The notes beneath the pieces were generated by a model, which had not been told where the DNA came from, ran no database searches, and saw only the letters and a program-made list of their open reading frames with translations. From the NCBI GenBank assembly GCA_022482815.1, contig JAKVOM010000001.1:310001-374000 (forward strand): DNA of 64,000 nucleotides, written 5' to 3'. This document shows positions 1 through 64,000 of the stretch, in pieces; the stretch's first letter is position 1; each line of letters begins with the position of its first letter. A program made the position numbers and the translations under genes. The stretch is from Acidaminococcus sp. (lineage in GTDB: Bacteria > Bacillota > Negativicutes > Acidaminococcales > Acidaminococcaceae).

Positions 1-1466
1 ATAGCTTTAATGGTCTCATCCAGAGGAATTACCTTGTCATATCCTGCAAGAATCATATTTGCACTTGCAATGGCATTAGTGCCGGCCATGATATTCTTTC
101 CAAGGCAGGGAACTTCTACACGGTTGCCCACAGGATCGCAGGCAAGACCGGTAATATTCTGCAGCGCTACAGAAGCAGCGTCGAGGCATTCCTGAATACT
201 GCCTCCCATGATAGCTGCGATTGCATCAGCAGTCATTCCCGAAGCGGCTCCACATTCCACCTGACAACCCGCAACTTCTGCTGAGAACGTTGCCTGTTCA
301 GCGAAGAATACCCCAACGAGCCCTGCCACAAAGAGTCCTTCAATCAATTGCTGACGAGACCATCCCAGCATCTTAGCCATGCCAAGAAGTGTGCCGGGAA
401 GGCAGCCGCAGGAACCACAAGTAGGCGCAGCCACGATAACTCCCATGGAGCTCTTGCACTCCATTACAGCTGTAATCTGCGCAATAACTGCATTCACAAG
501 AGGATCGGGAACCAATCTCTTTTTCTCTTCTTCAATCTTGGAACATTGAACCCCTAGGATACGGTCACGATACTGAGTTCCCCTAAGCCCTGTATCGACT
601 GCTTTTTCCATGATGGAAAGAATTTCATCCATCTGCTTGATTACTTCATTCTCGGACTTACCACCGCGACGCATCTCGTACAGAGTAGCATATTTCCAGG
701 CATCCATGGGTTCATGTCGTTTGGAATAATTAATCAACTGTTCCGCACTCGAAAAAGGTACATTGCTCTCTTTACTCGAAAGTGTCGGCAGCACAGGATC
801 CAGAGTAAAACAATCCGTAACACCCGTCATCCCAGAAATTTTCTTTACAAGTTCAGGGGAAAGAGGATGTGCAAACTTCCAATTAACGATGGCTTTCTTC
901 CCATTTTCATCAGGTAAACGAAATTCATAGGGAGGAAGGATACGGTCTGCAGCGCTCTGGAAAGCAGAAAGTGCCTTCTGAGAAAGGTCAAAATAGACAA
1001 GGAGTTCATAGAAATCGCCCTGAATTTGAACCTTAAAGCCATCCAGCTTTTGCATCTCTACCATTCCACCGCCAATGGAAATAGCTTCCCAATTGCGTTT
1101 CTTACCGTTTTTTCCTTCAGCAGAAACCCTGTAGTTACCAGGATGAACAGCACCATAATCGAGGATACGATATTCTACATCGATATTCTTTTCCTTTAGC
1201 AGTTCTTCATAGCGGTCTACTTCAGGGCTTGCCAGTGGAATATCAAGCAAGCCACATGCAAAACCCATATCGCTGCCATGACCGGTGTGAGATGCTGCAA
1301 GAGATCCGTTGACATCAAAATCACATACAACTTTTTTAACATCATTTCCCAAAGATTGCCGAATAAGAGCTGCAATTCTCGCAGCTCCGGCAACATGAGA
1401 ACTGGAAGGGCCGCGCATAACAGGACCAAGTACGTCATTAAAGATGCTGCAAGGCAATTTTTCCAT
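1..1466 (-). CDS. sdaA: L-serine dehydratase, Fe-S dependent, single chain (3' end beyond window)
   Basis: Deaminates L-serine to pyruvate and ammonia in the cytoplasm using a [4Fe-4S] cluster. The 488 visible codons read MEKLPCSIFNDVLGPVMRG at the N-terminus, followed by the beta-domain motif GPSSSHVAGAARIAAL. The alpha-domain blocks APTCGSCGCLPG, EVAGCQVECGAASG and CDPVGNRVEVPC follow; the last two carry cysteines expected to bind the cluster. The sequence runs to LDETIKA at the window edge, so only the extreme C-terminus is missing. The start at 1466 is preceded by a GAGAGGAG Shine-Dalgarno. It lies 16 bp downstream of the DapA-family lyase and is probably co-transcribed with it. Family assignment is firm. 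Serine is the expected substrate, but the unusual operon partner leaves room for a related hydroxy-amino acid. Confidence 0.92.
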   Translation of the reverse strand, partial: MEKLPCSIFNDVLGPVMRGPSSSHVAGAARIAALIRQSLGNDVKKVVCDFDVNGSLAASHTGHGSDMGFACGLLDIPLASPEVDRYEELLKEKNIDVEYRILDYGAVHPGNYRVSAEGKNGKKRNWEAISIGGGMVEMQKLDGFKVQIQGDFYELLVYFDLSQKALSAFQSAADRILPPYEFRLPDENGKKAIVNWKFAHPLSPELVKKISGMTGVTDCFTLDPVLPTLSSKESNVPFSSAEQLINYSKRHEPMDAWKYATLYEMRRGGKSENEVIKQMDEILSIMEKAVDTGLRGTQYRDRILGVQCSKIEEEKKRLVPDPLVNAVIAQITAVMECKSSMGVIVAAPTCGSCGCLPGTLLGMAKMLGWSRQQLIEGLFVAGLVGVFFAEQATFSAEVAGCQVECGAASGMTADAIAAIMGGSIQECLDAASVALQNITGLACDPVGNRVEVPCLGKNIMAGTNAIASANMILAGYDKVIPLDETIKA

Positions 1467-1482
1467 TTTAATCTAACTCCTC

Positions 1483-2376
1483 TCAGCGGAACTCAATAGA
1501 AGAAGCCAGTTTTTCGACATAAGCAATTTCATTATTCGTAAGTTCGAGACGATGTCTTCTCACATATCCTGATTCCAGACCGCAGTAGTGTTTTACGATA
1601 TATTTATTAACCTGTACGGGTTTTGGGAATGTTTCCAGAAGTTCAAGGAGCGGCAAGATTCTCCGATAGATATCCCTGGCTTTGGCGTAATCTTTTTCCT
1701 TACATACAGCATCGAAAATAGCTACGCAGTCTTGCGGTGCAAAGTTGGCTCCCATGCTAATCCATCCGCAGGCGCCGGAAGCAAAGCTTTCAAAAGCAAG
1801 AGTATCACATCCGCAGAACACACTTGTCGTCTCCGGAGCTTCGTTGACGACTTCCGTGAGCCTTTGAATTTCACCGGTAGATTCCTTAACAATGGCAGCT
1901 CTGGGGATAGATAGGAGTTTTCTATACGTTGCAGGTTCGATGTTAACCCCCGCTGATCCAGGATTGTTATAAACCACAAACGGAATATTCGTGTGATCAC
2001 TCAGATACTGGTAGAAGGCAACAATTTCATCTTGTGCAGGATGACAATAAAACGGGGACAATGCCATACACGCATCAGCACCATACTTGGCGTCATGATT
2101 CATTAGATCTACAACATCGTCCGGACGTTCACGTGAAACACCCACAATCACCGGGACCCGATGATTGACATAAGGAACAATGGTTTCAACATATTCCTTG
2201 TGTTCTTCGTCAGTAATGCTCTGATATTCTCCCGTTGCACCTAAAATACAAAGTCCATGCACACCCTTTTCAATCAGCCAATCAATATGTTTTTTTGCCG
2301 AATCAAAATCGAATCGTCCATCTTTAAAAAACGGAGTCACAACAACCGCATATACGCCAACAAATTTTGAATTCAT
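1483..2376 (-). CDS. DapA/NanA-family Schiff-base lyase (DHDPS superfamily)
   Basis: A 297-residue class I aldolase-fold protein of the usual family length. Visible family marks are GATGE at 46-50 (carboxylate-binding loop), YNNPG at 136-140 with the catalytic tyrosine Tyr136, and the Schiff-base lysine Lys164 in IVKEST. Members make or cleave 2-oxoacid adducts: dihydrodipicolinate synthase, N-acetylneuraminate lyase, 4-hydroxy-2-oxoglutarate aldolase and others. It is the first gene of a two-gene minus-strand unit with L-serine dehydratase and is divergent from a membrane transporter at 2653. That context favours a catabolic lyase producing or using pyruvate over lysine biosynthesis, but the substrate cannot be read from sequence. 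The ATG at 2376 has a GGAGG ribosome site. Confidence 0.85.
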   Translation of the reverse strand: MNSKFVGVYAVVVTPFFKDGRFDFDSAKKHIDWLIEKGVHGLCILGATGEYQSITDEEHKEYVETIVPYVNHRVPVIVGVSRERPDDVVDLMNHDAKYGADACMALSPFYCHPAQDEIVAFYQYLSDHTNIPFVVYNNPGSAGVNIEPATYRKLLSIPRAAIVKESTGEIQRLTEVVNEAPETTSVFCGCDTLAFESFASGACGWISMGANFAPQDCVAIFDAVCKEKDYAKARDIYRRILPLLELLETFPKPVQVNKYIVKHYCGLESGYVRRHRLELTNNEIAYVEKLASSIEFR

Positions 2377-2411
2377 CTACAAGCCTCCATTCACTAATCT
2401 ATTTTGATTCG

Positions 2412-2624
2412 TGTTTAATCTATTTGTAATTTACCATTTCATTAATGTTTTGTCAAATAAATATTTCGTCATGATTTCGAGGCAGCTTACTTTTCTATTT
2501 AAAGATTGATTTGTCACGATAATTGCTAATATTTAAAAGTTACTTGACTTTTGAAAATTTTCGTAATACTATTTTATTAGATAATCATTAATGATTTGTG
2601 TTTAATCATTTTTGTTGTTTAATC
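2412..2624. promoter_or_regulatory. Divergent control region with three TGTTTAATC repeats
   Basis: The gap between the lyase/serine dehydratase unit and the transporter carries TGTTTAATC at 2412-2420, 2599-2607 and 2616-2624, all on the plus strand. The last two are 17 bp apart start to start and lie in the transporter leader. They are candidate operator half-sites for an unknown regulator. Only the repeats are observed; binding is inferred. Confidence 0.35.
2544..2572 (+). promoter_or_regulatory. Sigma-70 type promoter of the membrane protein gene
   Basis: TTGACT (2544-2549), a 17-bp spacer and TACTAT (2567-2572) match the -35/-10 layout. An overlapping TAATAC at 2564 is an alternative -10. 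Transcription would start near 2579, leaving a leader of about 70 nt. Confidence 0.6.
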
Positions 2625-2652
2625 TCTTCGTTCTAAAAAAGGAAGGTGTCAA

Positions 2653-3846
2653 ATGAGCACTCAGGAGAAGACTCAATCAAGGAATCTTATTGTCCCGGCC
2701 ATAGACCGCGGTACGTTCGTTTGTTTAGCTGTATTAGTTATATTTTTTGCTATCCTTGGGTCAATCATGGGGATCAGCAATATGTTTTCCACCATGTTCA
2801 ACACTGCATGGGATTTGATGATTAATACAATTTGGTATCTGACAGGTATTCTGGTTCTTACGGGAGGATTAGTCAGTCTGATGTCGGAATTCGGTGTTAT
2901 TGCTTTATTGAACCGAATTCTTTCTCCTCTTATGAAACCCTTGTACAATCTCCCTGGCGCAGTTGCTTTGGGAATTGTCACTTGTTACATGGGAGACAGC
3001 CCTGCTATCGTTTCTCTTGGCCGTGATAAAGGTTTCATAAAATATTTCACATATGCACAAAGAGCATTGCTTTCCAATTTAGGTGCTACATTTGCAATGG
3101 GCTTGACTGTAACGACATTCATGCTCGGGCTTTCTGCTGACATTCACTTCGGCGTGGCCGTACTGATAGGCAATATTGCTGCAATTTGTGCCTCAATCAT
3201 CAGCGTTCGCTTGATGGCAATATACTCATACAAATACTATGGGGACAAAGCAAATGAAATGGTGGATGAAGGCGAAGAACAGCAAGAGTCCTACGATATT
3301 ATGACTGAACGAAAAATTCGTGAAGGAGGAATTTTCAGTCGAGTCATGGGTTCTCTGCTGGATGGCGGTAAATCTGGCGTAGATATCGGTCTGTCCATCA
3401 TTCCTGGCAACGTTATCATTTGCACGCTGGTTATGATGCTCACGAGAGGTCCATCCGCTTCAGGAGCCTACACCGGAAAAGCAATGCAGGGAATTGCACT
3501 TCTTCCTGCAATTGCCGAAAAGCTTAGTTTTATTCTTGATCCGCTTTTTGGTTTCTCTTCACCTGAAGCAATTGCATTCCCTTGCACTGCAGTAGGATCC
3601 GTTGGAGCATCGTTGGGTCTGGTAACAGACTTTTTGGCGGCCAATCTGATTGGCCCGAATGACATTGCCGTGTTTACCGCTATGGGCATGACCTTTAGTG
3701 GATACTTATCTGTTCATGTTGCAATGATGGATTCTCTTGGATGCCGTGACCTTGCTGGCAAAGCAGTTTTAACGCATACAGTCGCCGGCCTTTGTGCTGG
3801 AATTATTGCGCACTGGTTGTATATCTTTGCTTCGACTATGTTATAA
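2653..3846 (+). CDS. GATE/nucleoside-recognition domain membrane protein, putative transporter
   Basis: A 397-residue polytopic membrane protein with about ten hydrophobic segments and a charged cytoplasmic loop near residues 195-225 (rich in E, Q and K). The two related halves, one around DSPAIVSLGRDKG and one around FSSPEAIAFPCTAVGS, fit the internally repeated nucleoside-recognition (GATE) fold and resemble the CD0519/CD1768-type family. Substrate specificity is unknown. Its divergent position opposite serine dehydratase and a DapA-family lyase suggests it imports the substrate those enzymes use. The ATG at 2653 follows AAGGAAGGTG. It is a single-gene unit with a strong promoter upstream and a strong terminator downstream. 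Confidence 0.75.
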   Translation: MSTQEKTQSRNLIVPAIDRGTFVCLAVLVIFFAILGSIMGISNMFSTMFNTAWDLMINTIWYLTGILVLTGGLVSLMSEFGVIALLNRILSPLMKPLYNLPGAVALGIVTCYMGDSPAIVSLGRDKGFIKYFTYAQRALLSNLGATFAMGLTVTTFMLGLSADIHFGVAVLIGNIAAICASIISVRLMAIYSYKYYGDKANEMVDEGEEQQESYDIMTERKIREGGIFSRVMGSLLDGGKSGVDIGLSIIPGNVIICTLVMMLTRGPSASGAYTGKAMQGIALLPAIAEKLSFILDPLFGFSSPEAIAFPCTAVGSVGASLGLVTDFLAANLIGPNDIAVFTAMGMTFSGYLSVHVAMMDSLGCRDLAGKAVLTHTVAGLCAGIIAHWLYIFASTML

Positions 3847-3897
3847 TTACAACCCCCTTCTTGTGTTTAACCCATACATTTAGAATTAAATAACGAC

Positions 3898-3939
3898 AAA
3901 AAAGACTCGAGGTGATTTCAATCACTTCGAGTCTTTTTT
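3898..3939. terminator. Bidirectional intrinsic terminator
   Basis: A 20-bp stem with one G-U pair and a very short loop, starting AAAAAAGACTCGAG and ending in TTTTTT. It sits between the convergent genes ending at 3846 and 3987 and has a U-run on either strand. Confidence 0.9.
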
Positions 3940-3983
3940 GCGACAGAGTACTTATTGTCTTGCAACAGAGTACTTATTGTCTA
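3940..3983. repeat. 22-bp direct tandem repeat, two units
   Basis: Units at 3940-3961 and 3962-3983 share ACAGAGTACTTATTGTCT exactly and differ at two of 22 positions. They lie between the terminator and the stop codon of the permease gene. No function is evident; local slippage duplication is likely. Confidence 0.8.
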
Positions 3984-3986
3984 ATT

Positions 3987-5279
3987 CTACGCATGGATTG
4001 GGTACACAAAATAGATGTAAATCATAGAGATGATCATGGTAATGATACAAATAGGAATACCTGGCTTCAGAAAATCAATGAACCGATAACCGCCAGGTTC
4101 TACGGCCATCGTGGTCGGTGTCATGGAAATCGGCGTAGCCACGGCGATGGTTGCAGCCATACGCAGCGTCATCAGCACTGCTTTGGGGTTCATATTCATC
4201 GAAGCAGCAACGGCCAGTGCCACCGGCGTAAACATGATTACGGTCGCAGAGTTAGACATGACGTTCGTCAGCGGTACGATAACTGCATAGATAAGAAGAA
4301 TGACGATGAGGGAGCTGTCGGTTCCACCCAGCAGAGACTGCATGAAAGCTACGATATACTTAGATGCTCCTGAAGTCACCATGGCCTTGGATACAGGAAC
4401 CATGCAGGCATACATCAATACGGCTGTCATCGGGATGGCGCGGAAGGCTTCCTTATCCGTCAAAAGTCCGGTAGCAACAATCACGAAAGTCGCAATCAAA
4501 GCTGTCATACCTACAGAAATACCGATTTGTTTTTCAAAGCACATGCCTAAAATGGTAGCTATAAAGATGACGAAAGAAAGCTTGCGTTTCCAGGCGGGAA
4601 TCTTTGAATAATCCGGCGTTTCGGCATAAGAAGGATCCAGCTTATTAAAGGATTCTTCCGGCATCAAGTTAAAACCTACCGTGGCAAGGAAAATAGCTGA
4701 CACAAATGTCAAGATCAGGCACAAAGGCGCCAGTTCAAAAAAGTCCATCGTATATTGAGGGCCCAGACCTTCCAGAATACCTTTCAGATACAAAGTGGAG
4801 TTAGAGCCTACCGTAGTCATACCGCCGCCATAGCAAATCCCGACGGCAATCGGGTACATCAGTTTGCATCTGCGGAATCCCGTGGTAAGACAAATGCCGA
4901 GGGTCAGTGCCATGATTAAAGCGGCACAGCCATTGTTGGACAGGAATCCGGAAAGGATACCGGAACCCATAACCAGCCAGAATACGAGGATACGCTCAGA
5001 TTTGGCTACTTTCTTCAAAAAGATACCGACCTGAGCAGCAGCGCCGGTACGGAACATGGCTTCCCCCACAATGGCCAACCCTGCAATGATCATGACGTTC
5101 TGGCTGGAGAAATCTTTCAGCGCCGTTTTCGCATCAATGATTCCGCCCAGATATAAGGCCAGATCTACGAACAAAGCCGTAGCGCCCAAAGGAATACATC
5201 CTGAAATAAAGCAAAAGAGAGCAGCACAAAGAACCAATGCCACAAATAAAGCAGGATCCATAATGCTCGCTATTAACAT
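3987..5279 (-). CDS. SLC13/DASS-type anion permease (ion transporter superfamily)
   Basis: A 430-residue membrane protein with about 11-12 hydrophobic segments. Repeated motifs such as SNNGCAALIMALTLG (about 120) and LTNVMSNSATVIMFTPVALA (about 340) are the paired Ser-Asn-rich hairpins of the SLC13/CitM/ArsB ion-transporter superfamily. Such carriers import di- and tricarboxylates or sulfate with sodium. The gene is divergent from a LysR regulator at 5352, and beyond that lie a LarA-family racemase and an MmgE/PrpD protein, so a hydroxy-carboxylate is the likely cargo. The ATG at 5279 follows GGGAGG. The exact substrate is not readable. Confidence 0.8.
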   Translation of the reverse strand: MLIASIMDPALFVALVLCAALFCFISGCIPLGATALFVDLALYLGGIIDAKTALKDFSSQNVMIIAGLAIVGEAMFRTGAAAQVGIFLKKVAKSERILVFWLVMGSGILSGFLSNNGCAALIMALTLGICLTTGFRRCKLMYPIAVGICYGGGMTTVGSNSTLYLKGILEGLGPQYTMDFFELAPLCLILTFVSAIFLATVGFNLMPEESFNKLDPSYAETPDYSKIPAWKRKLSFVIFIATILGMCFEKQIGISVGMTALIATFVIVATGLLTDKEAFRAIPMTAVLMYACMVPVSKAMVTSGASKYIVAFMQSLLGGTDSSLIVILLIYAVIVPLTNVMSNSATVIMFTPVALAVAASMNMNPKAVLMTLRMAATIAVATPISMTPTTMAVEPGGYRFIDFLKPGIPICIITMIISMIYIYFVYPIHA

Positions 5280-5313
5280 AATATAACCTCCCTCATCTTC
5301 TAAATTCGTTTTA

Positions 5314-5322
5314 TGCTATACT
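5314..5322 (+). promoter_or_regulatory. Extended -10 promoter of the LysR gene
   Basis: TGCTATACT is an extended -10 element 30 bp before the LysR start. No convincing -35 is present, which is common for extended -10 promoters. Confidence 0.45.
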
Positions 5323-5351
5323 TAAAAAAACACGTAAGGTGGTGATATTTT

Positions 5352-6236
5352 ATGGATGAATTTGACTTAAGAATGCTTCATTACCTGAAAGCAACAAAAA
5401 ATATTACCAAAACAGCCCAGATCATGTACCTGACACAGTCCGCCCTGTCCAGACGTATTGCTTCCCTGGAAAAAGAATTAGATATCCAATTATTGATTCG
5501 GACGAAACAAGGCGTACGTTTTACCCCGGAAGGTGAAATCATCTATCAATACAGTAAAAATGCTGAATCCGTGCTGCAATCCATGCGGGATAAAATTATT
5601 GCATACAGAGGCAGTGTATCCGGTACGCTTCAGCTGGGTGTCACATCAAACTTCGCCGTTTTTCAGCTCACGCGATTGTTCGTCCCCTTTTCCAAAAAGT
5701 ATCCGTATATCACTACGAACATCATCACCGACCGGAGCGCCAACATTGTGAGGCGCCTCAGCGACGGGGAACTGGACGTAGGTATCGTCCGGGGAGAACA
5801 CGACTGGTCCGGCCAGTCCCTTCAATTACAGACAGAAAACGTTTTTCTCATTCAGCCGCCCGGTACCGAACATGAAGAACTCGCAAAGATGCCTTACATC
5901 GGCAGACTGACGACGCAGCTCTCCAATCAGAAAATCTCCAGATGGCTCCATGCGCATCACATAGAAGTCCATGAACCGCATATAAACGTAGAAAACATCA
6001 TGACTTCCGTTTCCATGGTCGAGGCCGGTTTAGGCTGGACGATTGTACCCGAAATCGCTTTAAGTCAGTTCAAAGGAATAAAAAGAGTCTTAACCGATCA
6101 GGACAACAAGCCTCTGCTGCATGTTACCAGCCTGATTTATCAGGAAAGAACAGTGAGAGATCTTCCCCAGGCAGAAGCCTTTGTGAATTCTGTGATGGAT
6201 TATTACCATCTGCCAAAAGAGGCAATTTCCAGATAA
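5352..6236 (+). CDS. LysR-family transcriptional regulator
   Basis: A 294-residue protein with an N-terminal winged helix (residues 1-60) reading NITKTAQIMYLTQSALSRR, then the typical linker and a two-lobe LysR substrate-binding domain starting about residue 90 (SGTLQLGVTSNFAVF). Divergent orientation to the SLC13-type permease at 5279 is the classic LysR arrangement, so it probably controls the permease. It may also control the racemase and MmgE/PrpD pair, which converge on it from 6239. The start has AAGGTGGTG upstream. The inducer is unknown. Confidence 0.93.
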   Translation: MDEFDLRMLHYLKATKNITKTAQIMYLTQSALSRRIASLEKELDIQLLIRTKQGVRFTPEGEIIYQYSKNAESVLQSMRDKIIAYRGSVSGTLQLGVTSNFAVFQLTRLFVPFSKKYPYITTNIITDRSANIVRRLSDGELDVGIVRGEHDWSGQSLQLQTENVFLIQPPGTEHEELAKMPYIGRLTTQLSNQKISRWLHAHHIEVHEPHINVENIMTSVSMVEAGLGWTIVPEIALSQFKGIKRVLTDQDNKPLLHVTSLIYQERTVRDLPQAEAFVNSVMDYYHLPKEAISR

Positions 6237-6238
6237 GC

Positions 6239-7516
6239 TCAGTTTCGGAATTCCGGAATAATGCTGACAGCCCTTGGAAGGACGATGACCTGCTCAGGCT
6301 GCGACCTTTCAAGGACTTGATTGACAGCATCCTGCAGACTGCCTGCCCAGTCCAATTTAATGCTCCGCACTTCGTCCTTCTTTAACTTATCGGAGACGAT
6401 GATTACCCTGCCTTTTTTCAGCGCTCTGGCGTACTCGAAAGCCTTTTGGGTTCCCGCACTGAATCCCTCTCTCTTGAAACGTTCAATGACTTCATCGGGA
6501 GTGCGGGCTGTTCTGAGCCACTCCTGGAAATTATCGGGGCCGATGCCATCTTCTGCCTGAGCGACTAAGATGAAAGTCACGTCTTTATCTTTATCAGCGA
6601 ACATTTCCGCCGTCGCCAGGGCCTTCTGGCTCTGGTATAGGTTACAGTCCCGCGGGCTCCCGCCTGGAGAGGTAATGATACAGTCCGCTCTTTTATCGCA
6701 AAGCACCGTATTGTGTTCCCGGCAGATTTTGACACCCGCCTGATGGGCAAGATCCATATCACCCGCGACAACTGCTACAATTTGCTTATGAGGATCCTGC
6801 ACCGCATTGACGATGAAGGCGACATGCGCAAACCGGGCGGCGTGGAGTGCCGCGAGGTGGAAAGGATTCGTTTCGTACCACCCCATGGCAGGTTCAAAAG
6901 GACGGATAGGCAGCGAATGGTGGATTTTTAATGTTTCCATTCCTGCGATGCCCGGTACGATACTCTTTCTGCCCCCGGAAAAACCAGCGGCTTTATGAGG
7001 AGCAATGAGGCCGGTAGTGATAACGCAGTCCGACTCTACAGCACGCTTATCGATATAAACCGGCATGTTGTCCGAGGAAACGCCGACTTTCACATTGTCC
7101 TTATAGCAGTCATGTATATAAACAGGCAGCGTCTCCGCTAGTTCCTTGCCAAGTATCGTTTCCAATTCTTCGTGAGTAGGCGCACGGTGGCTGCCTGTGG
7201 CAATGAGGATAGATACCTGCTCATTACTGACACCGGCCTTGTGAAGCCGTTTTAATATACCTTCCAAAATCTGGCGGTTAGGCCCTGGTCTCGTTTGGTC
7301 GTTAACGATAATCAGGACTTTTTTTCTGCCCTGCGCAATTTCTTCCAGCTTCCTGCTTCCCACAGGATGTTCCAAAGCTTCTTCAATTATGCTTTCAACT
7401 TTCACGTCGACGGTCTTGCAAGGAGGATCGACAACTTCTACTTTTACCGCATCCGGCAAATCAGCTTCCTGGTATGTTTTTCCGTAAGGCACTTTGATTT
7501 TAGTCACAATGTTCAC
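6239..7516 (-). CDS. larA: LarA-family nickel-pincer 2-hydroxyacid racemase/epimerase
   Basis: A 425-residue LarA (DUF2088) protein. Racemases of this family interconvert 2-hydroxyacid enantiomers with a nickel-pincer nucleotide cofactor. Residues known from Lactobacillus plantarum LarA are present: DQTRPGP at 73-79, His110 in TGSHRAP, His174 in APHKAAG, Lys184 in GGRKS and His200 in IHH. Lys184 and His200 correspond to the pincer attachment lysine and a nickel ligand. LarB, LarC and LarE for cofactor synthesis are not in this window. It lies 4 bp after the MmgE/PrpD gene, so the two are co-transcribed. The GTG at 7516 is used here; a second GTG at 7507 with better ribosome-site spacing is possible. 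Substrate may be lactate, malate or another hydroxyacid. Confidence 0.85.
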   Translation of the reverse strand: MNIVTKIKVPYGKTYQEADLPDAVKVEVVDPPCKTVDVKVESIIEEALEHPVGSRKLEEIAQGRKKVLIIVNDQTRPGPNRQILEGILKRLHKAGVSNEQVSILIATGSHRAPTHEELETILGKELAETLPVYIHDCYKDNVKVGVSSDNMPVYIDKRAVESDCVITTGLIAPHKAAGFSGGRKSIVPGIAGMETLKIHHSLPIRPFEPAMGWYETNPFHLAALHAARFAHVAFIVNAVQDPHKQIVAVVAGDMDLAHQAGVKICREHNTVLCDKRADCIITSPGGSPRDCNLYQSQKALATAEMFADKDKDVTFILVAQAEDGIGPDNFQEWLRTARTPDEVIERFKREGFSAGTQKAFEYARALKKGRVIIVSDKLKKDEVRSIKLDWAGSLQDAVNQVLERSQPEQVIVLPRAVSIIPEFRN

Positions 7517-7520
7517 CTTC

Positions 7521-8873
7521 TTATAACGGGGGCAGATGCTTCATCTGGTCAATATGCTGAAGAACTTCAATAAGTTCTTCACTCTTTTCATACCCTGCAT
7601 TTCTTAATGCACCTTTTGCTTTATCTTTCATCTGTGCAGACGACATCGGATTAGCTACGCTCCCGGAAGCATCCTTCACGACATGCTCCAGCGTTTTGCC
7701 CGTTTTTAATGTAATTTTGACCCGGCAGCCCCAGTGGTTCGGATATTCCTGCGTAAACTCATCGGCAGGGTGGACTTTTATTTTCTGAACCAGATTCCTG
7801 ATTTCAGGATCACGCAGCGCAGAAGGCGTCAGCTCTTCCAGCGTCATCCTGCCGCGCAAAATAGCGCAGGCCACGGTATAGGGAATGGAAAATTTTGCAT
7901 TCACAGGCGTCTTTGGATTCAAACTCCCTTCTGCACATCCACATTGCTTGTAGCCCACCAGGTAGGTGCCTACATCAACGTGCTCAATTTCATCCGAATT
8001 GACCTTGTTGTGCTGACAAATGTAGCTGGCCGCATCTATGGAACCATGCGTACTCCGGCAGGAAGGATAGGGTTTCGTATCCACTTCGGTGATTTCCCAA
8101 TGATTTCCCAGTCCGGCAGTCACTTTGTCCGGCTCCGGAGAAGAAGTCATGCAGTGGAACAAACCGCCATCCTCTGCGGTCAGTATGTGTTCAGGTCCGC
8201 TCATCCCCGCTTTGGCAAGGAAAGCGGCTTCCATACCGGACTGGGCGGCGCGGGCAGGATTCAGTACCTTGCTGCTCGCCCCGTCACCCAGAAAAGCCCA
8301 CGTACCAAATGACTGACTCCCAGCAAGTCCAAGCGCTGATATCAATTGTTCTCTATTTAACTTCAGAAGCTTTCCGGCAACCGCAGCCGCACCAAAAGTC
8401 CCAGCCGTCGCTGTCACGTGCCACCCCAGGTTACGGTGCGAGGAAACACCGAATCCCATACCGATCCGGCTCATCGTCTCGTAACCACTAAGTACCGCTT
8501 CCAGAAATTCCCTCCCTGAAGCTCCCACATATTCAGCGACACCCCAGGCCGCCGGTATCACAACGGTACCAATATGTGTTTTGCTTTTCGTATGAACATC
8601 ATCCATTTCAAGCGTGTGGGCTTTCATGGCATTTAAAAATACAGCCGTGCTCAAATCGCTTTTATAGTCCCTGCCCCAGACAGATACATTGTTTTTAGTT
8701 GTCTTCTGCAGATACATATCAGTGACCTGAACGATCTGCTTTTCGCGGGACGCTCCGATGGCAACGCTCAGCGTATCCAAAATACGTGCGATAGCCGCTC
8801 GTTTGACCGCTTCCGGCACGTCGTTAAAATTAACAGAGCTGATGAAGTCTGTTAATTCTGATATCTCGCTCAC
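7521..8873 (-). CDS. MmgE/PrpD-family protein
   Basis: A 450-residue member of the MmgE/PrpD family, which includes 2-methylcitrate dehydratase, cis-aconitate decarboxylase and iminodisuccinate epimerase. Visible marks are the N-terminal helix with RILDTLSVAIGAS, the central EMDDVHTKSKTHIGTVVIPAAW segment (dehydratase/decarboxylase active-site region), and YPSCRSTHGSIDA near residue 270. It is first in a two-gene unit with the LarA-family racemase, converging on a LysR gene. Together with the SLC13-type permease this suggests catabolism of a di- or tricarboxylate containing a hydroxyl group. The GTG at 8873 follows AAGGAG. The reaction cannot be assigned from sequence. Confidence 0.85.
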   Translation of the reverse strand: MSEISELTDFISSVNFNDVPEAVKRAAIARILDTLSVAIGASREKQIVQVTDMYLQKTTKNNVSVWGRDYKSDLSTAVFLNAMKAHTLEMDDVHTKSKTHIGTVVIPAAWGVAEYVGASGREFLEAVLSGYETMSRIGMGFGVSSHRNLGWHVTATAGTFGAAAVAGKLLKLNREQLISALGLAGSQSFGTWAFLGDGASSKVLNPARAAQSGMEAAFLAKAGMSGPEHILTAEDGGLFHCMTSSPEPDKVTAGLGNHWEITEVDTKPYPSCRSTHGSIDAASYICQHNKVNSDEIEHVDVGTYLVGYKQCGCAEGSLNPKTPVNAKFSIPYTVACAILRGRMTLEELTPSALRDPEIRNLVQKIKVHPADEFTQEYPNHWGCRVKITLKTGKTLEHVVKDASGSVANPMSSAQMKDKAKGALRNAGYEKSEELIEVLQHIDQMKHLPPL

Positions 8874-9092
8874 GATGTAACTCCTTTCTCCTCTCTCATT
8901 AGAATCCCCGACATATCCGCGCTTTAATTTGCAAATTTAAGCATCTTTATTGTAGCTTGAGATTATTTATGAGTAAAATTCATATAAATCATTATTTTTC
9001 ATGAGTTTTTATCATGATAATATTTATGTTACTTAAAAATTTGATATATAAATATATGAAAAGCAGATTGTATCAGTAAATGACACGCTAAA

Positions 9093-9140
9093 AAATAAAC
9101 ATGGCCTTTCTCTCAAAAGTTAGGAAGGCCATGCTTATTT
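9093..9140. terminator. Hairpin in the 8874-9312 gap, left boundary of the defence-like operon
   Basis: A roughly 19-bp stem with a G-U pair (AAATAAACATGGCC paired with GGCCATGCTTATTT) and a 10-nt loop. The rest of the 440-bp gap is AT-rich with no coding signal apart from the promoter at 9234. The hairpin separates the MmgE/PrpD start from the next operon and may block read-through. Confidence 0.6.
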
Positions 9141-9233
9141 CTAGAATAGCATTATTTTATAATCTTCTCTTCGTGCACAAATTTCCAAAGCCAATGCATT
9201 TTACTTTTTAACAAATTTTATTAGTCTAATAAT

Positions 9234-9261
9234 TTTACCTGGAAAAAATAGAAAATATGAT
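9234..9261 (+). promoter_or_regulatory. Candidate promoter of the DUF1998-helicase operon
   Basis: TTTACC (9234-9239), a 16-bp spacer and TATGAT (9256-9261) precede the first gene by about 50 bp. The match is moderate and the region is AT-rich, which weakens the call. Confidence 0.4.
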
Positions 9262-9312
9262 ACAATAATAGAAAATTATTGTTATTTTTATTAAGTGGAT
9301 GGAAGGATTCAA

Positions 9313-10890
9313 ATGCAGCTTACTCATGTGTGTGAATGGAATCAGCAATTAAAAAAGTGGCAAAGAATTTCAATTGAAGATGCTGCTTCAAAATATCCTT
9401 ACGGGGTCTCTGCTAAGAATCATTTGTTTATTTGTGAACTATGTCACCAGAGCGTCACGCTAACCAAAGGTAGTGAATATCGTATTCCATATTTCAGGCA
9501 CACTCGAAACAAAGATGATCAATCATGTCCAGAAAAGTCCTTTAACAACCAATCAGCGAGTAATGAGCTCTTAAATCCTCCCTCATTGCTCCTTCCTTTA
9601 AAAATAAAATTTGAAGGAAGGAAATTTTCTCATTTTGAAATAGGAATTCCCGCCCATTTAACAGATTTTGTTGAAACATCGTTGACTATTAAGTCCGATT
9701 CTGATTCATACGTATATAAAAAAGAACGTCTTTTTGAAGAAGGAATCACATACCTGGATGTTGGTCATTTCATTTCAGATAAATATTTGATTGGCATTCC
9801 CAAAGAAAATATGGAAGCCAAAAGTAAATTTGATGTAGTGATTACTGGAATCGATGGCAAAGGTACCCTGTTCTCAAAGAAAGATGGAAAAAAAATTCCA
9901 GTCGATGGAAATGTATTAATCAATCAGACTTATTACCTATTAGTGCAGGATAAAGGAATCCATAGTAGTTGTGATATCAAGTGGAGTCAAATAGAATCTA
10001 TCACCCAAGAGCATCATATTTGGAACATCTACACTGTTGAAGCTACTTATTATTCTGAAAAAGCTGCCCGATTTTTTTCAAATTATGGGTTTCAACTTTC
10101 TGATTCACTGTCAGAAATGATTCCTTTGTGGCCCTGCGTACCGCTATTTCCATACGGATTTTACTATACACATCCATATCAATACTTTTATTTGTCTGGC
10201 GATTATCTATCTTTTTCAGCATATCCGAATGGTAATTCTACTTCCATCGAATCCATGACAATTTCAAAAAGTGAGAGCCTGGTCAAATTGAACAAGCTTA
10301 CATTATCACAAATTGTAGTGACTGGAAGATATCGAGTCCTTAGGTACCTATATCCGCAATATTTGTACTCACAAAAAACTTTAAAAGATACTATAGCAGA
10401 AGAAGAAATAGCTTTCATTGTCAAAGACGAAGCCGGCAAAGAAATCAAGGAAGGTATTTACCAGTCAGTTCCAAGCCATCTAAAATTAAAATTTACATGT
10501 CGAGTCGATGGCTTTATGGAAGTATTAGACTTTCACGGCAACATTCTCTTCAAGATGTCACTCAAATCTTCAGATAGTGATGTTTTCATCGATGTAGGAA
10601 AGTACCTCCAATTTAATCGGGAAATACAAATTTTTGAAGGACTTGACTGCGTATGGAAAATTAAATTTGCAAGAACTAATGAAAATCATCAAGAGATAGA
10701 TGATTGGTTGTATGATAAATTGAGGGCAACCAGCAGCTCTTACATAGACGTAAACTACATCGTAATGCGACTTTTACACAAATATAGGAACATGCCAAAG
10801 ACACATAAGTGGATTTTGAAGCAGATCAGGACAGGTAAGATATCAAAGAAAGCCTTCGATATATTAAAAGTCCAAAAATACTCAGGTTAG
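9313..10890 (+). CDS. Unknown protein with CoiA-like zinc-ribbon N-terminus (defence-like operon gene 1)
   Basis: A 525-residue protein of unknown function. The N-terminus has Cys41-x2-Cys44, then PYFRH (His63) and Cys72, the pattern of the CoiA-like N-terminal metal-binding module. The remaining ~450 residues are beta-rich with no catalytic motif I recognise, ending in a Lys/Arg-rich helical tail with a possible nucleic-acid role. The ATG at 9313 is chosen because GGAAGG precedes it by 6 nt; an upstream in-frame GTG at 9295 lacks a ribosome site. It is first of four tightly spaced genes, 7 bp before the next, and the codon usage is clearly AT-rich. Role in defence is inferred only from the helicase at the end of the operon. 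Confidence 0.7.
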   Translation: MQLTHVCEWNQQLKKWQRISIEDAASKYPYGVSAKNHLFICELCHQSVTLTKGSEYRIPYFRHTRNKDDQSCPEKSFNNQSASNELLNPPSLLLPLKIKFEGRKFSHFEIGIPAHLTDFVETSLTIKSDSDSYVYKKERLFEEGITYLDVGHFISDKYLIGIPKENMEAKSKFDVVITGIDGKGTLFSKKDGKKIPVDGNVLINQTYYLLVQDKGIHSSCDIKWSQIESITQEHHIWNIYTVEATYYSEKAARFFSNYGFQLSDSLSEMIPLWPCVPLFPYGFYYTHPYQYFYLSGDYLSFSAYPNGNSTSIESMTISKSESLVKLNKLTLSQIVVTGRYRVLRYLYPQYLYSQKTLKDTIAEEEIAFIVKDEAGKEIKEGIYQSVPSHLKLKFTCRVDGFMEVLDFHGNILFKMSLKSSDSDVFIDVGKYLQFNREIQIFEGLDCVWKIKFARTNENHQEIDDWLYDKLRATSSSYIDVNYIVMRLLHKYRNMPKTHKWILKQIRTGKISKKAFDILKVQKYSG

Positions 10891-10897
10891 GAGTGTC

Positions 10898-12868
10898 ATG
10901 ATGTCTGATACTGATTTTAAAAGTAATGAAACGATTGTTTCCATAGGGACCACAGGAGAATTTTTGAGAGATGATACCACAAATAAATGCCATTTTTACC
11001 GTCTTGCCGATATTGAAAACAATACAATCAAATTACCTCCCGATGACTTGTCTTTAAATGAGATTCAAGAATGGAAATTCAGAAAGAGGATCTTTACAGA
11101 TCCAAACGATAAACATTCCAATCCCGATGGACATTTGGGAGTATGGAAATGGAGCGTAGATGAGTATGGACGAGTTAGGTCATACTACGATGAAGGAATT
11201 CACCTCAATGAAATCATTATTTTAAAAAATGTCAATTCTATTCAGGAACTTACGAAGCAGTTATGTAATGGTATTTCTTATTCGAAATACAACGATATAA
11301 CAAAAATTGTTTGCTTTAATTCATACGATGGTAAGTATGAGGGTGTCGTTTGTACATCTAATGATTATTCCATTAAAACAGGAAAGTTAATACTGAATGA
11401 CGATATTTATACACTGCCCTATTATTCCTTTTTATCAGATGCCATCATCCAGGTTGGATCAGAAAAATTCAACAATGATTATTTATTCTACAGATATATA
11501 GAAGATATTGTTTCAAGACAGTATATTCCTACAAGAGAATTGCAGGAATTCATCAAGATGCAGCTAATTGAGATGTGTTCCAACAAACGCATTATTGCAG
11601 GGGAGCTAACAAGAAAAGAAGGGCAAAAGCTAAGAGAGTACATTAAACGAATTCCTAAAGCAAGCTTATATGAAAAAATTAAATCAATATATCGAATCGA
11701 AGAAGATAAAGCTATAGACGCTGTTGATGAAATTCTAGCATCATTAAATTCACAACTAATAATTCCAACTCCGGATACTGAGTTGGTAGACGAAATTATT
11801 GAAACCCATGACGTACTGAGAAATAGCATTGAAAAAAGAATCAAAGAAAAATATCAAGCAAAATTCACACAAGAGGAACAAAATCTAAACGAACTCTCAG
11901 AAAAGGCTAATGCGATATCATCTCAAATCAAAGATCTTGAAAAAAGGAAACAAGATTTGGAAGCCTCTATTTCTGAGGATGAGAAGAAGCAATCAGAACA
12001 AGAAAACAAAATGTCCCAAGATAGTGCAACAAAGTTCTTACCTGCTGAAAGTGCATACCTTTCAACCTTTGAATCTAAATCTAAATTGGCGGGAGAAAAT
12101 AAAACGTGGGATGATGAAGTCCTTCAATTTGCTTCCATGCTTGAAAAAATAGGATTTTGTGATGCCTATTCAGAACCCTTTGCAGCGCTCATTTACAATG
12201 CTGTTTTTAATGTGCAGAAACCGATACTTTTGATAGGTCCTAGAGCTGAGTGTATTGCGGAAGCTTTTTCAAATATTGTCTTTACAAAGCCATCCTATTA
12301 TTTTCCTATACGGCAAGATTTTTTGAACAAGATGAATTCCATTGTATCTTCCTATGAAGGTGTATTTAATATCAGTGGTCTTTTTGAATCTAACATTGCA
12401 GCACATATTGATCAGTTACAATGTGACTTGAAACATGTAATCTTTTTAACTCACCCATTTATTGAAGACCTGACCTTACTTCCAAAAAGCATTAATAATT
12501 ACGTAATCACCTTATATACAGAACCTTTTATCAAATCATGGGAAACTGACATTACTTATGAACGTTTTACAAGAAATAAAAATTTCGAGCCTTTCGAATT
12601 TGAGTCCTCTGAGCAATTCTCAGCAAAGGAATATATTCTTCAAAATAATTCAGGCGTGAATTACTTATTCACTGACGCTTTAAGCAAACTCGTAAAGGGA
12701 ATCTGTAAAATGCGCTACGATTCTAATTTATTATCGATGCTTATGCTAGGGTTATATCTTCCATACTTTTACATGATTGGAAAATCTCAAGACTTGATTG
12801 AAATTATAAATCAGTCAGGAAAAGTATCTAGGGAAACAAAAGAATATATTCAAGGTTTTATAGGTTGA
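10898..12868 (+). CDS. Unknown protein with coiled coil and degenerate P-loop-like region (defence-like operon gene 2)
   Basis: A 656-residue protein of unknown function. Residues about 1-300 are a mixed globular region. A long charged coiled coil follows (about 305-375, rich in E, K, Q and regularly spaced L/I). The C-terminal third then begins like an AAA+ ATPase core: KPILLIGPRAECIAEAF at about 441-457. The strand-loop-helix shape is right, but the Gly-Lys-Ser/Thr of Walker A is replaced by R-A-E-C, so ATP binding is unlikely. A hydrophobic strand, KHVIFLTHPF, sits where a Walker B would be and lacks the acidic pair. This suggests a pseudo-ATPase scaffold or sensor. The start follows GGAG, 7 bp after the previous stop. 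Confidence 0.7.
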   Translation: MMSDTDFKSNETIVSIGTTGEFLRDDTTNKCHFYRLADIENNTIKLPPDDLSLNEIQEWKFRKRIFTDPNDKHSNPDGHLGVWKWSVDEYGRVRSYYDEGIHLNEIIILKNVNSIQELTKQLCNGISYSKYNDITKIVCFNSYDGKYEGVVCTSNDYSIKTGKLILNDDIYTLPYYSFLSDAIIQVGSEKFNNDYLFYRYIEDIVSRQYIPTRELQEFIKMQLIEMCSNKRIIAGELTRKEGQKLREYIKRIPKASLYEKIKSIYRIEEDKAIDAVDEILASLNSQLIIPTPDTELVDEIIETHDVLRNSIEKRIKEKYQAKFTQEEQNLNELSEKANAISSQIKDLEKRKQDLEASISEDEKKQSEQENKMSQDSATKFLPAESAYLSTFESKSKLAGENKTWDDEVLQFASMLEKIGFCDAYSEPFAALIYNAVFNVQKPILLIGPRAECIAEAFSNIVFTKPSYYFPIRQDFLNKMNSIVSSYEGVFNISGLFESNIAAHIDQLQCDLKHVIFLTHPFIEDLTLLPKSINNYVITLYTEPFIKSWETDITYERFTRNKNFEPFEFESSEQFSAKEYILQNNSGVNYLFTDALSKLVKGICKMRYDSNLLSMLMLGLYLPYFYMIGKSQDLIEIINQSGKVSRETKEYIQGFIG

Positions 12869-12872
12869 CATA

Positions 12873-13913
12873 ATGAATGAACATAATTTAATTTACCCCT
12901 TGCTCGAAGATATCGCCCAATTTATGGGCATAAAAAAGGATTCCGAAGAAACGAAAGAAATTTTTATATTTCGCATTCTTTATAGTTATGCAGGATTTTT
13001 AATGCTGCAATCGGTTGCAGACATAAGTGAAGATAGCAATAAAACATCAATTGAGCATATAAAAAGTAGAACTTTCAAAAGTGTGAAAGCCCTGTGCTCT
13101 ATGCTTAATCCAATTTCATCAGACTATAATAGTCCATTTTATGTACTACAACTTATTGATGATTTATACGATACTTACATTAGGAGTGGCTTCATCTACC
13201 ATTCATCCCGCCATGTAGAATTTGCTAAATCAAAGACTATTTCAGCCTACAATCTTATATTCTATCGTGGACAATCCGTAACCACGTCAGCTAATCAATG
13301 GATTGCTTCGGGCAGTGGCTATGTCGGATATAACGAAGCTCCACCCCATAACCTGGAAGATTTAAAATCTGCTTTTTGCCTTCCGAAAGTAACAATAATT
13401 GAAAAATGGCAAACCACCCAGTTGAATGCAAAATGGAGACTTGCCGATTTTCACTCTCGAGTCTCATTTCTTAAAACCCAATATCCTTATTACGGAGGAT
13501 ATTGGGTTAAACGGGCGGATAAGACCGGTACTATTTCTCTTATGAAGACGGAGTCTAATCCATCAGATTACTTTCTCTATCGGTATAAAAAAGGTACTTT
13601 GGAAGTTTCTGACCTCCCGGAATGGGAAAAGGCTGATTTTGGAATTAGGAATCTCATGGTAGCCTGCCTCGCTTCTTCTAAAACCTTGCCCAGTATAGAA
13701 TTTCAAGATTTAGCAACATTGGCTGCAATTAAGCTTGGCTATGTGTTGCCCCCTAGAGAAATGACCTTTTATAAGCTTTATAGTTGGCCTCTTCTTTTTA
13801 ACAATACAAATTCCATTTTTAGGCCACGATTTATGCAAAAAGATGTTTTTACAGTTTTTCAAAGCTTAATGAAAGGTATTGGATATCAATTTAAAGAAGG
13901 AGTTCTTTTATGA
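12873..13913 (+). CDS. Unknown protein (defence-like operon gene 3)
   Basis: A 346-residue protein with no motif I recognise. It is predicted soluble, with an alpha-helical first half and an aromatic-rich second half (YPYYGGYWVKRADKTG). No nuclease, methylase, protease or membrane signature is visible. It begins 4 bp after gene 2 with only a weak ribosome site and overlaps the helicase start by 4 nt (ATGA). Translation is therefore probably coupled to both neighbours, and its product is probably needed in a fixed ratio to the helicase. Best regarded as an accessory subunit of the helicase. Confidence 0.65.
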   Translation: MNEHNLIYPLLEDIAQFMGIKKDSEETKEIFIFRILYSYAGFLMLQSVADISEDSNKTSIEHIKSRTFKSVKALCSMLNPISSDYNSPFYVLQLIDDLYDTYIRSGFIYHSSRHVEFAKSKTISAYNLIFYRGQSVTTSANQWIASGSGYVGYNEAPPHNLEDLKSAFCLPKVTIIEKWQTTQLNAKWRLADFHSRVSFLKTQYPYYGGYWVKRADKTGTISLMKTESNPSDYFLYRYKKGTLEVSDLPEWEKADFGIRNLMVACLASSKTLPSIEFQDLATLAAIKLGYVLPPREMTFYKLYSWPLLFNNTNSIFRPRFMQKDVFTVFQSLMKGIGYQFKEGVLL

Positions 13914-16900
13914 GTTATAGTGCCAGTTATGTTCAAGAACGATTAAAAAACGAACTAATAAATTACATTAAATCACAATATTTTGGCAAGAATCCTCTTT
14001 TGATGCAAGCAATTAAAGATAAGTTGGGAGCCGAAGGTCTCCTTTTCCAGAAGCCTTATATTGAGTCATCACCGGCCTATAAAATTGATAAAAACGGTTT
14101 TGAAAAATCAGGACTGGATCCGTGGCTAAAGGATTTTTTTCTAAGACTCTCCAAGGCAAACCTTGGTATTTACCCTTCTCCTTACACCCACCAGATTAAA
14201 GCTCTGGAAGAATTCATAAATGGAAAGGATATCTTTGTAGCTACAGGTACCGGGTCTGGTAAAACAGAATGTTTTATGTGGCCGATGCTCGCCAAAATGG
14301 CTAACGAAGCCAAGAATCATGCTGATTCCTGGGAAAAAAGAGGCATTCGTACTATTATTCTTTATCCTATGAATGCATTGGTATCAGATCAAGTCAGCCG
14401 ATTGAGAAAATTATTGGGGGATCATGACGAGAAGTTTGCTGCAATATTCCGTAATGTTTGTGGTGCTCAGAGTCGCCGTCCTCAATTTGGAATGTATACA
14501 GGGCGTACTCCCTACCCGGGAGAGAATAATACAAATGAAAATAAAGCCTTAGCAAAAACTTTATCCCATTTCCTCGCAGATTCCGATGATGCTTCTAATC
14601 AGTATTTAGAATGGCTGCAAAAAGAAGGAAAAATGCCATCCAAGCATAATTTAACTGATTTTATTGATAAACTTAAGCAGAATCAACACTATACGAATCC
14701 AGAAGACGCAGAACTGATTACACGTTTTGAGATGCAGTCATTATCTCCCGATATTTTAATCACAAACTACTCTATGTTGGAATACATGCTGATCCGCCCT
14801 ATTGAAGGCAAAATCTGGAAAGACACAAAATCTTGGCTCAATTTCTCTCCATCAAATAGGCTCTTGTTCATCATCGATGAGGCACATATGTACCGAGGCT
14901 CTGCCGGTGGAGAAGTTGCACTACTGCTCCGGCGCCTTTTCCATAAGCTTGGCATAGGACGCAATCGTGTTCAATTTATTCTCACTACAGCAAGTATGCC
15001 TCAAAAAAACAAGGAAGATATAACAAGCATAAAAACGTTTTTTAATAATCTTACTGCATCGGAATCATCAGAATTTGTCTATATAACAGGGGATCGGAAA
15101 GATTCCAGCAAATTTGCATCTCAAGAAATACCGAAGGAAAAATTTCTCGCCTTTGATTTAGAAGACTTTGATAGCTCTGAAAAAAATAAGTTCAATGCAT
15201 TAAAAACATTTTGGGACGGTATCAGCGGAAACCACCAATCTTTCACAACACTTCAGGACATAAGTTCCTGGATGTATGATAATTTAACTACGTTTAAACC
15301 TTTTAATAAATTACTGACCTTATGCCGTGGATCAGCAGTTTCCTTGAATGAATTAGCACAAAATATTTTTCCTGATTATAGTCATGAAGAACAATTAAAG
15401 GCTGTGAACACCTTGCTGACAATCGCGCCGCTAGCCAAGAATGAGAAAGGATTAATCCTATTTCCTGCAAGGATGCACATGCTTTTCCGTGGATTAAAGG
15501 GTGTCTATGCTTGTGTCAATGAAAATTGTCCTCACCATGTATCTAAAGATAGGTTCACTCTAGGAGAAGTTCTACTATCCGATGATAAACTAATTTGTCC
15601 TACTTGCCACAGTCCAGTGTATGAACTCTACAACGATAGACGATGTGGTGCCTTATTTTATAAGGGGTATATCTTAGAAAATGACCTAGACAAGAAACGA
15701 GCTTATTTATGGCATTATCCAGGACAACTTATCGACCAAAGAATGAAAGCAATATATCTTTTTATTCCTCCGGAAGGATATAACCGGCGAGCAAAAAAGA
15801 ATCAAGCATATCAGATTAAACCTTGCTATATGGATTGTAAAAGTGGATATCTTTACTTCGATGATTCCAAAGCGGGATGTGAAGGGTATAGAAAATTATA
15901 TTATTCTGAGTATGTAGAAAATGGAAAACCTAAGGAATTCGTCTTTAAGACGTGCCCTCATTGTGAACACGCACTTATGCATACACAGTTCACCTCATTT
16001 CAGACAAAGGGCAATCAAGCATTTAACAACTTAATCGAAACACAGTTTGATTTAGAATCGCCGGTACCTGGAAAATCTCAAGACAGATATCCTAATGAGG
16101 GACGTAAAGTATTGCTTTTCTCAGACAGCCGACAGCGTGCTGCAAAATTAGCACGAGACATGTCTGAAACATCTGAAGCTGAAGTCATTCGTCAACTATT
16201 TATACTGGCAATTAAAATGATGCAGACGAATAAAGATTTATCCTTGGATGATTTATATGGATTTTTCTGTCTCGTATGTAATTCCAAACACCTTAATTTA
16301 TTTTCAGGTAAAGAAAATAGCGATTTTAAAAGGCATGTTGAATATGAGCAAATAAATAAAGAACGGTGTAAAAAAAGGAACAAGGATTACGTTCCCAAAA
16401 AGAAATCAAATAATGCTATTTTCACATTCCAATGCTATTTATTGCGGCTTTTTAGTGGTGGATATAATACCTTTTATGACACGGCCATGGCCTGGCTGAT
16501 GCCTCAAGAGTCTATCTGTGATGATACTGTGTTTGATATACATGAAGTTATCCCAGGCATAACAGAAAGTGATTTCATTGAGTTATTTAATGCCTGGCTC
16601 CTAAAAATTTTTGATTCATCCACTGCTTTAGGGCATACCATCAGTAACGAATGCCGTTTGGAAATCCGTCCCAGTTATGGAAAAGAATACGGACTTAAGG
16701 AAGACTGGGAGTTCAGTAATGTCATTAAGTCCCTTATGGGTTGGAAAAAGAATTCTGAAGAGCAAAAGAAAATCAGGGATATTTTTACTCGTAATTTCTT
16801 AGAAGAAGGCCCTGGTGGGAAATTATTTGTCAAGCTTGATGCCGTGACCCCTTATTTTGACCCGAATCATATTTGGTACCGATGCAAACAGTGCGCTGAA

Positions 16901-19135
16901 ATAACCCCATACCGGCTAAAGGGTTGTTGCCCATTTTGTGGTTCTGACCAAATCCATGAACTGGATGCTACTGATAAGGAAGCGCTTAAGTTTTGGAATA
17001 AACCAATCGAAAGGGCCCTCAATGGCGAAAAAATTCAACTAATCAATACAGAAGAACATACAGCCCAGCTTTCCCATAAAGATCAACGTGACCGGCTGTG
17101 GTCAAAAACTGAAGAATACGAGCTGAGGTTTCAAGATCTAATAAAAGAGGATGAAAAACCCGTAGACATCTTAAGCAGCACAACCACCATGGAAGTAGGA
17201 ATTGATATTGGTTCACTGGTTGCTGTAGGTCTTCGCAATATTCCGCCCATGAGAGAAAATTATCAACAAAGAGCCGGACGCGCTGGACGAAGAGGGGCAA
17301 GCTTGTCTACAATTGTAACTTATTGTGAAGACGGGCCTCATGATACAATGTATTTTGAAAACCCAGAGCCCATGTTTAGAGGCGATCCCAGACGGCCCTG
17401 GATTGATATTATGAGTGAAAAATTGATTTATCGTCATTTAAATTTAATTGCGTTAGAAGATTTTTGCTTTACTAAAGGTCAAAGTTTGGATAAGCTCCCT
17501 ACCTCTGAGTTTATAAACTCTTATCTTGAAGAATTTTTCTCCTTCTTAAATATTTTTTCACTCCCCAAAAATTCCATATTACTTCCAAGAGGGTTCAATT
17601 TTAATATCACTAAATTTAGGAATGAGCTAAAAGAAGAAGTGACCGAACTTGAAACTCACCTAAAGAAACACCCTGAACTATACGATCAGAACATTGGACA
17701 AAATAGGTCTTCAAAAAAATCATTACTTGACGCACTGTATGAAATGGGTACCATTCCCACCTACATGTTCCCCAAGAATGTAGTTAGTACATATATAAGC
17801 GATGCAAACGGTAAAGTTAATTACGAAGTCAGCAGAGGATTAGATGTTGCTATTAATGAATATGCACCAGGCCGCTCCGTTGTAGTTGATAAACAAACCT
17901 ATCAAATTGGAGGTCTCTACTATCCAGGCAGTGAATACAGACCTAAATCCTATACCAGTCCGGCTAAAGCTTTTCTAGAGGACAACAATTATGTAAAAGG
18001 CATCAAAAGATGTCCAGATTGTGGATGGTTTGGATTAGCAAGTGACGATTATAAAAAGTGTCCATTTTGCGGGAATCCTAACTTGGTTGATGATTTACCG
18101 ATGGTTAGACCTTGGGGATTTGCACCGAAAAATGGTGAACCTATCCATGTTGCCCAATTGGAAGAAGAATATTCCGCTGTAGGACAGCCCATTTATTCGA
18201 CTGTACCCGATGAAAATGATGTAAAAAAAGTTCCCGGAATAAAATGGATGAACTCTGCTGTTCGTCAGAATCAAAGAATCATTATGATTAATAAAGGAGT
18301 AGACAATCAAAGTGGTTTCATGATTTGTGAAGACTGCGGAGCTATTATGCCTGGAAATGACGAAAAAGCCTTAAAAAATGTAAATAGGCCTTACCATATC
18401 AATAAAAATCGTCCCTGCCACCATATGTCAACAAAGAACATTGATCTCGGATTTGATTTTATTACGGATATGTTGGTATTAGAAATTCCATTAAATCCAT
18501 CCCTTATTAATGTTGATAGAAAACGGAACCTGTGGTTAAATCGGGCGGCCCAATCACTTTCTGAAGCAATCAGATTAGTTGCCTGCCAGGAACTAGATGT
18601 TGAATTTACAGAATTAGTCACCGGATATAGAGTACGAAATACAAATAATTCAACTTCTATTGATCTCTATTTATATGATGCCCTTTCAAGTGGAGCAGGT
18701 TATGCAATTGAGGTAGGAGCTAATATTGCTCATTTAATTGACCTGGTAGAAAAAAAGCTTGAATCCTGCACCTGCGAATCTGCCTGCTCAAAGTGTCTAA
18801 AGCATTATAGAAATCAGCAGATACATGGCCTTTTGGATCGTTTTGCTGCTTTGGATTTACTGCGGTGGGCAAAATATGGGAAATTACCAGATGCAATCCC
18901 TATTAAAAGGCAGCTAGAATTATTAGACCCCGTTAAAAATATCTTGGAGGATGCTAAGATAACGCTGGAAATTAAAGGCAATAAATTATATCGTGTGGAC
19001 CATGATACAAAGAAAGAGCTTATTGTATATCCTGCAATGTGGAAAAAGCCAAAAAATCCAGAAATTGTATATGTAAGTGATATTTATTTGAAATACGCAA
19101 AGCCGTATGCAGTAGATATGATTTCCAATCAGTGA
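13910..19135 (+). CDS. Large DEAH helicase with zinc ribbons and C-terminal DUF1998/MZB-like region (DruE/DrmA-like)
   Basis: A 1741-residue superfamily 2 helicase. Q-motif-like PYTHQ is at 91-95, Walker A ATGTGSGKTE at 111-120, and motif Ia around YPMNALVSDQVSRLR. The DEAH box is at 323-326 (IIDEAHMYRG). The second RecA lobe has SSTTTMEVGIDIG near 1090 and motif VI QQRAGRAGRRG near 1120. Several CxxC zinc-ribbon pairs are interspersed (near 535-585, 990-1010, 1366-1390 and 1470). The C-terminus (about 1519-1660) has the DUF1998 hallmark with four clustered cysteines, CTCESACSKC. This layout occurs in YprA/MrfA-type helicases and in the Druantia (DruE) and DISARM (DrmA/B) defence helicases; size and operon context favour the defence type. 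It is last of four coupled genes. Confidence 0.9.
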   Translation: MSYSASYVQERLKNELINYIKSQYFGKNPLLMQAIKDKLGAEGLLFQKPYIESSPAYKIDKNGFEKSGLDPWLKDFFLRLSKANLGIYPSPYTHQIKALEEFINGKDIFVATGTGSGKTECFMWPMLAKMANEAKNHADSWEKRGIRTIILYPMNALVSDQVSRLRKLLGDHDEKFAAIFRNVCGAQSRRPQFGMYTGRTPYPGENNTNENKALAKTLSHFLADSDDASNQYLEWLQKEGKMPSKHNLTDFIDKLKQNQHYTNPEDAELITRFEMQSLSPDILITNYSMLEYMLIRPIEGKIWKDTKSWLNFSPSNRLLFIIDEAHMYRGSAGGEVALLLRRLFHKLGIGRNRVQFILTTASMPQKNKEDITSIKTFFNNLTASESSEFVYITGDRKDSSKFASQEIPKEKFLAFDLEDFDSSEKNKFNALKTFWDGISGNHQSFTTLQDISSWMYDNLTTFKPFNKLLTLCRGSAVSLNELAQNIFPDYSHEEQLKAVNTLLTIAPLAKNEKGLILFPARMHMLFRGLKGVYACVNENCPHHVSKDRFTLGEVLLSDDKLICPTCHSPVYELYNDRRCGALFYKGYILENDLDKKRAYLWHYPGQLIDQRMKAIYLFIPPEGYNRRAKKNQAYQIKPCYMDCKSGYLYFDDSKAGCEGYRKLYYSEYVENGKPKEFVFKTCPHCEHALMHTQFTSFQTKGNQAFNNLIETQFDLESPVPGKSQDRYPNEGRKVLLFSDSRQRAAKLARDMSETSEAEVIRQLFILAIKMMQTNKDLSLDDLYGFFCLVCNSKHLNLFSGKENSDFKRHVEYEQINKERCKKRNKDYVPKKKSNNAIFTFQCYLLRLFSGGYNTFYDTAMAWLMPQESICDDTVFDIHEVIPGITESDFIELFNAWLLKIFDSSTALGHTISNECRLEIRPSYGKEYGLKEDWEFSNVIKSLMGWKKNSEEQKKIRDIFTRNFLEEGPGGKLFVKLDAVTPYFDPNHIWYRCKQCAEITPYRLKGCCPFCGSDQIHELDATDKEALKFWNKPIERALNGEKIQLINTEEHTAQLSHKDQRDRLWSKTEEYELRFQDLIKEDEKPVDILSSTTTMEVGIDIGSLVAVGLRNIPPMRENYQQRAGRAGRRGASLSTIVTYCEDGPHDTMYFENPEPMFRGDPRRPWIDIMSEKLIYRHLNLIALEDFCFTKGQSLDKLPTSEFINSYLEEFFSFLNIFSLPKNSILLPRGFNFNITKFRNELKEEVTELETHLKKHPELYDQNIGQNRSSKKSLLDALYEMGTIPTYMFPKNVVSTYISDANGKVNYEVSRGLDVAINEYAPGRSVVVDKQTYQIGGLYYPGSEYRPKSYTSPAKAFLEDNNYVKGIKRCPDCGWFGLASDDYKKCPFCGNPNLVDDLPMVRPWGFAPKNGEPIHVAQLEEEYSAVGQPIYSTVPDENDVKKVPGIKWMNSAVRQNQRIIMINKGVDNQSGFMICEDCGAIMPGNDEKALKNVNRPYHINKNRPCHHMSTKNIDLGFDFITDMLVLEIPLNPSLINVDRKRNLWLNRAAQSLSEAIRLVACQELDVEFTELVTGYRVRNTNNSTSIDLYLYDALSSGAGYAIEVGANIAHLIDLVEKKLESCTCESACSKCLKHYRNQQIHGLLDRFAALDLLRWAKYGKLPDAIPIKRQLELLDPVKNILEDAKITLEIKGNKLYRVDHDTKKELIVYPAMWKKPKNPEIVYVSDIYLKYAKPYAVDMISNQ

Positions 19136-19283
19136 TTTTCATTGGAGACTGTTAGTATACTATTACCTGCACCATCCACATAAAGCGCAATATTCGTAAT
19201 ACCTGTCTGCCGTCAATTTAAACTAATAACAGTGTTATCACCCGACCATCAAATGATAATTTAGTTGATTTCTAACATAAGAC

Positions 19284-19327
19284 AAAGAGCTATGAAGAAA
19301 TAGACAATCTCCTCTTCATAGCTCTTT
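19284..19327. terminator. Terminator after the helicase operon
   Basis: A perfect 15-bp stem (AAAGAGCTATGAAGA with its complement at 19313-19327) with a 14-nt loop and a T-rich tail. It lies in the 303-bp gap between the helicase stop and the convergent ftcD stop and can serve both. Nothing else is evident in the gap. Confidence 0.85.
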
Positions 19328-19438
19328 CTATATTTTACTTGCCATCATTGCAAGTCTAATAAATCAGGAAGAATTTTATAATATTCACACTTCTGCTTCA
19401 GTATCTCCAGCATGTACCAATCATATCAAAAATCTTTG

Positions 19439-20320
19439 TCACTTATACAACTGTTCCATTGAAAATCTATGAACTCTCAAATAGAATTTTAAGACATCTT
19501 CCAATGCATAAATTGGAACTGGTCCAACTAAATCGCAGTCAACAACTCCAACTCCATACTGCGAAGCTTCGCTCTTAATCGTCTCAAAGACTCTATGTAT
19601 TGGAGTTTTTTCATAATTCGTCAGATTCATTGATACTTGAACTATGCCCCCTCGATCTTCCAAAGCGAGTGCAATTGCCCGTACATTCTGATATCCACCA
19701 GTAGCGGCACGCACGGCCTTAACAATTTTCTTACCAATCTCAATATCCTTTGTTTGCAAATTTACATTAAATGCTACTAACGGGAACCGGACCCCCGTAA
19801 CCGTGGCTCCACTTTTTGCATTGAACACATTGGGCCCTTCATCAGGATACCATTGTGGATCCTTCATTTTTTCTTCAAGGCCTTCATATTGACCCTTTCT
19901 GATTTTGGGTAAGCTTTTTCTCTCTTCCCTAGTAGCAGCGTCTTCATAATAATAAACAGGAACACCCAAATTACCCATAAACTTTCCATATTCCCTGCAA
20001 ATTTTTAATGCTTCTTCGGTTTCAACGTTCCTCACGGGAATAAAGGGAACTACATCTACAGCGCCAATTCGGGGATGAGCCCCACTGTGATGACGCATAT
20101 CAATAAGTTCTATTGCCTTGGCTGACAAACGTTTGGTAGCTTCCAAAACATCAGTTGGATTGCCCTTGAAAGTAAATACTGTCCGATTATGATTGGGGTC
20201 AGACGAAATTTCCATTACATCAATTGGATTACCATCAAGCATAGCATCTTTTATTTTATTAATAACGGCTTCATTGCGCCCCTCACTAAAATTAACTTCC
20301 GCCATTAACGTTTTTTCCAT
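19439..20320 (-). CDS. ftcD: Glutamate formimidoyltransferase
   Basis: Transfers the formimino group of N-formimino-L-glutamate to tetrahydrofolate, giving glutamate, in the last step of histidine breakdown. The 293-residue protein is the stand-alone formiminotransferase part of FtcD. Family blocks include AEVNFSEGR, HHSGAHPRIGAVDVVPFIPV (catalytic His region) and GIVQVSMNLTNYEKTP. The cyclodeaminase half is encoded separately by fchA. Originally fchA ended 15 bp before this start; an ISL3-type element now sits in between, facing the other way. The ATG at 20320 follows GGGAGG. Expression from the hutU promoter is probably reduced by the insertion. Confidence 0.95.
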   Translation of the reverse strand: MEKTLMAEVNFSEGRNEAVINKIKDAMLDGNPIDVMEISSDPNHNRTVFTFKGNPTDVLEATKRLSAKAIELIDMRHHSGAHPRIGAVDVVPFIPVRNVETEEALKICREYGKFMGNLGVPVYYYEDAATREERKSLPKIRKGQYEGLEEKMKDPQWYPDEGPNVFNAKSGATVTGVRFPLVAFNVNLQTKDIEIGKKIVKAVRAATGGYQNVRAIALALEDRGGIVQVSMNLTNYEKTPIHRVFETIKSEASQYGVGVVDCDLVGPVPIYALEDVLKFYLRVHRFSMEQLYK

Positions 20321-20335
20321 TTTACGACCTCCCTA

Positions 20336-20386
20336 TCAACTCTTAGTAACACTAGCCAGCAGTTTTAACATATCTTCTTTAAATTT
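20336..20386 (-). pseudogene. fchA: Severed native 3' end of fchA
   Basis: Joining the sequence after the IS left flank to fchA restores one frame: KFK is followed by EDMLKLLASVTKS and a TGA at 20336-20338. These 13 codons are the original C-terminus, cut off by the IS element. The restored gene stops 15 bp before ftcD. Confidence 0.9.
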
Positions 20387-21845
20387 GGTTCTTCACGGAA
20401 ATTTGTGGACTAGAAGACATTTGACTATTGAAAAAGGACATTAACTCCTCCAAAATATAAGCGACGAAACCATACCTTGGGAGGAGAAAATGTCCTTTAC
20501 TAATTACACTATTCAAAATAATGCAGAATGTCAAGATGTCTTTTACAATGTCTTCATGCCGGAAGACCCTTTTGATGACAGCCAGGAGATTGTTATTTGC
20601 AGTGAAAAGAAATATACCGACTTCCGTTGTCCTAAATGTGGTCAGAAAATGTATTCTTACGAGCCATTTTCTACCTACTTGAAAAGTTTTCCTGCGTATC
20701 CTGAGCATACCAGGATGATCCGCTTTGAAGGGCATCGCTTCCGTTGCTCCTGCTGCCATGCAACCATCACTGAGCCTATTCCCTTTAAATATCCCGGGAC
20801 TCGCATTACCATGAGGGCTTCCCTTTGGATTGAGACGCTGCTTCGTAATGGAATCCCTGCCAATGCAATTGCCAAGATGTCAGGAATTCACTGGAGCACG
20901 ATTCGCTATGTCCACAAACAGCTCATGGATGAATCTCTCGATAAATATGAAATGGAATTGGAGCTGACCTCTTACAAGCCCCGTTTTCTGGCCATCGATG
21001 AGTTTGCTATCCATAAGGGACACACTTATGCCACTTGCGTCATGGATTTAGCGACAGGTTATATTCTCTGGGTCGGCAGAGGTCGGGCGATAGCTGACTT
21101 CGAGCATTTCTTCAAGGAATATGATCAGACAAAGCTGACAGAGGTCAAGGCAGTCGCCATGGATATGAACGCTTCCTACAACAAGCTGGTACAAGAACAT
21201 CTGCCGCAAGCTAAGGTCGTGTATGATCGTTACCACATGCAGGCTCAATTCGGGAAGGAAGTATTAGGTGTAGTAAGACTTGATGAGGCCAGAATGCATA
21301 GGGATAAAGCCAGAAACATGCAAGAAGCATTAAAAGACGCAAGCAATGAAGACAAGCCGGCTTTGAAAGAGCAGATATTCAATGAAAAGAAGAGCTACCA
21401 CAAATTGAAGAAAGTCCGCTGGCCGTTACTCACCAATGAAGATAGGCTGAATCCTAAGAACAAAGAAGCGTTGCAGGCCATCTTTGCAGAGCACGAGGAT
21501 CTGGCAATATGTTATTCCATGAAGGAAGAGATGGTAGCCCTCTATGAATTAAGGGACTATGACAAGGCTCTTGCAGGATGGAAGCGCTGGTTTAAAGCTG
21601 CACTAGGCAGCGGGATTCCGGCCCTGGTTAGGTTTGCTAAGATTAAGCTGCCAAGGATAGACGGTCTGGTGAACCATGCCCTGTACCCGATAAACACAGG
21701 GAAGCTTGAGGGTTTCAACAACAAGATTAAAGTGGCCAAAAGAAGAGCGTACGGATACAGAGATGATGAGTACTTTTTCACGTTAATTCGCTACCTCTCA
21801 ATTCCGACCGTAAGAGGTATACTCCCGAAAAAAACGTGAAGAACC
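20387..21845 (+). mobile_element. ISL3-family insertion sequence, copy 1
   Basis: A 1459-bp element with termini GGTTCTTCACG and CGTGAAGAACC, inverted over at least 11 bp. It is flanked by perfect 8-bp target duplications TTAAATTT (20379-20386 and 21846-21853). It inserted in the last codons of fchA, opposite to the hut operon direction. It differs from copies 2 and 3, which look identical to each other. Confidence 0.95.
20490..21839 (+). CDS. ISL3-family transposase (copy 1)
   Basis: A 449-residue DDE transposase. The N-terminal zinc finger (Cys47, Cys50, Cys86, Cys88/89) is followed by a helix-turn-helix (ANAIAKMSGIHWSTIRYVHKQ). The DDE core is Asp170 in AIDEFAIHKGH, Asp225 in VAMDMN and Glu407 in KLEGFNN. 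A GGGAGG site lies before the start. It appears intact. It differs from the other two copies at 12 residues, nine of them between 275 and 305. Confidence 0.95.
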   Translation: MSFTNYTIQNNAECQDVFYNVFMPEDPFDDSQEIVICSEKKYTDFRCPKCGQKMYSYEPFSTYLKSFPAYPEHTRMIRFEGHRFRCSCCHATITEPIPFKYPGTRITMRASLWIETLLRNGIPANAIAKMSGIHWSTIRYVHKQLMDESLDKYEMELELTSYKPRFLAIDEFAIHKGHTYATCVMDLATGYILWVGRGRAIADFEHFFKEYDQTKLTEVKAVAMDMNASYNKLVQEHLPQAKVVYDRYHMQAQFGKEVLGVVRLDEARMHRDKARNMQEALKDASNEDKPALKEQIFNEKKSYHKLKKVRWPLLTNEDRLNPKNKEALQAIFAEHEDLAICYSMKEEMVALYELRDYDKALAGWKRWFKAALGSGIPALVRFAKIKLPRIDGLVNHALYPINTGKLEGFNNKIKVAKRRAYGYRDDEYFFTLIRYLSIPTVRGILPKKT

Positions 21846-22384
21846 TTAAATTTAAGAACTATGGTCTCGTCTTTAATCAATGACAAATTTGCTTCGATAT
21901 TTAAGGCACAATCTTTTATCGCACTTTCAGCCATATAAATAGCAAATAACAAATCAGAAAGACATGCCGGATTTGAATTGCCTAAGAGCATTTTTCCTAA
22001 TTTCCAAACCCTAACTGACAAATTTCCATTATCTCTCGGCACTTCAGCGGCACCTACTGCAGCAAGCTGTATTGCATTTTTTCTTTGAGTTATTTCCACA
22101 TCATTGCTTTTAGGAAGCTTAAATGCCTCAACAATTTGGCAATAAGCCTCCCGATCTTTTATACAACCGTTTTGTAGTTCAATGGATAATTTATCTGCAT
22201 CTTCAGATATAGCTTTATATTTATTTTCGTCAAAATTAACTGGTTTCTTCATTGAAAGTTTAGCCACCATGGAAATCGTACTTGCCGCGATTGCAGATGC
22301 TAAAGCAGACCCGGCACCACCTCCAACCGTAGCATCATTCGAGTCAAGTAACTTTTTCAGAATCTCGAGAACATCTTTTTTCAT
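21791..22384 (-). CDS. fchA: Formimidoyltetrahydrofolate cyclodeaminase with IS-altered C-terminus
   Basis: Converts 5-formimino-THF to methenyl-THF and ammonia, finishing one-carbon recovery from histidine. The 197-residue product has the family fold, with GGGAGSALASAIAASTISMVAKLS near 22-45 and VPRDNGNLSVRVWKLG in the middle. Native sequence runs to KFK at residue 180; the last 17 residues (VLHVFFGSIPLTVGIER) are encoded by the right end of the ISL3-type element, replacing 13 native residues. The lost part is only the end of the last helix, so activity may survive. The start follows AAGGAG. It is third in the hutU-hutI-fchA-ftcD unit. Confidence 0.9.
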   Translation of the reverse strand: MKKDVLEILKKLLDSNDATVGGGAGSALASAIAASTISMVAKLSMKKPVNFDENKYKAISEDADKLSIELQNGCIKDREAYCQIVEAFKLPKSNDVEITQRKNAIQLAAVGAAEVPRDNGNLSVRVWKLGKMLLGNSNPACLSDLLFAIYMAESAIKDCALNIEANLSLIKDETIVLKFKVLHVFFGSIPLTVGIER

Positions 22385-22461
22385 TTTTTCTCCTTTTTGG
22401 GTACCCTTATTAAACTTTCAATACCATTTTCAAAATATTAAAGTCACTATTACAAATACTG

Positions 22462-23712
22462 CTATTGGATATGCCCATCTCTAACAATAATTTCGCCGTT
22501 TTTAATAACCAATTCGATCAATTGTTCGCCATATTGGTATATTAGATTTTCGAAATTAGGTGTATTCAACAAAATCAAATCTGCAACCTTACCCTTTGCC
22601 AGTACGCCTCTATCTTCTAAGGTAAGAGCTTTAGCTCCGCCATAAGTAGCTGCCCTAAAAGCCTCTGCAGGAGTAAATCCGTGACGCCGGCATGCCAATG
22701 TCAACACAAAAGGCATAGATACACACCAATTACCAGGACAACAGTTAGTTGCCAGCGCTAAAGTCATCCCACAATCAAGCATTGGTCTGGGATTAAAAGG
22801 TTTTGGATGGTTTACAGCAAAATCAATTGCAGGCAAAACAATCCCTACAACATTTGCTTCCTTTAGCTTCGGAAAAACGCTTTGTGGAGTATAGTTGAGG
22901 TGTACAGCAGATGCCATTTTCATTTCGGCAGCAAGGTCGGATCCGCCAATATACGAGTAAGCATCTGTATGTATGGTTGGAATGAGCCCATATTCTAATC
23001 CAGTGGATAATATTTTTCGACTATCTTCAGCCGTAAAATGCCCTTCATCACACCAGACATCATTGAATGTCGCCATTTTAAATTTCGCAACCTGAGGAAT
23101 CATAGTATTGCATAGAAAATCAATGTATTCCTCTTTTTTCATATTTTCATCCCAGCCATGACCACCCAAGAATGTCGACACAATATCGATAGGCAAGACG
23201 GTTCCTAATAATTTATTTACCTCTAGCATTTTCATTTCTGATGACAATGTTAAACCATAACCACTTTTACTCTCTAATGTAGTCGTACCATTAATCATCA
23301 TACGACGCATCCTGCCCTCTGACTGTTCTGCAAGTTTTTCCAAGGGAAGGTCACGTGTCATATGAACGGATGCATATATGCCAGTTTCAATTCCTAATTT
23401 TTTTAATGTTTCAGGATTAGAATCCGTTAATTTAACAGTGTATTCTGCAACACGTGAACCCCCAAATACTACATGAGTATGAGCATCTACAAAACCTGGA
23501 ATTAGTGTTTTTCCTGAAGCATCAATTATTTTAACATCGGGTTCTGATTCCAAATTTGGATTCATATCTTTCTGGTAACCAACATTTTCTATTATTCCGT
23601 TACGGACAAATAAATAGCCGTTCTCAATCATTCCAACATTATGATTACTTTCACCCTGCATCGTTAAAATTTGACTAGCATTCTTAATAAGAACACAATT
23701 TGTAAACCTCAT
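22462..23712 (-). CDS. hutI: Imidazolonepropionase
   Basis: Hydrolyses 4-imidazolone-5-propionate to N-formimino-L-glutamate. It is an amidohydrolase-fold metalloenzyme with VDAHTHVVFGGSR (HxH metal site) near residue 80, ESKSGYGL, TFLGGHG (His) and HTDAYSYIGGSDLA further on, matching HutI. Length about 416 residues is typical. The ATG at 23712 is preferred because AAGGGTG sits 6 nt upstream; an in-frame GTG at 23721 overlaps that ribosome site. It lies between hutU and fchA on the minus strand. Confidence 0.95.
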   Translation of the reverse strand: MRFTNCVLIKNASQILTMQGESNHNVGMIENGYLFVRNGIIENVGYQKDMNPNLESEPDVKIIDASGKTLIPGFVDAHTHVVFGGSRVAEYTVKLTDSNPETLKKLGIETGIYASVHMTRDLPLEKLAEQSEGRMRRMMINGTTTLESKSGYGLTLSSEMKMLEVNKLLGTVLPIDIVSTFLGGHGWDENMKKEEYIDFLCNTMIPQVAKFKMATFNDVWCDEGHFTAEDSRKILSTGLEYGLIPTIHTDAYSYIGGSDLAAEMKMASAVHLNYTPQSVFPKLKEANVVGIVLPAIDFAVNHPKPFNPRPMLDCGMTLALATNCCPGNWCVSMPFVLTLACRRHGFTPAEAFRAATYGGAKALTLEDRGVLAKGKVADLILLNTPNFENLIYQYGEQLIELVIKNGEIIVRDGHIQ

Positions 23713-23877
23713 AGAAATCACCCTTACTTACAACAAAAGGATGGGGAAGGAAACCTGTTACCTCCTCCCCCATCTATGAGAAACTGTAGTTATTATGAAC
23801 CTGTTTACTTTAATCCACCAAAGTTGAGATTAAAATAACCTCTTAACGCTTTGCTTTATATAACACATTGCGTGTTA

Positions 23878-25650
23878 TTAGCGGACGTATTCACCTTCTG
23901 GGCCAAACGTAACTTTATCTGCGGGTTCCCACCACAGAGGAACTTTAATGCTTTCACCGCCAGCAATCTTTCCTTTTCCGTTGCAAACATCTTTCGCGGT
24001 TTGGAAGCCTGCCTGAGCATGACGTACAACACCAATTCCAGAGTCAGTAGTCATGCACGCAGCCAAACGGAAGTCTGCTTCATCGGTTCCGTCTGCGATC
24101 ATTGTTACGCCAGTATGGACAGCTTCGCCCATGGAGTAGTTAGCTTGAATTGCGATAAGGTCACACATAGCGGCACAGTCAAGCAAACCATTCAGCATTG
24201 GCCAGTCGGAAATGTAGTCGCCGCCGTCAGGCATGTTTTCGGATTCAAATGTCGGATTGACGATAGAACCGGAATCAAGGTTGTCTCTAGAGAAAGCAAC
24301 AGGACCCTTAACCTCGCCTTTTTTAATTAATTCATTAACAGCAAGAGCGAATCTCTTTCTTTCACCAAATCCCATGTAGCAGATTCGAGCAGGAAGTGCT
24401 TCAATAGGAAGATGCTTTCTAGCCAAGTTAATCCAGCGTTCCACAAGCTTATCGCCCTTACAAATTTCAAGGGCCAAATCATCAAGCCGTGCAAGATCTT
24501 GCGGATCCCCAGAAATACAAGTCCACCGGAACGGCCCACGTCCTTCACAGAACAAAGGTCTGATGTAAGCAGCTACAAAGCCTTCGATCTGTTTGGCCTC
24601 TTTTTCTGGCATACCAGCATCCATACATTCTTTTCTGATACTTGTCCCGTATTCAAATACCTCGACGCCACGCTTTTTGAAAGCAATCATAGCTCTCAAC
24701 TGGCGTTTCATCGTCTCTCTTGCATCCTTCAGATATTTATCGCGATGTTCTCCACGATATTTATCGGCTTCCTCACCGGTATACCCTGAAGGGATGTAAG
24801 AAATTGGGTCATGGCACGGACACATTTCAGTAACAACATCAGGAATATAGTTCTTTCTGAGAGCTTCTTCATAAATATCAGCAGCATTTCCGATAACTGC
24901 AATTGAAATCGGGTCATCAGCAGCGACGTGCTCTTTCGCAATCTTCCAAGCTTCATCAAGGGTTTTGACCTTAATATCCATATAATTCTTAGAAATGCGT
25001 CGGTCGATTACTCTCTCATCTGCGTCAGCAAGAATAACGACTGCACCATGCATCTTACCTGCCCATGTCTGGTTTCCGCCCATTCCGCCAGCACCAGCAG
25101 TCATAAAGATCTTTCCGTGCATATCATTTTCCCAACCTTTTTTCAAAACGATAGCAGACAATGTCTCAAAAGTACCTTCAATTACGCCCTGAGTTCCAAT
25201 ATATTCCCAAGGAGCCGCCGTATATTGTGCGAAAATCGTAAGATTCTTATCCTGCAAATCATAGAAGCGTTCCCAGGTCGCCTTCATAATGTTGGTAGTA
25301 GCCATTACAACTCTAGGAGCTAATGTATGCGTCTTAAATACTGCAACGGGCATACCCGACTGAACAACAAGCGTTTCATCGTTTTCCAGGGTTTTCAACG
25401 ATTCAATAATTGCATAGTACGATTCCCAGTTTCTGGCGCATTTTCCGTTACCGCCATAGATGATAAGAAGTTCAGGAGATTCCGCATTTTCCATATTATT
25501 TTCGAGCATACGCAGAATCGTTTCTTGCTTCCATCCTTTGCAGCGTAAGCTTTCAGGCTTATCAAAACCGCCTCTTTGTGCCTTTACCGAAAACAGAACT
25601 TCGGGTTTGCCAGCCTTCGGTGCAAACATGTTGCCACCATTTTGAGTCAT
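23878..25650 (-). CDS. hutU: Urocanate hydratase
   Basis: Converts urocanate to imidazolonepropionate with tightly bound NAD, the second step of histidine degradation. The 590-residue product has the NAD loop GAGGMGGNQ at 186-194, the FAQYTAAPWEYIGTQGV block before it, EMCPCHDPISYIPSGY in the middle and RDNLDSGSIVNP near the C-terminus. The ATG at 25650 is chosen because GGAGG lies 8 nt before it; an ATG at 25665 overlaps that ribosome site. It is the first gene of the minus-strand hut unit, upstream of hutI. Confidence 0.96.
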   Translation of the reverse strand: MTQNGGNMFAPKAGKPEVLFSVKAQRGGFDKPESLRCKGWKQETILRMLENNMENAESPELLIIYGGNGKCARNWESYYAIIESLKTLENDETLVVQSGMPVAVFKTHTLAPRVVMATTNIMKATWERFYDLQDKNLTIFAQYTAAPWEYIGTQGVIEGTFETLSAIVLKKGWENDMHGKIFMTAGAGGMGGNQTWAGKMHGAVVILADADERVIDRRISKNYMDIKVKTLDEAWKIAKEHVAADDPISIAVIGNAADIYEEALRKNYIPDVVTEMCPCHDPISYIPSGYTGEEADKYRGEHRDKYLKDARETMKRQLRAMIAFKKRGVEVFEYGTSIRKECMDAGMPEKEAKQIEGFVAAYIRPLFCEGRGPFRWTCISGDPQDLARLDDLALEICKGDKLVERWINLARKHLPIEALPARICYMGFGERKRFALAVNELIKKGEVKGPVAFSRDNLDSGSIVNPTFESENMPDGGDYISDWPMLNGLLDCAAMCDLIAIQANYSMGEAVHTGVTMIADGTDEADFRLAACMTTDSGIGVVRHAQAGFQTAKDVCNGKGKIAGGESIKVPLWWEPADKVTFGPEGEYVR

Positions 25651-26081
25651 TTTCTTTTCCTCCATTTCGTAAATTAAATTTGGTTTGAAAAAATCTTTCT
25701 AACCACGAGTACACTTGCATTATATTTTTATCAAGTCGAGGGTTCGTCGAAGAAACTTTTGTTATTTTTCGGATTCTATCGTCGATATGTTTTCAATGAG
25801 TTGGTACTCTGTTTCCATTGGAATAGAGCGTCTCCGTTCTTACTGCATGAAAAATTATACCCTCTACACTTTTTATTTAAGTTCTATGACTTTTTCTAAG
25901 ATAGCGCATGCCTGCTACGGTTCATAGGCCAATAAGTCATTATGACTGCCCCATTCAGGAACTTAATTTGAGTCCCGACCAGTCATTTCAATCGAAGATT
26001 AGGTGCTTTATACTGTTTCAGCTGGGCTCTAACAATACTTAGCTTTAACTTCTATGTACACCCAGTATCCATTTAAATGCA

Positions 26082-26154
26082 AACAAAAGCAGCTGTGAAT
26101 TAGTTGAGCTCCGATATGGCATCGGTACTCAATTACTTCACAACTGCTTTTGTT
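26082..26154. terminator. Long hairpin with GCTGTGAA motif
   Basis: A roughly 27-bp imperfect stem beginning AACAAAAGCAGCTGTGAA and closing with CTGCTTTTGTT. No gene now ends next to it on either strand, so it may be a relic of a lost gene or an insulator between hutU and the regulator. Confidence 0.6.
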
Positions 26155-26586
26155 CCGATATTATACTATCAGCTATTGCACAGTTGATTTGCACAGTACA
26201 GAAACTTTCGTAATATGTGACAATAAAGTTATTGTCCTACACACTAATTTTTGTTCTTCTAAAATATTATTTATAGTACTACACATACATGTCGAGTTTC
26301 ACTTATAAACATTTAAAACAATTAATTATTCTTTATACTATGTATTATTATTTACTTTTTATACTTTTAAAATAATCTTTTTCATCTTACCTTTTAAATA
26401 AATCACAGATTATGATATCATGGTACTATATTTCAAAAACATTTTAAATTTATATCACATTATGTTTATTTTTTCTCCATATTAGATCATTAAAATATCA
26501 GATAGTGATAATCTCCAACTAAATAATTTGGGTCTATCTGGCAATTCAGAAGCAGTTAAATTTCGCTATAATGATTAGAATATTCA

Positions 26587-26619
26587 GTATATTATGTTTT
26601 TTGTAAAAACATAATATAC
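26587..26619. promoter_or_regulatory. Perfect palindrome upstream of the SARP-type regulator
   Basis: GTATATTATGTTTT and its exact complement are separated by 5 nt (stem can extend through T/A runs). It sits 90 bp before the regulator start, just after a TATAAT, so it could be an operator or leader hairpin. Confidence 0.4.
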
Positions 26620-26709
26620 CAAATTATCGCAACAATCACGTTCTACGCATTAAAAGTATATATAACATGAGTTTTATTTCCTTTAGTTTTATAAGAAGGA
26701 GGTACGAGT

Positions 26710-27063
26710 ATGTCTATTAGTGTTGAAATGTTAGGAAAAGCACAAGTCAAAAAAAATAATCAACTTGTATCTTTTCCATATCGCAGAGCAGAAGGTCTTT
26801 TTTACTATTTAGTAGCCAAAGAAACAATAAGTAGAGATGAGGCAATTGGAATATTTTGGACTGATTGTTCTGAAGATATTGGAAGAAAAAATCTTAGAGA
26901 TGCCCTGTATCACATAAAAAAGCTATTGGGAAAAAATATTATCCTCATTGGCGGTAAAAATACAATAAGCATTAACTCTTCAACTATATCCTACGTCGAT
27001 TATAAGAATCTTTTCAGTGAAAATATTTTAAAGTGTTCCTATGGTATATTCTTAAATTTTTTC
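26710..27063 (+). pseudogene. SARP/BTAD-type regulator, N-terminal DNA-binding part (interrupted by IS)
   Basis: The first 118 codons of a regulator gene: an OmpR-like winged helix of the SARP type (SVEMLGKAQVKK, FPYRRAEGLFYYLVAKE, GRKNLRDALYHIKKLLGK). The frame runs into the ISL3-type element and stops at 27090 after nine IS codons. Joining across the element with one 8-bp duplication removed restores a single 949-codon gene continuing at 28531. The fragment keeps the DNA-binding domain but has lost its activation and ATPase parts. AAGGAGG precedes the start. Its location between the two hut units suggests it regulated histidine use; this is inference. Confidence 0.88.
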
Positions 27064-28522
27064 GGTTCTTCACGGAAATTTGTGGACTAAAAGACATTTG
27101 ACTATTGAAAAAGGACATTAACTCCTCCAAAATATAATCGTCGAAACCATACCTTGGGAGGAGAAAATGTCCTTTACTAATTACACTATTCAAAATAATG
27201 CAGAATGTCAAGATGTCTTTTACAATGTCTTCATGCCGGAAGACCCTTTTGATGACAGCCAGGAGATTGTTATTTGCAGTGAAAAGAAATATACCGACTT
27301 CCGTTGTCCTAAATGTGGTCAGAAAATGTATTCTTACGAGCCATTTTCCACCTACTTGAAAAGTTTTCCTGCGTATCCTGAGCATACCAGGATGATCCGC
27401 TTTGAAGGGCATCGCTTCCGTTGCTCCTGCTGCCATGCAACCATCACTGAGCCTATTCCCTTTAAATATCCAGGAACTCGCATTACCATGAGAGCTTCTC
27501 TCTGGATTGAGACGCTGCTTCGTAATGGAATCCCTGCCAATGCAATTGCCAAGATGTCAGGAATTCACTGGAGCACGGTTCGCTATGTCCACAAACAGCT
27601 CATGGACGAATCTCTCGATAAATATGAAATGGAATTGGAGCTGACCTCTTACAAGCCCCGTTTCCTGGCCATCGATGAGTTTGCTATCCATAAGGGACAC
27701 ACCTATGCCACTTGCGTCATGGATTTAGCGACAGGTTATATTCTCTGGGTTGGCAGAGGTCGGGCGATAGCTGACTTCGAGCATTTCTTCAAGGAATATG
27801 ATCAGACAAAGCTGACAGAGGTCAAGGCAGTCGCCATGGATATGAACGCTTCCTACAACAAGCTGGTACAAGAACATCTGCCGCAAGCTAAGGTCGTGTA
27901 TGATCGTTACCACATGCAGGCTCAATTCGGGAAGGAAGTATTAGGTGTAGTAAGACTTGATGAGGCCAGAATGCATAGGGATAAAGCCAACGACATGCAA
28001 GAAGCATTAAAAGACGCAAGTGCTGAAGACAAGCCGGCTTTGAAAGAGCGGATATCCGAGGAAAAGAAGAACTACCGCACATTGAAGAAAGTCCGCTGGC
28101 CGTTACTCACCAATGAAGATAGGCTGAATCCTAAGAGCAAAGAAGCGTTGCAGGCCATCTTTGCAGAGCACGAGGATCTGGCAATATGTTATTCCATGAA
28201 GGAAGAGATGGTAGCCCTCTATGAATTAAGGGACTATGACAAGGCTCTTGCAGGATGGAAGCGCTGGTTTAAAGCTGCACTAGGCAGCGGGATTCCGGCC
28301 CTGGTTAGGTTTGCTAAGATTAAGCTGCCAAGGATAGACGGTCTGGTGAACCATGCCCTGTACCCGATAAACACAGGGAAGCTTGAAGGCTTCAACAACA
28401 AGATTAAAGTGGCCAAAAGAAGAGCGTACGGATACAGAGATGATGAGTACTTTTTCACGTTAATTCGCTACCTCTCAATTCCGACCGTAAGGGGTATACT
28501 CCCGAAAAAACCGTGAAGAACC
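27064..28522 (+). mobile_element. ISL3-family insertion sequence, copy 2
   Basis: A 1459-bp element with the same termini as copy 1 and perfect 8-bp target duplications ATTTTTTC (27056-27063 and 28523-28530). It lies inside the SARP-type regulator gene in the same orientation. By inspection it matches copy 3. Confidence 0.95.
27167..28516 (+). CDS. ISL3-family transposase (copy 2)
   Basis: A 449-residue intact DDE transposase (Asp170, Asp225, Glu407) identical in protein sequence to copy 3. Its stop codon overlaps a GTG start of the downstream regulator fragment as GTGA, so translation of that fragment may be coupled to the transposase. Confidence 0.95.
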   Translation: MSFTNYTIQNNAECQDVFYNVFMPEDPFDDSQEIVICSEKKYTDFRCPKCGQKMYSYEPFSTYLKSFPAYPEHTRMIRFEGHRFRCSCCHATITEPIPFKYPGTRITMRASLWIETLLRNGIPANAIAKMSGIHWSTVRYVHKQLMDESLDKYEMELELTSYKPRFLAIDEFAIHKGHTYATCVMDLATGYILWVGRGRAIADFEHFFKEYDQTKLTEVKAVAMDMNASYNKLVQEHLPQAKVVYDRYHMQAQFGKEVLGVVRLDEARMHRDKANDMQEALKDASAEDKPALKERISEEKKNYRTLKKVRWPLLTNEDRLNPKSKEALQAIFAEHEDLAICYSMKEEMVALYELRDYDKALAGWKRWFKAALGSGIPALVRFAKIKLPRIDGLVNHALYPINTGKLEGFNNKIKVAKRRAYGYRDDEYFFTLIRYLSIPTVRGILPKKP

Positions 28523-31026
28523 ATTTTTTCTATATAAAAGATTGCCCTTTATTCGATGAATGGGTAGATCAAGTAAGATTGGACATCCAGAACTATTTCA
28601 TAGATTGCGTTCACGAAAAATTAAAATCGATAAATACTAAAGATAATGCAGAAGATTTCAATAGAATTGGAAATTTACTAATTGATTACAAGATTTTCGA
28701 TGATGAAGTAATGAAACAACTCCTAGAGCACATTATGAACGCAGGATACCCTGCCACAGCTAAAAAACTCCTTAATAATTACAAAAAAATGATAGAAGAG
28801 GAATACGAAGATGAGCCCGATGGTCGACTATCAGCTATAGTTAATGAAAAAAGCCTATTAAGAATAAACCGAAGAGAACAAAATAGTAAATTTCACCTCC
28901 CTGTATCCTTTTTTTGCAGAGATAATGAGATTTCTTTGATTACGGATGACTTTCGCAATTTTATGGATGGAAATAACTATTCATCATTATTAATCACCGG
29001 AGAAGCGGGGGTCGGAAAATCAGCACTTCTCTACCAAGTCAGCAGCGCCATTAATCCAAAATCAGCTGTCGTCCTCAGATATCAATGTGTCCAATCTGAA
29101 GTTGATTTATATTTACGTCCTTGGAGTGATTTATTAGCTCAAATAGAATTATTTATTCTCAATAAAACAACAGAAATCACGCATAAGTCAACAGATATTA
29201 ATATTCCATCCTCGCTTTTTGCCACTCAGTTTGAGCAAAATATTAAGATTGCATTTGACAGGCTTCGTGAATTCATAGGAGACAGCAAAAAAATCATTCT
29301 GGTTATTGATGATATTCAATGGATGGATTACGCTAGTATACGCTTATTGGCGAATATCATAACATGGGGAAAGAATAATTGCCTTTTGGCAATTTTAGCA
29401 GCCCGAAATGAGTTATCCAGTGAAAGTAATAAAATAATAAATTCATTATATAAACGAGATCTTTTAACGGAGATACCTTTGAGTCGATTTACATATGAAG
29501 AGAGCAAAAAAATCATCGCTACCTATCATCCAGCTCTCGCCAAAGAGAAAAAAAACGTGGATTCTATTTATGACAATACTGCTGGCAATGCCCTTTTTCT
29601 CCTAGAATTCTTAAAAGACTACAATCCAGATAACCCTAATCCAGGTCTTACACGTAAGACCGTAATTATGATACAAAATCGTCTTTTAGAATTGACTACT
29701 GAAGAGCAAAATATTCTGAATATTATTTCTTTATTTCCCCGTTTTGCTACGTTGAGAGATCTACAGATTTTTGATCATAGGTCCTTGAATTTAATTTTAA
29801 TGGATATAGAGCATTTATTGTATTGTCAATTAATTTGTTTCAATAATACTTATTTCAATAACGGCTACGCATTCTCTCACCAACTTATCAGGAACTATAT
29901 TTATAATCAATTACTTCCAGACAAAAAAATTATAATGCATTCAATTATAGCTGAAGAATATGAAAAAGATTATAGTACAAACCATGCGAGTCGCCTGCTG
30001 CCTAGTTTAATACATCACTTTACTGGCGCAAACAACCTCTATAAAGCATATAATTACCAGCTCGAATACTTCTACAACATATTTACAATTCAGAATGAAA
30101 TATATCCTTCAACGCTAAATACAGAGAGTTGTGCTTCTATTCGTCTACAGCCTCTCTCATCCTCTGATGCTCTTATTTCTTTAGCAAAAAAAATTCGGGC
30201 TCTGGATGCGTCAGTACCAGATGCTGATTTGTTAAAAATGAAAGTCGAATTTTTAATAGGTCGCTACGATTTATATTCCGGATCTTTTGACCACGGTCTA
30301 AAAAATATTAGTAACAGTATTTCTATAGCGCTTCAGCGAAAAGATAGCGAGTACCTACTTAAGAATTATTTACAAATGATTTTTCACGCTATTCAGGTCA
30401 ATAATCTAAAAATGTTTAATGATTATCTCACTTTATGCGAAGAACTTATACAAACCAATACATATGATAAAGCTATTATCTTTACAATCAAGAGATTAAG
30501 GGGTTTATTTTTGATGAAAAATTATAGGTATAAAGAGGCAGAAGAAATTTTCGTTCAAATAACAACCTCCCTCTCCGAGGAAGATATTGATGAAGATAAT
30601 ACTAATATTGCTCTTGCTGCATGTTCAAATTACATAGGGGAATGCAAGCAGATGACCGATCAACCAAAGGCTGCCCTTTCATATTTTTTTAAAGCTATAG
30701 AATATACAAAAAATGAGCCTTCCTTTAGTGGCGTTGCCATATTTTTATTGAACGTCGGCCAACTTTATTACAGAGAAAATGACTTTCCGAGAGCTGAAAA
30801 ATATATTGACAAGGCTTTGGAATATACTGATAAGACAGATGCTCTTTGGGGTAAAGCAAAAGCAAATGCCTATAAAGCTCTCCTGGAAATTCAGCAAGAA
30901 CACTGGGATAGTGCAAGGAAATTTTATGATAGGGCTTCTAGTTTTGCCAACATAGGAAAAAATCCTCTAACACTTACATTGCTTGAGGAAGTGAATAAAA
31001 AACTACAAACACATCAAGCAAGCTAG
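28513..31026 (+). pseudogene. SARP/STAND regulator, BTAD-ATPase-TPR part (interrupted by IS)
   Basis: An 837-codon frame of which codons from 28523 on are native and the first few come from the IS right end. It carries the rest of the bacterial transcriptional activation domain (about 1-110), a STAND-type ATPase with Walker A GEAGVGKS at 163-170 and Walker B ILVIDDIQWMD near 260, and a C-terminal TPR-like helical array. This matches large signal-transducing ATPase regulators of the MalT/LAL kind. Without the N-terminal DNA-binding domain on the other side of the IS it cannot act as the original regulator. A GTG at 28513 could allow translation. Confidence 0.88.
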
Positions 31027-31238
31027 ATTGGCATTATTCGATATTTTCTCGACGCAACATCGCCGATAGTTTCATATACTCATTGTAAGAGACTCCTAAT
31101 GTAGGAATTAATTAAGCTTGAAGGTCAGATTAAACACTTGCCACGAGTACAGAGGTAAACCAAAATACGACCTGTTAAACTTTTTTGATTCTAAGTCGAG
31201 TGAACAATACGGTTGGAATGAAATGGAGGCGATATTTT

Positions 31239-32543
31239 ATGCTGTCGATTATCACCAATCCAATAACAATATCTGTTATTGTTATGTGTGCCTTATGTTT
31301 ATTAAAACTTAATGTTATACTCTCCCTTTTGGTCGCTGCAATAGTCGGAGGACTAACTGCTGGACAAGGGATAGACACAATTATGAAAACCTTGCTTGCA
31401 GGATTCAATAGTAATGCAGAGAATTCCCTCGCATATTTACTTTTAGGAACTTTTGCAGCAGCGCTTGAATTTACTGGCCTAGCAGCACTATTGGCGAAGA
31501 AAGTTACTGTTGCAGTTAAGGGAAGCCGTGCAGCCCTCTTAGCGACACTTTGCATATGCGCATGCATTTCTGGAACGTTAATTACAGTTCATATTGCGTT
31601 CATTCCGATTTTGGTGCCGCCACTTTTGCACCTTATGAACGAATTACGAATTGATAGACGAGCTGCTGCCACAGCGTTAGGCTTCGGTTTAAAAGCGATG
31701 TATATCACAATACCAATTGGCTACGGCATCATTTTCCACAGCATTATTGCCAGCAATATGACGGAAAATGGTTGGCCAATTGCTATGAGCGATGTTTGGA
31801 AACACAATTGGATTCTTGGAATCGGAATGTTAGCAGGACTTTTCATTTCTCAATATGTGTATAGAAAACCTCGTGACTATAAAGATATTGATATTGAACT
31901 CGATCACACATATGATAACTTGAAAATGGGCCATGCTCAGTGGGTGTCGTTGGTAGCAGTTGTTGTTACGGTCGTCGCCCAATTATGGACCGGTATGATG
32001 CCTTACGGCGCATTAGCAGGCATTTTCGTACTTATCGTCGGAGGAGCAATCAAACTGGATAAGACTGACTTTATAACTTCCGAGGGTATAAAATTGATGG
32101 GTATGATTGCCTTTATTATGTTGATTGCCGGCGGATATGCAGGAGTTATTAAATCAACTGGAGCTGTAAAGACTCTGATTGAAGACACCTTGGCCATATT
32201 AGGTACAAATAAGGCCGTAATTGCAATTGTGCTCATTCTCATTGGCCTGGTTATTACCATGGGTATTGGCACATCCTTTGGTACAGTTCCGGTAATTGCT
32301 CTACTTTATGTGCCGCTGATGCAGAAAACCGGCTTCAGTTTAGGAGCTTGCTGCTGCCTGATTGCGTGTGCAGCCGCATTGGGAGATGCGGGATCCCCTG
32401 CATCAGACACAACTTTAGGTCCAACAGCAGGACTTAACGCAGATGGTCAGCATGACCATATTAGAGATACCTGCATTCCGCAATTTCTTTGCTATAACAT
32501 TCCGCTGGCAATTGCAGGATTTATCGGTGCTTTGGTCCTATAG
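31239..32543 (+). CDS. NhaC-like antiporter-family transporter, probable histidine permease
   Basis: A 434-residue membrane protein with about 11-12 hydrophobic segments of the Na+/H+ antiporter (NhaC-like) family that includes YuiF. Motifs include GTLITVHIAFIPILVPPLL near 130, GIGTSFGTVPVIALL near 360 and DAGSPASDTTLGPTAGLNAD near 400. YuiF-type members are associated with histidine uptake, and this gene lies 98 bp before hutH, so histidine import is likely. The ATG at 31239 is chosen because GGAGG lies 9 nt upstream; the longer frame from 31185 lacks such a site and its extra residues are not membrane-like. Confidence 0.8.
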   Translation: MLSIITNPITISVIVMCALCLLKLNVILSLLVAAIVGGLTAGQGIDTIMKTLLAGFNSNAENSLAYLLLGTFAAALEFTGLAALLAKKVTVAVKGSRAALLATLCICACISGTLITVHIAFIPILVPPLLHLMNELRIDRRAAATALGFGLKAMYITIPIGYGIIFHSIIASNMTENGWPIAMSDVWKHNWILGIGMLAGLFISQYVYRKPRDYKDIDIELDHTYDNLKMGHAQWVSLVAVVVTVVAQLWTGMMPYGALAGIFVLIVGGAIKLDKTDFITSEGIKLMGMIAFIMLIAGGYAGVIKSTGAVKTLIEDTLAILGTNKAVIAIVLILIGLVITMGIGTSFGTVPVIALLYVPLMQKTGFSLGACCCLIACAAALGDAGSPASDTTLGPTAGLNADGQHDHIRDTCIPQFLCYNIPLAIAGFIGALVL

Positions 32544-32641
32544 ATTTCCGCTGTAGATATGAGCTATCGCATTAAGTTATCTCACTGCTCTGTTTTACTA
32601 ACCTCACTTTGTTATAAGCAAGAAAGGAGAGTCACTTCCCT

Positions 32642-34180
32642 ATGGATAAAATTATACGTGTCGACGGAGAACACCTCACAATAGAGGATGTAGTTGATGT
32701 TGCAAGAAACTATGCACATGTAGAATTAACACCGGCAGCAAAAGAAAAAATTACTTCTTCCCGCCTAACCGTAGAAAAAGCAATGGCTAAAAATGAACCT
32801 ATCTACGGACTTAATACGGGTTTTGGCAAGTTTGAAAACGTCGCAATTGATGATTCTCAATTGAATGAATTACAGCTACGCCTTATTCTTGCAGATTGTG
32901 TTGGTGTCGGAGATCCATTTCCAACCGAAGTTGTCCGCGCTATCATGCTGTTAAGGGTGAATGCGCTGGCAAAAGGATATTCTGGCATTAGATTATCGAC
33001 TGTAGAAACACTTGTCAGCATGATAAACAAGAGAGTTCATCCTGTAATCCCGGAAAAGGGTTCTGTAGGATCTAGCGGGGACCTGTGTCCTCTTGCCCAT
33101 ATGGTAATGCCACTTATCGGTGAAGGCGAGGCTGAATTCAAAGGTGAAATCGTTTCGGGTTTAGATGCCATGAATAAGGCAGGTATAACTCCCGTCAAAT
33201 TAACAGCTAAAGAAGGTCTAGCCTTAATTAACGGAACTTGTGCAATGATGGGCGTAGCAGCTATCGCAGTATATGATGCTTACAATGTCGTAAAAACCGC
33301 CGATATCATATCAGCACTTACTTGTGAAGCTCTTACCGGCATATCAGATCCCTACGATGAACGAATCCATAAGGCTAGACCCCACAGCGGACAGATTGAC
33401 GTTGCATACAATCTTAGAAAGCTATTACATGGTAGCAAATTAACCACTCGGCAAGGAGAAAAAAGAGTACAGGACGCTTATACCTTACGATGCATTCCTC
33501 AAATCCATGGAGCAAGTCGTCTAGCTTTAGACTACGTACGAAGCGTAATTACTACCGAAATTAATTCTGCTACTGATAATCCTCTTATTTTTACCGATAA
33601 TGGTGATATCATCTCTGGCGGAAATTTCCACGGTCAACCAGTAGCAATTGCGATGGATACTTTGGGAATTGCTATGGCTGAGATAGCCGATGTGTCAGAA
33701 AGAAGAATCGAGCGCCTGGTTAATCCAGCTTTAAGTAACGGATTACCAGCCTTCTTGGTTGCAAACGGTGGCCTAAATTGTGGATTTATGGTTCCGCAGT
33801 ACTGTGCTGCAGCTTTGGTCTCAGAAAATAAAATATTGGCGCATCCTGCTAGCGTAGATTCCATTCCAACATCTGCAAACCAAGAAGATCACGTAAGTTT
33901 CGGAACAATAGCTGCAAGAAAGGCCCGCCAGATAATAGAGCACGCATTCCATGTACTTTCTATTGAGTTTATCTGCGCTGCACAAGGAATCGATTTACGT
34001 GAAAATGGAGTTTCATTATTAAGTGACCCTGGTAAATTTAGCTACAATTACTTAAGAAAAGATGTTTCCTACATGAAAGATGATAGAGCAATCTATCCAG
34101 ATATGGAAAAATCCTATAAACTCATTTACCACGGAGATTTGGTGAAATTAATAGAAAATTCCATTGGGAAATTACATTAA
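32642..34180 (+). CDS. hutH: Histidine ammonia-lyase
   Basis: Removes ammonia from L-histidine to give urocanate, the first step of the pathway. The 512-residue protein has YGLNTGFG (Tyr55) and the full family length. The MIO cofactor site reads GSVGSSGDLCPLAHM, so the self-cyclising tripeptide at 144-146 is Ser-Ser-Gly, not the usual Ala-Ser-Gly. Downstream blocks DNPLIF, GNFHGQPVAIAMD and NQEDHVSFG are typical of HutH. It follows the putative permease and is separated from the other hut genes by the interrupted regulator. AAAGGAG is upstream of the start. No terminator is obvious before the adjacent IS1182-type element. Confidence 0.95.
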   Translation: MDKIIRVDGEHLTIEDVVDVARNYAHVELTPAAKEKITSSRLTVEKAMAKNEPIYGLNTGFGKFENVAIDDSQLNELQLRLILADCVGVGDPFPTEVVRAIMLLRVNALAKGYSGIRLSTVETLVSMINKRVHPVIPEKGSVGSSGDLCPLAHMVMPLIGEGEAEFKGEIVSGLDAMNKAGITPVKLTAKEGLALINGTCAMMGVAAIAVYDAYNVVKTADIISALTCEALTGISDPYDERIHKARPHSGQIDVAYNLRKLLHGSKLTTRQGEKRVQDAYTLRCIPQIHGASRLALDYVRSVITTEINSATDNPLIFTDNGDIISGGNFHGQPVAIAMDTLGIAMAEIADVSERRIERLVNPALSNGLPAFLVANGGLNCGFMVPQYCAAALVSENKILAHPASVDSIPTSANQEDHVSFGTIAARKARQIIEHAFHVLSIEFICAAQGIDLRENGVSLLSDPGKFSYNYLRKDVSYMKDDRAIYPDMEKSYKLIYHGDLVKLIENSIGKLH

Positions 34181-34375
34181 TCCAAACTGTGGGGAAAATA
34201 TGGGGAAGTAAAAACAATCTCGTATTTTCTTCTTGCAGTATTATAAATTTCCCTCAGACTTTTCGCGATTTTGCAAAAGGGGCTGTCGCAAGTGACCGAT
34301 TTTTAATCCCTGAAATAACTTGCTAAAGGCCCCAATTTGCCTTACTTTTTAGTTGGATATGTTTTGAGATGAAAA

Positions 34376-34422
34376 AAGGGCGCACGAAATTAAGCAACCC
34401 TAAGTTGCTTTTTTTCGAGCGC
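34376..34422 (-). terminator. Transposase terminator inside the IS1182-type element
   Basis: An imperfect hairpin with core AAGCAA/TTGCTT and flanking CGAAA/TTTCG pairs, followed on the minus strand by a T-run. It lies just after the transposase stop at 34437. Confidence 0.65.
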
Positions 34423-34436
34423 TCTTTTTGTATCTT

Positions 34437-36065
34437 TTAGGCCTCTTTTTTCAGCGGATATAAGTGCAAATCCTCTTTGCCGTCTTGAACTTTGTGATGG
34501 ACCTTCAGGACATTCCGTGCCATGGCACATATTCCCACTGTTACCAGGGCATTTCCTTTGCCTCGGGTTTCTAATCTTCTGACGTTTAATGAATCCTTGA
34601 GATCCGCAAAGGCTCCTTCTGCCTGTATACTGCGGTTCATCCTCAGTTCCTTACCATATTCGGAAGTAATGTTCTTCAGGGATTCTGCCCTCAATGCAGC
34701 AAAATTCTTCGAGACCACTAATTTCTTGTTTCTTTTCTCCATAGGTGTCCTGCAATTGTTCCCATGGATGCACTGTTCCTTGTAGGGACAACCGCTGCAG
34801 TCCTTACATTCGTAATATGTTTTCTCTGACACATATCCCGACCGGTTCTTTACCTGGGTTACTTTGCTGACTTTCAGCAGTCTCCTACCTTTACAGATAT
34901 ACATGTCTTGATCAGGCAAATATGTCATGTTTTCTGCTTTGCCGATGTCGTTCTTATACTTTTTCCTCTTGCTTCTTTCATAATTGTTAGGCTTGATATA
35001 TGAAGTATACTGATTCTTCTTCAGCCAGACCAAGTTCTCTTCGCTTTCATAGCCTGCATCGGCTACAATGTTTGCAAATTTCTGACCGAAGTGGGCTTCA
35101 AATCCTTCAAGAAAAGGAATGAGTGTCCGCATATCTGTGGGATGTGCACTCACATCTGCAAACAAGGTAAAACCGGAATTGTTTGCATATTGGACATTGT
35201 ATCCCGGCTTTAAGGCGCCATTAAGCATGGCATCTTCTTTCATCCTCATAAAGGTAGCATCCGGGTCTGTTTTGGCAAAGCTGTTCCGTTCCCCACAGAT
35301 GTGAAGCTGCTTCGTATACACCTTAAGCCGTTTGAGATAGTTAGCTAAAATCTCATAGTACTTCTGTAGAATGGTCTTTCTTTTCCCACATCCGTGAACA
35401 AACTCGATTCCCTCAGCCCGCTTTATGACAAGCAGTTTTTTTAGGAGCTTCTTTAAATGACGGATGTGGAAAGTGTTTCCGTAACAGACCTTGATTCCGA
35501 AACGTTCCTCGATTTCGGGAACCAGTTGCTCCAGTTTCTCTATGAGTTTGTTCTGGCTGCCTAAGACTCTGTTTTTCCAAACAAATTTGTACTTGTTTGC
35601 CACAGATTCAATTTTTGTCCCATCGATGAACAGGCTATCCAGAGTGATGAAACCGCGAGCCAGCAGCCATTTATCCATCTGAATCATGAGTTTCTTGATA
35701 CATGGTTTTAGATGGAGGGAACAAAATCTTGCAATGGTTGCATTATCCGGAGCTTTTTTCCCATCTAAGAGAAACATGAAATGAGTGTCTCTTTTACAGG
35801 ATTGCTCTATCTTACGCGAACCACGAATTCCTTCCATACATGCATAAATGACGATTTCCAGCAGCTGAATTGGTGACGTTAATTTATTCTCGACATGAGA
35901 ATACGTGTCATACAATGCCTTTACATCCATCCCTTCTACCATGGCACGCACCAAGCGAACAGGATCGTCATTAGGGATTTGTACTTCAAAATTTAGAGGA
36001 AGAAAAAGTTGATAAGAACTACCAATTTTTGTATAATCCTTTTGTGTAGGTTTGTTTTTTTGCAT
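34437..36065 (-). CDS. IS1182-family transposase
   Basis: A 542-residue transposase with the N-terminal DUF772-type domain (NDDPVRLVRAMVEGMD, IQLLEIVIYACMEGIRGSRKIE), the first catalytic region at SLFIDGTKIE (about 168-177) and the second at NIVADAGYESEENLVWL (about 340). A cysteine-rich segment, ECKDCSGCPYKEQC, lies near 435. A C-terminal Glu is found in QAEGAFADLKD. It appears full length. Confidence 0.93.
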   Translation of the reverse strand: MQKNKPTQKDYTKIGSSYQLFLPLNFEVQIPNDDPVRLVRAMVEGMDVKALYDTYSHVENKLTSPIQLLEIVIYACMEGIRGSRKIEQSCKRDTHFMFLLDGKKAPDNATIARFCSLHLKPCIKKLMIQMDKWLLARGFITLDSLFIDGTKIESVANKYKFVWKNRVLGSQNKLIEKLEQLVPEIEERFGIKVCYGNTFHIRHLKKLLKKLLVIKRAEGIEFVHGCGKRKTILQKYYEILANYLKRLKVYTKQLHICGERNSFAKTDPDATFMRMKEDAMLNGALKPGYNVQYANNSGFTLFADVSAHPTDMRTLIPFLEGFEAHFGQKFANIVADAGYESEENLVWLKKNQYTSYIKPNNYERSKRKKYKNDIGKAENMTYLPDQDMYICKGRRLLKVSKVTQVKNRSGYVSEKTYYECKDCSGCPYKEQCIHGNNCRTPMEKRNKKLVVSKNFAALRAESLKNITSEYGKELRMNRSIQAEGAFADLKDSLNVRRLETRGKGNALVTVGICAMARNVLKVHHKVQDGKEDLHLYPLKKEA

Positions 36066-36080
36066 ATTTAAATTCTACAC

Positions 36081-36115
36081 CAAGGCGCGGTCTCATTCAA
36101 TGAGGCCGCGCCTTG
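36081..36115. other. GC-rich hairpin upstream of the IS1182-type transposase
   Basis: A 17-bp stem with one mismatch (CAAGGCGCGG to CCGCGCCTTG) placed between the element end and the transposase start. Such hairpins often block outside transcription from entering a transposase gene. Confidence 0.65.
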
Positions 36116-36300
36116 CTTTTGATACAAAAGAGGCCGTCGCAAAATGCGACAGCCCCTTTTCAACTTTCACAAGTTATACCTGAAAATCAAGAATTTAATT
36201 ATTTTTTATCTGATTCTGCGACTCTTACATTTATTATTAATTTTATAATGTAACAGCCATTTTAGTTAAGCCAAAGGCAGAGCTATGCTATCTACCATCA

Positions 36301-36352
36301 GTCATAAGGGCTGTGAAACAATGAATAATCATTGCTTCACAGCCCTTATGAC
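36301..36352. terminator. Terminator after the LysR gene, GGCTGTGAA class
   Basis: A 24-bp stem with one mismatch starting GTCATAAGGGCTGTGAAACA and ending GACTTTTT. It lies immediately after the minus-strand LysR gene, near the end of a short AT-rich gap that holds nothing else. Confidence 0.8.
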
Positions 36353-36356
36353 TTTT

Positions 36357-37307
36357 TCAAAACACCCCCACCGTATCTTTCATCAGGTCTTCCAAAAGCG
36401 CATCGATGAGCGGGTTTGTACGGTGCGTCATATAGGTCAGATAGATATCCCGCATGGCCAGCTCGCTGTCTATCTGGTAAAAGCAGACCGAACTTGTCGG
36501 GGACACAGACTCCGGAATAGCGGACCGCAGGAAGGCAATGCCTCTGCCTTCGCAGACCAGGTAATATGCAGTCATCATCTGTGTCACATACATTTCGACC
36601 TGCGGTTCAAAGCCTGCTTCCCGACACATGGCCTGGCTCCGGTCGTGACTGTCGTTGCCTTCTTTCAGAAATAAAAAAGAAGCCTTGGCAAATTTTTTCA
36701 GCGGCACGCGCGGTTTGGCGCAGCCCGGCTGCCGACGTTTCAGGAATGAAGCAAAGTCGTAGCAGTACGGACGCAGTTTTTTATTGATGGGATCAGTCGC
36801 CGGCACCGCCATGACGAGTTCCTCGCTTCTCCATGGCTGAGACTCCAGATCGGGCGAATCAGTTTTTTCTGCTTCCAGGATCAAATCGATTTCTCCTGTC
36901 ATCAATTTATGAGTCAGTCCTTCCGGTTCACCTTCCGTAAAGGTAAAAGTCACGTCCGGATGCTGCCCCTGAAAGTCTTCCATCAGTCTCGGCAGCACAT
37001 AGGTGCAAAAAAACATGGAACTCCCTATATGGATTTCCTTGTGGCCATGTTGCCTCAGCTCCTTAAAATGGTTTTCCAAATCTTTCTCGAGCTGCATAAT
37101 TTGTTCAATTTTTTCAATATAGTATTTTCCTTCCGGCGTCAGTGACACCGGTTTGCTGCTCCGGTCAAAAATCGGGACCCCGATACGTTCTTCTTCTTTC
37201 TTCACGACGGCACTGAGCCAGGGCTGGGAAATGAATAACTTTTGTGCCGCTTTGGAAAAGCCTTTTTCCTTATATACCGCGTACACATATTCTTTATAAT
37301 CTGCCAT
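36357..37307 (-). CDS. LysR-family transcriptional regulator
   Basis: A 316-residue regulator with an N-terminal winged helix (EKGFSKAAQKLFISQPWLSAVVKKEE) and a LysR substrate-binding domain from about residue 90 (HKEIHIGSSMFFCTYVLPRL). It is divergent from the aminotransferase-FAH-SDR unit at 37482, separated by 174 bp, and is therefore its likely regulator. The ATG at 37307 has AGGAGG 5 nt upstream; a GTG at 37310 is less well spaced. The inducer is unknown. Confidence 0.92.
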   Translation of the reverse strand: MADYKEYVYAVYKEKGFSKAAQKLFISQPWLSAVVKKEEERIGVPIFDRSSKPVSLTPEGKYYIEKIEQIMQLEKDLENHFKELRQHGHKEIHIGSSMFFCTYVLPRLMEDFQGQHPDVTFTFTEGEPEGLTHKLMTGEIDLILEAEKTDSPDLESQPWRSEELVMAVPATDPINKKLRPYCYDFASFLKRRQPGCAKPRVPLKKFAKASFLFLKEGNDSHDRSQAMCREAGFEPQVEMYVTQMMTAYYLVCEGRGIAFLRSAIPESVSPTSSVCFYQIDSELAMRDIYLTYMTHRTNPLIDALLEDLMKDTVGVF

Positions 37308-37481
37308 CACGGCCTCCTATAGGTAAAACCATATAATGATTTCATATTTTACGTCTTTTACTTTTTGCCGGTTTCTATTTAAAATTATATCATAAAGGAA
37401 AAGGGGACAATCGTTTTAAGGACTGTCCAACTTCGTATGAATCTTCCAATTTATGGAATTGTCAGAAAGGAGATCATATCA

Positions 37482-38657
37482 ATGCAAGTTGCAGAGAGAA
37501 TGAATCAACTGGTTCCTTCCGGTATCCGGAAAGTCAACGAAAAAGCGCTCGCCATGGAGCGCGCCGGTGAAAAGGTCATCCATTTTGAAATCGGGCGCCC
37601 CGATTTTGATACGCCGGCCTATATTAAAGAGTCCGCCATCCAGGCCATCCGTGACGGCAAAGTCCACTACACTTCGAACTATGGTCTGATGGAACTGCGC
37701 CAGGCCATTGCCGACAAGCTGAAAAAACAAAACAACATTCCTTATAAAGCAGAAGAAATCCTGGTTACGGCCGGTCTTTCCGAAGGCGTTATGGCTGTAT
37801 TGGAAGCCGTGCTTAATCCGGGCGACGAAATTCTCGTTCCGAATCCGGTCTGGCTGAACTACATCAACGTACCGAAACTGCTCGGTGCCGTTCCTGTACT
37901 GTACGACCTGACCGAAGAGACGGGATTCCAGATTGACCTTGACACGCTGGAAAGCAAGATTACGCCCAAGACAAAGGCTGTCGTTATCGTCACTCCGACG
38001 AACCCGACGGGCGGCGTATTGAGCAAAGATACCCTGCAAAAACTGGCTGACATCTGCATCAAGCATGACCTCATGGTCATTTCCGATGAAGTCTATGAAC
38101 GCATTGTTTACGACGGAGTAAAAGCTGTCAGCATTGCTTCCCTGCCGGGCATGAAGGAACGCACCTTCACAATGAACGGTTTCTCCAAGGCCTACGCTAT
38201 GGACGGCTGGCGTCTCGGCTACGTAGCGGCACCGGAAGAATGGATCAAGGTGCTGAATAAATTCCATCAGCACTGCGCTACCTGCGCCAACCACATGACC
38301 CAGATTGCCGGTATCACGGCTCTCCGCGACGAAAAAGACGAAGTCGAGGAAATGGTCGCTGAATATAAGCGCCGCCGCGACTACGCCGTCAAGGCCATCA
38401 ACGCTATCCCCGGCCTTTCCTGCACGCTGCCGAAAGGTGCTTTCTATATCTTCATCAACTGCAAGAAGATTCCGATGGACTGCGAAAAACTGGCAGCCTG
38501 GCTGCTGGAAAATGCCAAGATTGCCCTGGTTCCGGGCAACGTCTTCGGTCCTGGCGGAGAAGGCTACATCCGTATGTCCTTTGCCACCAACTATGATGAT
38601 GTCGTAGAAGGCTGCCGCCGTCTGGCTGCCGGAATTGCCAAACTGCAGGCAAAATAA
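37482..38657 (+). CDS. PLP-dependent class I/II aminotransferase
   Basis: A 391-residue fold-type I aminotransferase with TPTNPTG (Asn174), SDEVYE (Asp202, Tyr205), the PLP lysine Lys236 in NGFSKAYAMDGWRLGY and Arg244. The aspartate/aromatic aminotransferase subgroup I gamma is the nearest group. It would convert an amino acid to its 2-oxoacid using 2-oxoglutarate. It is the first gene of a three-gene unit with an FAH-family hydrolase and an SDR. The ATG at 37482 follows AAGGAG; the longer frame from 37437 has no ribosome site. Codon use is GC-rich compared with the neighbouring hut island. Substrate is unknown. Confidence 0.9.
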   Translation: MQVAERMNQLVPSGIRKVNEKALAMERAGEKVIHFEIGRPDFDTPAYIKESAIQAIRDGKVHYTSNYGLMELRQAIADKLKKQNNIPYKAEEILVTAGLSEGVMAVLEAVLNPGDEILVPNPVWLNYINVPKLLGAVPVLYDLTEETGFQIDLDTLESKITPKTKAVVIVTPTNPTGGVLSKDTLQKLADICIKHDLMVISDEVYERIVYDGVKAVSIASLPGMKERTFTMNGFSKAYAMDGWRLGYVAAPEEWIKVLNKFHQHCATCANHMTQIAGITALRDEKDEVEEMVAEYKRRRDYAVKAINAIPGLSCTLPKGAFYIFINCKKIPMDCEKLAAWLLENAKIALVPGNVFGPGGEGYIRMSFATNYDDVVEGCRRLAAGIAKLQAK

Positions 38658-38693
38658 CAATCGATAAAGCAACTTTTTGAGGAGGTTTGCATC

Positions 38694-39605
38694 ATGCGTC
38701 TTGTTACCCTGAAAATTTTTGGTCTGGAAGTCGCAGGCACCAAAGCCAAAAATGGTGTTGTTACCATCAGCACCTTGAACGAAGCCCTGAACACCAAGTA
38801 TCCGCTGGATATGATGGCACTGATTCAGGCCCAGGCCATTCCTGAAATCACGAAGTGGTATAACGCAGGCGGCAAAGAAAAACTCGATACCCTGGATGCC
38901 GTCCCGTATGAAAAATGCGTCTATGGTCCGCTCTACCGCAATCCGAAACGGATTTTTGGTATCGGCCTGAACTATTCCGATCACGCCGGTGATATCGGCA
39001 CGCCGCCTCCTGTCGGCTTCCCCGGCAGCTTCTTCAAGATGGCGGATACGCTGATCGGCCCGGGCGACACCATTTATCTGCCCAAGCTGAAAGAAGCCCA
39101 GAAGACGACAGCAGAAGCAGAACTCGGCATCATCCTTGGCAAAGACTGCCGCGATGTATCTGAAGAAAATTGGCAGGACGCCATTGTCGGCTACACCACG
39201 ATTCTTGATATGACGGAAGAATCCATCCTGAAAGGGAATGATTACCTGAAAGGAAATCCCCGTTACCTCACCATCGTGAAAAACTTCCCGACTTTCTTCT
39301 CCTTCGGCCCGGAACTGGTAACGCCGGACGAAGTGCCGGATGTACTGAAACTGGAAATTCAAAGTGTCCATAACGGTGAGGTTCATGCCAAAAATACCGT
39401 TGATCATATGACCCACAAACCGGCTCGTCTGATTTCGCTGCACAGCAGCATCCAGGGCTGGTATGCCGGGGATGTGCTCTCTACCGGTACACCGCGTGCC
39501 TTCCATATCCAGGAAGGCGACATTGCCGAATGCCGCATCTACGGCCCGAACGGCTTTGCCATGGAACCGCTGAAAAACCCCGTTATCGATTTGAAAAAGC
39601 ATTGA
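38694..39605 (+). CDS. Fumarylacetoacetate hydrolase (FAH) family protein
   Basis: A 303-residue FAH-fold protein. Metal ligands expected in the family are visible as Glu141 and Glu143 (TAEAELGIILGK) and Asp172 (ILDMT). Family members hydrolyse or hydrate/decarboxylate acylpyruvates and related 2-oxoacids. Other family blocks are IFGIGLNYSDHAGD and GDVLSTGTPRAF, where GTP replaces the common GTPxG. It follows the aminotransferase by 36 bp with a GAGGAGG site, so it probably acts on a 2-oxoacid made from an amino acid. The precise reaction is not assignable. Confidence 0.87.
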   Translation: MRLVTLKIFGLEVAGTKAKNGVVTISTLNEALNTKYPLDMMALIQAQAIPEITKWYNAGGKEKLDTLDAVPYEKCVYGPLYRNPKRIFGIGLNYSDHAGDIGTPPPVGFPGSFFKMADTLIGPGDTIYLPKLKEAQKTTAEAELGIILGKDCRDVSEENWQDAIVGYTTILDMTEESILKGNDYLKGNPRYLTIVKNFPTFFSFGPELVTPDEVPDVLKLEIQSVHNGEVHAKNTVDHMTHKPARLISLHSSIQGWYAGDVLSTGTPRAFHIQEGDIAECRIYGPNGFAMEPLKNPVIDLKKH

Positions 39606-39626
39606 TTCAGTAAGGAGGAATTGATC

Positions 39627-40421
39627 ATGGATTTAGGATTAAAAGGTAAAGTTGCTCTCGTTCTTTCTTCTGCTTCCGGTATCGGTAAAGGTATTGCCAC
39701 TGAATTTGCCCGTGAAGGCGCTACCGTAGCTATTGCCACGGCTCCGGCTTTCATGAAGGATCTGGAACAGGCTCAGGCTGATATTGAGAAAGAAACAGGC
39801 AATCGTCCTTATATTTTCACTTATGACGTCAAAGACCCCGAAAGCATCACAAAGATGGTAAACGAAGTCGGTACCAAGTTGGGCGGTATCTACGCACTCG
39901 TAAACCACTGCCCGGGTCCGAAAGCCGGTCATTTTGAAGATCTGACCGAAGCAGACTGGGCTGATGGCTACGAAAAGTGCCTGCACAGCTACACCTTCTC
40001 CATCCGTGCTGCACTGCCGTTCATGAAGAAGGCCGGCGAAGGCAGAATCCTCAACAGCACTTCTTCCTCCATCAAACAAGCCCTGGATAACTTGATTCTG
40101 TCCAACACTTTCCGTATGGGTGTGGTCGGCATGAGCAAGACCCTCGCCCGCGAACTGGGGCAGTATGGTATTCTGGTCAACGTCATGGGGCCGGGCCGCA
40201 TCTATACGGCACGCATTAAGTACCTGAACGGAATCCGCGGTTCCAAGCTCGGAATTTCCGAAGAAGAATACACCAAACGCGACAGCGCCAGCTTCCCGCA
40301 AAAGCGCTATCAGCAAGTTGACGAATATGGCCGCATGGCAGTATTCCTCTGCTCTGCCGCCAATACGGCTGTCACCGGACAGCATCTCCTCTGCGACGGT
40401 GCTATGACCCAGGCTTACTAA
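39627..40421 (+). CDS. Atypical SDR-family oxidoreductase lacking Tyr-xxx-Lys
   Basis: A 264-residue Rossmann-fold protein. The dinucleotide loop reads SSASGIGKG (14-22) in place of TGxxxGIG. The catalytic serine region, ILNSTSSSIKQ, is present, but the usual YxxxK is replaced by Ser159-x3-Arg163 (LSNTFRMGVVGM). This matches the divergent FabG-like SDR subgroup that lacks a perfect catalytic tetrad. It is last in the unit with the aminotransferase and FAH-family genes, 21 bp after the latter. The ATG at 39627 follows TAAGGAGG; an in-frame TTG at 39621 is less likely. Whether it is an oxidoreductase at all is open. Confidence 0.85.
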   Translation: MDLGLKGKVALVLSSASGIGKGIATEFAREGATVAIATAPAFMKDLEQAQADIEKETGNRPYIFTYDVKDPESITKMVNEVGTKLGGIYALVNHCPGPKAGHFEDLTEADWADGYEKCLHSYTFSIRAALPFMKKAGEGRILNSTSSSIKQALDNLILSNTFRMGVVGMSKTLARELGQYGILVNVMGPGRIYTARIKYLNGIRGSKLGISEEEYTKRDSASFPQKRYQQVDEYGRMAVFLCSAANTAVTGQHLLCDGAMTQAY

Positions 40422-40497
40422 GCTTTCCATCTTCCCAGCTTAAAAGAATGCCGGACTCCCTCAAGCATCTTAAGCGGTATTCTTTTAAGTTAAATTA

Positions 40498-40545
40498 AAA
40501 AAGGCTGTGAAACAATGACTGCACGTTGTTTCACAGCCCTTTTTG
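40498..40545. terminator. Terminator after the SDR gene, GGCTGTGAA class
   Basis: A stem AAAAAGGCTGTGAAACAA with its complement TTGTTTCACAGCCCTTTTT, ending in a T-run. It closes the aminotransferase-FAH-SDR unit. Confidence 0.85.
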
Positions 40546-40734
40546 CTCGCCGGTCGCTGGCCGCGGGTCGCCCGTGGAAAAAAAATGACCTTTCATTAAA
40601 CCAAACCGTCAGATTGGGTATTCCTTTGGGACCTCCTTCCACGCAGTCGGAAGGAGGATGCCACGAAGTGGCGGAAGATAGTACCGATTCAATGCTAAAT
40701 GCCATAAACAAAAGGCTAAAAGCGCCTTTTTAAA

Positions 40735-40778
40735 ATAAAACCTGAAATTTAGGTTAACTGCTAAATTTCAGGTTTTAT
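40735..40778. repeat. 17-bp perfect stem-loop, repeated inverted at 63855
   Basis: ATAAAACCTGAAATTTA pairs exactly with its complement across a 10-nt loop GGTTAACTGC. The copy at 63855-63896 has the same stem and the reverse-complement loop with one change. Confidence 0.88.
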
Positions 40779-40980
40779 ATCATATTTCACTTGAATCAAA
40801 AGTTTAACACACTGCTGCAGACGAGGCTATATGCCAGAGGCCAAAAGCTAAAAGCGCTTTTTTTACAGCCTTTTTTTCGAAGGTTCATGGTCGTCGAAAG
40901 ATGATAAATTCTAAAGTTGGATTTACCTTCTTACTATACTTACTTTATATTTCACTCAGACATGTTTCCACAGTGGTCTA

Positions 40981-42324
40981 TCACTGACGATACTTAAGCA
41001 GCGGCGCAACGCGTTTGCGCAGTAGAACCCAGCCAACAGCAAAAGCACCAACCGCGTAAATTGCACCCAGGCCAGCCGCTGTCCAGATATTGGCAATAGC
41101 CATCATAGGGACAACTGCGGGGAAGTACGTGGAAGTCAGAAGTGCCGTAGTCCCATTATGCACGCCATGGGCCTCCATAGCAACACTCTGGGCATCCGGG
41201 TCCATAGCACGAACGAGGGCAAGCCCGGTAGCACTTGTTCCCGTTCCCATCCCATAGGCACACATTGCCTTTTCGTACCAGTCTTGTTCACTCGTATGTT
41301 TGGCATAAAAAATGCAGTACCAGGCCGTAAATAGAATCATGATGATACTGTAAATGGCAATCGGCATTGCATGGGTAGCTACGAAAGTCAAGTTCATCGT
41401 TGCCACAGCAGCCATGACGACAATATCAAGGGACATACCGGATATCGCTGAAATGGTCTTTCTATCAACTAAATCACCCAGCCCGAGTTTGCGCATAACC
41501 GGCCACATAATAATTGCGCCAACCACTCCATTAATAATACGTGGAAATGTCTTAAAGAAAGGATTTACATAAGCTCCCAAAAATTTAAATACACCGCTGC
41601 CGAGCAACATAGCAGTCATCAGGAAAGCAAATTGCAGGAGCAGGTTATTCATGGAGTCATTCATAACACGAGCCATACCAATAGGAAACCGTTTTTCCGG
41701 CGGCAGAATCGCCTTCCCCACGCCGATTCTCGCTCCATCATTAGCCTTGATATGGGCGGTCCAGCCGCGCCTTGCGCCGTAGTTAATAAGGATGATACCG
41801 CCGATGATAGCTGCTAAAAGTCCAATAGTCGATAATACGATACCCATATCCATCATGCCCGGGACACCGAGACGATCATAAATCTTACCAACGGCTGTCG
41901 CATTCCCATGCCCACCAAGGAAAGCGAAAACACCCATGGTTCCCCATTCCTTAGGCAAGTCGGTCCAAAAAATGTTCAACACGGCACCTACGGCAACGCC
42001 AAGTGCCAGTTGAGCCCCTTTCAAGCTTGTAGCCAGGCAGCAATAATCAAGATAGTTGGCGATCTTGTCCTTGTTGATAGTGACACCAAAAACCAAGCAG
42101 GTCAGAATCAAGTTAATCAGATTTCCTGACAAGGAAGAATAGCTTTTGGGGATAGGGACCAAATTCAGTACCTGAGGTCCCATAATCAGAGCCAGGATAC
42201 CGCCAATCATAGAAGCTGGAATAAAAAACTTCTGAAAAGGTTTAAAAATTTCACGCAGGGCAAGTCCGACTAAAAGAAAAACACTCATGACACCCATATC
42301 CGTAAATAACGATGCGATTGACAT
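40981..42324 (-). CDS. GltS-type sodium:carboxylate symporter 1
   Basis: A 447-residue membrane protein of the glutamate:Na+ symporter (ESS) family with about 12 hydrophobic segments in two inverted halves. Family marks are PASMIGGILALIMGPQVL near 36-53, FLGGHGNATAVGKIYD near 135 and GTGTSATGLALVRAMDP near 360. Family members import glutamate and other carboxylates with sodium. It lies 11 bp after the UroD-family gene and is probably co-transcribed with it. The ATG at 42324 follows AGGAGG. Glutamate is possible, but pairing with the UroD-family protein points to a different cargo. Confidence 0.85.
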   Translation of the reverse strand: MSIASLFTDMGVMSVFLLVGLALREIFKPFQKFFIPASMIGGILALIMGPQVLNLVPIPKSYSSLSGNLINLILTCLVFGVTINKDKIANYLDYCCLATSLKGAQLALGVAVGAVLNIFWTDLPKEWGTMGVFAFLGGHGNATAVGKIYDRLGVPGMMDMGIVLSTIGLLAAIIGGIILINYGARRGWTAHIKANDGARIGVGKAILPPEKRFPIGMARVMNDSMNNLLLQFAFLMTAMLLGSGVFKFLGAYVNPFFKTFPRIINGVVGAIIMWPVMRKLGLGDLVDRKTISAISGMSLDIVVMAAVATMNLTFVATHAMPIAIYSIIMILFTAWYCIFYAKHTSEQDWYEKAMCAYGMGTGTSATGLALVRAMDPDAQSVAMEAHGVHNGTTALLTSTYFPAVVPMMAIANIWTAAGLGAIYAVGAFAVGWVLLRKRVAPLLKYRQ

Positions 42325-42335
42325 ACAGGCACCTC

Positions 42336-43361
42336 CTATTCATCCATAGAAGCACTTTTCAATGCGAGCAGTTCCGATTTCAAGCTATTGATAGGTACTG
42401 TACATTCCGGTGCCAAGAGAAATGGCCGCTGACGGTTGCCGTCGACAGACTTTCTGGCCATATCACCAATTTTTTCTGCGGCATTTGTACCAAATAGATT
42501 CTCATTAACACCGCCCATAGCCGCGATTTTACCCAGCCAGGATTCACTGCCTATAATGGGCGGATTACCAGGAGCGGTTTCAGCCCAATGCAGGGCATTG
42601 ATGGGATAATCAACAAACCGTTTCGGATTCCCGTAAATCCCGCAGGTGTGTAGGATGCAGGGCCTGCCATTCAGTGCTTCTAGCACGATTTTGTCATAGG
42701 GTACGACAAATTCCTTCCATTCTTCATACGTAAGGTATCCCTCGCGGGCCAGCCCCATCTCTGCGAAAAAGATACCATCGGCACCGGCTTCCAAGCATTT
42801 AGTAACATAGTCAGCCAGGGTTACGGCAATATTTTTCAGGGCATGGTGAACTACATCCGGGTGCTCTCTGAAATAAGGGAGCAAGACGCATTTTTCCCGC
42901 GGTGCTTCCCGATAACGACCCGGGCTCTTATCCCCACACAGGTTCAACAATACGGCTATAGGGGCAAATACAGACTGGAAGACTGGCAAATCTGCCGGAA
43001 TCTGTTTCCTGATTAACCGGATAGCCTTCACATGATCTCCGAACCGGCTGTAATCACCAGGATATTCCACCACTTTTTCAAAATCAGAAAGATTATGAAT
43101 GGCATAATCTAATTTTTCCGGCACATTTCCAAGATAATGTTCATAATTGTATTTGTTGCCCCAAACTTCATAGTAATAAACAGCACCGGGATTGACTTTC
43201 ATCCAGTCCCAATCATATTCATTCTGAAACTCGACCATACATTTAGCTATATCTTCCGCTTTCACTTCCATCCCCGGAAAATGGCGGTATGCCGTGACAG
43301 GAGGGCGATCTGGGACTTCACCTTTCATCACACTCATCATTCTCTCCATCTTGTTCCACAC
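42336..43361 (-). CDS. Uroporphyrinogen decarboxylase (URO-D) family protein, methyltransferase-like
   Basis: A 341-residue URO-D superfamily protein. The HTCG motif (CILHTCGIYGNP) near 240 is the zinc site of the MtaA/CmuA-like methyltransferase branch. The N-terminal arginine-rich decarboxylase motif of true HemE is absent, so haem biosynthesis is unlikely. Such proteins transfer methyl groups from methylated substrates or corrinoid proteins, but no corrinoid protein is encoded nearby. It precedes a GltS-type symporter by 11 bp. The start is uncertain: GTG at 43361 follows GGAGG at about 11 nt; ATG at 43349 is an alternative. An ISL3-type copy begins 135 bp upstream and may have displaced the promoter. 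Confidence 0.8.
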   Translation of the reverse strand: MWNKMERMMSVMKGEVPDRPPVTAYRHFPGMEVKAEDIAKCMVEFQNEYDWDWMKVNPGAVYYYEVWGNKYNYEHYLGNVPEKLDYAIHNLSDFEKVVEYPGDYSRFGDHVKAIRLIRKQIPADLPVFQSVFAPIAVLLNLCGDKSPGRYREAPREKCVLLPYFREHPDVVHHALKNIAVTLADYVTKCLEAGADGIFFAEMGLAREGYLTYEEWKEFVVPYDKIVLEALNGRPCILHTCGIYGNPKRFVDYPINALHWAETAPGNPPIIGSESWLGKIAAMGGVNENLFGTNAAEKIGDMARKSVDGNRQRPFLLAPECTVPINSLKSELLALKSASMDE

Positions 43362-43496
43362 AATAACATGCACCTCCATAGTTTTAAAGATTTCTGTGAA
43401 GACCGGCAAAATAAATAAAAGCTTACTTAAAAGAAGTATTTTAATTAATAAAACAGATTATTCTGTATTTTTGTGTTATTCCATATCATAATTTTT

Positions 43497-44955
43497 GGTT
43501 CTTCACGGAAATTTGTGGACTAAAAGACATTTGACTATTGAAAAAGGACATTAACTCCTCCAAAATATAATCGTCGAAACCATACCTTGGGAGGAGAAAA
43601 TGTCCTTTACTAATTACACTATTCAAAATAATGCAGAATGTCAAGATGTCTTTTACAATGTCTTCATGCCGGAAGACCCTTTTGATGACAGCCAGGAGAT
43701 TGTTATTTGCAGTGAAAAGAAATATACCGACTTCCGTTGTCCTAAATGTGGTCAGAAAATGTATTCTTACGAGCCATTTTCCACCTACTTGAAAAGTTTT
43801 CCTGCGTATCCTGAGCATACCAGGATGATCCGCTTTGAAGGGCATCGCTTCCGTTGCTCCTGCTGCCATGCAACCATCACTGAGCCTATTCCCTTTAAAT
43901 ATCCAGGAACTCGCATTACCATGAGAGCTTCTCTCTGGATTGAGACGCTGCTTCGTAATGGAATCCCTGCCAATGCAATTGCCAAGATGTCAGGAATTCA
44001 CTGGAGCACGGTTCGCTATGTCCACAAACAGCTCATGGACGAATCTCTCGATAAATATGAAATGGAATTGGAGCTGACCTCTTACAAGCCCCGTTTCCTG
44101 GCCATCGATGAGTTTGCTATCCATAAGGGACACACCTATGCCACTTGCGTCATGGATTTAGCGACAGGTTATATTCTCTGGGTTGGCAGAGGTCGGGCGA
44201 TAGCTGACTTCGAGCATTTCTTCAAGGAATATGATCAGACAAAGCTGACAGAGGTCAAGGCAGTCGCCATGGATATGAACGCTTCCTACAACAAGCTGGT
44301 ACAAGAACATCTGCCGCAAGCTAAGGTCGTGTATGATCGTTACCACATGCAGGCTCAATTCGGGAAGGAAGTATTAGGTGTAGTAAGACTTGATGAGGCC
44401 AGAATGCATAGGGATAAAGCCAACGACATGCAAGAAGCATTAAAAGACGCAAGTGCTGAAGACAAGCCGGCTTTGAAAGAGCGGATATCCGAGGAAAAGA
44501 AGAACTACCGCACATTGAAGAAAGTCCGCTGGCCGTTACTCACCAATGAAGATAGGCTGAATCCTAAGAGCAAAGAAGCGTTGCAGGCCATCTTTGCAGA
44601 GCACGAGGATCTGGCAATATGTTATTCCATGAAGGAAGAGATGGTAGCCCTCTATGAATTAAGGGACTATGACAAGGCTCTTGCAGGATGGAAGCGCTGG
44701 TTTAAAGCTGCACTAGGCAGCGGGATTCCGGCCCTGGTTAGGTTTGCTAAGATTAAGCTGCCAAGGATAGACGGTCTGGTGAACCATGCCCTGTACCCGA
44801 TAAACACAGGGAAGCTTGAAGGCTTCAACAACAAGATTAAAGTGGCCAAAAGAAGAGCGTACGGATACAGAGATGATGAGTACTTTTTCACGTTAATTCG
44901 CTACCTCTCAATTCCGACCGTAAGGGGTATACTCCCGAAAAAACCGTGAAGAACC
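43497..44955 (+). mobile_element. ISL3-family insertion sequence, copy 3
   Basis: A 1459-bp element with the same termini as the other copies and perfect 8-bp duplications TAATTTTT (43489-43496 and 44956-44963). It inserted in intergenic DNA upstream of the UroD-family gene. By inspection it matches copy 2 base for base in the parts compared. Confidence 0.95.
43600..44949 (+). CDS. ISL3-family transposase (copy 3)
   Basis: A 449-residue transposase identical in protein sequence to copy 2, with intact zinc finger and DDE residues (Asp170, Asp225, Glu407). Presumably active, since two identical copies with intact duplications imply recent movement. Confidence 0.95.
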   Translation: MSFTNYTIQNNAECQDVFYNVFMPEDPFDDSQEIVICSEKKYTDFRCPKCGQKMYSYEPFSTYLKSFPAYPEHTRMIRFEGHRFRCSCCHATITEPIPFKYPGTRITMRASLWIETLLRNGIPANAIAKMSGIHWSTVRYVHKQLMDESLDKYEMELELTSYKPRFLAIDEFAIHKGHTYATCVMDLATGYILWVGRGRAIADFEHFFKEYDQTKLTEVKAVAMDMNASYNKLVQEHLPQAKVVYDRYHMQAQFGKEVLGVVRLDEARMHRDKANDMQEALKDASAEDKPALKERISEEKKNYRTLKKVRWPLLTNEDRLNPKSKEALQAIFAEHEDLAICYSMKEEMVALYELRDYDKALAGWKRWFKAALGSGIPALVRFAKIKLPRIDGLVNHALYPINTGKLEGFNNKIKVAKRRAYGYRDDEYFFTLIRYLSIPTVRGILPKKP

Positions 44956-45382
44956 TAATTTTTGTATCCCAATTCATGATATCGGCTTTCTTTTTTCCCG
45001 TCCAATACTAGGTTTAAATCAGATTGATAGATATCTTCTATACCCTTTCATTAAAATAGGGACCCAATTGCCGTGCTGTTATAACTTTTCAATCTATTGC
45101 AGAAACGTTTCCCCGTCAGCCTCAATTACAAATAGTGCATGAAGCGACGGTTTTCAAACCACAACGCACTCAGATTAAGGATTCAACAAACTCATCATCC
45201 TCATTTACTAAAATTTTGCTGCTCCCACCCTGTATTTTCTGGCGGTAATAACGTGCAGTCATAGCAGAAATCATTTAACTACGTATTATAAGCGAAAAAG
45301 GCTGCTGCACCCGGTAATAAAAACTACCGTATGCAGCAGCCTTTTTCACTTAGGATTGAGAAAGTTAGGGGTGAAACAATCT
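44956..45382. other. Non-coding gap right of IS copy 3
   Basis: About 430 bp without a credible gene. A 34-codon minus-strand frame near 45170-45275 is too short to support. The only clear element is the terminator at 45296-45346. The segment may hold remnants of sequence that once flanked the UroD-family promoter. Confidence 0.5.
45296..45346. terminator. Bidirectional terminator before the aldehyde dehydrogenase stop
   Basis: AAAAAGGCTGCTGCA and its exact complement TGCAGCAGCCTTTTT, with an inner CGGTA/TACCG pair. It closes the minus-strand catabolic unit that begins at 50456. Confidence 0.9.
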
Positions 45383-46819
45383 TTATTCTTCATCCATGCC
45401 AGGCTTGAAGAAATCGCCAAACAGTTCTTCATTGCTGGGCAGATCTTTCGGAATTGGACGAGCTACCCATGTTGTGTTCATATAATGCTTCAGGGTAATA
45501 TTTTCAGATACGATATTGCCGCCCCAGGTACCGCAGCCCATGGAGGAGGTAGGAGGCATACCATTTGTCGGCGAACCTGCGTTACCCTTGTTATTAGGTT
45601 GACGAACCATAATCCGGGATACAGGAGCAGCCAGCCCCAGACGATTGATATGATCGTCGCTGAAGGAATAGATACCGCAGGAGTGGCCTTTACCACCAAC
45701 ATCAAAGATCTTTCTCATCATATCCAGAGCATTTTCAAATTCGCCTTCGTATTTGAAGAGGGCCAGCAGTGTGGTCAGTTTTTCACTGGAGAAGAAGTGA
45801 TCTTTACCGATGTCGTTGATACCGCCGCCTGTTACTGCAATGAACTTACGATCTTCCGGAATTTCAAACCCAGCAGTCAATGCCAGCTTTTGCGGACTGA
45901 TTGCAACGGTATTCGGAAGACGATGACCATTTTCGTCCCACATTACTCTCTTCAGCTTTTCCGCTTCTTCTTCATTTGCAAGATAAGCACCTTCTGCTAC
46001 CAATGCCTTAACAAAATCATCATAAATAGATTCATGAATGACCAGGTTACCATCGCAGGAGCAGCCGGATCCAAAGTCGGAAGTCTTAGAAATTCGAGTG
46101 TTCTCCGCAGCTTCCTTCAGACGTTCCGGAGTATTGCACGTATCATCAATAATAACCGTTGCATTGCCTGCGCCGGAGCCATATGCAGGAGTACCGGAAG
46201 AATATGCCGACTTAACCATTGGACGACCGCCGGTAGCAATAACCAGATCGCATCTTTCCATCAGCGCTTTAGACAAGTTAATGGAAGGATCTTTAATGCC
46301 TTGAATAATATCGGCGGGAGCACCTTCTCTAACCAGCGTTTGACGAATAATATCAATGCACTTGTTGGTTACGTTCTTTGCACGAGGATGCGGAGAGCAA
46401 ATCATAACGTCTCTTGCCTTGATTGCATATACAATCTGACCAGCAGGTGTCAGGCAAGGGTTCGTCGTCGGTACCAGAGAAGCAATGACGCCGGCCGGTT
46501 TTGCATATTTTACAATGCCCTTTTCCGGAATTTCTTCAATAATGCCCACGCTGGGCTGACGCAGACAATCTCTCAGAATTAATTTGATTTTGTTTCTCTT
46601 ATTTCTCTTAGAAATTCTATCACCCAAGTTCGTTTCTGCAACAGCTTCGTCGCAAATCGGGCCCCATACTTTCATGTCGCAGACAGCTGCCGCTACTGCC
46701 TGGCAAAGTCTGTCAACACGAGCCTGATCATAGGTAGCGATGACGTCAAGTGCTTTATGAGCACGTGCTACCATCTCATCAATCATTGCAATCTGTTCAG
46801 GGGTTACTTCCTTAGCCAT
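45383..46819 (-). CDS. CoA-acylating aldehyde dehydrogenase
   Basis: A 478-residue member of the acetylating aldehyde dehydrogenase group (AdhE N-domain, SucD, SauS). It would oxidise an aldehyde to an acyl-CoA with NAD(P) and CoA. Family marks are GVIASLVPTTNPCLTP near 110-125, CSPHPRAKN near 141-149, the probable catalytic Cys253 in DFGSGCSCDGN, and GGKGHSCGIYS near 370. Hydrolytic ALDH features are lacking. It is last in a four-gene unit: Fe-alcohol dehydrogenase, GltS-type symporter, HMG-CoA lyase, and this gene. Together they can turn an alcohol into a CoA ester that is then cleaved. Start follows AAGGAG. Confidence 0.87.
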   Translation of the reverse strand: MAKEVTPEQIAMIDEMVARAHKALDVIATYDQARVDRLCQAVAAAVCDMKVWGPICDEAVAETNLGDRISKRNKRNKIKLILRDCLRQPSVGIIEEIPEKGIVKYAKPAGVIASLVPTTNPCLTPAGQIVYAIKARDVMICSPHPRAKNVTNKCIDIIRQTLVREGAPADIIQGIKDPSINLSKALMERCDLVIATGGRPMVKSAYSSGTPAYGSGAGNATVIIDDTCNTPERLKEAAENTRISKTSDFGSGCSCDGNLVIHESIYDDFVKALVAEGAYLANEEEAEKLKRVMWDENGHRLPNTVAISPQKLALTAGFEIPEDRKFIAVTGGGINDIGKDHFFSSEKLTTLLALFKYEGEFENALDMMRKIFDVGGKGHSCGIYSFSDDHINRLGLAAPVSRIMVRQPNNKGNAGSPTNGMPPTSSMGCGTWGGNIVSENITLKHYMNTTWVARPIPKDLPSNEELFGDFFKPGMDEE

Positions 46820-46949
46820 GATATCAATCTCCTTTTTTAAACATTTAAATAAAATTGTCTAAACATTCTTAACTTTCAATAATAACTCTATACCTTTAGT
46901 TTTTCATTGTCTAATACCAGAATTCTTGAAAATCGATAGAACTTATCTA

Positions 46950-47915
46950 TTATTTTTTAGCTAATGTCTGATTTTTGATCTGTCTTGTAGGAATCTCACG
47001 AATCAGATCCTTCGACTTACCAGCTCGGAGGATATAACTATCCGTACTGTGACCAATAATGCGAACAACTTCCCTGCTTATTTGGATTGCCTTGTCCAGG
47101 TCTACCCCTGTGTCAATTCCAGACTCATCACACATATGCAGTACATCTTCCGTTGCGACATTGCCAGCTGCACCAGGCACAAACGGGCACCCGCCAACAC
47201 CGGCAAAACTTGTATCGAAGTTAGTGAACCCGCATTCCAGACCAGCCATGATATTGGCAATCCCCAATCCTCTGGTATTATGGAAATGCAGCCACCATTT
47301 CACCTCCGGATAAGATTTGCGCATTTCCTTACAGATTCTTTTAACTTGAACCGGATATGCCATACCCGAAGCATCAGACAAAGAGATTTCTGATACTCCA
47401 ACGGCCAGATATGCCTCAACAATTCTTTTTACATCCGAAAGAGGGATTTCTTTATCCCAGGGAGAACCAAATACCATCGAAATAGATCCGGACACGTCCA
47501 GCCCTGCTTCTTTTGCTTTTTGAACACATTCACCAAAACGACCAACACTTTCTTCCGGCGTGCAATTCAGGTTTGCAAGATTATGTGCAGTGCTTGCCGA
47601 TACATTCAATTTAACTTTGTGGCACCCGCAGTCTATAGCTCTGGTCACACCTCTTAAGTTGGCAATCAAAGCACGATACTCCACGCCTTTAACCTTTTTT
47701 ATTTTTTTAAAGACTTCATCTGTGTTTGCCATTTGAGGGACAGCTTTTGGACTTACAAAAGATCCGACCTCGATTACCTTAAAACCAGCTGCGGCCATAT
47801 CATCTATTAATTTTACCTTATCCTCGACAGAGACCATCGTTTTTTCATTCTGAAGTCCATCCCTGGTACCTACTTCACAGATAGTAATGGATTTTGGAAG
47901 TTCTTCATTCACCAT
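46950..47915 (-). CDS. Hydroxymethylglutaryl-CoA lyase
   Basis: Cleaves 3-hydroxy-3-methylglutaryl-CoA to acetyl-CoA and acetoacetate. The 321-residue TIM-barrel protein carries EVGTRDGLQNE (Arg18, Asp19), the metal-binding HxH at His210/His212 (LHFHNTRG), and the HMGL active-site signature GGCPFVPGAAGN with catalytic Cys243 and Asn252. ATED follows, as in true lyases. It begins 25 bp after the GltS-type symporter and precedes a CoA-acylating aldehyde dehydrogenase. No leucine-degradation genes are nearby, so HMG-CoA probably comes from the neighbouring dehydrogenases. A lyase for a close homologue of HMG-CoA is also possible. Confidence 0.9.
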   Translation of the reverse strand: MVNEELPKSITICEVGTRDGLQNEKTMVSVEDKVKLIDDMAAAGFKVIEVGSFVSPKAVPQMANTDEVFKKIKKVKGVEYRALIANLRGVTRAIDCGCHKVKLNVSASTAHNLANLNCTPEESVGRFGECVQKAKEAGLDVSGSISMVFGSPWDKEIPLSDVKRIVEAYLAVGVSEISLSDASGMAYPVQVKRICKEMRKSYPEVKWWLHFHNTRGLGIANIMAGLECGFTNFDTSFAGVGGCPFVPGAAGNVATEDVLHMCDESGIDTGVDLDKAIQISREVVRIIGHSTDSYILRAGKSKDLIREIPTRQIKNQTLAKK

Positions 47916-47940
47916 AATCCCTCCTCTCGTTCAAGTGATG

Positions 47941-49260
47941 TTATTTCTTATTAGCAAACATAACCCATCCGATGATAAGCGGAATGAAGAAGCTAGCGGC
48001 ACCAATTCCAATGCACGCCATTAAATTACCGCTGAAATAAAGAGCGGGCAAAATAGCCGGCATAGAGCCGTAAACCGGAGCCCATGCGGAGGAAGCAACG
48101 CCCTGGGCATCCGGAGCTGAAGACTTCCCATCAGGGTCAACTGCACGAACAAGCGCCAATCCGGTAGGAACTGCACCGGATGCCATACCAAACAGGCAGC
48201 AGGCCTTTTCAAACCATTCCAGTTTGCAGTATTTTCTGCAGAAATACAGCGATACCAAGATAGTAAGTACGAGCAAAACAGCAGAGTAGATGATAATAGG
48301 AACGATAAACGTGCTGACAAGACTAAGTTTCATCGTAGAAACAGCGCCAAGGATCAAAACATCCAGGGCACATCCTGAAACCTGGCTGATTGTCGGTTTA
48401 TCCAGATATCCATTCCAGTGCATCTTCGACATAATAATACGAATAATAGCTGCTCCCAGCATACCGTTAACCAGAGATCCCAGTTTCTTGACCCACGGGA
48501 AAATCGTATTTCCCAGAGTTCCCAGGATCAGCTGACCTAACCACATACTAAAAAGGATCAAACAAATTTGCAATACCAAGGCGTTAATGCCGTTGGAAGA
48601 AACTTTTACGTGACCTATAGGCTTTTGTAAATTTTCAGGAAGAACACCACTCAACGTTGGATCGTATCCACTTTCAGGGATTTTAGTGTATCGAGCATAG
48701 CCCTTACGAATCCCCCAGTTTACAATAACCATACCGATAGTAACTGCGGACATAAGTCCTATCGTGGAAAGAATCATACCCATGCTCAGGGCACCTTCTG
48801 CGCCAAGTTTATCAAGCTGAGTCCCGGCAGCGCCTGCAGTACCATGGCCGCCCCAGAAGGAAAATACACCAAGGAGCCCCCAACCTTTAGGAAGCGACGG
48901 CCAAGCTTGAGAGAGTGCTTCACCCAGTGGAGCCCCAACCATCAGCTGCATTCCCCAAACAGCTATGCAGACACATGCATAATCAACGTAGTTACGAAAA
49001 CGACTTTTATCAAAAGTGATTCCCAAAACAATACAAGTAAGAACAAGCCCAATCAGAGCACCTGCATAGGAACTGAATGATTTAGGAATAGTAATTACAC
49101 CCAAAACCTGAGGTCCTAGAATCAATCCTAAAAAACCTGCCAGCATAGACGTTGGAATATATAATTTTTGGATTGGTTTGCAAATTTCTCTAACCACAAA
49201 GCCCAGCAGCATTAAAGCAGCTAATACTTGCCAGTCTTTTAATAAGGATGCGAATGTCAT
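47941..49260 (-). CDS. GltS-type sodium:carboxylate symporter 2
   Basis: A 439-residue ESS-family membrane carrier, related to the proteins at 40981 and 53799. Visible marks are PTSMLAGFLGLILGPQVLG near 36, FWGGHGTAGAAGTQLD near 135 and GMASGAVPTGLALVRAVDPDG near 355. About 12 membrane segments. It sits in an operon between the Fe-alcohol dehydrogenase (20 bp upstream) and HMG-CoA lyase, so it should import the substrate of that pathway, probably a hydroxycarboxylate. The ATG at 49260 follows GGAGGAGGG. Confidence 0.85.
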   Translation of the reverse strand: MTFASLLKDWQVLAALMLLGFVVREICKPIQKLYIPTSMLAGFLGLILGPQVLGVITIPKSFSSYAGALIGLVLTCIVLGITFDKSRFRNYVDYACVCIAVWGMQLMVGAPLGEALSQAWPSLPKGWGLLGVFSFWGGHGTAGAAGTQLDKLGAEGALSMGMILSTIGLMSAVTIGMVIVNWGIRKGYARYTKIPESGYDPTLSGVLPENLQKPIGHVKVSSNGINALVLQICLILFSMWLGQLILGTLGNTIFPWVKKLGSLVNGMLGAAIIRIIMSKMHWNGYLDKPTISQVSGCALDVLILGAVSTMKLSLVSTFIVPIIIYSAVLLVLTILVSLYFCRKYCKLEWFEKACCLFGMASGAVPTGLALVRAVDPDGKSSAPDAQGVASSAWAPVYGSMPAILPALYFSGNLMACIGIGAASFFIPLIIGWVMFANKK

Positions 49261-49280
49261 TATATGGCCCTCCTCCCTAA

Positions 49281-50456
49281 CTATTTATTTAAGTTCAAAT
49301 AAATCTGTTTAATTTCGTCGGCCGTTAAAACAACTGGGTTTCCCTTCATTGCAGGATCATTTTGAGCATTCTTAACAATAGTCTCCAAAGAAGCATTGAA
49401 TTTATCCTGACTGATTCCCAACTCGCTAATGGTCTTTGGAGTTTTGGTAACTTCCATCAGTTTGTTCCATTCTTTGATCAGCCCTTCAACAGCTTCTTCA
49501 TCGGTTGCTGCTTCCACGCCTAAATATCTGGCAACCTCTGCATACTCCTTAAGACATTTCCTGGAGTTCAGGCGAATCACTTGTTCCATCGGAGGTGCTA
49601 CAGATGTGCCGTGAGGCATATGAACCAATGTTGCAAGTTGTTTACCAGATCCATGGGAAGCGCCTGAACCTCTTCCGGCCAAGGCGATACCACCCATCGT
49701 TGCGGCAATCTGCATCTGAGCTCTGGCCTTAAGATTACCAGGTTCTTTTAAAACGATCGGCAAATTAGCAACTATCCTTTTCATACCTTCCAATGCAAAT
49801 AAATCTGTGAAGGAGTTTTTAGGATTCTTATTAACGTAAGCTTCTATACAATGTGCAAAAGCGTCCAGTCCGGTTGCTCCGGTAATCTTAAATGGCACGG
49901 TTACCGTAAACCGAGGATCCAGCACCACGTAATGAGGAATCAATTGATAATCTGCAATTCCTTTCTTTACTTGCGGAACCTGAGGATTTCCCGTAGGTAC
50001 ATAAATTACAGCAATTGGAGAAACCTCGGATCCTGTCCCGCTCGTCGTCGGAATATAGAGCAGTCTGGCTTTACGCTGTACGGGAGGAAGATTAAACCGA
50101 TTCATTAAAGCCTCATCCGTAATGTCAGGATGCTCATAGTACACTTCCATGACTTTGACCGAATCCATTACTGCCCCACCGCCAATGGCAATAATTAAAT
50201 CCGGTTGAGTCTCAATCAGCTTTTTAGAATTTTCCTTAACGAATCCTAGAGTAGGTTCCTTTCCTTCGTCGTAGAAGAGCCAATGTTTGACGTTTCTTTT
50301 TTCAAATATAGAGTTCATCAGCTCCAAAACGTCCTTGTTATATTCGCAAAAAACCCGATCCGCAAATACAACCACCCGACTCATTTCAACCTTCTCCAAA
50401 AACTCCAAGGAGTTCTCTCCATACACAATCTTGTTCGCAAAGTTGGCCTGCAGCAT
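49281..50456 (-). CDS. Iron-containing alcohol dehydrogenase
   Basis: A 391-residue group III alcohol dehydrogenase. The NAD-binding GGGAVMD is at 92-98 and the PTTSGTGSEVSP block follows at about 137-147. Metal ligands by comparison with FucO are Asp198 and His202 (LDAFAH), His268 and His282 (VHMPHG). The His usually found four residues after His268 is Lys272 here. It would oxidise an alcohol to an aldehyde (or the reverse) for the CoA-acylating aldehyde dehydrogenase of the same unit. The ATG at 50456 is chosen for the GGAAGGGGTG upstream; an ATG at 50510 has no ribosome site. It is first in the operon, divergent from LysR at 50691. Confidence 0.88.
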   Translation of the reverse strand: MLQANFANKIVYGENSLEFLEKVEMSRVVVFADRVFCEYNKDVLELMNSIFEKRNVKHWLFYDEGKEPTLGFVKENSKKLIETQPDLIIAIGGGAVMDSVKVMEVYYEHPDITDEALMNRFNLPPVQRKARLLYIPTTSGTGSEVSPIAVIYVPTGNPQVPQVKKGIADYQLIPHYVVLDPRFTVTVPFKITGATGLDAFAHCIEAYVNKNPKNSFTDLFALEGMKRIVANLPIVLKEPGNLKARAQMQIAATMGGIALAGRGSGASHGSGKQLATLVHMPHGTSVAPPMEQVIRLNSRKCLKEYAEVARYLGVEAATDEEAVEGLIKEWNKLMEVTKTPKTISELGISQDKFNASLETIVKNAQNDPAMKGNPVVLTADEIKQIYLNLNK

Positions 50457-50642
50457 CTCACTCACCCCTTCCAACAATTTACCGCAGCGCTTTAAATACA
50501 GAAAGTTCATTAAGTTCTAACTATTTAATGATTTCTGTCTTTCTTTGTCTTTATTTTATCTTTCACGTTATAGACCGTCTAATACTTGATTCAGATTGTA
50601 TTGATAGAAGAATTCTATAATCCCTATTTTTTGGTAATCGTA

Positions 50643-50651
50643 TGCTATAAT
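50643..50651 (+). promoter_or_regulatory. Extended -10 promoter of the LysR gene
   Basis: TGCTATAAT, an ideal extended -10, lies 40 bp before the LysR start. No good -35 is visible. Confidence 0.55.
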
Positions 50652-50690
50652 AAACTGGAGTGAGAGGGGATTCAGAAAGCAGGTGATATT

Positions 50691-51581
50691 ATGAAATTAC
50701 TACAGCTTCAATACTTTCAGACGCTTGCAAAAATGCTTCATTATACCAAAGCAGCTGAAGCACTGCATATTTCTCAGCCTAGCCTGAGTTATGCGATTGC
50801 AGAACTTGAAAAAGAGTTAAAAGTTCCTCTTTTTATAAGAGCAAAGAAGAAAATTAGCCTCAGTCCATATGGTGAATGCTTTCTGGAATACGTAAACCAA
50901 GCACTGGATATGTTGGATAAGGGCGTGGATTATATTCACTCCATGAAAAATGCCAATGCCGGAACTGTCACAATAGGATACATCTATAGTCTGAGTACAA
51001 CTCTTATTCCAGAAGTTATTGATGCCTTTAAAAGGGAACAAAGCAATACAGACATAAAATTTAAATATGTCCAAGATTTGCAGACTGGATTGGTGGATGC
51101 CTTAAAAGATGAAAAAGTCGATTTAATCATCTCTGCTGACACTGATCCGGATTTAATTTCAGTACCATTATTTACCCAAGAACTGTATCTCATGGTTCAT
51201 AAAAGTCATCCGTTGGCAAAAAGAGACAGTGTTTCGTTTTCCGAAATTGCTCATGAACCATTCATTATGCTCGACTCAAGCAGTGCGCTCAGGAAATTGC
51301 TCGACAAACGTTTCCAAAGAATCCGTGTTAAACCCAATATTGTGGCAGAAGCAAATGAATGTGCAGCTGCCCTGCAATATGTAGCACAAAATGATGGAGT
51401 TACCATTGTCCCCGACATCCATTTAACATCCCTGATGCCTGTCAAAAGGATTAAAATTGCTTCATCTGGTTTTGTACGTACAATTTACATATCCTGGAAA
51501 AGTGAGATTACCTTAATCCCTCCCGTTCACAGAGTAAGAGATTACATTATATCCTATCTACACGGAACGAATTCTTTTTAA
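50691..51581 (+). CDS. LysR-family transcriptional regulator
   Basis: A 296-residue LysR protein of CynR/CysB-like length. The winged helix covers LHYTKAAEALHISQPSLSYAIAELEKEL (16-43) and the effector domain starts near 90 (AGTVTIGYIYSLSTTLIPEV). It is divergent from the Fe-alcohol dehydrogenase operon across about 235 bp and is its likely regulator. AGGTGA precedes the ATG. The single-gene unit ends at a perfect terminator at 51603. Confidence 0.93.
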   Translation: MKLLQLQYFQTLAKMLHYTKAAEALHISQPSLSYAIAELEKELKVPLFIRAKKKISLSPYGECFLEYVNQALDMLDKGVDYIHSMKNANAGTVTIGYIYSLSTTLIPEVIDAFKREQSNTDIKFKYVQDLQTGLVDALKDEKVDLIISADTDPDLISVPLFTQELYLMVHKSHPLAKRDSVSFSEIAHEPFIMLDSSSALRKLLDKRFQRIRVKPNIVAEANECAAALQYVAQNDGVTIVPDIHLTSLMPVKRIKIASSGFVRTIYISWKSEITLIPPVHRVRDYIISYLHGTNSF

Positions 51582-51602
51582 TCATATGTTTACCTAATGA
51601 CA

Positions 51603-51650
51603 ACGAATAAAATCCCAGAAATCAAAAATGATTTCTGGGATTTTATTCGT
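51603..51650. terminator. Bidirectional terminator between LysR and transketolase genes
   Basis: A perfect 22-bp stem with a 4-nt loop AAAA (left arm 51603-51624, right arm 51629-51650). The core is AATCCCAGAAATCA. It serves the convergent genes ending at 51581 and 51671. Confidence 0.95.
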
Positions 51651-51670
51651 TACATTATCGAGCCTAAAAT

Positions 51671-52621
51671 TCACAACAATCGAATCATTGCCTTCTCGAG
51701 TCCTTCCGCATCATACCCAAAGGCATGGTAGAGATTTTCCGCCGAAGCCAGAGAAGGAAAAGTATCAGGAATCCCCAAATTGATAAAACTGGGGGACATT
51801 TTTGATTCAGCTAATATTTCGGCCACATAATAGCCTAATCCTCCAACCACATTGTGATCATGAGCCACAACAATACGCCCTGTTTTTGCTGCCTCTATCA
51901 CTGCATTTTTATCAATGGGTTTCAACGTATGCATATCTACAACACGAATTTTCTTCCCCAATTTTCGTTCTATTTGCAAAGCCGCCTTTACAGCAAATTG
52001 AGTAGTAACTCCCGAACAAATAAACGCACCGTCCTGTCCTTCATGAGCAATAGATGCTCTTCCTATATTAAAAGAATAGATGCTTTCGTCATAGATATGT
52101 GCAACTGGGTAAACAGTATTTCTCATATACACAGGGCCATTGTAATTTAACAAAGCATCTAACATTTTTCTTGCTTGCACGGGATCACTAGGCTCCACGA
52201 CAGTCATATTGGCCATGCTGCCCATGATTGCACAATCTTCCATCCCCCAGTGAGTAGCGCCTGACATTCCGCTCGACAGCCCCGAGTAAATAGCGATAAG
52301 GCGTACTTTTAAATTTCCATAAGCTACATCTGTCCTGCACTGTTCGCAAGCCCTCATGGAAATGAAATTAGCCATTGAAAAGACAAAAGGCAGCAAGCCT
52401 TCGTGAGCTAGTCCTGCTGCAAAACCTATCAAATCCTGCTCAGCAATGCCCACGTTAAAGGTCCTGTTGGGAAACTTTTCCCTAAATTTGTTTGTGCGGC
52501 ACGTTTTCCCGAGATCAGCATTGATCACAACCATTTTGTCATTTTTTGTTCCTAAGTAGGGCAGGTATTCCCCTATTTCATCCCGCAGGACCCTTTTATC
52601 ATCAAAATCATAGGCAAACAT
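51671..52621 (-). CDS. Transketolase-family protein, C-terminal subunit
   Basis: A 316-residue protein matching the pyrimidine-binding and C-terminal domains of a split transketolase. The catalytic glutamate lies in GIAEQDLIGFAAGLAHEG near 80, and the C-terminal domain has VVDMHTLKPID. It requires the N-terminal thiamine-diphosphate subunit encoded just upstream, whose gene carries a frameshift. The ATG at 52621 is preferred: GGGGAGA lies 7-8 nt before it, inside the end of the upstream gene. Split transketolases serve the pentose phosphate route or special sugar and sulfo-sugar pathways; which applies here is unknown. Confidence 0.88.
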   Translation of the reverse strand: MFAYDFDDKRVLRDEIGEYLPYLGTKNDKMVVINADLGKTCRTNKFREKFPNRTFNVGIAEQDLIGFAAGLAHEGLLPFVFSMANFISMRACEQCRTDVAYGNLKVRLIAIYSGLSSGMSGATHWGMEDCAIMGSMANMTVVEPSDPVQARKMLDALLNYNGPVYMRNTVYPVAHIYDESIYSFNIGRASIAHEGQDGAFICSGVTTQFAVKAALQIERKLGKKIRVVDMHTLKPIDKNAVIEAAKTGRIVVAHDHNVVGGLGYYVAEILAESKMSPSFINLGIPDTFPSLASAENLYHAFGYDAEGLEKAMIRLL

Positions 52622-52625
52622 GATT

Positions 52626-53475
52626 TCATCTCCCCTCATTGTTATAATATTCTTTTAACTCCTCCATTGCCTCTGAATATTGTTCAGGAGAAAGTTTTCC
52701 TTTGTGCCAAGCTGGGCTGTTTTCCATAAAAGAAACTCCCTTTCCTTTGGTCGTATGACAGATGATAACAGTTGGAATCCTGGAAGAAGGCAGAGGCAGC
52801 TGTTCAAATTCCTGCAAGATAGAAGGGATATCATTGCCATCAATTTCTTTCACTTTCCATCCAAATGCCCTGTACTTTTCAGCGATATTCCCCAACGAGG
52901 TAATTTCATCTACGAAACCAATCTGACTCCAATCCATTTTGATCAATTATAGCGACTAAATTACCCAGGTTATAGTGGACAGAATTCATGGCAGCTTCCC
53001 AAACTGAACCTTCGGATTGTTCACCATCTCCCATGATCACATAAACTCGATTTTTCCAATTATGTTTTAAGCGCAGTGCCATTGCAATTCCGCTAGCAAT
53101 TGACAGGCCATGTCCTAATGATCCTGTGGATACTTCTATGTAGGGATTTTCAAAACTACATGGATGCATAGAGAATCTTCCTCCGCTGGAATCGTATTCT
53201 TTCATTACGTCATCAACGCCGTAACATCCTATGGCTGCCTGACAAAAATTCAAAGCAGCTGATGCATGGCCCTTTGATAGCACAAACCGATCCCTGTTTT
53301 CATCATGCGGATCGGCTGGATTATAATGCATCTGATACTGCCATAATACAGTCATTACATCAGTAATCGACAAATCTCCTCCGATGTGAATTGACTTTTT
53401 AGAGGCGAGTGTTAATAGATTTTTTCTGACTTCATAGGCAGCTTTCTCAAGTTTCAGAATTTGCTCTTTTTTCAT
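52626..53475 (-). pseudogene. Transketolase N-terminal subunit, frameshifted
   Basis: The N-terminal thiamine-diphosphate domain of a split transketolase. Frame one reads SKGHASAALNFC, GSLGHGLSIASGIAMAL and the TPP motif GDGEQSEG to IIDQNGLESDWF, then goes out of frame and stops at 52906. A second frame continues as VDEITSLGNIAEKYRAFGW to 52626. The two join properly if one base is removed near 52914, so there is a +1 frameshift of natural or sequencing origin. Undisrupted it would be about 282 residues. The start ATG at 53475 follows GGAGG. It lies 4 bp before the C-terminal subunit gene. Confidence 0.88.
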
Positions 53476-53648
53476 CACTACATCCTCCTATCATAACTTT
53501 CTATAAATTTTATTCAAAAATAATCTGAAAATTTCTACTTTTTCTACCGATTATCTCCTTACAGTTTTAGTTTATACTTCAGAAAAAATAAGCGTCTAAT
53601 ACTAGTTTTTAATCAAGTTAATAAAAGTTTTCTATTATTTTTCAAAAA

Positions 53649-53700
53649 TAAAAAAGATGACTGTGGAGAAAAACAACTTTTCTTCACAGCCATCTTTTTT
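53649..53700. terminator. Hairpin after GltS-type symporter 3, GCTGTGAA class
   Basis: A roughly 23-bp imperfect stem (AAAAAAGATGACTGTGGAG with CTTCACAGCCATCTTTTTT). It sits in the 323-bp gap between the symporter stop at 53799 and the transketolase start. The transketolase pair may therefore have its own promoter. Confidence 0.8.
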
Positions 53701-53798
53701 ATTCGATAGTTGCCTTTTTATAGCTTTTTAACAGTACTTGAAACCAACACACACTTCTTCCGACCAAAATTCACAAATATTAAATATACTTCTTTCAA

Positions 53799-55184
53799 TC
53801 AACGAGCACATGGTGCCTTACTCTTAGAACTAAGTATATCCGAAAATTTACGATTTTTGTGCCAGAACGAACGTCTTGCAACAATGTAAAATGCGAGCCA
53901 GATAGCAAAGCTAAATAACCAAAGAATCCAAGCTGGAATTTTTGTGGAAAGAAGCGGCATTAATACCACATAAGGAATGGCCAGCGGATATAGTAACGAA
54001 ACCGCTGATGCAACAGAATCTTGTCCCGTTGTTTCAAAGTTAGGGTCTACAACACGTAAAAGCATCAGGCCTGTAGCCAAAACACCACTTTCAAGTCCAT
54101 AGCTGGCCACAGCACGTTCAAACCAATCTACATCAAATATTTTCCAAGAGAAATAGAAATTGGCAATAAGGTTTACTACAATCATGACGACAATAGTCAG
54201 GACAAGAGGTACCAGATAAAGAGAAAATACTTTAAGAGAAAGCGTAGCAATTGCTGCACAAACAAGGTAATCAAGGGCGACGCCGGAAATACGAGTGATT
54301 GTTGCTCTGTCTATATACGATTCCAGGTGAAGTTTTCTCATAACGTAGTTAAAGGTGGCACCAAAAACCATGGCGCAGGCAAAATGCGGTATTTCCTTAA
54401 GCAGCGGATGAATCATGACTAATCCCTTAGATAATAAGGTTGCCCCGCCAAAAACAAAACCCGTAATGGCAAGCTGGAGAGCAAGAGGATCCAAAGCATC
54501 AGCGTATGAAACGCCAACGCCAATAGGTTTACGTTCAGAAACAGGAACTATTCCTTCTTGGATACTTTTAGGGATAGATTGAGGCTCCAAAACTTTTTGT
54601 GCATAGCCTCTGCGCACCCCTATGTTAATGACAATCATTCCTAAAATGATACCCGACATCAATCCGGCTGTTGCCATCGTGTTTGCTACTGAAATACCTT
54701 CCGGCCAACCATATTGGGCAAGAGCCACACCAACGGCATTGGCAGTACCATGCCCGCCATGAAAACCAAAAACGGGGGTAAAGCCGAAGCTCACAGGTAA
54801 TTCAGGGAAAAAGGGGATAAGAAGCATGGTTAGTCCCAACCCGACCAATACTTGTGTTTGATGCATCAGACCAGAAACAGTAACCCCTTCTGAGGCAATG
54901 CGGCCAAAATTGTTGGATGGTTTTGCACCGACGAAAGCCAGTCCAAGGACAATAGAAGTAAGTTGTCCCGGCCACTGAGCAATACTCTTTCCAATGGGGA
55001 GAGAAAATCCAGTAAAGTGTCCTAAGATTTGCGGCCCGAGAAATAGCCCTACGAACCCTGCAATTAATGATGCAGGCAAGTACAAATTTTGGAGAAACTT
55101 ACTATGTTTCCGAAGAATTATACCTATAAGGAGCAGAAGACTTAATATCGCGCCATCCAAAATAACAGTCTTAAGAGGATTCAT
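53799..55184 (-). CDS. GltS-type sodium:carboxylate symporter 3
   Basis: A 461-residue ESS-family carrier with PASLIAGFVGLFLGPQILG near 36, FGFHGGHGTANAVGVAL near 140 and GLESGVLATGLMLLRVVDPNF near 375. It has about 12 membrane segments and a basic C-terminal tail. It lies 45 bp after the homocitrate/isopropylmalate-synthase-like gene. It is diverged from the two other copies in the window, suggesting a different cargo. The start follows AAGGAAG. Confidence 0.83.
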   Translation of the reverse strand: MNPLKTVILDGAILSLLLLIGIILRKHSKFLQNLYLPASLIAGFVGLFLGPQILGHFTGFSLPIGKSIAQWPGQLTSIVLGLAFVGAKPSNNFGRIASEGVTVSGLMHQTQVLVGLGLTMLLIPFFPELPVSFGFTPVFGFHGGHGTANAVGVALAQYGWPEGISVANTMATAGLMSGIILGMIVINIGVRRGYAQKVLEPQSIPKSIQEGIVPVSERKPIGVGVSYADALDPLALQLAITGFVFGGATLLSKGLVMIHPLLKEIPHFACAMVFGATFNYVMRKLHLESYIDRATITRISGVALDYLVCAAIATLSLKVFSLYLVPLVLTIVVMIVVNLIANFYFSWKIFDVDWFERAVASYGLESGVLATGLMLLRVVDPNFETTGQDSVASAVSLLYPLAIPYVVLMPLLSTKIPAWILWLFSFAIWLAFYIVARRSFWHKNRKFSDILSSKSKAPCAR

Positions 55185-55229
55185 AATTCGACTTCCTTTC
55201 TTCCAGAGACCTACACCCTAAACCAACTC

Positions 55230-56414
55230 TCATAATTCCTTTGCCAGCCTTGGCAAATCTTCCTCCGTTAGAACTTTACCCTTCTGTGCATCAATTTCCC
55301 GGCAAATGAGGTTATACAGTTCTTTCATATCGTCTTTTTTTAGAGACAGCCCTTGTCGTTGCACCAATACCCACAGCGCTTCCTCAGTGATATTTTTCGA
55401 AAGAAATGCAAGTCGTTTGCTTCCAAATTCTTCCGGTAAAATACCTTGTACCGCCAATGGATCTTTAACAGACATGAGGATATGAGCTGCCAAGCTATCG
55501 GAGAAAGCATACTTTCCAACAAAGGGCATGTTTGTGGGAATAGGAATTCCAGATATCTGGGACACATACTGAGCTATTTTTAACAGCAATGTACAATCAA
55601 TTCCGGTTTTAATCCCATACATACCTTCCAACGCCATAATTATTTCCACCAAAGATGCATTTCCGCATCGCTCACCCAGGCCGTTAACCGAGCCATCCAC
55701 AAGTGAAGCACCTGCCCGTATAGCAGCTAATGCGTCTGCCAAGCCCAAGCCAAAATCGTTGTGAGTGTGAATTCCAAGAATCGTTGAAGTCCCTTCGAGT
55801 GCAGACAATGCAGTGCGGCACATATTCTCAATTCCGCTCGGATCTGCCACCCCTACGGTGTCAGCCAGTCTGACCCTGGATGCACCGGATTTAGCAGCAG
55901 CCTTGACCATACGAGCAAGAATACGAGCATCGGAACGTGTTGCATTAATCAAACTAATATTGCACTCGAGACCTTTAGAAGCAATATATTCTGCAGTTTC
56001 CTGAATACGATGTTCTTCATCCACCAGCGCCTCTTCAGTTGCAGCATTCAATGAAAAAGAAGCATGAATAATATCCGGCTTCGTTTCAGCCTGCAAGTCA
56101 ATCATCTGCTTTAATTGTTTCATATCAGATGTATTGAAGTTAAGTACTTCAGTTTTTAAATACTTACGAGGAACCGCACAAAGATCAGCATTAATTTGCA
56201 TGGCCCGCTCATCAACTTGTTCTCCATGCCAAGTATTGTATAATTGAACTTGAGGCAGGTGTGCAGCCTCCAATAGCTCTATAAAGTGTTCCCTCTCTGC
56301 TTGCGAAAAACTGACGCCGGCAGTTTGTTCACCTTCACGCAAAGTCACGTCACAAATAATCGGCGGATGCGCAATTTGTGGAACTACATTATAGGGGCTA
56401 ACTCTCCGTTTCAT
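55230..56414 (-). CDS. HMGL-like acyltransferase/lyase (homocitrate/isopropylmalate synthase family)
   Basis: A 394-residue member of the LeuA/NifV/HMGL TIM-barrel family. The signature DVTLREGEQTAGVSFS lies near 23-38, the metal-binding HTHND near 204-208, and NGLGERCGNASLVEI near 235-249. Known members condense acetyl-CoA with 2-oxoacids (isopropylmalate, homocitrate, Re-citrate, citramalate). A C-terminal LeuA regulatory domain is absent, as in NifV- or FrbC-like proteins. It is first in a minus-strand unit with GltS-type symporter 3 and divergent from a LysR gene at 56458 by 43 bp. Biosynthetic versus catabolic direction is open; no leucine, lysine or nitrogen-fixation genes are nearby. 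Confidence 0.83.
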   Translation of the reverse strand: MKRRVSPYNVVPQIAHPPIICDVTLREGEQTAGVSFSQAEREHFIELLEAAHLPQVQLYNTWHGEQVDERAMQINADLCAVPRKYLKTEVLNFNTSDMKQLKQMIDLQAETKPDIIHASFSLNAATEEALVDEEHRIQETAEYIASKGLECNISLINATRSDARILARMVKAAAKSGASRVRLADTVGVADPSGIENMCRTALSALEGTSTILGIHTHNDFGLGLADALAAIRAGASLVDGSVNGLGERCGNASLVEIIMALEGMYGIKTGIDCTLLLKIAQYVSQISGIPIPTNMPFVGKYAFSDSLAAHILMSVKDPLAVQGILPEEFGSKRLAFLSKNITEEALWVLVQRQGLSLKKDDMKELYNLICREIDAQKGKVLTEEDLPRLAKEL

Positions 56415-56457
56415 GTTATCTACCTACCTTTCCTTCTTTTATTGAGGTGCATAATTC

Positions 56458-57411
56458 ATGTTATTCAACACAGAATATTTTCGAGTCCTTTGTCAATCTG
56501 AAAGCATTTCCTCAGCGGCGAAAAAGCTTCACGTCTCCCATCAGAATTTAAGCAAATATATTAAAAATTTAGAAAAAGAATATCATACGACACTCTTTAC
56601 CAGGTCTCCTAAACTTACGTTAACTGAATCTGGAAAAGCTATGCTAAGTTCCATGGAAGACATAACTGTCATAGAGGAAAATTTAAAAACGCGTATCGAA
56701 GAAATACACAAATCTAATGTTGGGATTCTCCGGATTGGTACACCGGAAGGTCGCTTTCGAATTGTCTTTCCTCCGATTTCAGCTAAAATGCAGCAAGAGT
56801 ACCCTCAAGTACGTATGGTTCCGACCGCGGCTCCATCTTTTCGTCTAAAAGAGTTACTCCTGCGCAATGAATTAGATATCGCCCTAATTGATCGAGATTT
56901 CATAGATCCGATTCATTTTCGTCAACATTCTGTACTAGAAGAAACGTTATACCTTGTAGTATCGAGCAAGTTAATACAAGATTTCGGCCACATGGAGATG
57001 TGGAAACAATTTTCCAATGATGGGGCCGATCTCATCCAATTAAGAAATATGCCATTTATTTTAAATCACGAGAACTCAATTTCCAGACGCTGCATCGATG
57101 AGTGGTGTGTAGCCCATGGCATTAAAATCTATCCAGTAATGGAATTATCTCAAATGGACCTTCACATCCTTTTAAGCGCTCAAAATTATGCTGCTTCTTT
57201 TTGCTGGTCTATGTACCTACCTTTAATCACGGAACAAAATCAACTGCATAAAGATAACCTGTTAAGAGTTTTTCCCATAAAAAATTTTCCAGCACACAAC
57301 CACATCGTTATTGCCTCTCTTAAAGATAAAGTCATCCCTGCCTTTGGAAAGACCTTCTGCAAGCTTATGAGGGAGCTCTTTTTTGATATCAAGCCCCCAG
57401 TATCTGTTTAG
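56458..57411 (+). CDS. LysR-family transcriptional regulator
   Basis: A 317-residue LysR protein with winged helix SISSAAKKLHVSHQNLSKYIKNLEKEY near the N-terminus and an effector domain from about 90 (VGILRIGTPEGRFRIVFPPI). It is divergent from the homocitrate-synthase-like gene and GltS-type symporter 3 and is their likely regulator. The short 43-bp gap must hold both promoters or overlap them. GAGGTG precedes the start. Confidence 0.92.
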   Translation: MLFNTEYFRVLCQSESISSAAKKLHVSHQNLSKYIKNLEKEYHTTLFTRSPKLTLTESGKAMLSSMEDITVIEENLKTRIEEIHKSNVGILRIGTPEGRFRIVFPPISAKMQQEYPQVRMVPTAAPSFRLKELLLRNELDIALIDRDFIDPIHFRQHSVLEETLYLVVSSKLIQDFGHMEMWKQFSNDGADLIQLRNMPFILNHENSISRRCIDEWCVAHGIKIYPVMELSQMDLHILLSAQNYAASFCWSMYLPLITEQNQLHKDNLLRVFPIKNFPAHNHIVIASLKDKVIPAFGKTFCKLMRELFFDIKPPVSV

Positions 57412-57921
57412 AAAATATCATATTTTTCTGCAATTAGAAAGAATATAAAAATTGAATATATGCAACTTTATAATTGCATATATACATTAATTCTCTAGCC
57501 ACGCTTTTAAACATTTCATTTGATTTAAAACTGGCTATTTAGATTGAATCCTGAATGATGATTTCACCTTATTTCCATCAGCGTTGGAGCAGTGAAAAAT
57601 ATACCGCAGTCGGCTCTCACCGTGGTTCCCTCTTTTCTCGCTGCGCCCAAACAAGACCAAACACCGCCGCCAAAGCTGCGCCCTGGCAAATAAAATGCAA
57701 ACGAAACTATCGCCAGCTTTTAGCTGCTGCTCATGTTAATACCTTCATAAACGAATGACGCGTCAGAGAAATAATCTTCTCTGACGCGTCATTCGTTAAG
57801 AGGGTGAGGTATGGATTTGTATTCGAGCAAAAACGGAAATGCAATAGTTATGATGGAGCAGCGTGTGAACATAACGTACTCCGAAAGGTGAAAACTACAT
57901 ATTTTCAGTCATATCTAAGTA
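57412..57921. other. Non-coding gap with terminator
   Basis: About 510 bp. The first 140 bp is AT-rich, and the middle is GC-richer with no convincing gene (a 67-codon frame at 57555 has no ribosome site or homology I recognise). The terminator at 57750-57797 is the only clear element. Confidence 0.55.
57750..57797. terminator. Perfect 21-bp stem terminator
   Basis: AACGAATGACGCGTCAGAGAA (57750-57770, first 20 nt AACGAATGACGCGTCAGAGA) pairs exactly with 57777-57797 across the loop ATAATC. It lies downstream of the AspT-family gene on the minus strand and after the LysR gene on the plus strand. Confidence 0.8.
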
Positions 57922-59073
57922 CTAGAGGGCAGCTAAAAATTGAACAATGAATACCAATGTGGTTAATGCTATTGGATAGGTCGTAGCATAGGCCGACGCG
58001 ACATCGTCCGTCCCTGCCGTCTGGATCAAAACGGCAAGAGAGGGAGTACACGTCATGCTGGCGGCAATAGAACCCAGTCCATTGAGTAATGGCAGCTTTA
58101 AAATCTTTCTAAAAACCAAGAATCCGACGAGCAGCGGGAGCGCTACCATGGCAAAGCCGTAGACCCATAACATGAAACCGTGCGCTACCAATATTTTCAT
58201 CAGGCCTTTACCGCCTTCGACGCCGGCGCCTGAAAAGAAAAACATCAGGCCGATTTCCTTTGCCGGGCCATAAATTCGCGGATCGGGTCTCAGGTCAAAT
58301 TTGCCGATATGGCCAATATGTCCGATGAGCAGTCCCACGATGAGTGAGCCGCCCGTCGCACCCAGAGCGAATTTTCCTCCGCCAGGAAGCGAAATAGAAA
58401 AAGCTCCCAGAAGAATTCCTAAAACAACTGCAATTGAAAAGGAAAGAAAGCCCCATGTATCCAGTTTTTCATATACTTTTCCTTTTTTGGCGTCCGGGTT
58501 TTCCGGCAGGGCAATGAGGCTTCGTTCCTTTTCCATATCTGCATGAACAAGCTTCGGAACCAGCTGAATGAACAAGACTTTACAGACGACGCCTACGGGG
58601 TAAGTCACGCCATATCCGGCAGCCACATTTTGGATTGCCTCAGCACTGGCGGATACCGCTTCTTTAGCGGCGGCAAATCCCGGAGACGTCGTAAATGCTC
58701 CGGTCATGATCCCGATAGCCAAAGAGGCGCTCAGACCGCTGCCTTTGATGACCAGTGCGCAGACGGCAGCCCCGGTCAGGACGATGGTCAGACAAAGCAC
58801 GACATATGCTTTGCCGTTCATCTTCAGGCGCTGTACAAACGTAGGTCCCGCGCTAAGGCCGATAGACGTAATAAATAAGGTCAGGCCCGCCATCTGCAGG
58901 ACGGCCGGCGTATGGGCACCGAAGTGCCCGAACAATAAACCGGATAGGAAAATCGCAGCGGTGCCCAGCCCGATTCCTTTTATGCGGATCCTGCCGATGA
59001 AGTATCCAACTACAATAATGGAAAATACGACGAAAAGATCCACTGCTGTACTTTTTAGCGCAAAACTCATCAT
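57922..59073 (-). CDS. AspT/YidE-type transporter (aspartate-alanine exchanger family)
   Basis: A 383-residue membrane protein with two halves, each with about five membrane segments, of the AAEx family. Family marks are GLTLFITSIGLSAGPTFVQR near 64-83 and EIGLMFFFSGAGVEGGKGLM near 285. The central TrkA-C/RCK domains present in AspT are missing, making this a short form. Family members exchange aspartate/alanine or transport dicarboxylates. Its start overlaps the CoA-transferase stop by 4 nt (ATGA), so it is the last gene of the kor-CoA-transferase unit. It may export succinate or another end product, or import its precursor; this is inference. Confidence 0.78.
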   Translation of the reverse strand: MMSFALKSTAVDLFVVFSIIVVGYFIGRIRIKGIGLGTAAIFLSGLLFGHFGAHTPAVLQMAGLTLFITSIGLSAGPTFVQRLKMNGKAYVVLCLTIVLTGAAVCALVIKGSGLSASLAIGIMTGAFTTSPGFAAAKEAVSASAEAIQNVAAGYGVTYPVGVVCKVLFIQLVPKLVHADMEKERSLIALPENPDAKKGKVYEKLDTWGFLSFSIAVVLGILLGAFSISLPGGGKFALGATGGSLIVGLLIGHIGHIGKFDLRPDPRIYGPAKEIGLMFFFSGAGVEGGKGLMKILVAHGFMLWVYGFAMVALPLLVGFLVFRKILKLPLLNGLGSIAASMTCTPSLAVLIQTAGTDDVASAYATTYPIALTTLVFIVQFLAAL

Positions 59074-60548
59074 AATTTCATCGTGCCCGTATCCAGGAAA
59101 CGCTGATGCCAGGATAATGCCTGTGTCAAATCATGAGGTGTATGCTGTCCTTTGGACACCTTTTTCGCGTGTTCAAAATACGCTCTCAGCATCGGCTTAT
59201 AGTCAGGATGAGCACAATTTTCAATAATCAATTCAGCCCGTTCCTGCGGTGTTTTCCATCTCAGATCGGCGATGCCCTGTTCGGTGACAATCACCTGAAC
59301 ATCATGCTCGGTATGATCCACGTGAGAAACCATGGGCACGATACAGGAAATCAGGCCGCCCTTCGCGATGGATTCGGTAGCAAAGATACTCACGCGGGCA
59401 TTTCTGGTGAAATCTCCACTGCCGCCTATCCCGTTCATAATCTGTGAGCCCATGATGTGAGTCGAATTGACGTTGCCGTAGATATCCACTTCAATGGGCG
59501 TATTGATGGCAATCACGCCAAGGCGGCGGATGACTTCGGGAGAATTGGAGATTTCCTGAGGACGCAGGATAATCTTGTCCTTAAAATCATCGATATGGCG
59601 GTAAAAATGTTCCCGGGTTTCTGCCTTGAGGGAAACAGCACTGGCAGACACGCAGTCGAAAACGCCCTGTTCGATAAGCGGCAGCGCCGCATCCTGCATC
59701 ACTTCCGTATACATGGTAAGGCCGCGGAAACCGCTGGTCGTCAGGCAGCTCAGGATGGCATTTCCCACCGACCCGACACCGGACTGGATGGGGCCTAAGT
59801 TCTCCGGCAGGCGGCCGGCCTCAATTTCATGTTTCAGGAAACTTACTACATTTTCCCCGATTCGCCTGGAAACAGGTGTCACTGCCTTGAACTTTGCCGG
59901 CTGGTCCTGTACGTCCGTTAATACGATGGCTTTTATTTTTTCAGACGGGCAGGCAATGTACGGGACACCGACACGGCTGTCTGTTTTAACAATGGGGATA
60001 GGCTTTGCATGAGGCGGAACCCCCACCTCAAAAATATCATGCATGCCGATAAATCCTTCCGGCAGCGTTTGGTTCACTTCCACAATGACTTTATCGGCTG
60101 CGCGTACCAGCGCATCCATGGAACCTACGGAGGCCGTAGGAATCAGGCCGTCTTTCGTAATCGCGGTACATTCGACGACGGCGACATCGATTTTGGGTCC
60201 GACTCCCTGGTTCACCAGGAGAGGGAAGTGGGATATATGCATATCACTATACCCCACGGTTCCCTGATTGATTGCACTCCTCATATCCTTGTTGGACTGG
60301 TAGGAATAACGTCTCCTGACTAAACCTGCCCTTACCAGGACGCCGTCCAGATCATCGCCGACCGATGCGCCGATACAAATGGTCAAATCTTTTGCATGTC
60401 CACTTTTGGCTAATGCCTGGGGAATCGCCTTGGGATATCCGACAAGGGTGAATCCGCTCATACCCACTGTCATTCCGGACTGTATGATTTTCGCAGCCTC
60501 GTCGGCTGTCATAATTTTATTTTGCAGTACAGATACAACGCGTTCCAT
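59070..60548 (-). CDS. Acetyl-CoA hydrolase/CoA-transferase family (Cat1/Ach1/AarC type)
   Basis: A 492-residue class I CoA-transferase. The catalytic glutamate is probably Glu282 in LTMYTEVMQDAA, matching the AarC/Cat1 MYxEVxQD motif. GSVGNAILSCL precedes it and NGIGGSGDFTRNA follows, shaping the CoA site. Members transfer CoA between succinyl-CoA or propionyl-CoA and acetate or succinate. Located after korDABC, it would move CoA from the acyl-CoA made by 2-oxoacid oxidation to another acid, releasing the free acid. The ATG at 60548 follows GGGGTGA, 15 bp after korC. Exact donor and acceptor are not readable. Confidence 0.88.
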   Translation of the reverse strand: MERVVSVLQNKIMTADEAAKIIQSGMTVGMSGFTLVGYPKAIPQALAKSGHAKDLTICIGASVGDDLDGVLVRAGLVRRRYSYQSNKDMRSAINQGTVGYSDMHISHFPLLVNQGVGPKIDVAVVECTAITKDGLIPTASVGSMDALVRAADKVIVEVNQTLPEGFIGMHDIFEVGVPPHAKPIPIVKTDSRVGVPYIACPSEKIKAIVLTDVQDQPAKFKAVTPVSRRIGENVVSFLKHEIEAGRLPENLGPIQSGVGSVGNAILSCLTTSGFRGLTMYTEVMQDAALPLIEQGVFDCVSASAVSLKAETREHFYRHIDDFKDKIILRPQEISNSPEVIRRLGVIAINTPIEVDIYGNVNSTHIMGSQIMNGIGGSGDFTRNARVSIFATESIAKGGLISCIVPMVSHVDHTEHDVQVIVTEQGIADLRWKTPQERAELIIENCAHPDYKPMLRAYFEHAKKVSKGQHTPHDLTQALSWHQRFLDTGTMKL

Positions 60549-60563
60549 AAAGGTTCACCCCTT

Positions 60564-61115
60564 CTACAGCAAAGCTTTTGCAGCAGCAACCCCCGCTTCA
60601 AAGGCCTTAATATTGATTGGGTGTACTTTTTTCGGGAAACGATTCAGGACGGCTGCTTCCACAGAGTCCGGACCGGCAATCTCGGAAAGGACACTGATTG
60701 CGCCAAGTGCCACGACGTTCGCCGTAATCACCCTGCCGGTCTCATCCTTGGCAATCCTGGTCAGAGGAATTCTATATACGTGCTTTATGGATTCAGGCAC
60801 CCGCTCAACAAGTCCGGAATCTACCAAAAGGATTCCATTTTCAGCATCCATATCGTCGGTATATTTGTCGCAAGCCTGCTGGGACATGGCAAGCACAAAA
60901 TCCGGTCTGACGATAGCAGGATAGTTAATGGGCTTCGGGTCGGAAATCAATTCGCTCCGGCAGGCGCCGCCGCGAGCTTCGGGGCCGTATGATTTCAAAA
61001 GGATAATCTCTTTTCCTTCTTTAATGCCTGCAGCCTGCGCCAGTACATCGCCCATCAGCATCATGCCCTGTCCGCCGCTGCCGCCAAAACGCATTTCATA
61101 ATGTCTGTCGGCCAT
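60564..61115 (-). CDS. korC: 2-oxoglutarate:ferredoxin oxidoreductase, gamma subunit
   Basis: A 183-residue gamma subunit of the 2-oxoacid:acceptor oxidoreductase family, with GGSGGQGMMLMGDVLAQAA near 11-29 and KSYGPEARGGACRSELI near 41-57. It completes the D-A-B-C set with genes directly upstream. The enzyme oxidises a 2-oxoacid to acyl-CoA and reduces ferredoxin. It begins 2 bp after korB, after GGGGGTG. The order and sizes fit KorDABC; a branched-chain (Vor) version cannot be excluded. Confidence 0.9.
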   Translation of the reverse strand: MADRHYEMRFGGSGGQGMMLMGDVLAQAAGIKEGKEIILLKSYGPEARGGACRSELISDPKPINYPAIVRPDFVLAMSQQACDKYTDDMDAENGILLVDSGLVERVPESIKHVYRIPLTRIAKDETGRVITANVVALGAISVLSEIAGPDSVEAAVLNRFPKKVHPINIKAFEAGVAAAKALL

Positions 61116-61117
61116 AA

Positions 61118-61939
61118 TTACACCCCCTGAGCTTTCCTGATGACTTCGTCATAAATCTGGGTATATTCTCTTCTGTTGTCATTATTGACGAACTCACCAT
61201 AGATAACCTTATTTTTTAATTCTTCTTCCGACATATTCTTTGCTTTTGCCAAAGGAACGGCAATTTCGGGCCAGCGTTTCATCATAGCCACTGCATCCCC
61301 CAGTTTATTCAGTCTGCCGTAAAGGCTGGGGCAGTCGCTGATGGCATCAATCACAGAAAAGCCCTTGTGCTGGATACCCTTCAAAATCACATTCTTCAGC
61401 TGAACAGGCTGGTAGGTCATGCCGCGCGCCACATAAGTAGCACCGGCCCCGGCTGCCAGGTGACATACATCAAACGGCGGTTCGACACTGCCGTAAACAG
61501 AAGTCTTGGTCATAGACTGCAAAGGCGTCGTCGGAGAGTACTGCCCGCCCGTCATGCCATAGTTCAGGTTATTGACGACAACGACCGTCAGATCGATGTT
61601 CCGGCGGCAGCCCTGAATAAGGTGATTGCCCCCGATGGACGTGCAGTCTCCGTCACCGGAAATCACGACCACTGTCAATTCGGGATTGGCCATCTTGACG
61701 CCTGTTGCAAAAGGAATAGCCCGTCCATGAGTCGTATGCAGCCCGCAGGTGTTCAGGTAGTTAACGGCACGGCTGGAGCAGCCGATACCGGACACAATAA
61801 CCACTTTATTTTGATCGATACCCGATTCATCAAGTGCACGGATAATCCCCTGCACGACAATACCGTTGCCACAGCCGGGACACCACATCGTGCGCAGCTT
61901 ATCTGCCCTCAGATATTTGTCAAACACATGCTCCGTCAT
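61118..61939 (-). CDS. korB: 2-oxoglutarate:ferredoxin oxidoreductase, beta (TPP) subunit
   Basis: A 273-residue thiamine-diphosphate subunit. MWCPGCGNGIVVQG near the N-terminus and the TPP motif GDGDCTSIGGNHLIQG to NNLNYGMTGGQ identify it. The ATG at 61939 is chosen because AAGGAGG lies upstream; a longer frame to 61999 would overlap korA. It follows korA directly. Confidence 0.92.
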   Translation of the reverse strand: MTEHVFDKYLRADKLRTMWCPGCGNGIVVQGIIRALDESGIDQNKVVIVSGIGCSSRAVNYLNTCGLHTTHGRAIPFATGVKMANPELTVVVISGDGDCTSIGGNHLIQGCRRNIDLTVVVVNNLNYGMTGGQYSPTTPLQSMTKTSVYGSVEPPFDVCHLAAGAGATYVARGMTYQPVQLKNVILKGIQHKGFSVIDAISDCPSLYGRLNKLGDAVAMMKRWPEIAVPLAKAKNMSEEELKNKVIYGEFVNNDNRREYTQIYDEVIRKAQGV

Positions 61940-61940
61940 A

Positions 61941-63077
61941 TCAGCCAACCTCCTTGATTGCCTCAAAAATTTTTTCAGCCCGGATAATCGTGCCGTCATT
62001 CTGAGTAATCGGAATGATTCTTTGATCCAGGTTTACATACTGCGCAGCAACTTCCGCCAATTGCCCTTCGTTCATCTCGCAGGTCATGACAGCTTTGGCA
62101 TGAGCGCACACTTCTTCAAATCTCTTTCCGGGGAACGGCCACAGCGTGATAGGACGGAACAGTCCTGCTTTAATGCCCATGCTGCGTGCCTTGTCAATGG
62201 CACTCTTTACAGAGCGGGACACGAGGCCGACGGACAAGATAACGATATCAGCATCTTCCATACGATATTCTTCGTAAGCTTCAATATCAGCAACATGGTC
62301 ATTGATCTTTCCCACCAGGTGTTTAATCGCTGCATTAATCGCTTTGTGATCACTGGTGATAGGAAAACCGGTATCATCGTGCACAAGGCCGCTGGCAAAC
62401 CAACGGTATCCGTCACCAAAGCTGGCCATGGGATGAACCTCATTGGTACTGTTATCAAAAGGCTGATATTCCTCAGGCGGGCAGGTAGGTTTCGTGCGAT
62501 TGATAACCGTCAGCTCGCTCGGATCCGGAATGCGAACTTTTTCACTCATATGCGCCAGTGTTGCGTCTGACAGCATAATGACGGGAGTACGGTACTTTTC
62601 TGCCAGATTAAAGGCCCGGACCGTTTGATAGTAAGTTTCAGCTACGGAACAGGGGGCCAGGGTAATAATCGGATGGTCACCATGGGTTCCCCAGCGCGCT
62701 TCCATGAAATCGCCCTGCGCCGGGACGGTAGCAACGCCCTGGCAAGGTCCCTGCCGCATCACATCAACGACAACACAAGGAACCTCTGCCATCATGCCGT
62801 AGGACAAATTTTCCTGCATCAAGGTGAAACCCGGGCCGCTCGTTGCCGTCATTGCTTTGGCACCGGCCGTCGAAGCACCGATGACGACAGCAATGGAACC
62901 AAGTTCATCCTCCATCTGCATAAACTTGCCGCCATGCTGAGGGAGCAGCTCGGAAGATAATTCAGCGATTTCTGTGGCAGGCGTAATCGGGTAGCCGGCA
63001 AAAAAACTCATTCCCGCAGCTAAAGCCCCTCTGACGCAAGCTTCGTTACCAGTCATAATTTTGTACTGTTCGCTCAT
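61941..63077 (-). CDS. korA: 2-oxoglutarate:ferredoxin oxidoreductase, alpha subunit
   Basis: A 378-residue alpha subunit with GNEACVRGALAAGMSFFAGY and PITPATEIAE (substrate and TPP-domain loop) at the N-terminus, EDELGSIAVVIGAS near 60, and a C-terminal transketolase-like domain. The ATG at 63077 follows GGAGGGG; the longer frame to 63149 runs into korD. It forms the catalytic heterotetramer with KorB, KorC and KorD. Confidence 0.92.
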   Translation of the reverse strand: MSEQYKIMTGNEACVRGALAAGMSFFAGYPITPATEIAELSSELLPQHGGKFMQMEDELGSIAVVIGASTAGAKAMTATSGPGFTLMQENLSYGMMAEVPCVVVDVMRQGPCQGVATVPAQGDFMEARWGTHGDHPIITLAPCSVAETYYQTVRAFNLAEKYRTPVIMLSDATLAHMSEKVRIPDPSELTVINRTKPTCPPEEYQPFDNSTNEVHPMASFGDGYRWFASGLVHDDTGFPITSDHKAINAAIKHLVGKINDHVADIEAYEEYRMEDADIVILSVGLVSRSVKSAIDKARSMGIKAGLFRPITLWPFPGKRFEEVCAHAKAVMTCEMNEGQLAEVAAQYVNLDQRIIPITQNDGTIIRAEKIFEAIKEVG

Positions 63078-63078
63078 T

Positions 63079-63282
63079 TTAGATCCCCTCCACTCTGATG
63101 GCGAAATCCGGACAACGTAATTCGCATAGTCTGCATAAAATGCAGGCATCCGGGTTAACGACTTTCGGTCTGCCGTACTCGTCTGCTTTCAGCACCTCTC
63201 TGGGACATGTTCCGTAGCAAAGGCCACAGGATTTGCAGTAATTTGGATTCAATTCAAAGTGAAGTCTCTTCTTAACCGCCAT
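63079..63282 (-). CDS. korD: 2-oxoglutarate:ferredoxin oxidoreductase, delta (2x[4Fe-4S]) subunit
   Basis: A 67-residue ferredoxin-like subunit with two clusters: Cys16, Cys19, Cys22 and Cys26, then Cys47, Cys50, Cys53 and Cys57. It passes electrons from the TPP site to ferredoxin. It is first in the korDABC-CoA-transferase-AspT unit; the start follows AAGGGGAG. The unit promoter should lie in 63283-63480. Confidence 0.93.
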   Translation of the reverse strand: MAVKKRLHFELNPNYCKSCGLCYGTCPREVLKADEYGRPKVVNPDACILCRLCELRCPDFAIRVEGI

Positions 63283-64000
63283 TTCGATCTCCCCTTTACT
63301 GAATGACTGTCTGTAGTATGAAAATAGGTTTCATGTCTGTAGCCTACCACTACACAGGCAATAACAATAGCATCGAAATGCGAACTGTTTTATCATGTAA
63401 AGTGATAAATGTGTAAAATATTCTGTCAATTTATTTACGGTTTATCTGATTACTTTACTTTTCCCCTCTTTTTTATTTCTGAATACTGTATACTTTCTTT
63501 TTTTGCGATACAACCAATCGGGAAGTTCTATAAACGGCAGCGGCGGTAAAAGCTGTGGCGCTTCGCGCGAAAAGAAAGCTGTGACGCTGTGGCCGCCAAA
63601 GGCGGCAAGAAAGAGGATAGGCGCTGTGAAAAAATAAAAAGCGCTTTTAGCTTTTTGGCATATGGCATATAGCCCAGTAAAGTGGATAGTGGCTAGTGGA
63701 GAGTGGTTAGCACTGTAGTGCTGACAGCTACTTTGGCGGATTCTTGAGATAGAATGCAGCGAGCAGCTAGTAGAAAATAAAGGCGCTTTTGGATTATGGT
63801 ATTTAGCCTCGCTGCAGCAGTGTGGTGAAGGTTTTGATTCAAATAAATATGATGTAAAACCTGAAATTTAGCAGATAACCTAAATTTCAGGTTTTATTTT
63901 TTATAAGTTCAAAGAAAAATGCCTTGTCATTTTTCGTCCACAGGCGGAATGCGGGCTGCGGGCGGCGGAAAGCGTGAAAAAGGGCTGTGAAGAATGGGTT
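63283..64000. repeat. Non-coding block with dispersed repeat, inverted relative of 40.4-40.9 kb
   Basis: No gene is evident. After an AT-rich stretch holding the kor promoter region, 63541-63620 is GC-rich with short GGCGG runs. Then come AAAGCGCTTTTAGC at 63638, a CTGCTGCAG-type segment at about 63806, a stem-loop at 63855-63896, and AAAAAGGGCTGTGAAGAATG at 63977-63996, the left arm of a GGCTGTGAA-class hairpin cut by the window end. The order mirrors the block after the SDR gene. Confidence 0.7.
63855..63896. repeat. 16-bp perfect stem-loop, inverted copy of 40735-40778
   Basis: TAAAACCTGAAATTTA and its exact complement flank the loop GCAGATAACC, followed by a T-run. The loop differs by one base from the reverse complement of the other copy. 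Confidence 0.88.

Follow-up and report, generated by a model that had tools for sequence, protein, structure and literature searches.

A Druantia type I-related druB-druC-druD-druE operon from a DruA-less clade in an Acidaminococcus genome

The described systems closest to the locus reported here are Druantia types I and III, ARMADA and DISARM, and the repair helicase MrfA/YprA. DISARM is composed of separate DrmA and DrmB proteins plus DrmC, a PLD protein. MrfA/YprA is not known to have B, C or D partners. Druantia type I is defined as a five-gene set in one report (PMC13316683), and incomplete type I sets in Ralstonia strains are mentioned in another (PMC7251935). Further, type I DruE is reported to have a RecA1 insertion and a C-terminal Vsr nuclease that is predicted to be inactivated (PMC12458937). 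The loci of E. coli FREC5 (L112), with a complete annotated druABCDE set, and P. putida pKF715A (L111) served as type I references.

The window, that is, the whole stretch of 64,000 nucleotides that was analysed, lies in a genome of Acidaminococcus sp. consisting of a single contig of 3.06 Mb (G000). Four co-directional ORFs with gaps of 7 and 4 bp, followed by a 4-nt overlap, were found when the ORF coordinates were re-derived (Table 1), as claimed in an earlier note on this DNA, which had also delimited the operon (9313 to 19135) correctly. The ATG at 9313 was considered the better start of ORF1 because GGAAGG, recognised by eye, lies 6 nt before it. The operon, a relative of Druantia type I without DruA, is of an ordinary kind, though its gene content is slightly unusual. 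Sequence comparison places it almost certainly in a DruA-less clade of druB-druC-druD-druE operons related to type I, and a role in anti-phage defence, suggested by the family, is very probable. The best explanation of the locus as a whole, which we regard as likely, is a complete-looking anti-phage druBCDE operon of this DruA-less clade.

Table 1. Features of the operon in the window and modification or restriction genes next to related operons.
Feature	Locus	Coordinates	Strand	Remarks
Inverted repeat upstream of operon	Window	9093..9140	.	Arms of 19 nt, 89% complementary
Candidate promoter TTTACC-16-TATGAT	Window	9234..9261	+	9/12 matches
ORF1, druB-like	Window	9313..10890	+	ATG 9313, 525 aa; GTG 9295 opens the same frame
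ORF2, druC-like	Window	10898..12868	+	656 aa
ORF3, druD-like	Window	12873..13913	+	346 aa
ORF4, druE	Window	13910..19135	+	YprA-family helicase, 1741 aa
Inverted repeat downstream, candidate terminator	Window	19284..19327	.	Perfect arms of 15 nt, T-rich stretch after
D12-class adenine methyltransferase after druE	L018	15536..16375		Assigned by Pfam
D12-class adenine methyltransferase after druE	L019	17086..17928		
D12-class adenine methyltransferase after druE	L022	15824..16663		
RM genes upstream of druB	L078, L079, L083, L087, L088, L090, L091, L093, L094, L095, L096, L098, L020 (=L081)			

ORF4 matched the PADLOC model DruE1 (PDLC00013) with 1757 bits across residues 3-1739, vs 636 and 617 bits for DruE2 models, 585 bits for DruE4 and 542 bits for DruE3. 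The DruE of E. coli also scored best on DruE1 (2465 bits), and an alignment of the two proteins, 1840 columns long, shows 31% identity. In five aligned DruE proteins including that of the window, the Walker A, DEAH and QRAGRAGR motifs and four cysteines of the MrfA/DUF1998 zinc domain were invariant. The earlier note had described a Druantia-related operon with a DEAH helicase carrying a DUF1998-type zinc domain; DEAD, Helicase_C and MrfA/DUF1998 domains were all found, and the DruE1 match over the full length bears out the relationship. Judged by its sequence, ORF4 is a full-length type I DruE.

Other systems share parts of this helicase. Druantia type III (DruH-DruE) has the YprA-family DruE motor in common with the window, but the three partners here are different and DruE3 ranked below DruE1; no DruH model was present among the PADLOC matches listed at E<=1 for any of these partners. 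ARMADA and DISARM (PMC12458937) likewise possess a YprA-family helicase with a DUF1998 zinc domain, whereas the four window proteins include no BrxHII helicase, PglX methyltransferase or PLD nuclease, and the helicase is not split. In contrast to DISARM, helicase and DUF1998 parts are fused in one protein, which matched DrmA at 1.1e-11 vs an E-value of 0 for DruE1, and no PLD domain was detected.

Among PDB sequences, the DruE profile gave its best matches with 9tu7 and 9wae, both large helicases. YprA (MrfA, 6znp), which shares the helicase core and the MZB zinc domain and comprises 751 aa in the PDB entry vs 1741 aa in the window, was one of three sequences matched at E<=1e-10 (4.6e-22). This match would agree with a DNA-repair operon built around a YprA/MrfA-type helicase and having no defence function. 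However, the match to DruE1 is far stronger, the occurrence of the operon is patchy and its relatives adjoin defence genes, all of which make a repair operon extremely improbable.

Profiles of the three partner families were iterated from the window proteins, with relatives gathered via DruE, and were compared with 17 proteins from four DruE-bearing reference loci, a small set to which the following E-values relate. The cognate proteins of E. coli and P. putida came first in the B, C, D and E tests, with E-values of 7.6e-13 and 7.8e-13 for DruB, 3.8e-8 and 9.7e-11 for DruC, and 1.5e-9 and 8.4e-5 for DruD, respectively, while the best non-cognate E-values in this set were 0.021 (B), 1.9 (C), 0.037 (D) and 0.81 (E). 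The profile scores behind the DruB and DruC assignments were modest (38 and 22-31 bits). Profile-profile comparison with DruB, DruC and DruD gave probabilities of 96, 92 and 92%, and identity to the E. coli proteins in the profile alignments was 14-19%.

In the PADLOC run on the operon, DruE1 and DruD1 were matched (the window DruD reached PDLC00008 at 1.2e-7), but DruB1 and DruC1 (PDLC00006) were approached at E-values of 0.027 and 0.037 only. At E<=0.01, models of DruB1 matched 21, 16 and 11 of the 73 DruB family members. For DruC1, 48 of 75 family members were scanned, with 18 matches to PDLC00006 and 5 to another model, counts that are blurred because the coiled coil also draws models of LmuB, another coiled-coil protein (19/48 vs 18/48). 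PDLC00008 matched 80 of the 81 DruD family members at the same threshold, and this family has therefore been partly captured before. The DruB1 model PDLC00003 had no match in 369 gammaproteobacterial genomes, a zero that is uninformative since the model is too narrow, having missed a genome among them (G395) that carries a BCDE locus (L053).

The CoiA-like zinc module that had been proposed for ORF1 was supported by the zinc ligands C47, C50, H69 and C78 (C-C-H-C, numbered from GTG 9295), conserved in 73/73 aligned relatives including the window protein, though the latter fell under the Pfam cut-offs for CoiA_N (8.8e-4) and DUF7830 (1.3e-5); E. coli DruB lies over the cut-off for CoiA_N (1.9e-8). 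In the predicted structure of DruB (pLDDT 86.8), residues 272-358 matched filamin Ig domains (Z 7.3, rmsd 2.8, 78 aligned residues), and Foldseek and VIA-align returned common Ig-like folds only, with 7.3 as the best Z. DruB is thus predicted to comprise a CoiA_N-type zinc module and, behind it, beta-sandwich domains of Ig-like type, with a small helical region at the C-terminus, and it was read as a possible scaffold because of this succession of zinc module and Ig-like domains. For ORF2, domain scans and coiled-coil matches of the DruC profile to PDB sequences agree with the coiled coil described earlier, and a canonical Walker A motif, which the C-terminal part of the window protein lacks, was found in none of 48 relatives. 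The model of DruD, predicted with confidence (pLDDT 92.5), showed no clear structural match: the best was to a ROQ RNA-binding domain (Z 5.0, rmsd 4.9, 118 aligned residues), and there was no Foldseek match at E<=0.001. No nuclease domain exceeded the Pfam cut-off in the four window proteins.

On the evidence of these profiles, ORF1 to ORF3 are divergent versions of the Druantia type I proteins DruB, DruC and DruD, the assignment of DruC being the least secure. The operon had been put forward as a candidate undescribed defence system having only the helicase in common with Druantia and carrying a new accessory set. The failure of window DruB and DruC to reach the PADLOC models, together with the low identity in the profile alignments, speaks for such a system. 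It is nevertheless highly improbable, and largely contradicted, given that all three partners match the cognate DruB, DruC and DruD profiles in the same order; since the partners are homologous to DruB-DruD, the inference of a new accessory set was wrong, and all four proteins match Druantia type I, though DruA is missing. Of the type I features, DruE, DruB, DruC, DruD and the one-strand B-C-D-E order are present in the window and DruA is absent. The E. coli and P. putida systems contain the same B, C, D and E homologues in the same order, and the 4-nt druD/druE overlap recurs in E. coli, but these systems have DruA and the window DruE belongs to a separate supported branch.

In the window's genome, DruA was detected neither with Pfam PF14236 nor with PADLOC PDLC00002. 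The first PF14236 search of this genome is by itself no proof of absence, its controls having also been silent; the models do work, PF14236 matching E. coli DruA as well as one genome of related loci and PDLC00002 finding DruA in 10 of 398 genomes of the phylum. PF14236 matched none of 11 DruE1-bearing genomes (that of the window and 10 others) and one of 49 genomes of related loci, drawn from 80 loci. In that one genome, the DruA frame (1205 aa) lies on a contig 82,883 bases long, whereas druBCDE (locus L058) is on a different contig, of 46,952 bases. Three DruA protein queries found no counterpart in 91 loci, the window included, some of which end at contig ends. Across the phylum, DruA was found at E<=1e-40 at 11 places in 10 of 398 genomes, and druBCDE lay beside it in one of the 11 stretches fetched around DruA (L149), three of which were short (4.1, 4.3 and 8.2 kb) and could hide more druBCDE. 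This locus (G1116:C3, 3931-16417), from the same phylum, is a druBCDE of canonical type; its DruA gene lies beyond a 391-aa gene and is read from the other strand. As DruA was searched for and not found, the operon of the window is not a canonical type I member.

The 91 loci consisted of the window, ten longer loci of the same class (L018-L027) and the best 80 of 558 confirmed relatives (L029-L108), with four duplicates. DruE was found in all 91, DruB in 78, DruC in 82 and DruD in 84, many of the misses lying at contig ends, and the order B-C-D-E with small gaps or overlaps was kept in nearly all loci. In a tree of 91 DruE proteins, the 86 rows of the window-type set grouped together with an SH-aLRT support of 100; outside this group were the DruA-bearing E. 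coli/P. putida pair, L026 and two remote relatives that have DruA or DUF4338 genes in their vicinity. This tree was obtained by a quick search with SH-aLRT and no bootstrap, contains some long branches and a few rows from contigs too short to show B-D, and its outgroup is not separated from the rest by any single branch. The second tree, with 38 rows, was computed under a mixture model without L026 and with L149; it gave the BCDE group a support of 100 and joined L149 to E. coli and P. putida with a support of 96. The loci were picked by similarity to the window and the census is biased accordingly; the deep split is independent of this.

These data bear on whether the operon could be a decayed Druantia type I that has lost DruA and no longer works. 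The five-gene definition (PMC13316683), of which DruA is missing here, and the incomplete sets of Ralstonia (PMC7251935) would fit such decay. Against it, the four ORFs are intact, the DruE motifs are kept, and no DruA remnant was found upstream or elsewhere in the window, where the best tblastn match (E 0.020) lies inside druE; moreover, a single clade unites the 86 DruE rows that have no DruA next to them, and most loci retain B, C and D. Decay is therefore very improbable, and the absence of DruA is read as an inherited state, not a fresh loss in this strain, because the arrangement is common to the whole clade. No report of a DruA-less type I clade was found in the literature searched, which does not establish absence from print.

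In both trees, the window was sister to L049 (Oscillospiraceae). Members of the clade were mainly Bacillota, and also Pseudomonadota, Planctomycetota, Thermodesulfobacteriota, Bacteroidota and one methanogen. In the window's family, DruE1 was matched at E<=1e-50 in one of 59 genomes, the window's own, and in its class at E<=1e-100 in 14 of 380 genomes, its own included, at least one of which (L026) carries another kind of DruE. The patchy occurrence and the wide range of phyla suggest horizontal spread. Distant DruE relatives were present in six plasmid records (E<=1e-80), and the DruE of P. putida as query matched one phage record (E<=1e-50). Further, 63 of 5426 E. coli genomes matched a 3967-base segment of P. 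putida druE over most of its length.

Some relatives showed deviating arrangements. In Anaerobiospirillum (L053:16261-22236), the first system is succeeded in tandem by another druB-druC-druD set and the beginning of a druE, where the locus ends. In L023 (G321), druE consists of two frames separated by a 350-aa ORF, possibly as the result of an insertion. In L056 (10001-20619), druE on one strand is faced by an inverted druD-druC-druB set on the other.

Restriction-modification (RM) genes were located next to druBCDE in another part of the tree. A second large branch has 23 rows, and in 13 of them druB is immediately preceded by a gene for a C5 methyltransferase, a type II endonuclease or both (Table 1), ending within 50 bp of druB on the same strand and in one case overlapping it by 4 nt. 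The endonucleases are of two exchangeable kinds. There were EcoO109I-type genes in five distinct loci, Eco47II-type genes in seven, two of which are cut by a contig end with the methyltransferase out of view, and a methyltransferase alone in one; one example per type was classified by Pfam and the others by similarity to that example. One of the loci (L081) is from Selenomonas montiformis, a member of the Negativicutes. In a small branch, three of four rows had a D12-class adenine methyltransferase gene 3-13 bp after druE. A Druantia-RM operon was not reported in the literature searched, which is no proof that such operons are unpublished.

The GC content of the operon was 36.4% vs 43.4% for the rest of the window. 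Its AT-rich composition had been described as unlike that of the neighbours, which holds mainly on the left side, where the two neighbours have about 50% GC, and not on the right, where the FTCD gene has 40%. Both flanking inverted repeats were confirmed. The promoter and terminator, however, stay candidates, because scans of the window were not above chance overall (45 promoters vs 40.7 +/- 6.5 and 8 terminators vs 6.7 +/- 2.6 by chance) and neither flanking hairpin was among the terminator matches.

The left neighbours are metabolic genes (lactate racemase, MmgE/PrpD), and on the right are histidine degradation genes with an ISL3-type insertion sequence among them. The MmgE/PrpD gene has relatives of 34-51% identity in five of eight other genomes of the genus, and the FTCD gene, of which the window's genome holds a second copy, has relatives of 48-51% identity in all eight. 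No syntenic site representing an empty insertion site was found among these eight genomes. The operon was probably acquired horizontally. The window contains three ISL3-family insertion sequence genes (20490-21839, 27167-28516 and 43600-44949), the second and third each 97.9% identical to the first, which sits between two histidine-degradation genes. In addition, an AT-rich gene for an 837-aa AAA/TPR (STAND-like) protein (28513-31026) begins inside the end of an insertion-sequence gene; it had no PADLOC match at 1e-10.

Beside 57 loci of the window's clade, 94 nearest ORFs (120-1500 aa) matched 32 PADLOC families at E<=1e-10. Among the matches listed were mad2 (six ORFs), mad3 (three ORFs), and AbiEii, ThsB, LmuA, DpdF and restriction enzymes (one each). 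By comparison, 44 ORFs from the window and the preceding 10 kb gave no PADLOC match at 1e-10, a rough, unmatched control from one region of one genome. The relatives thus adjoin defence genes; by the PADLOC scan, the operon in the window is outside any defence island.

A detailed mechanism can be put forward tentatively, at somewhat less than even confidence. The model for it is Druantia type III, the DruH of which was not detected here. DruE would act as an ATP-driven motor, loading onto invading DNA at single-stranded tails or replication intermediates. DruB, with its zinc module and Ig-like domains, and the coiled-coil DruC may together build a scaffold by which the motor is held or licensed on foreign DNA, and DruD may be a further specificity or clamp subunit. 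Replication of phage DNA would be blocked by the DruE complex licensed by B, C and D. Because no nuclease domain was recognised, the effect would probably be to block or unwind DNA, or to pass it to other nucleases, and not to cut it. In smegmatis, phage DNA circularisation and replication are reported to be stopped (PMC13316683).

It is also conceivable, though rather doubtful, that druBCDE is a self-sufficient modular core acting on DNA ends or single-stranded tails, with DruA as one of several exchangeable front modules. The window type would then have no front module, the sister branch RM genes, the small branch a D12 gene after druE, and the E. coli type DruA. DNA ends would be supplied by the coupled endonuclease in the RM branch; in the branch of the window, the core would use the natural ends of phage DNA or its replication intermediates.

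A broad clade, mostly of Bacillota, that has B, C, D and E and no adjacent DruA falls outside the five-gene definition of type I. Annotation by the PADLOC models of DruB and DruC may miss or mislabel such operons, since the window DruB and DruC miss these models. The DruA-less clade makes the question of the core subunits testable, and the RM-coupled branch is a natural clue to the kind of DNA on which the DruE machine acts.
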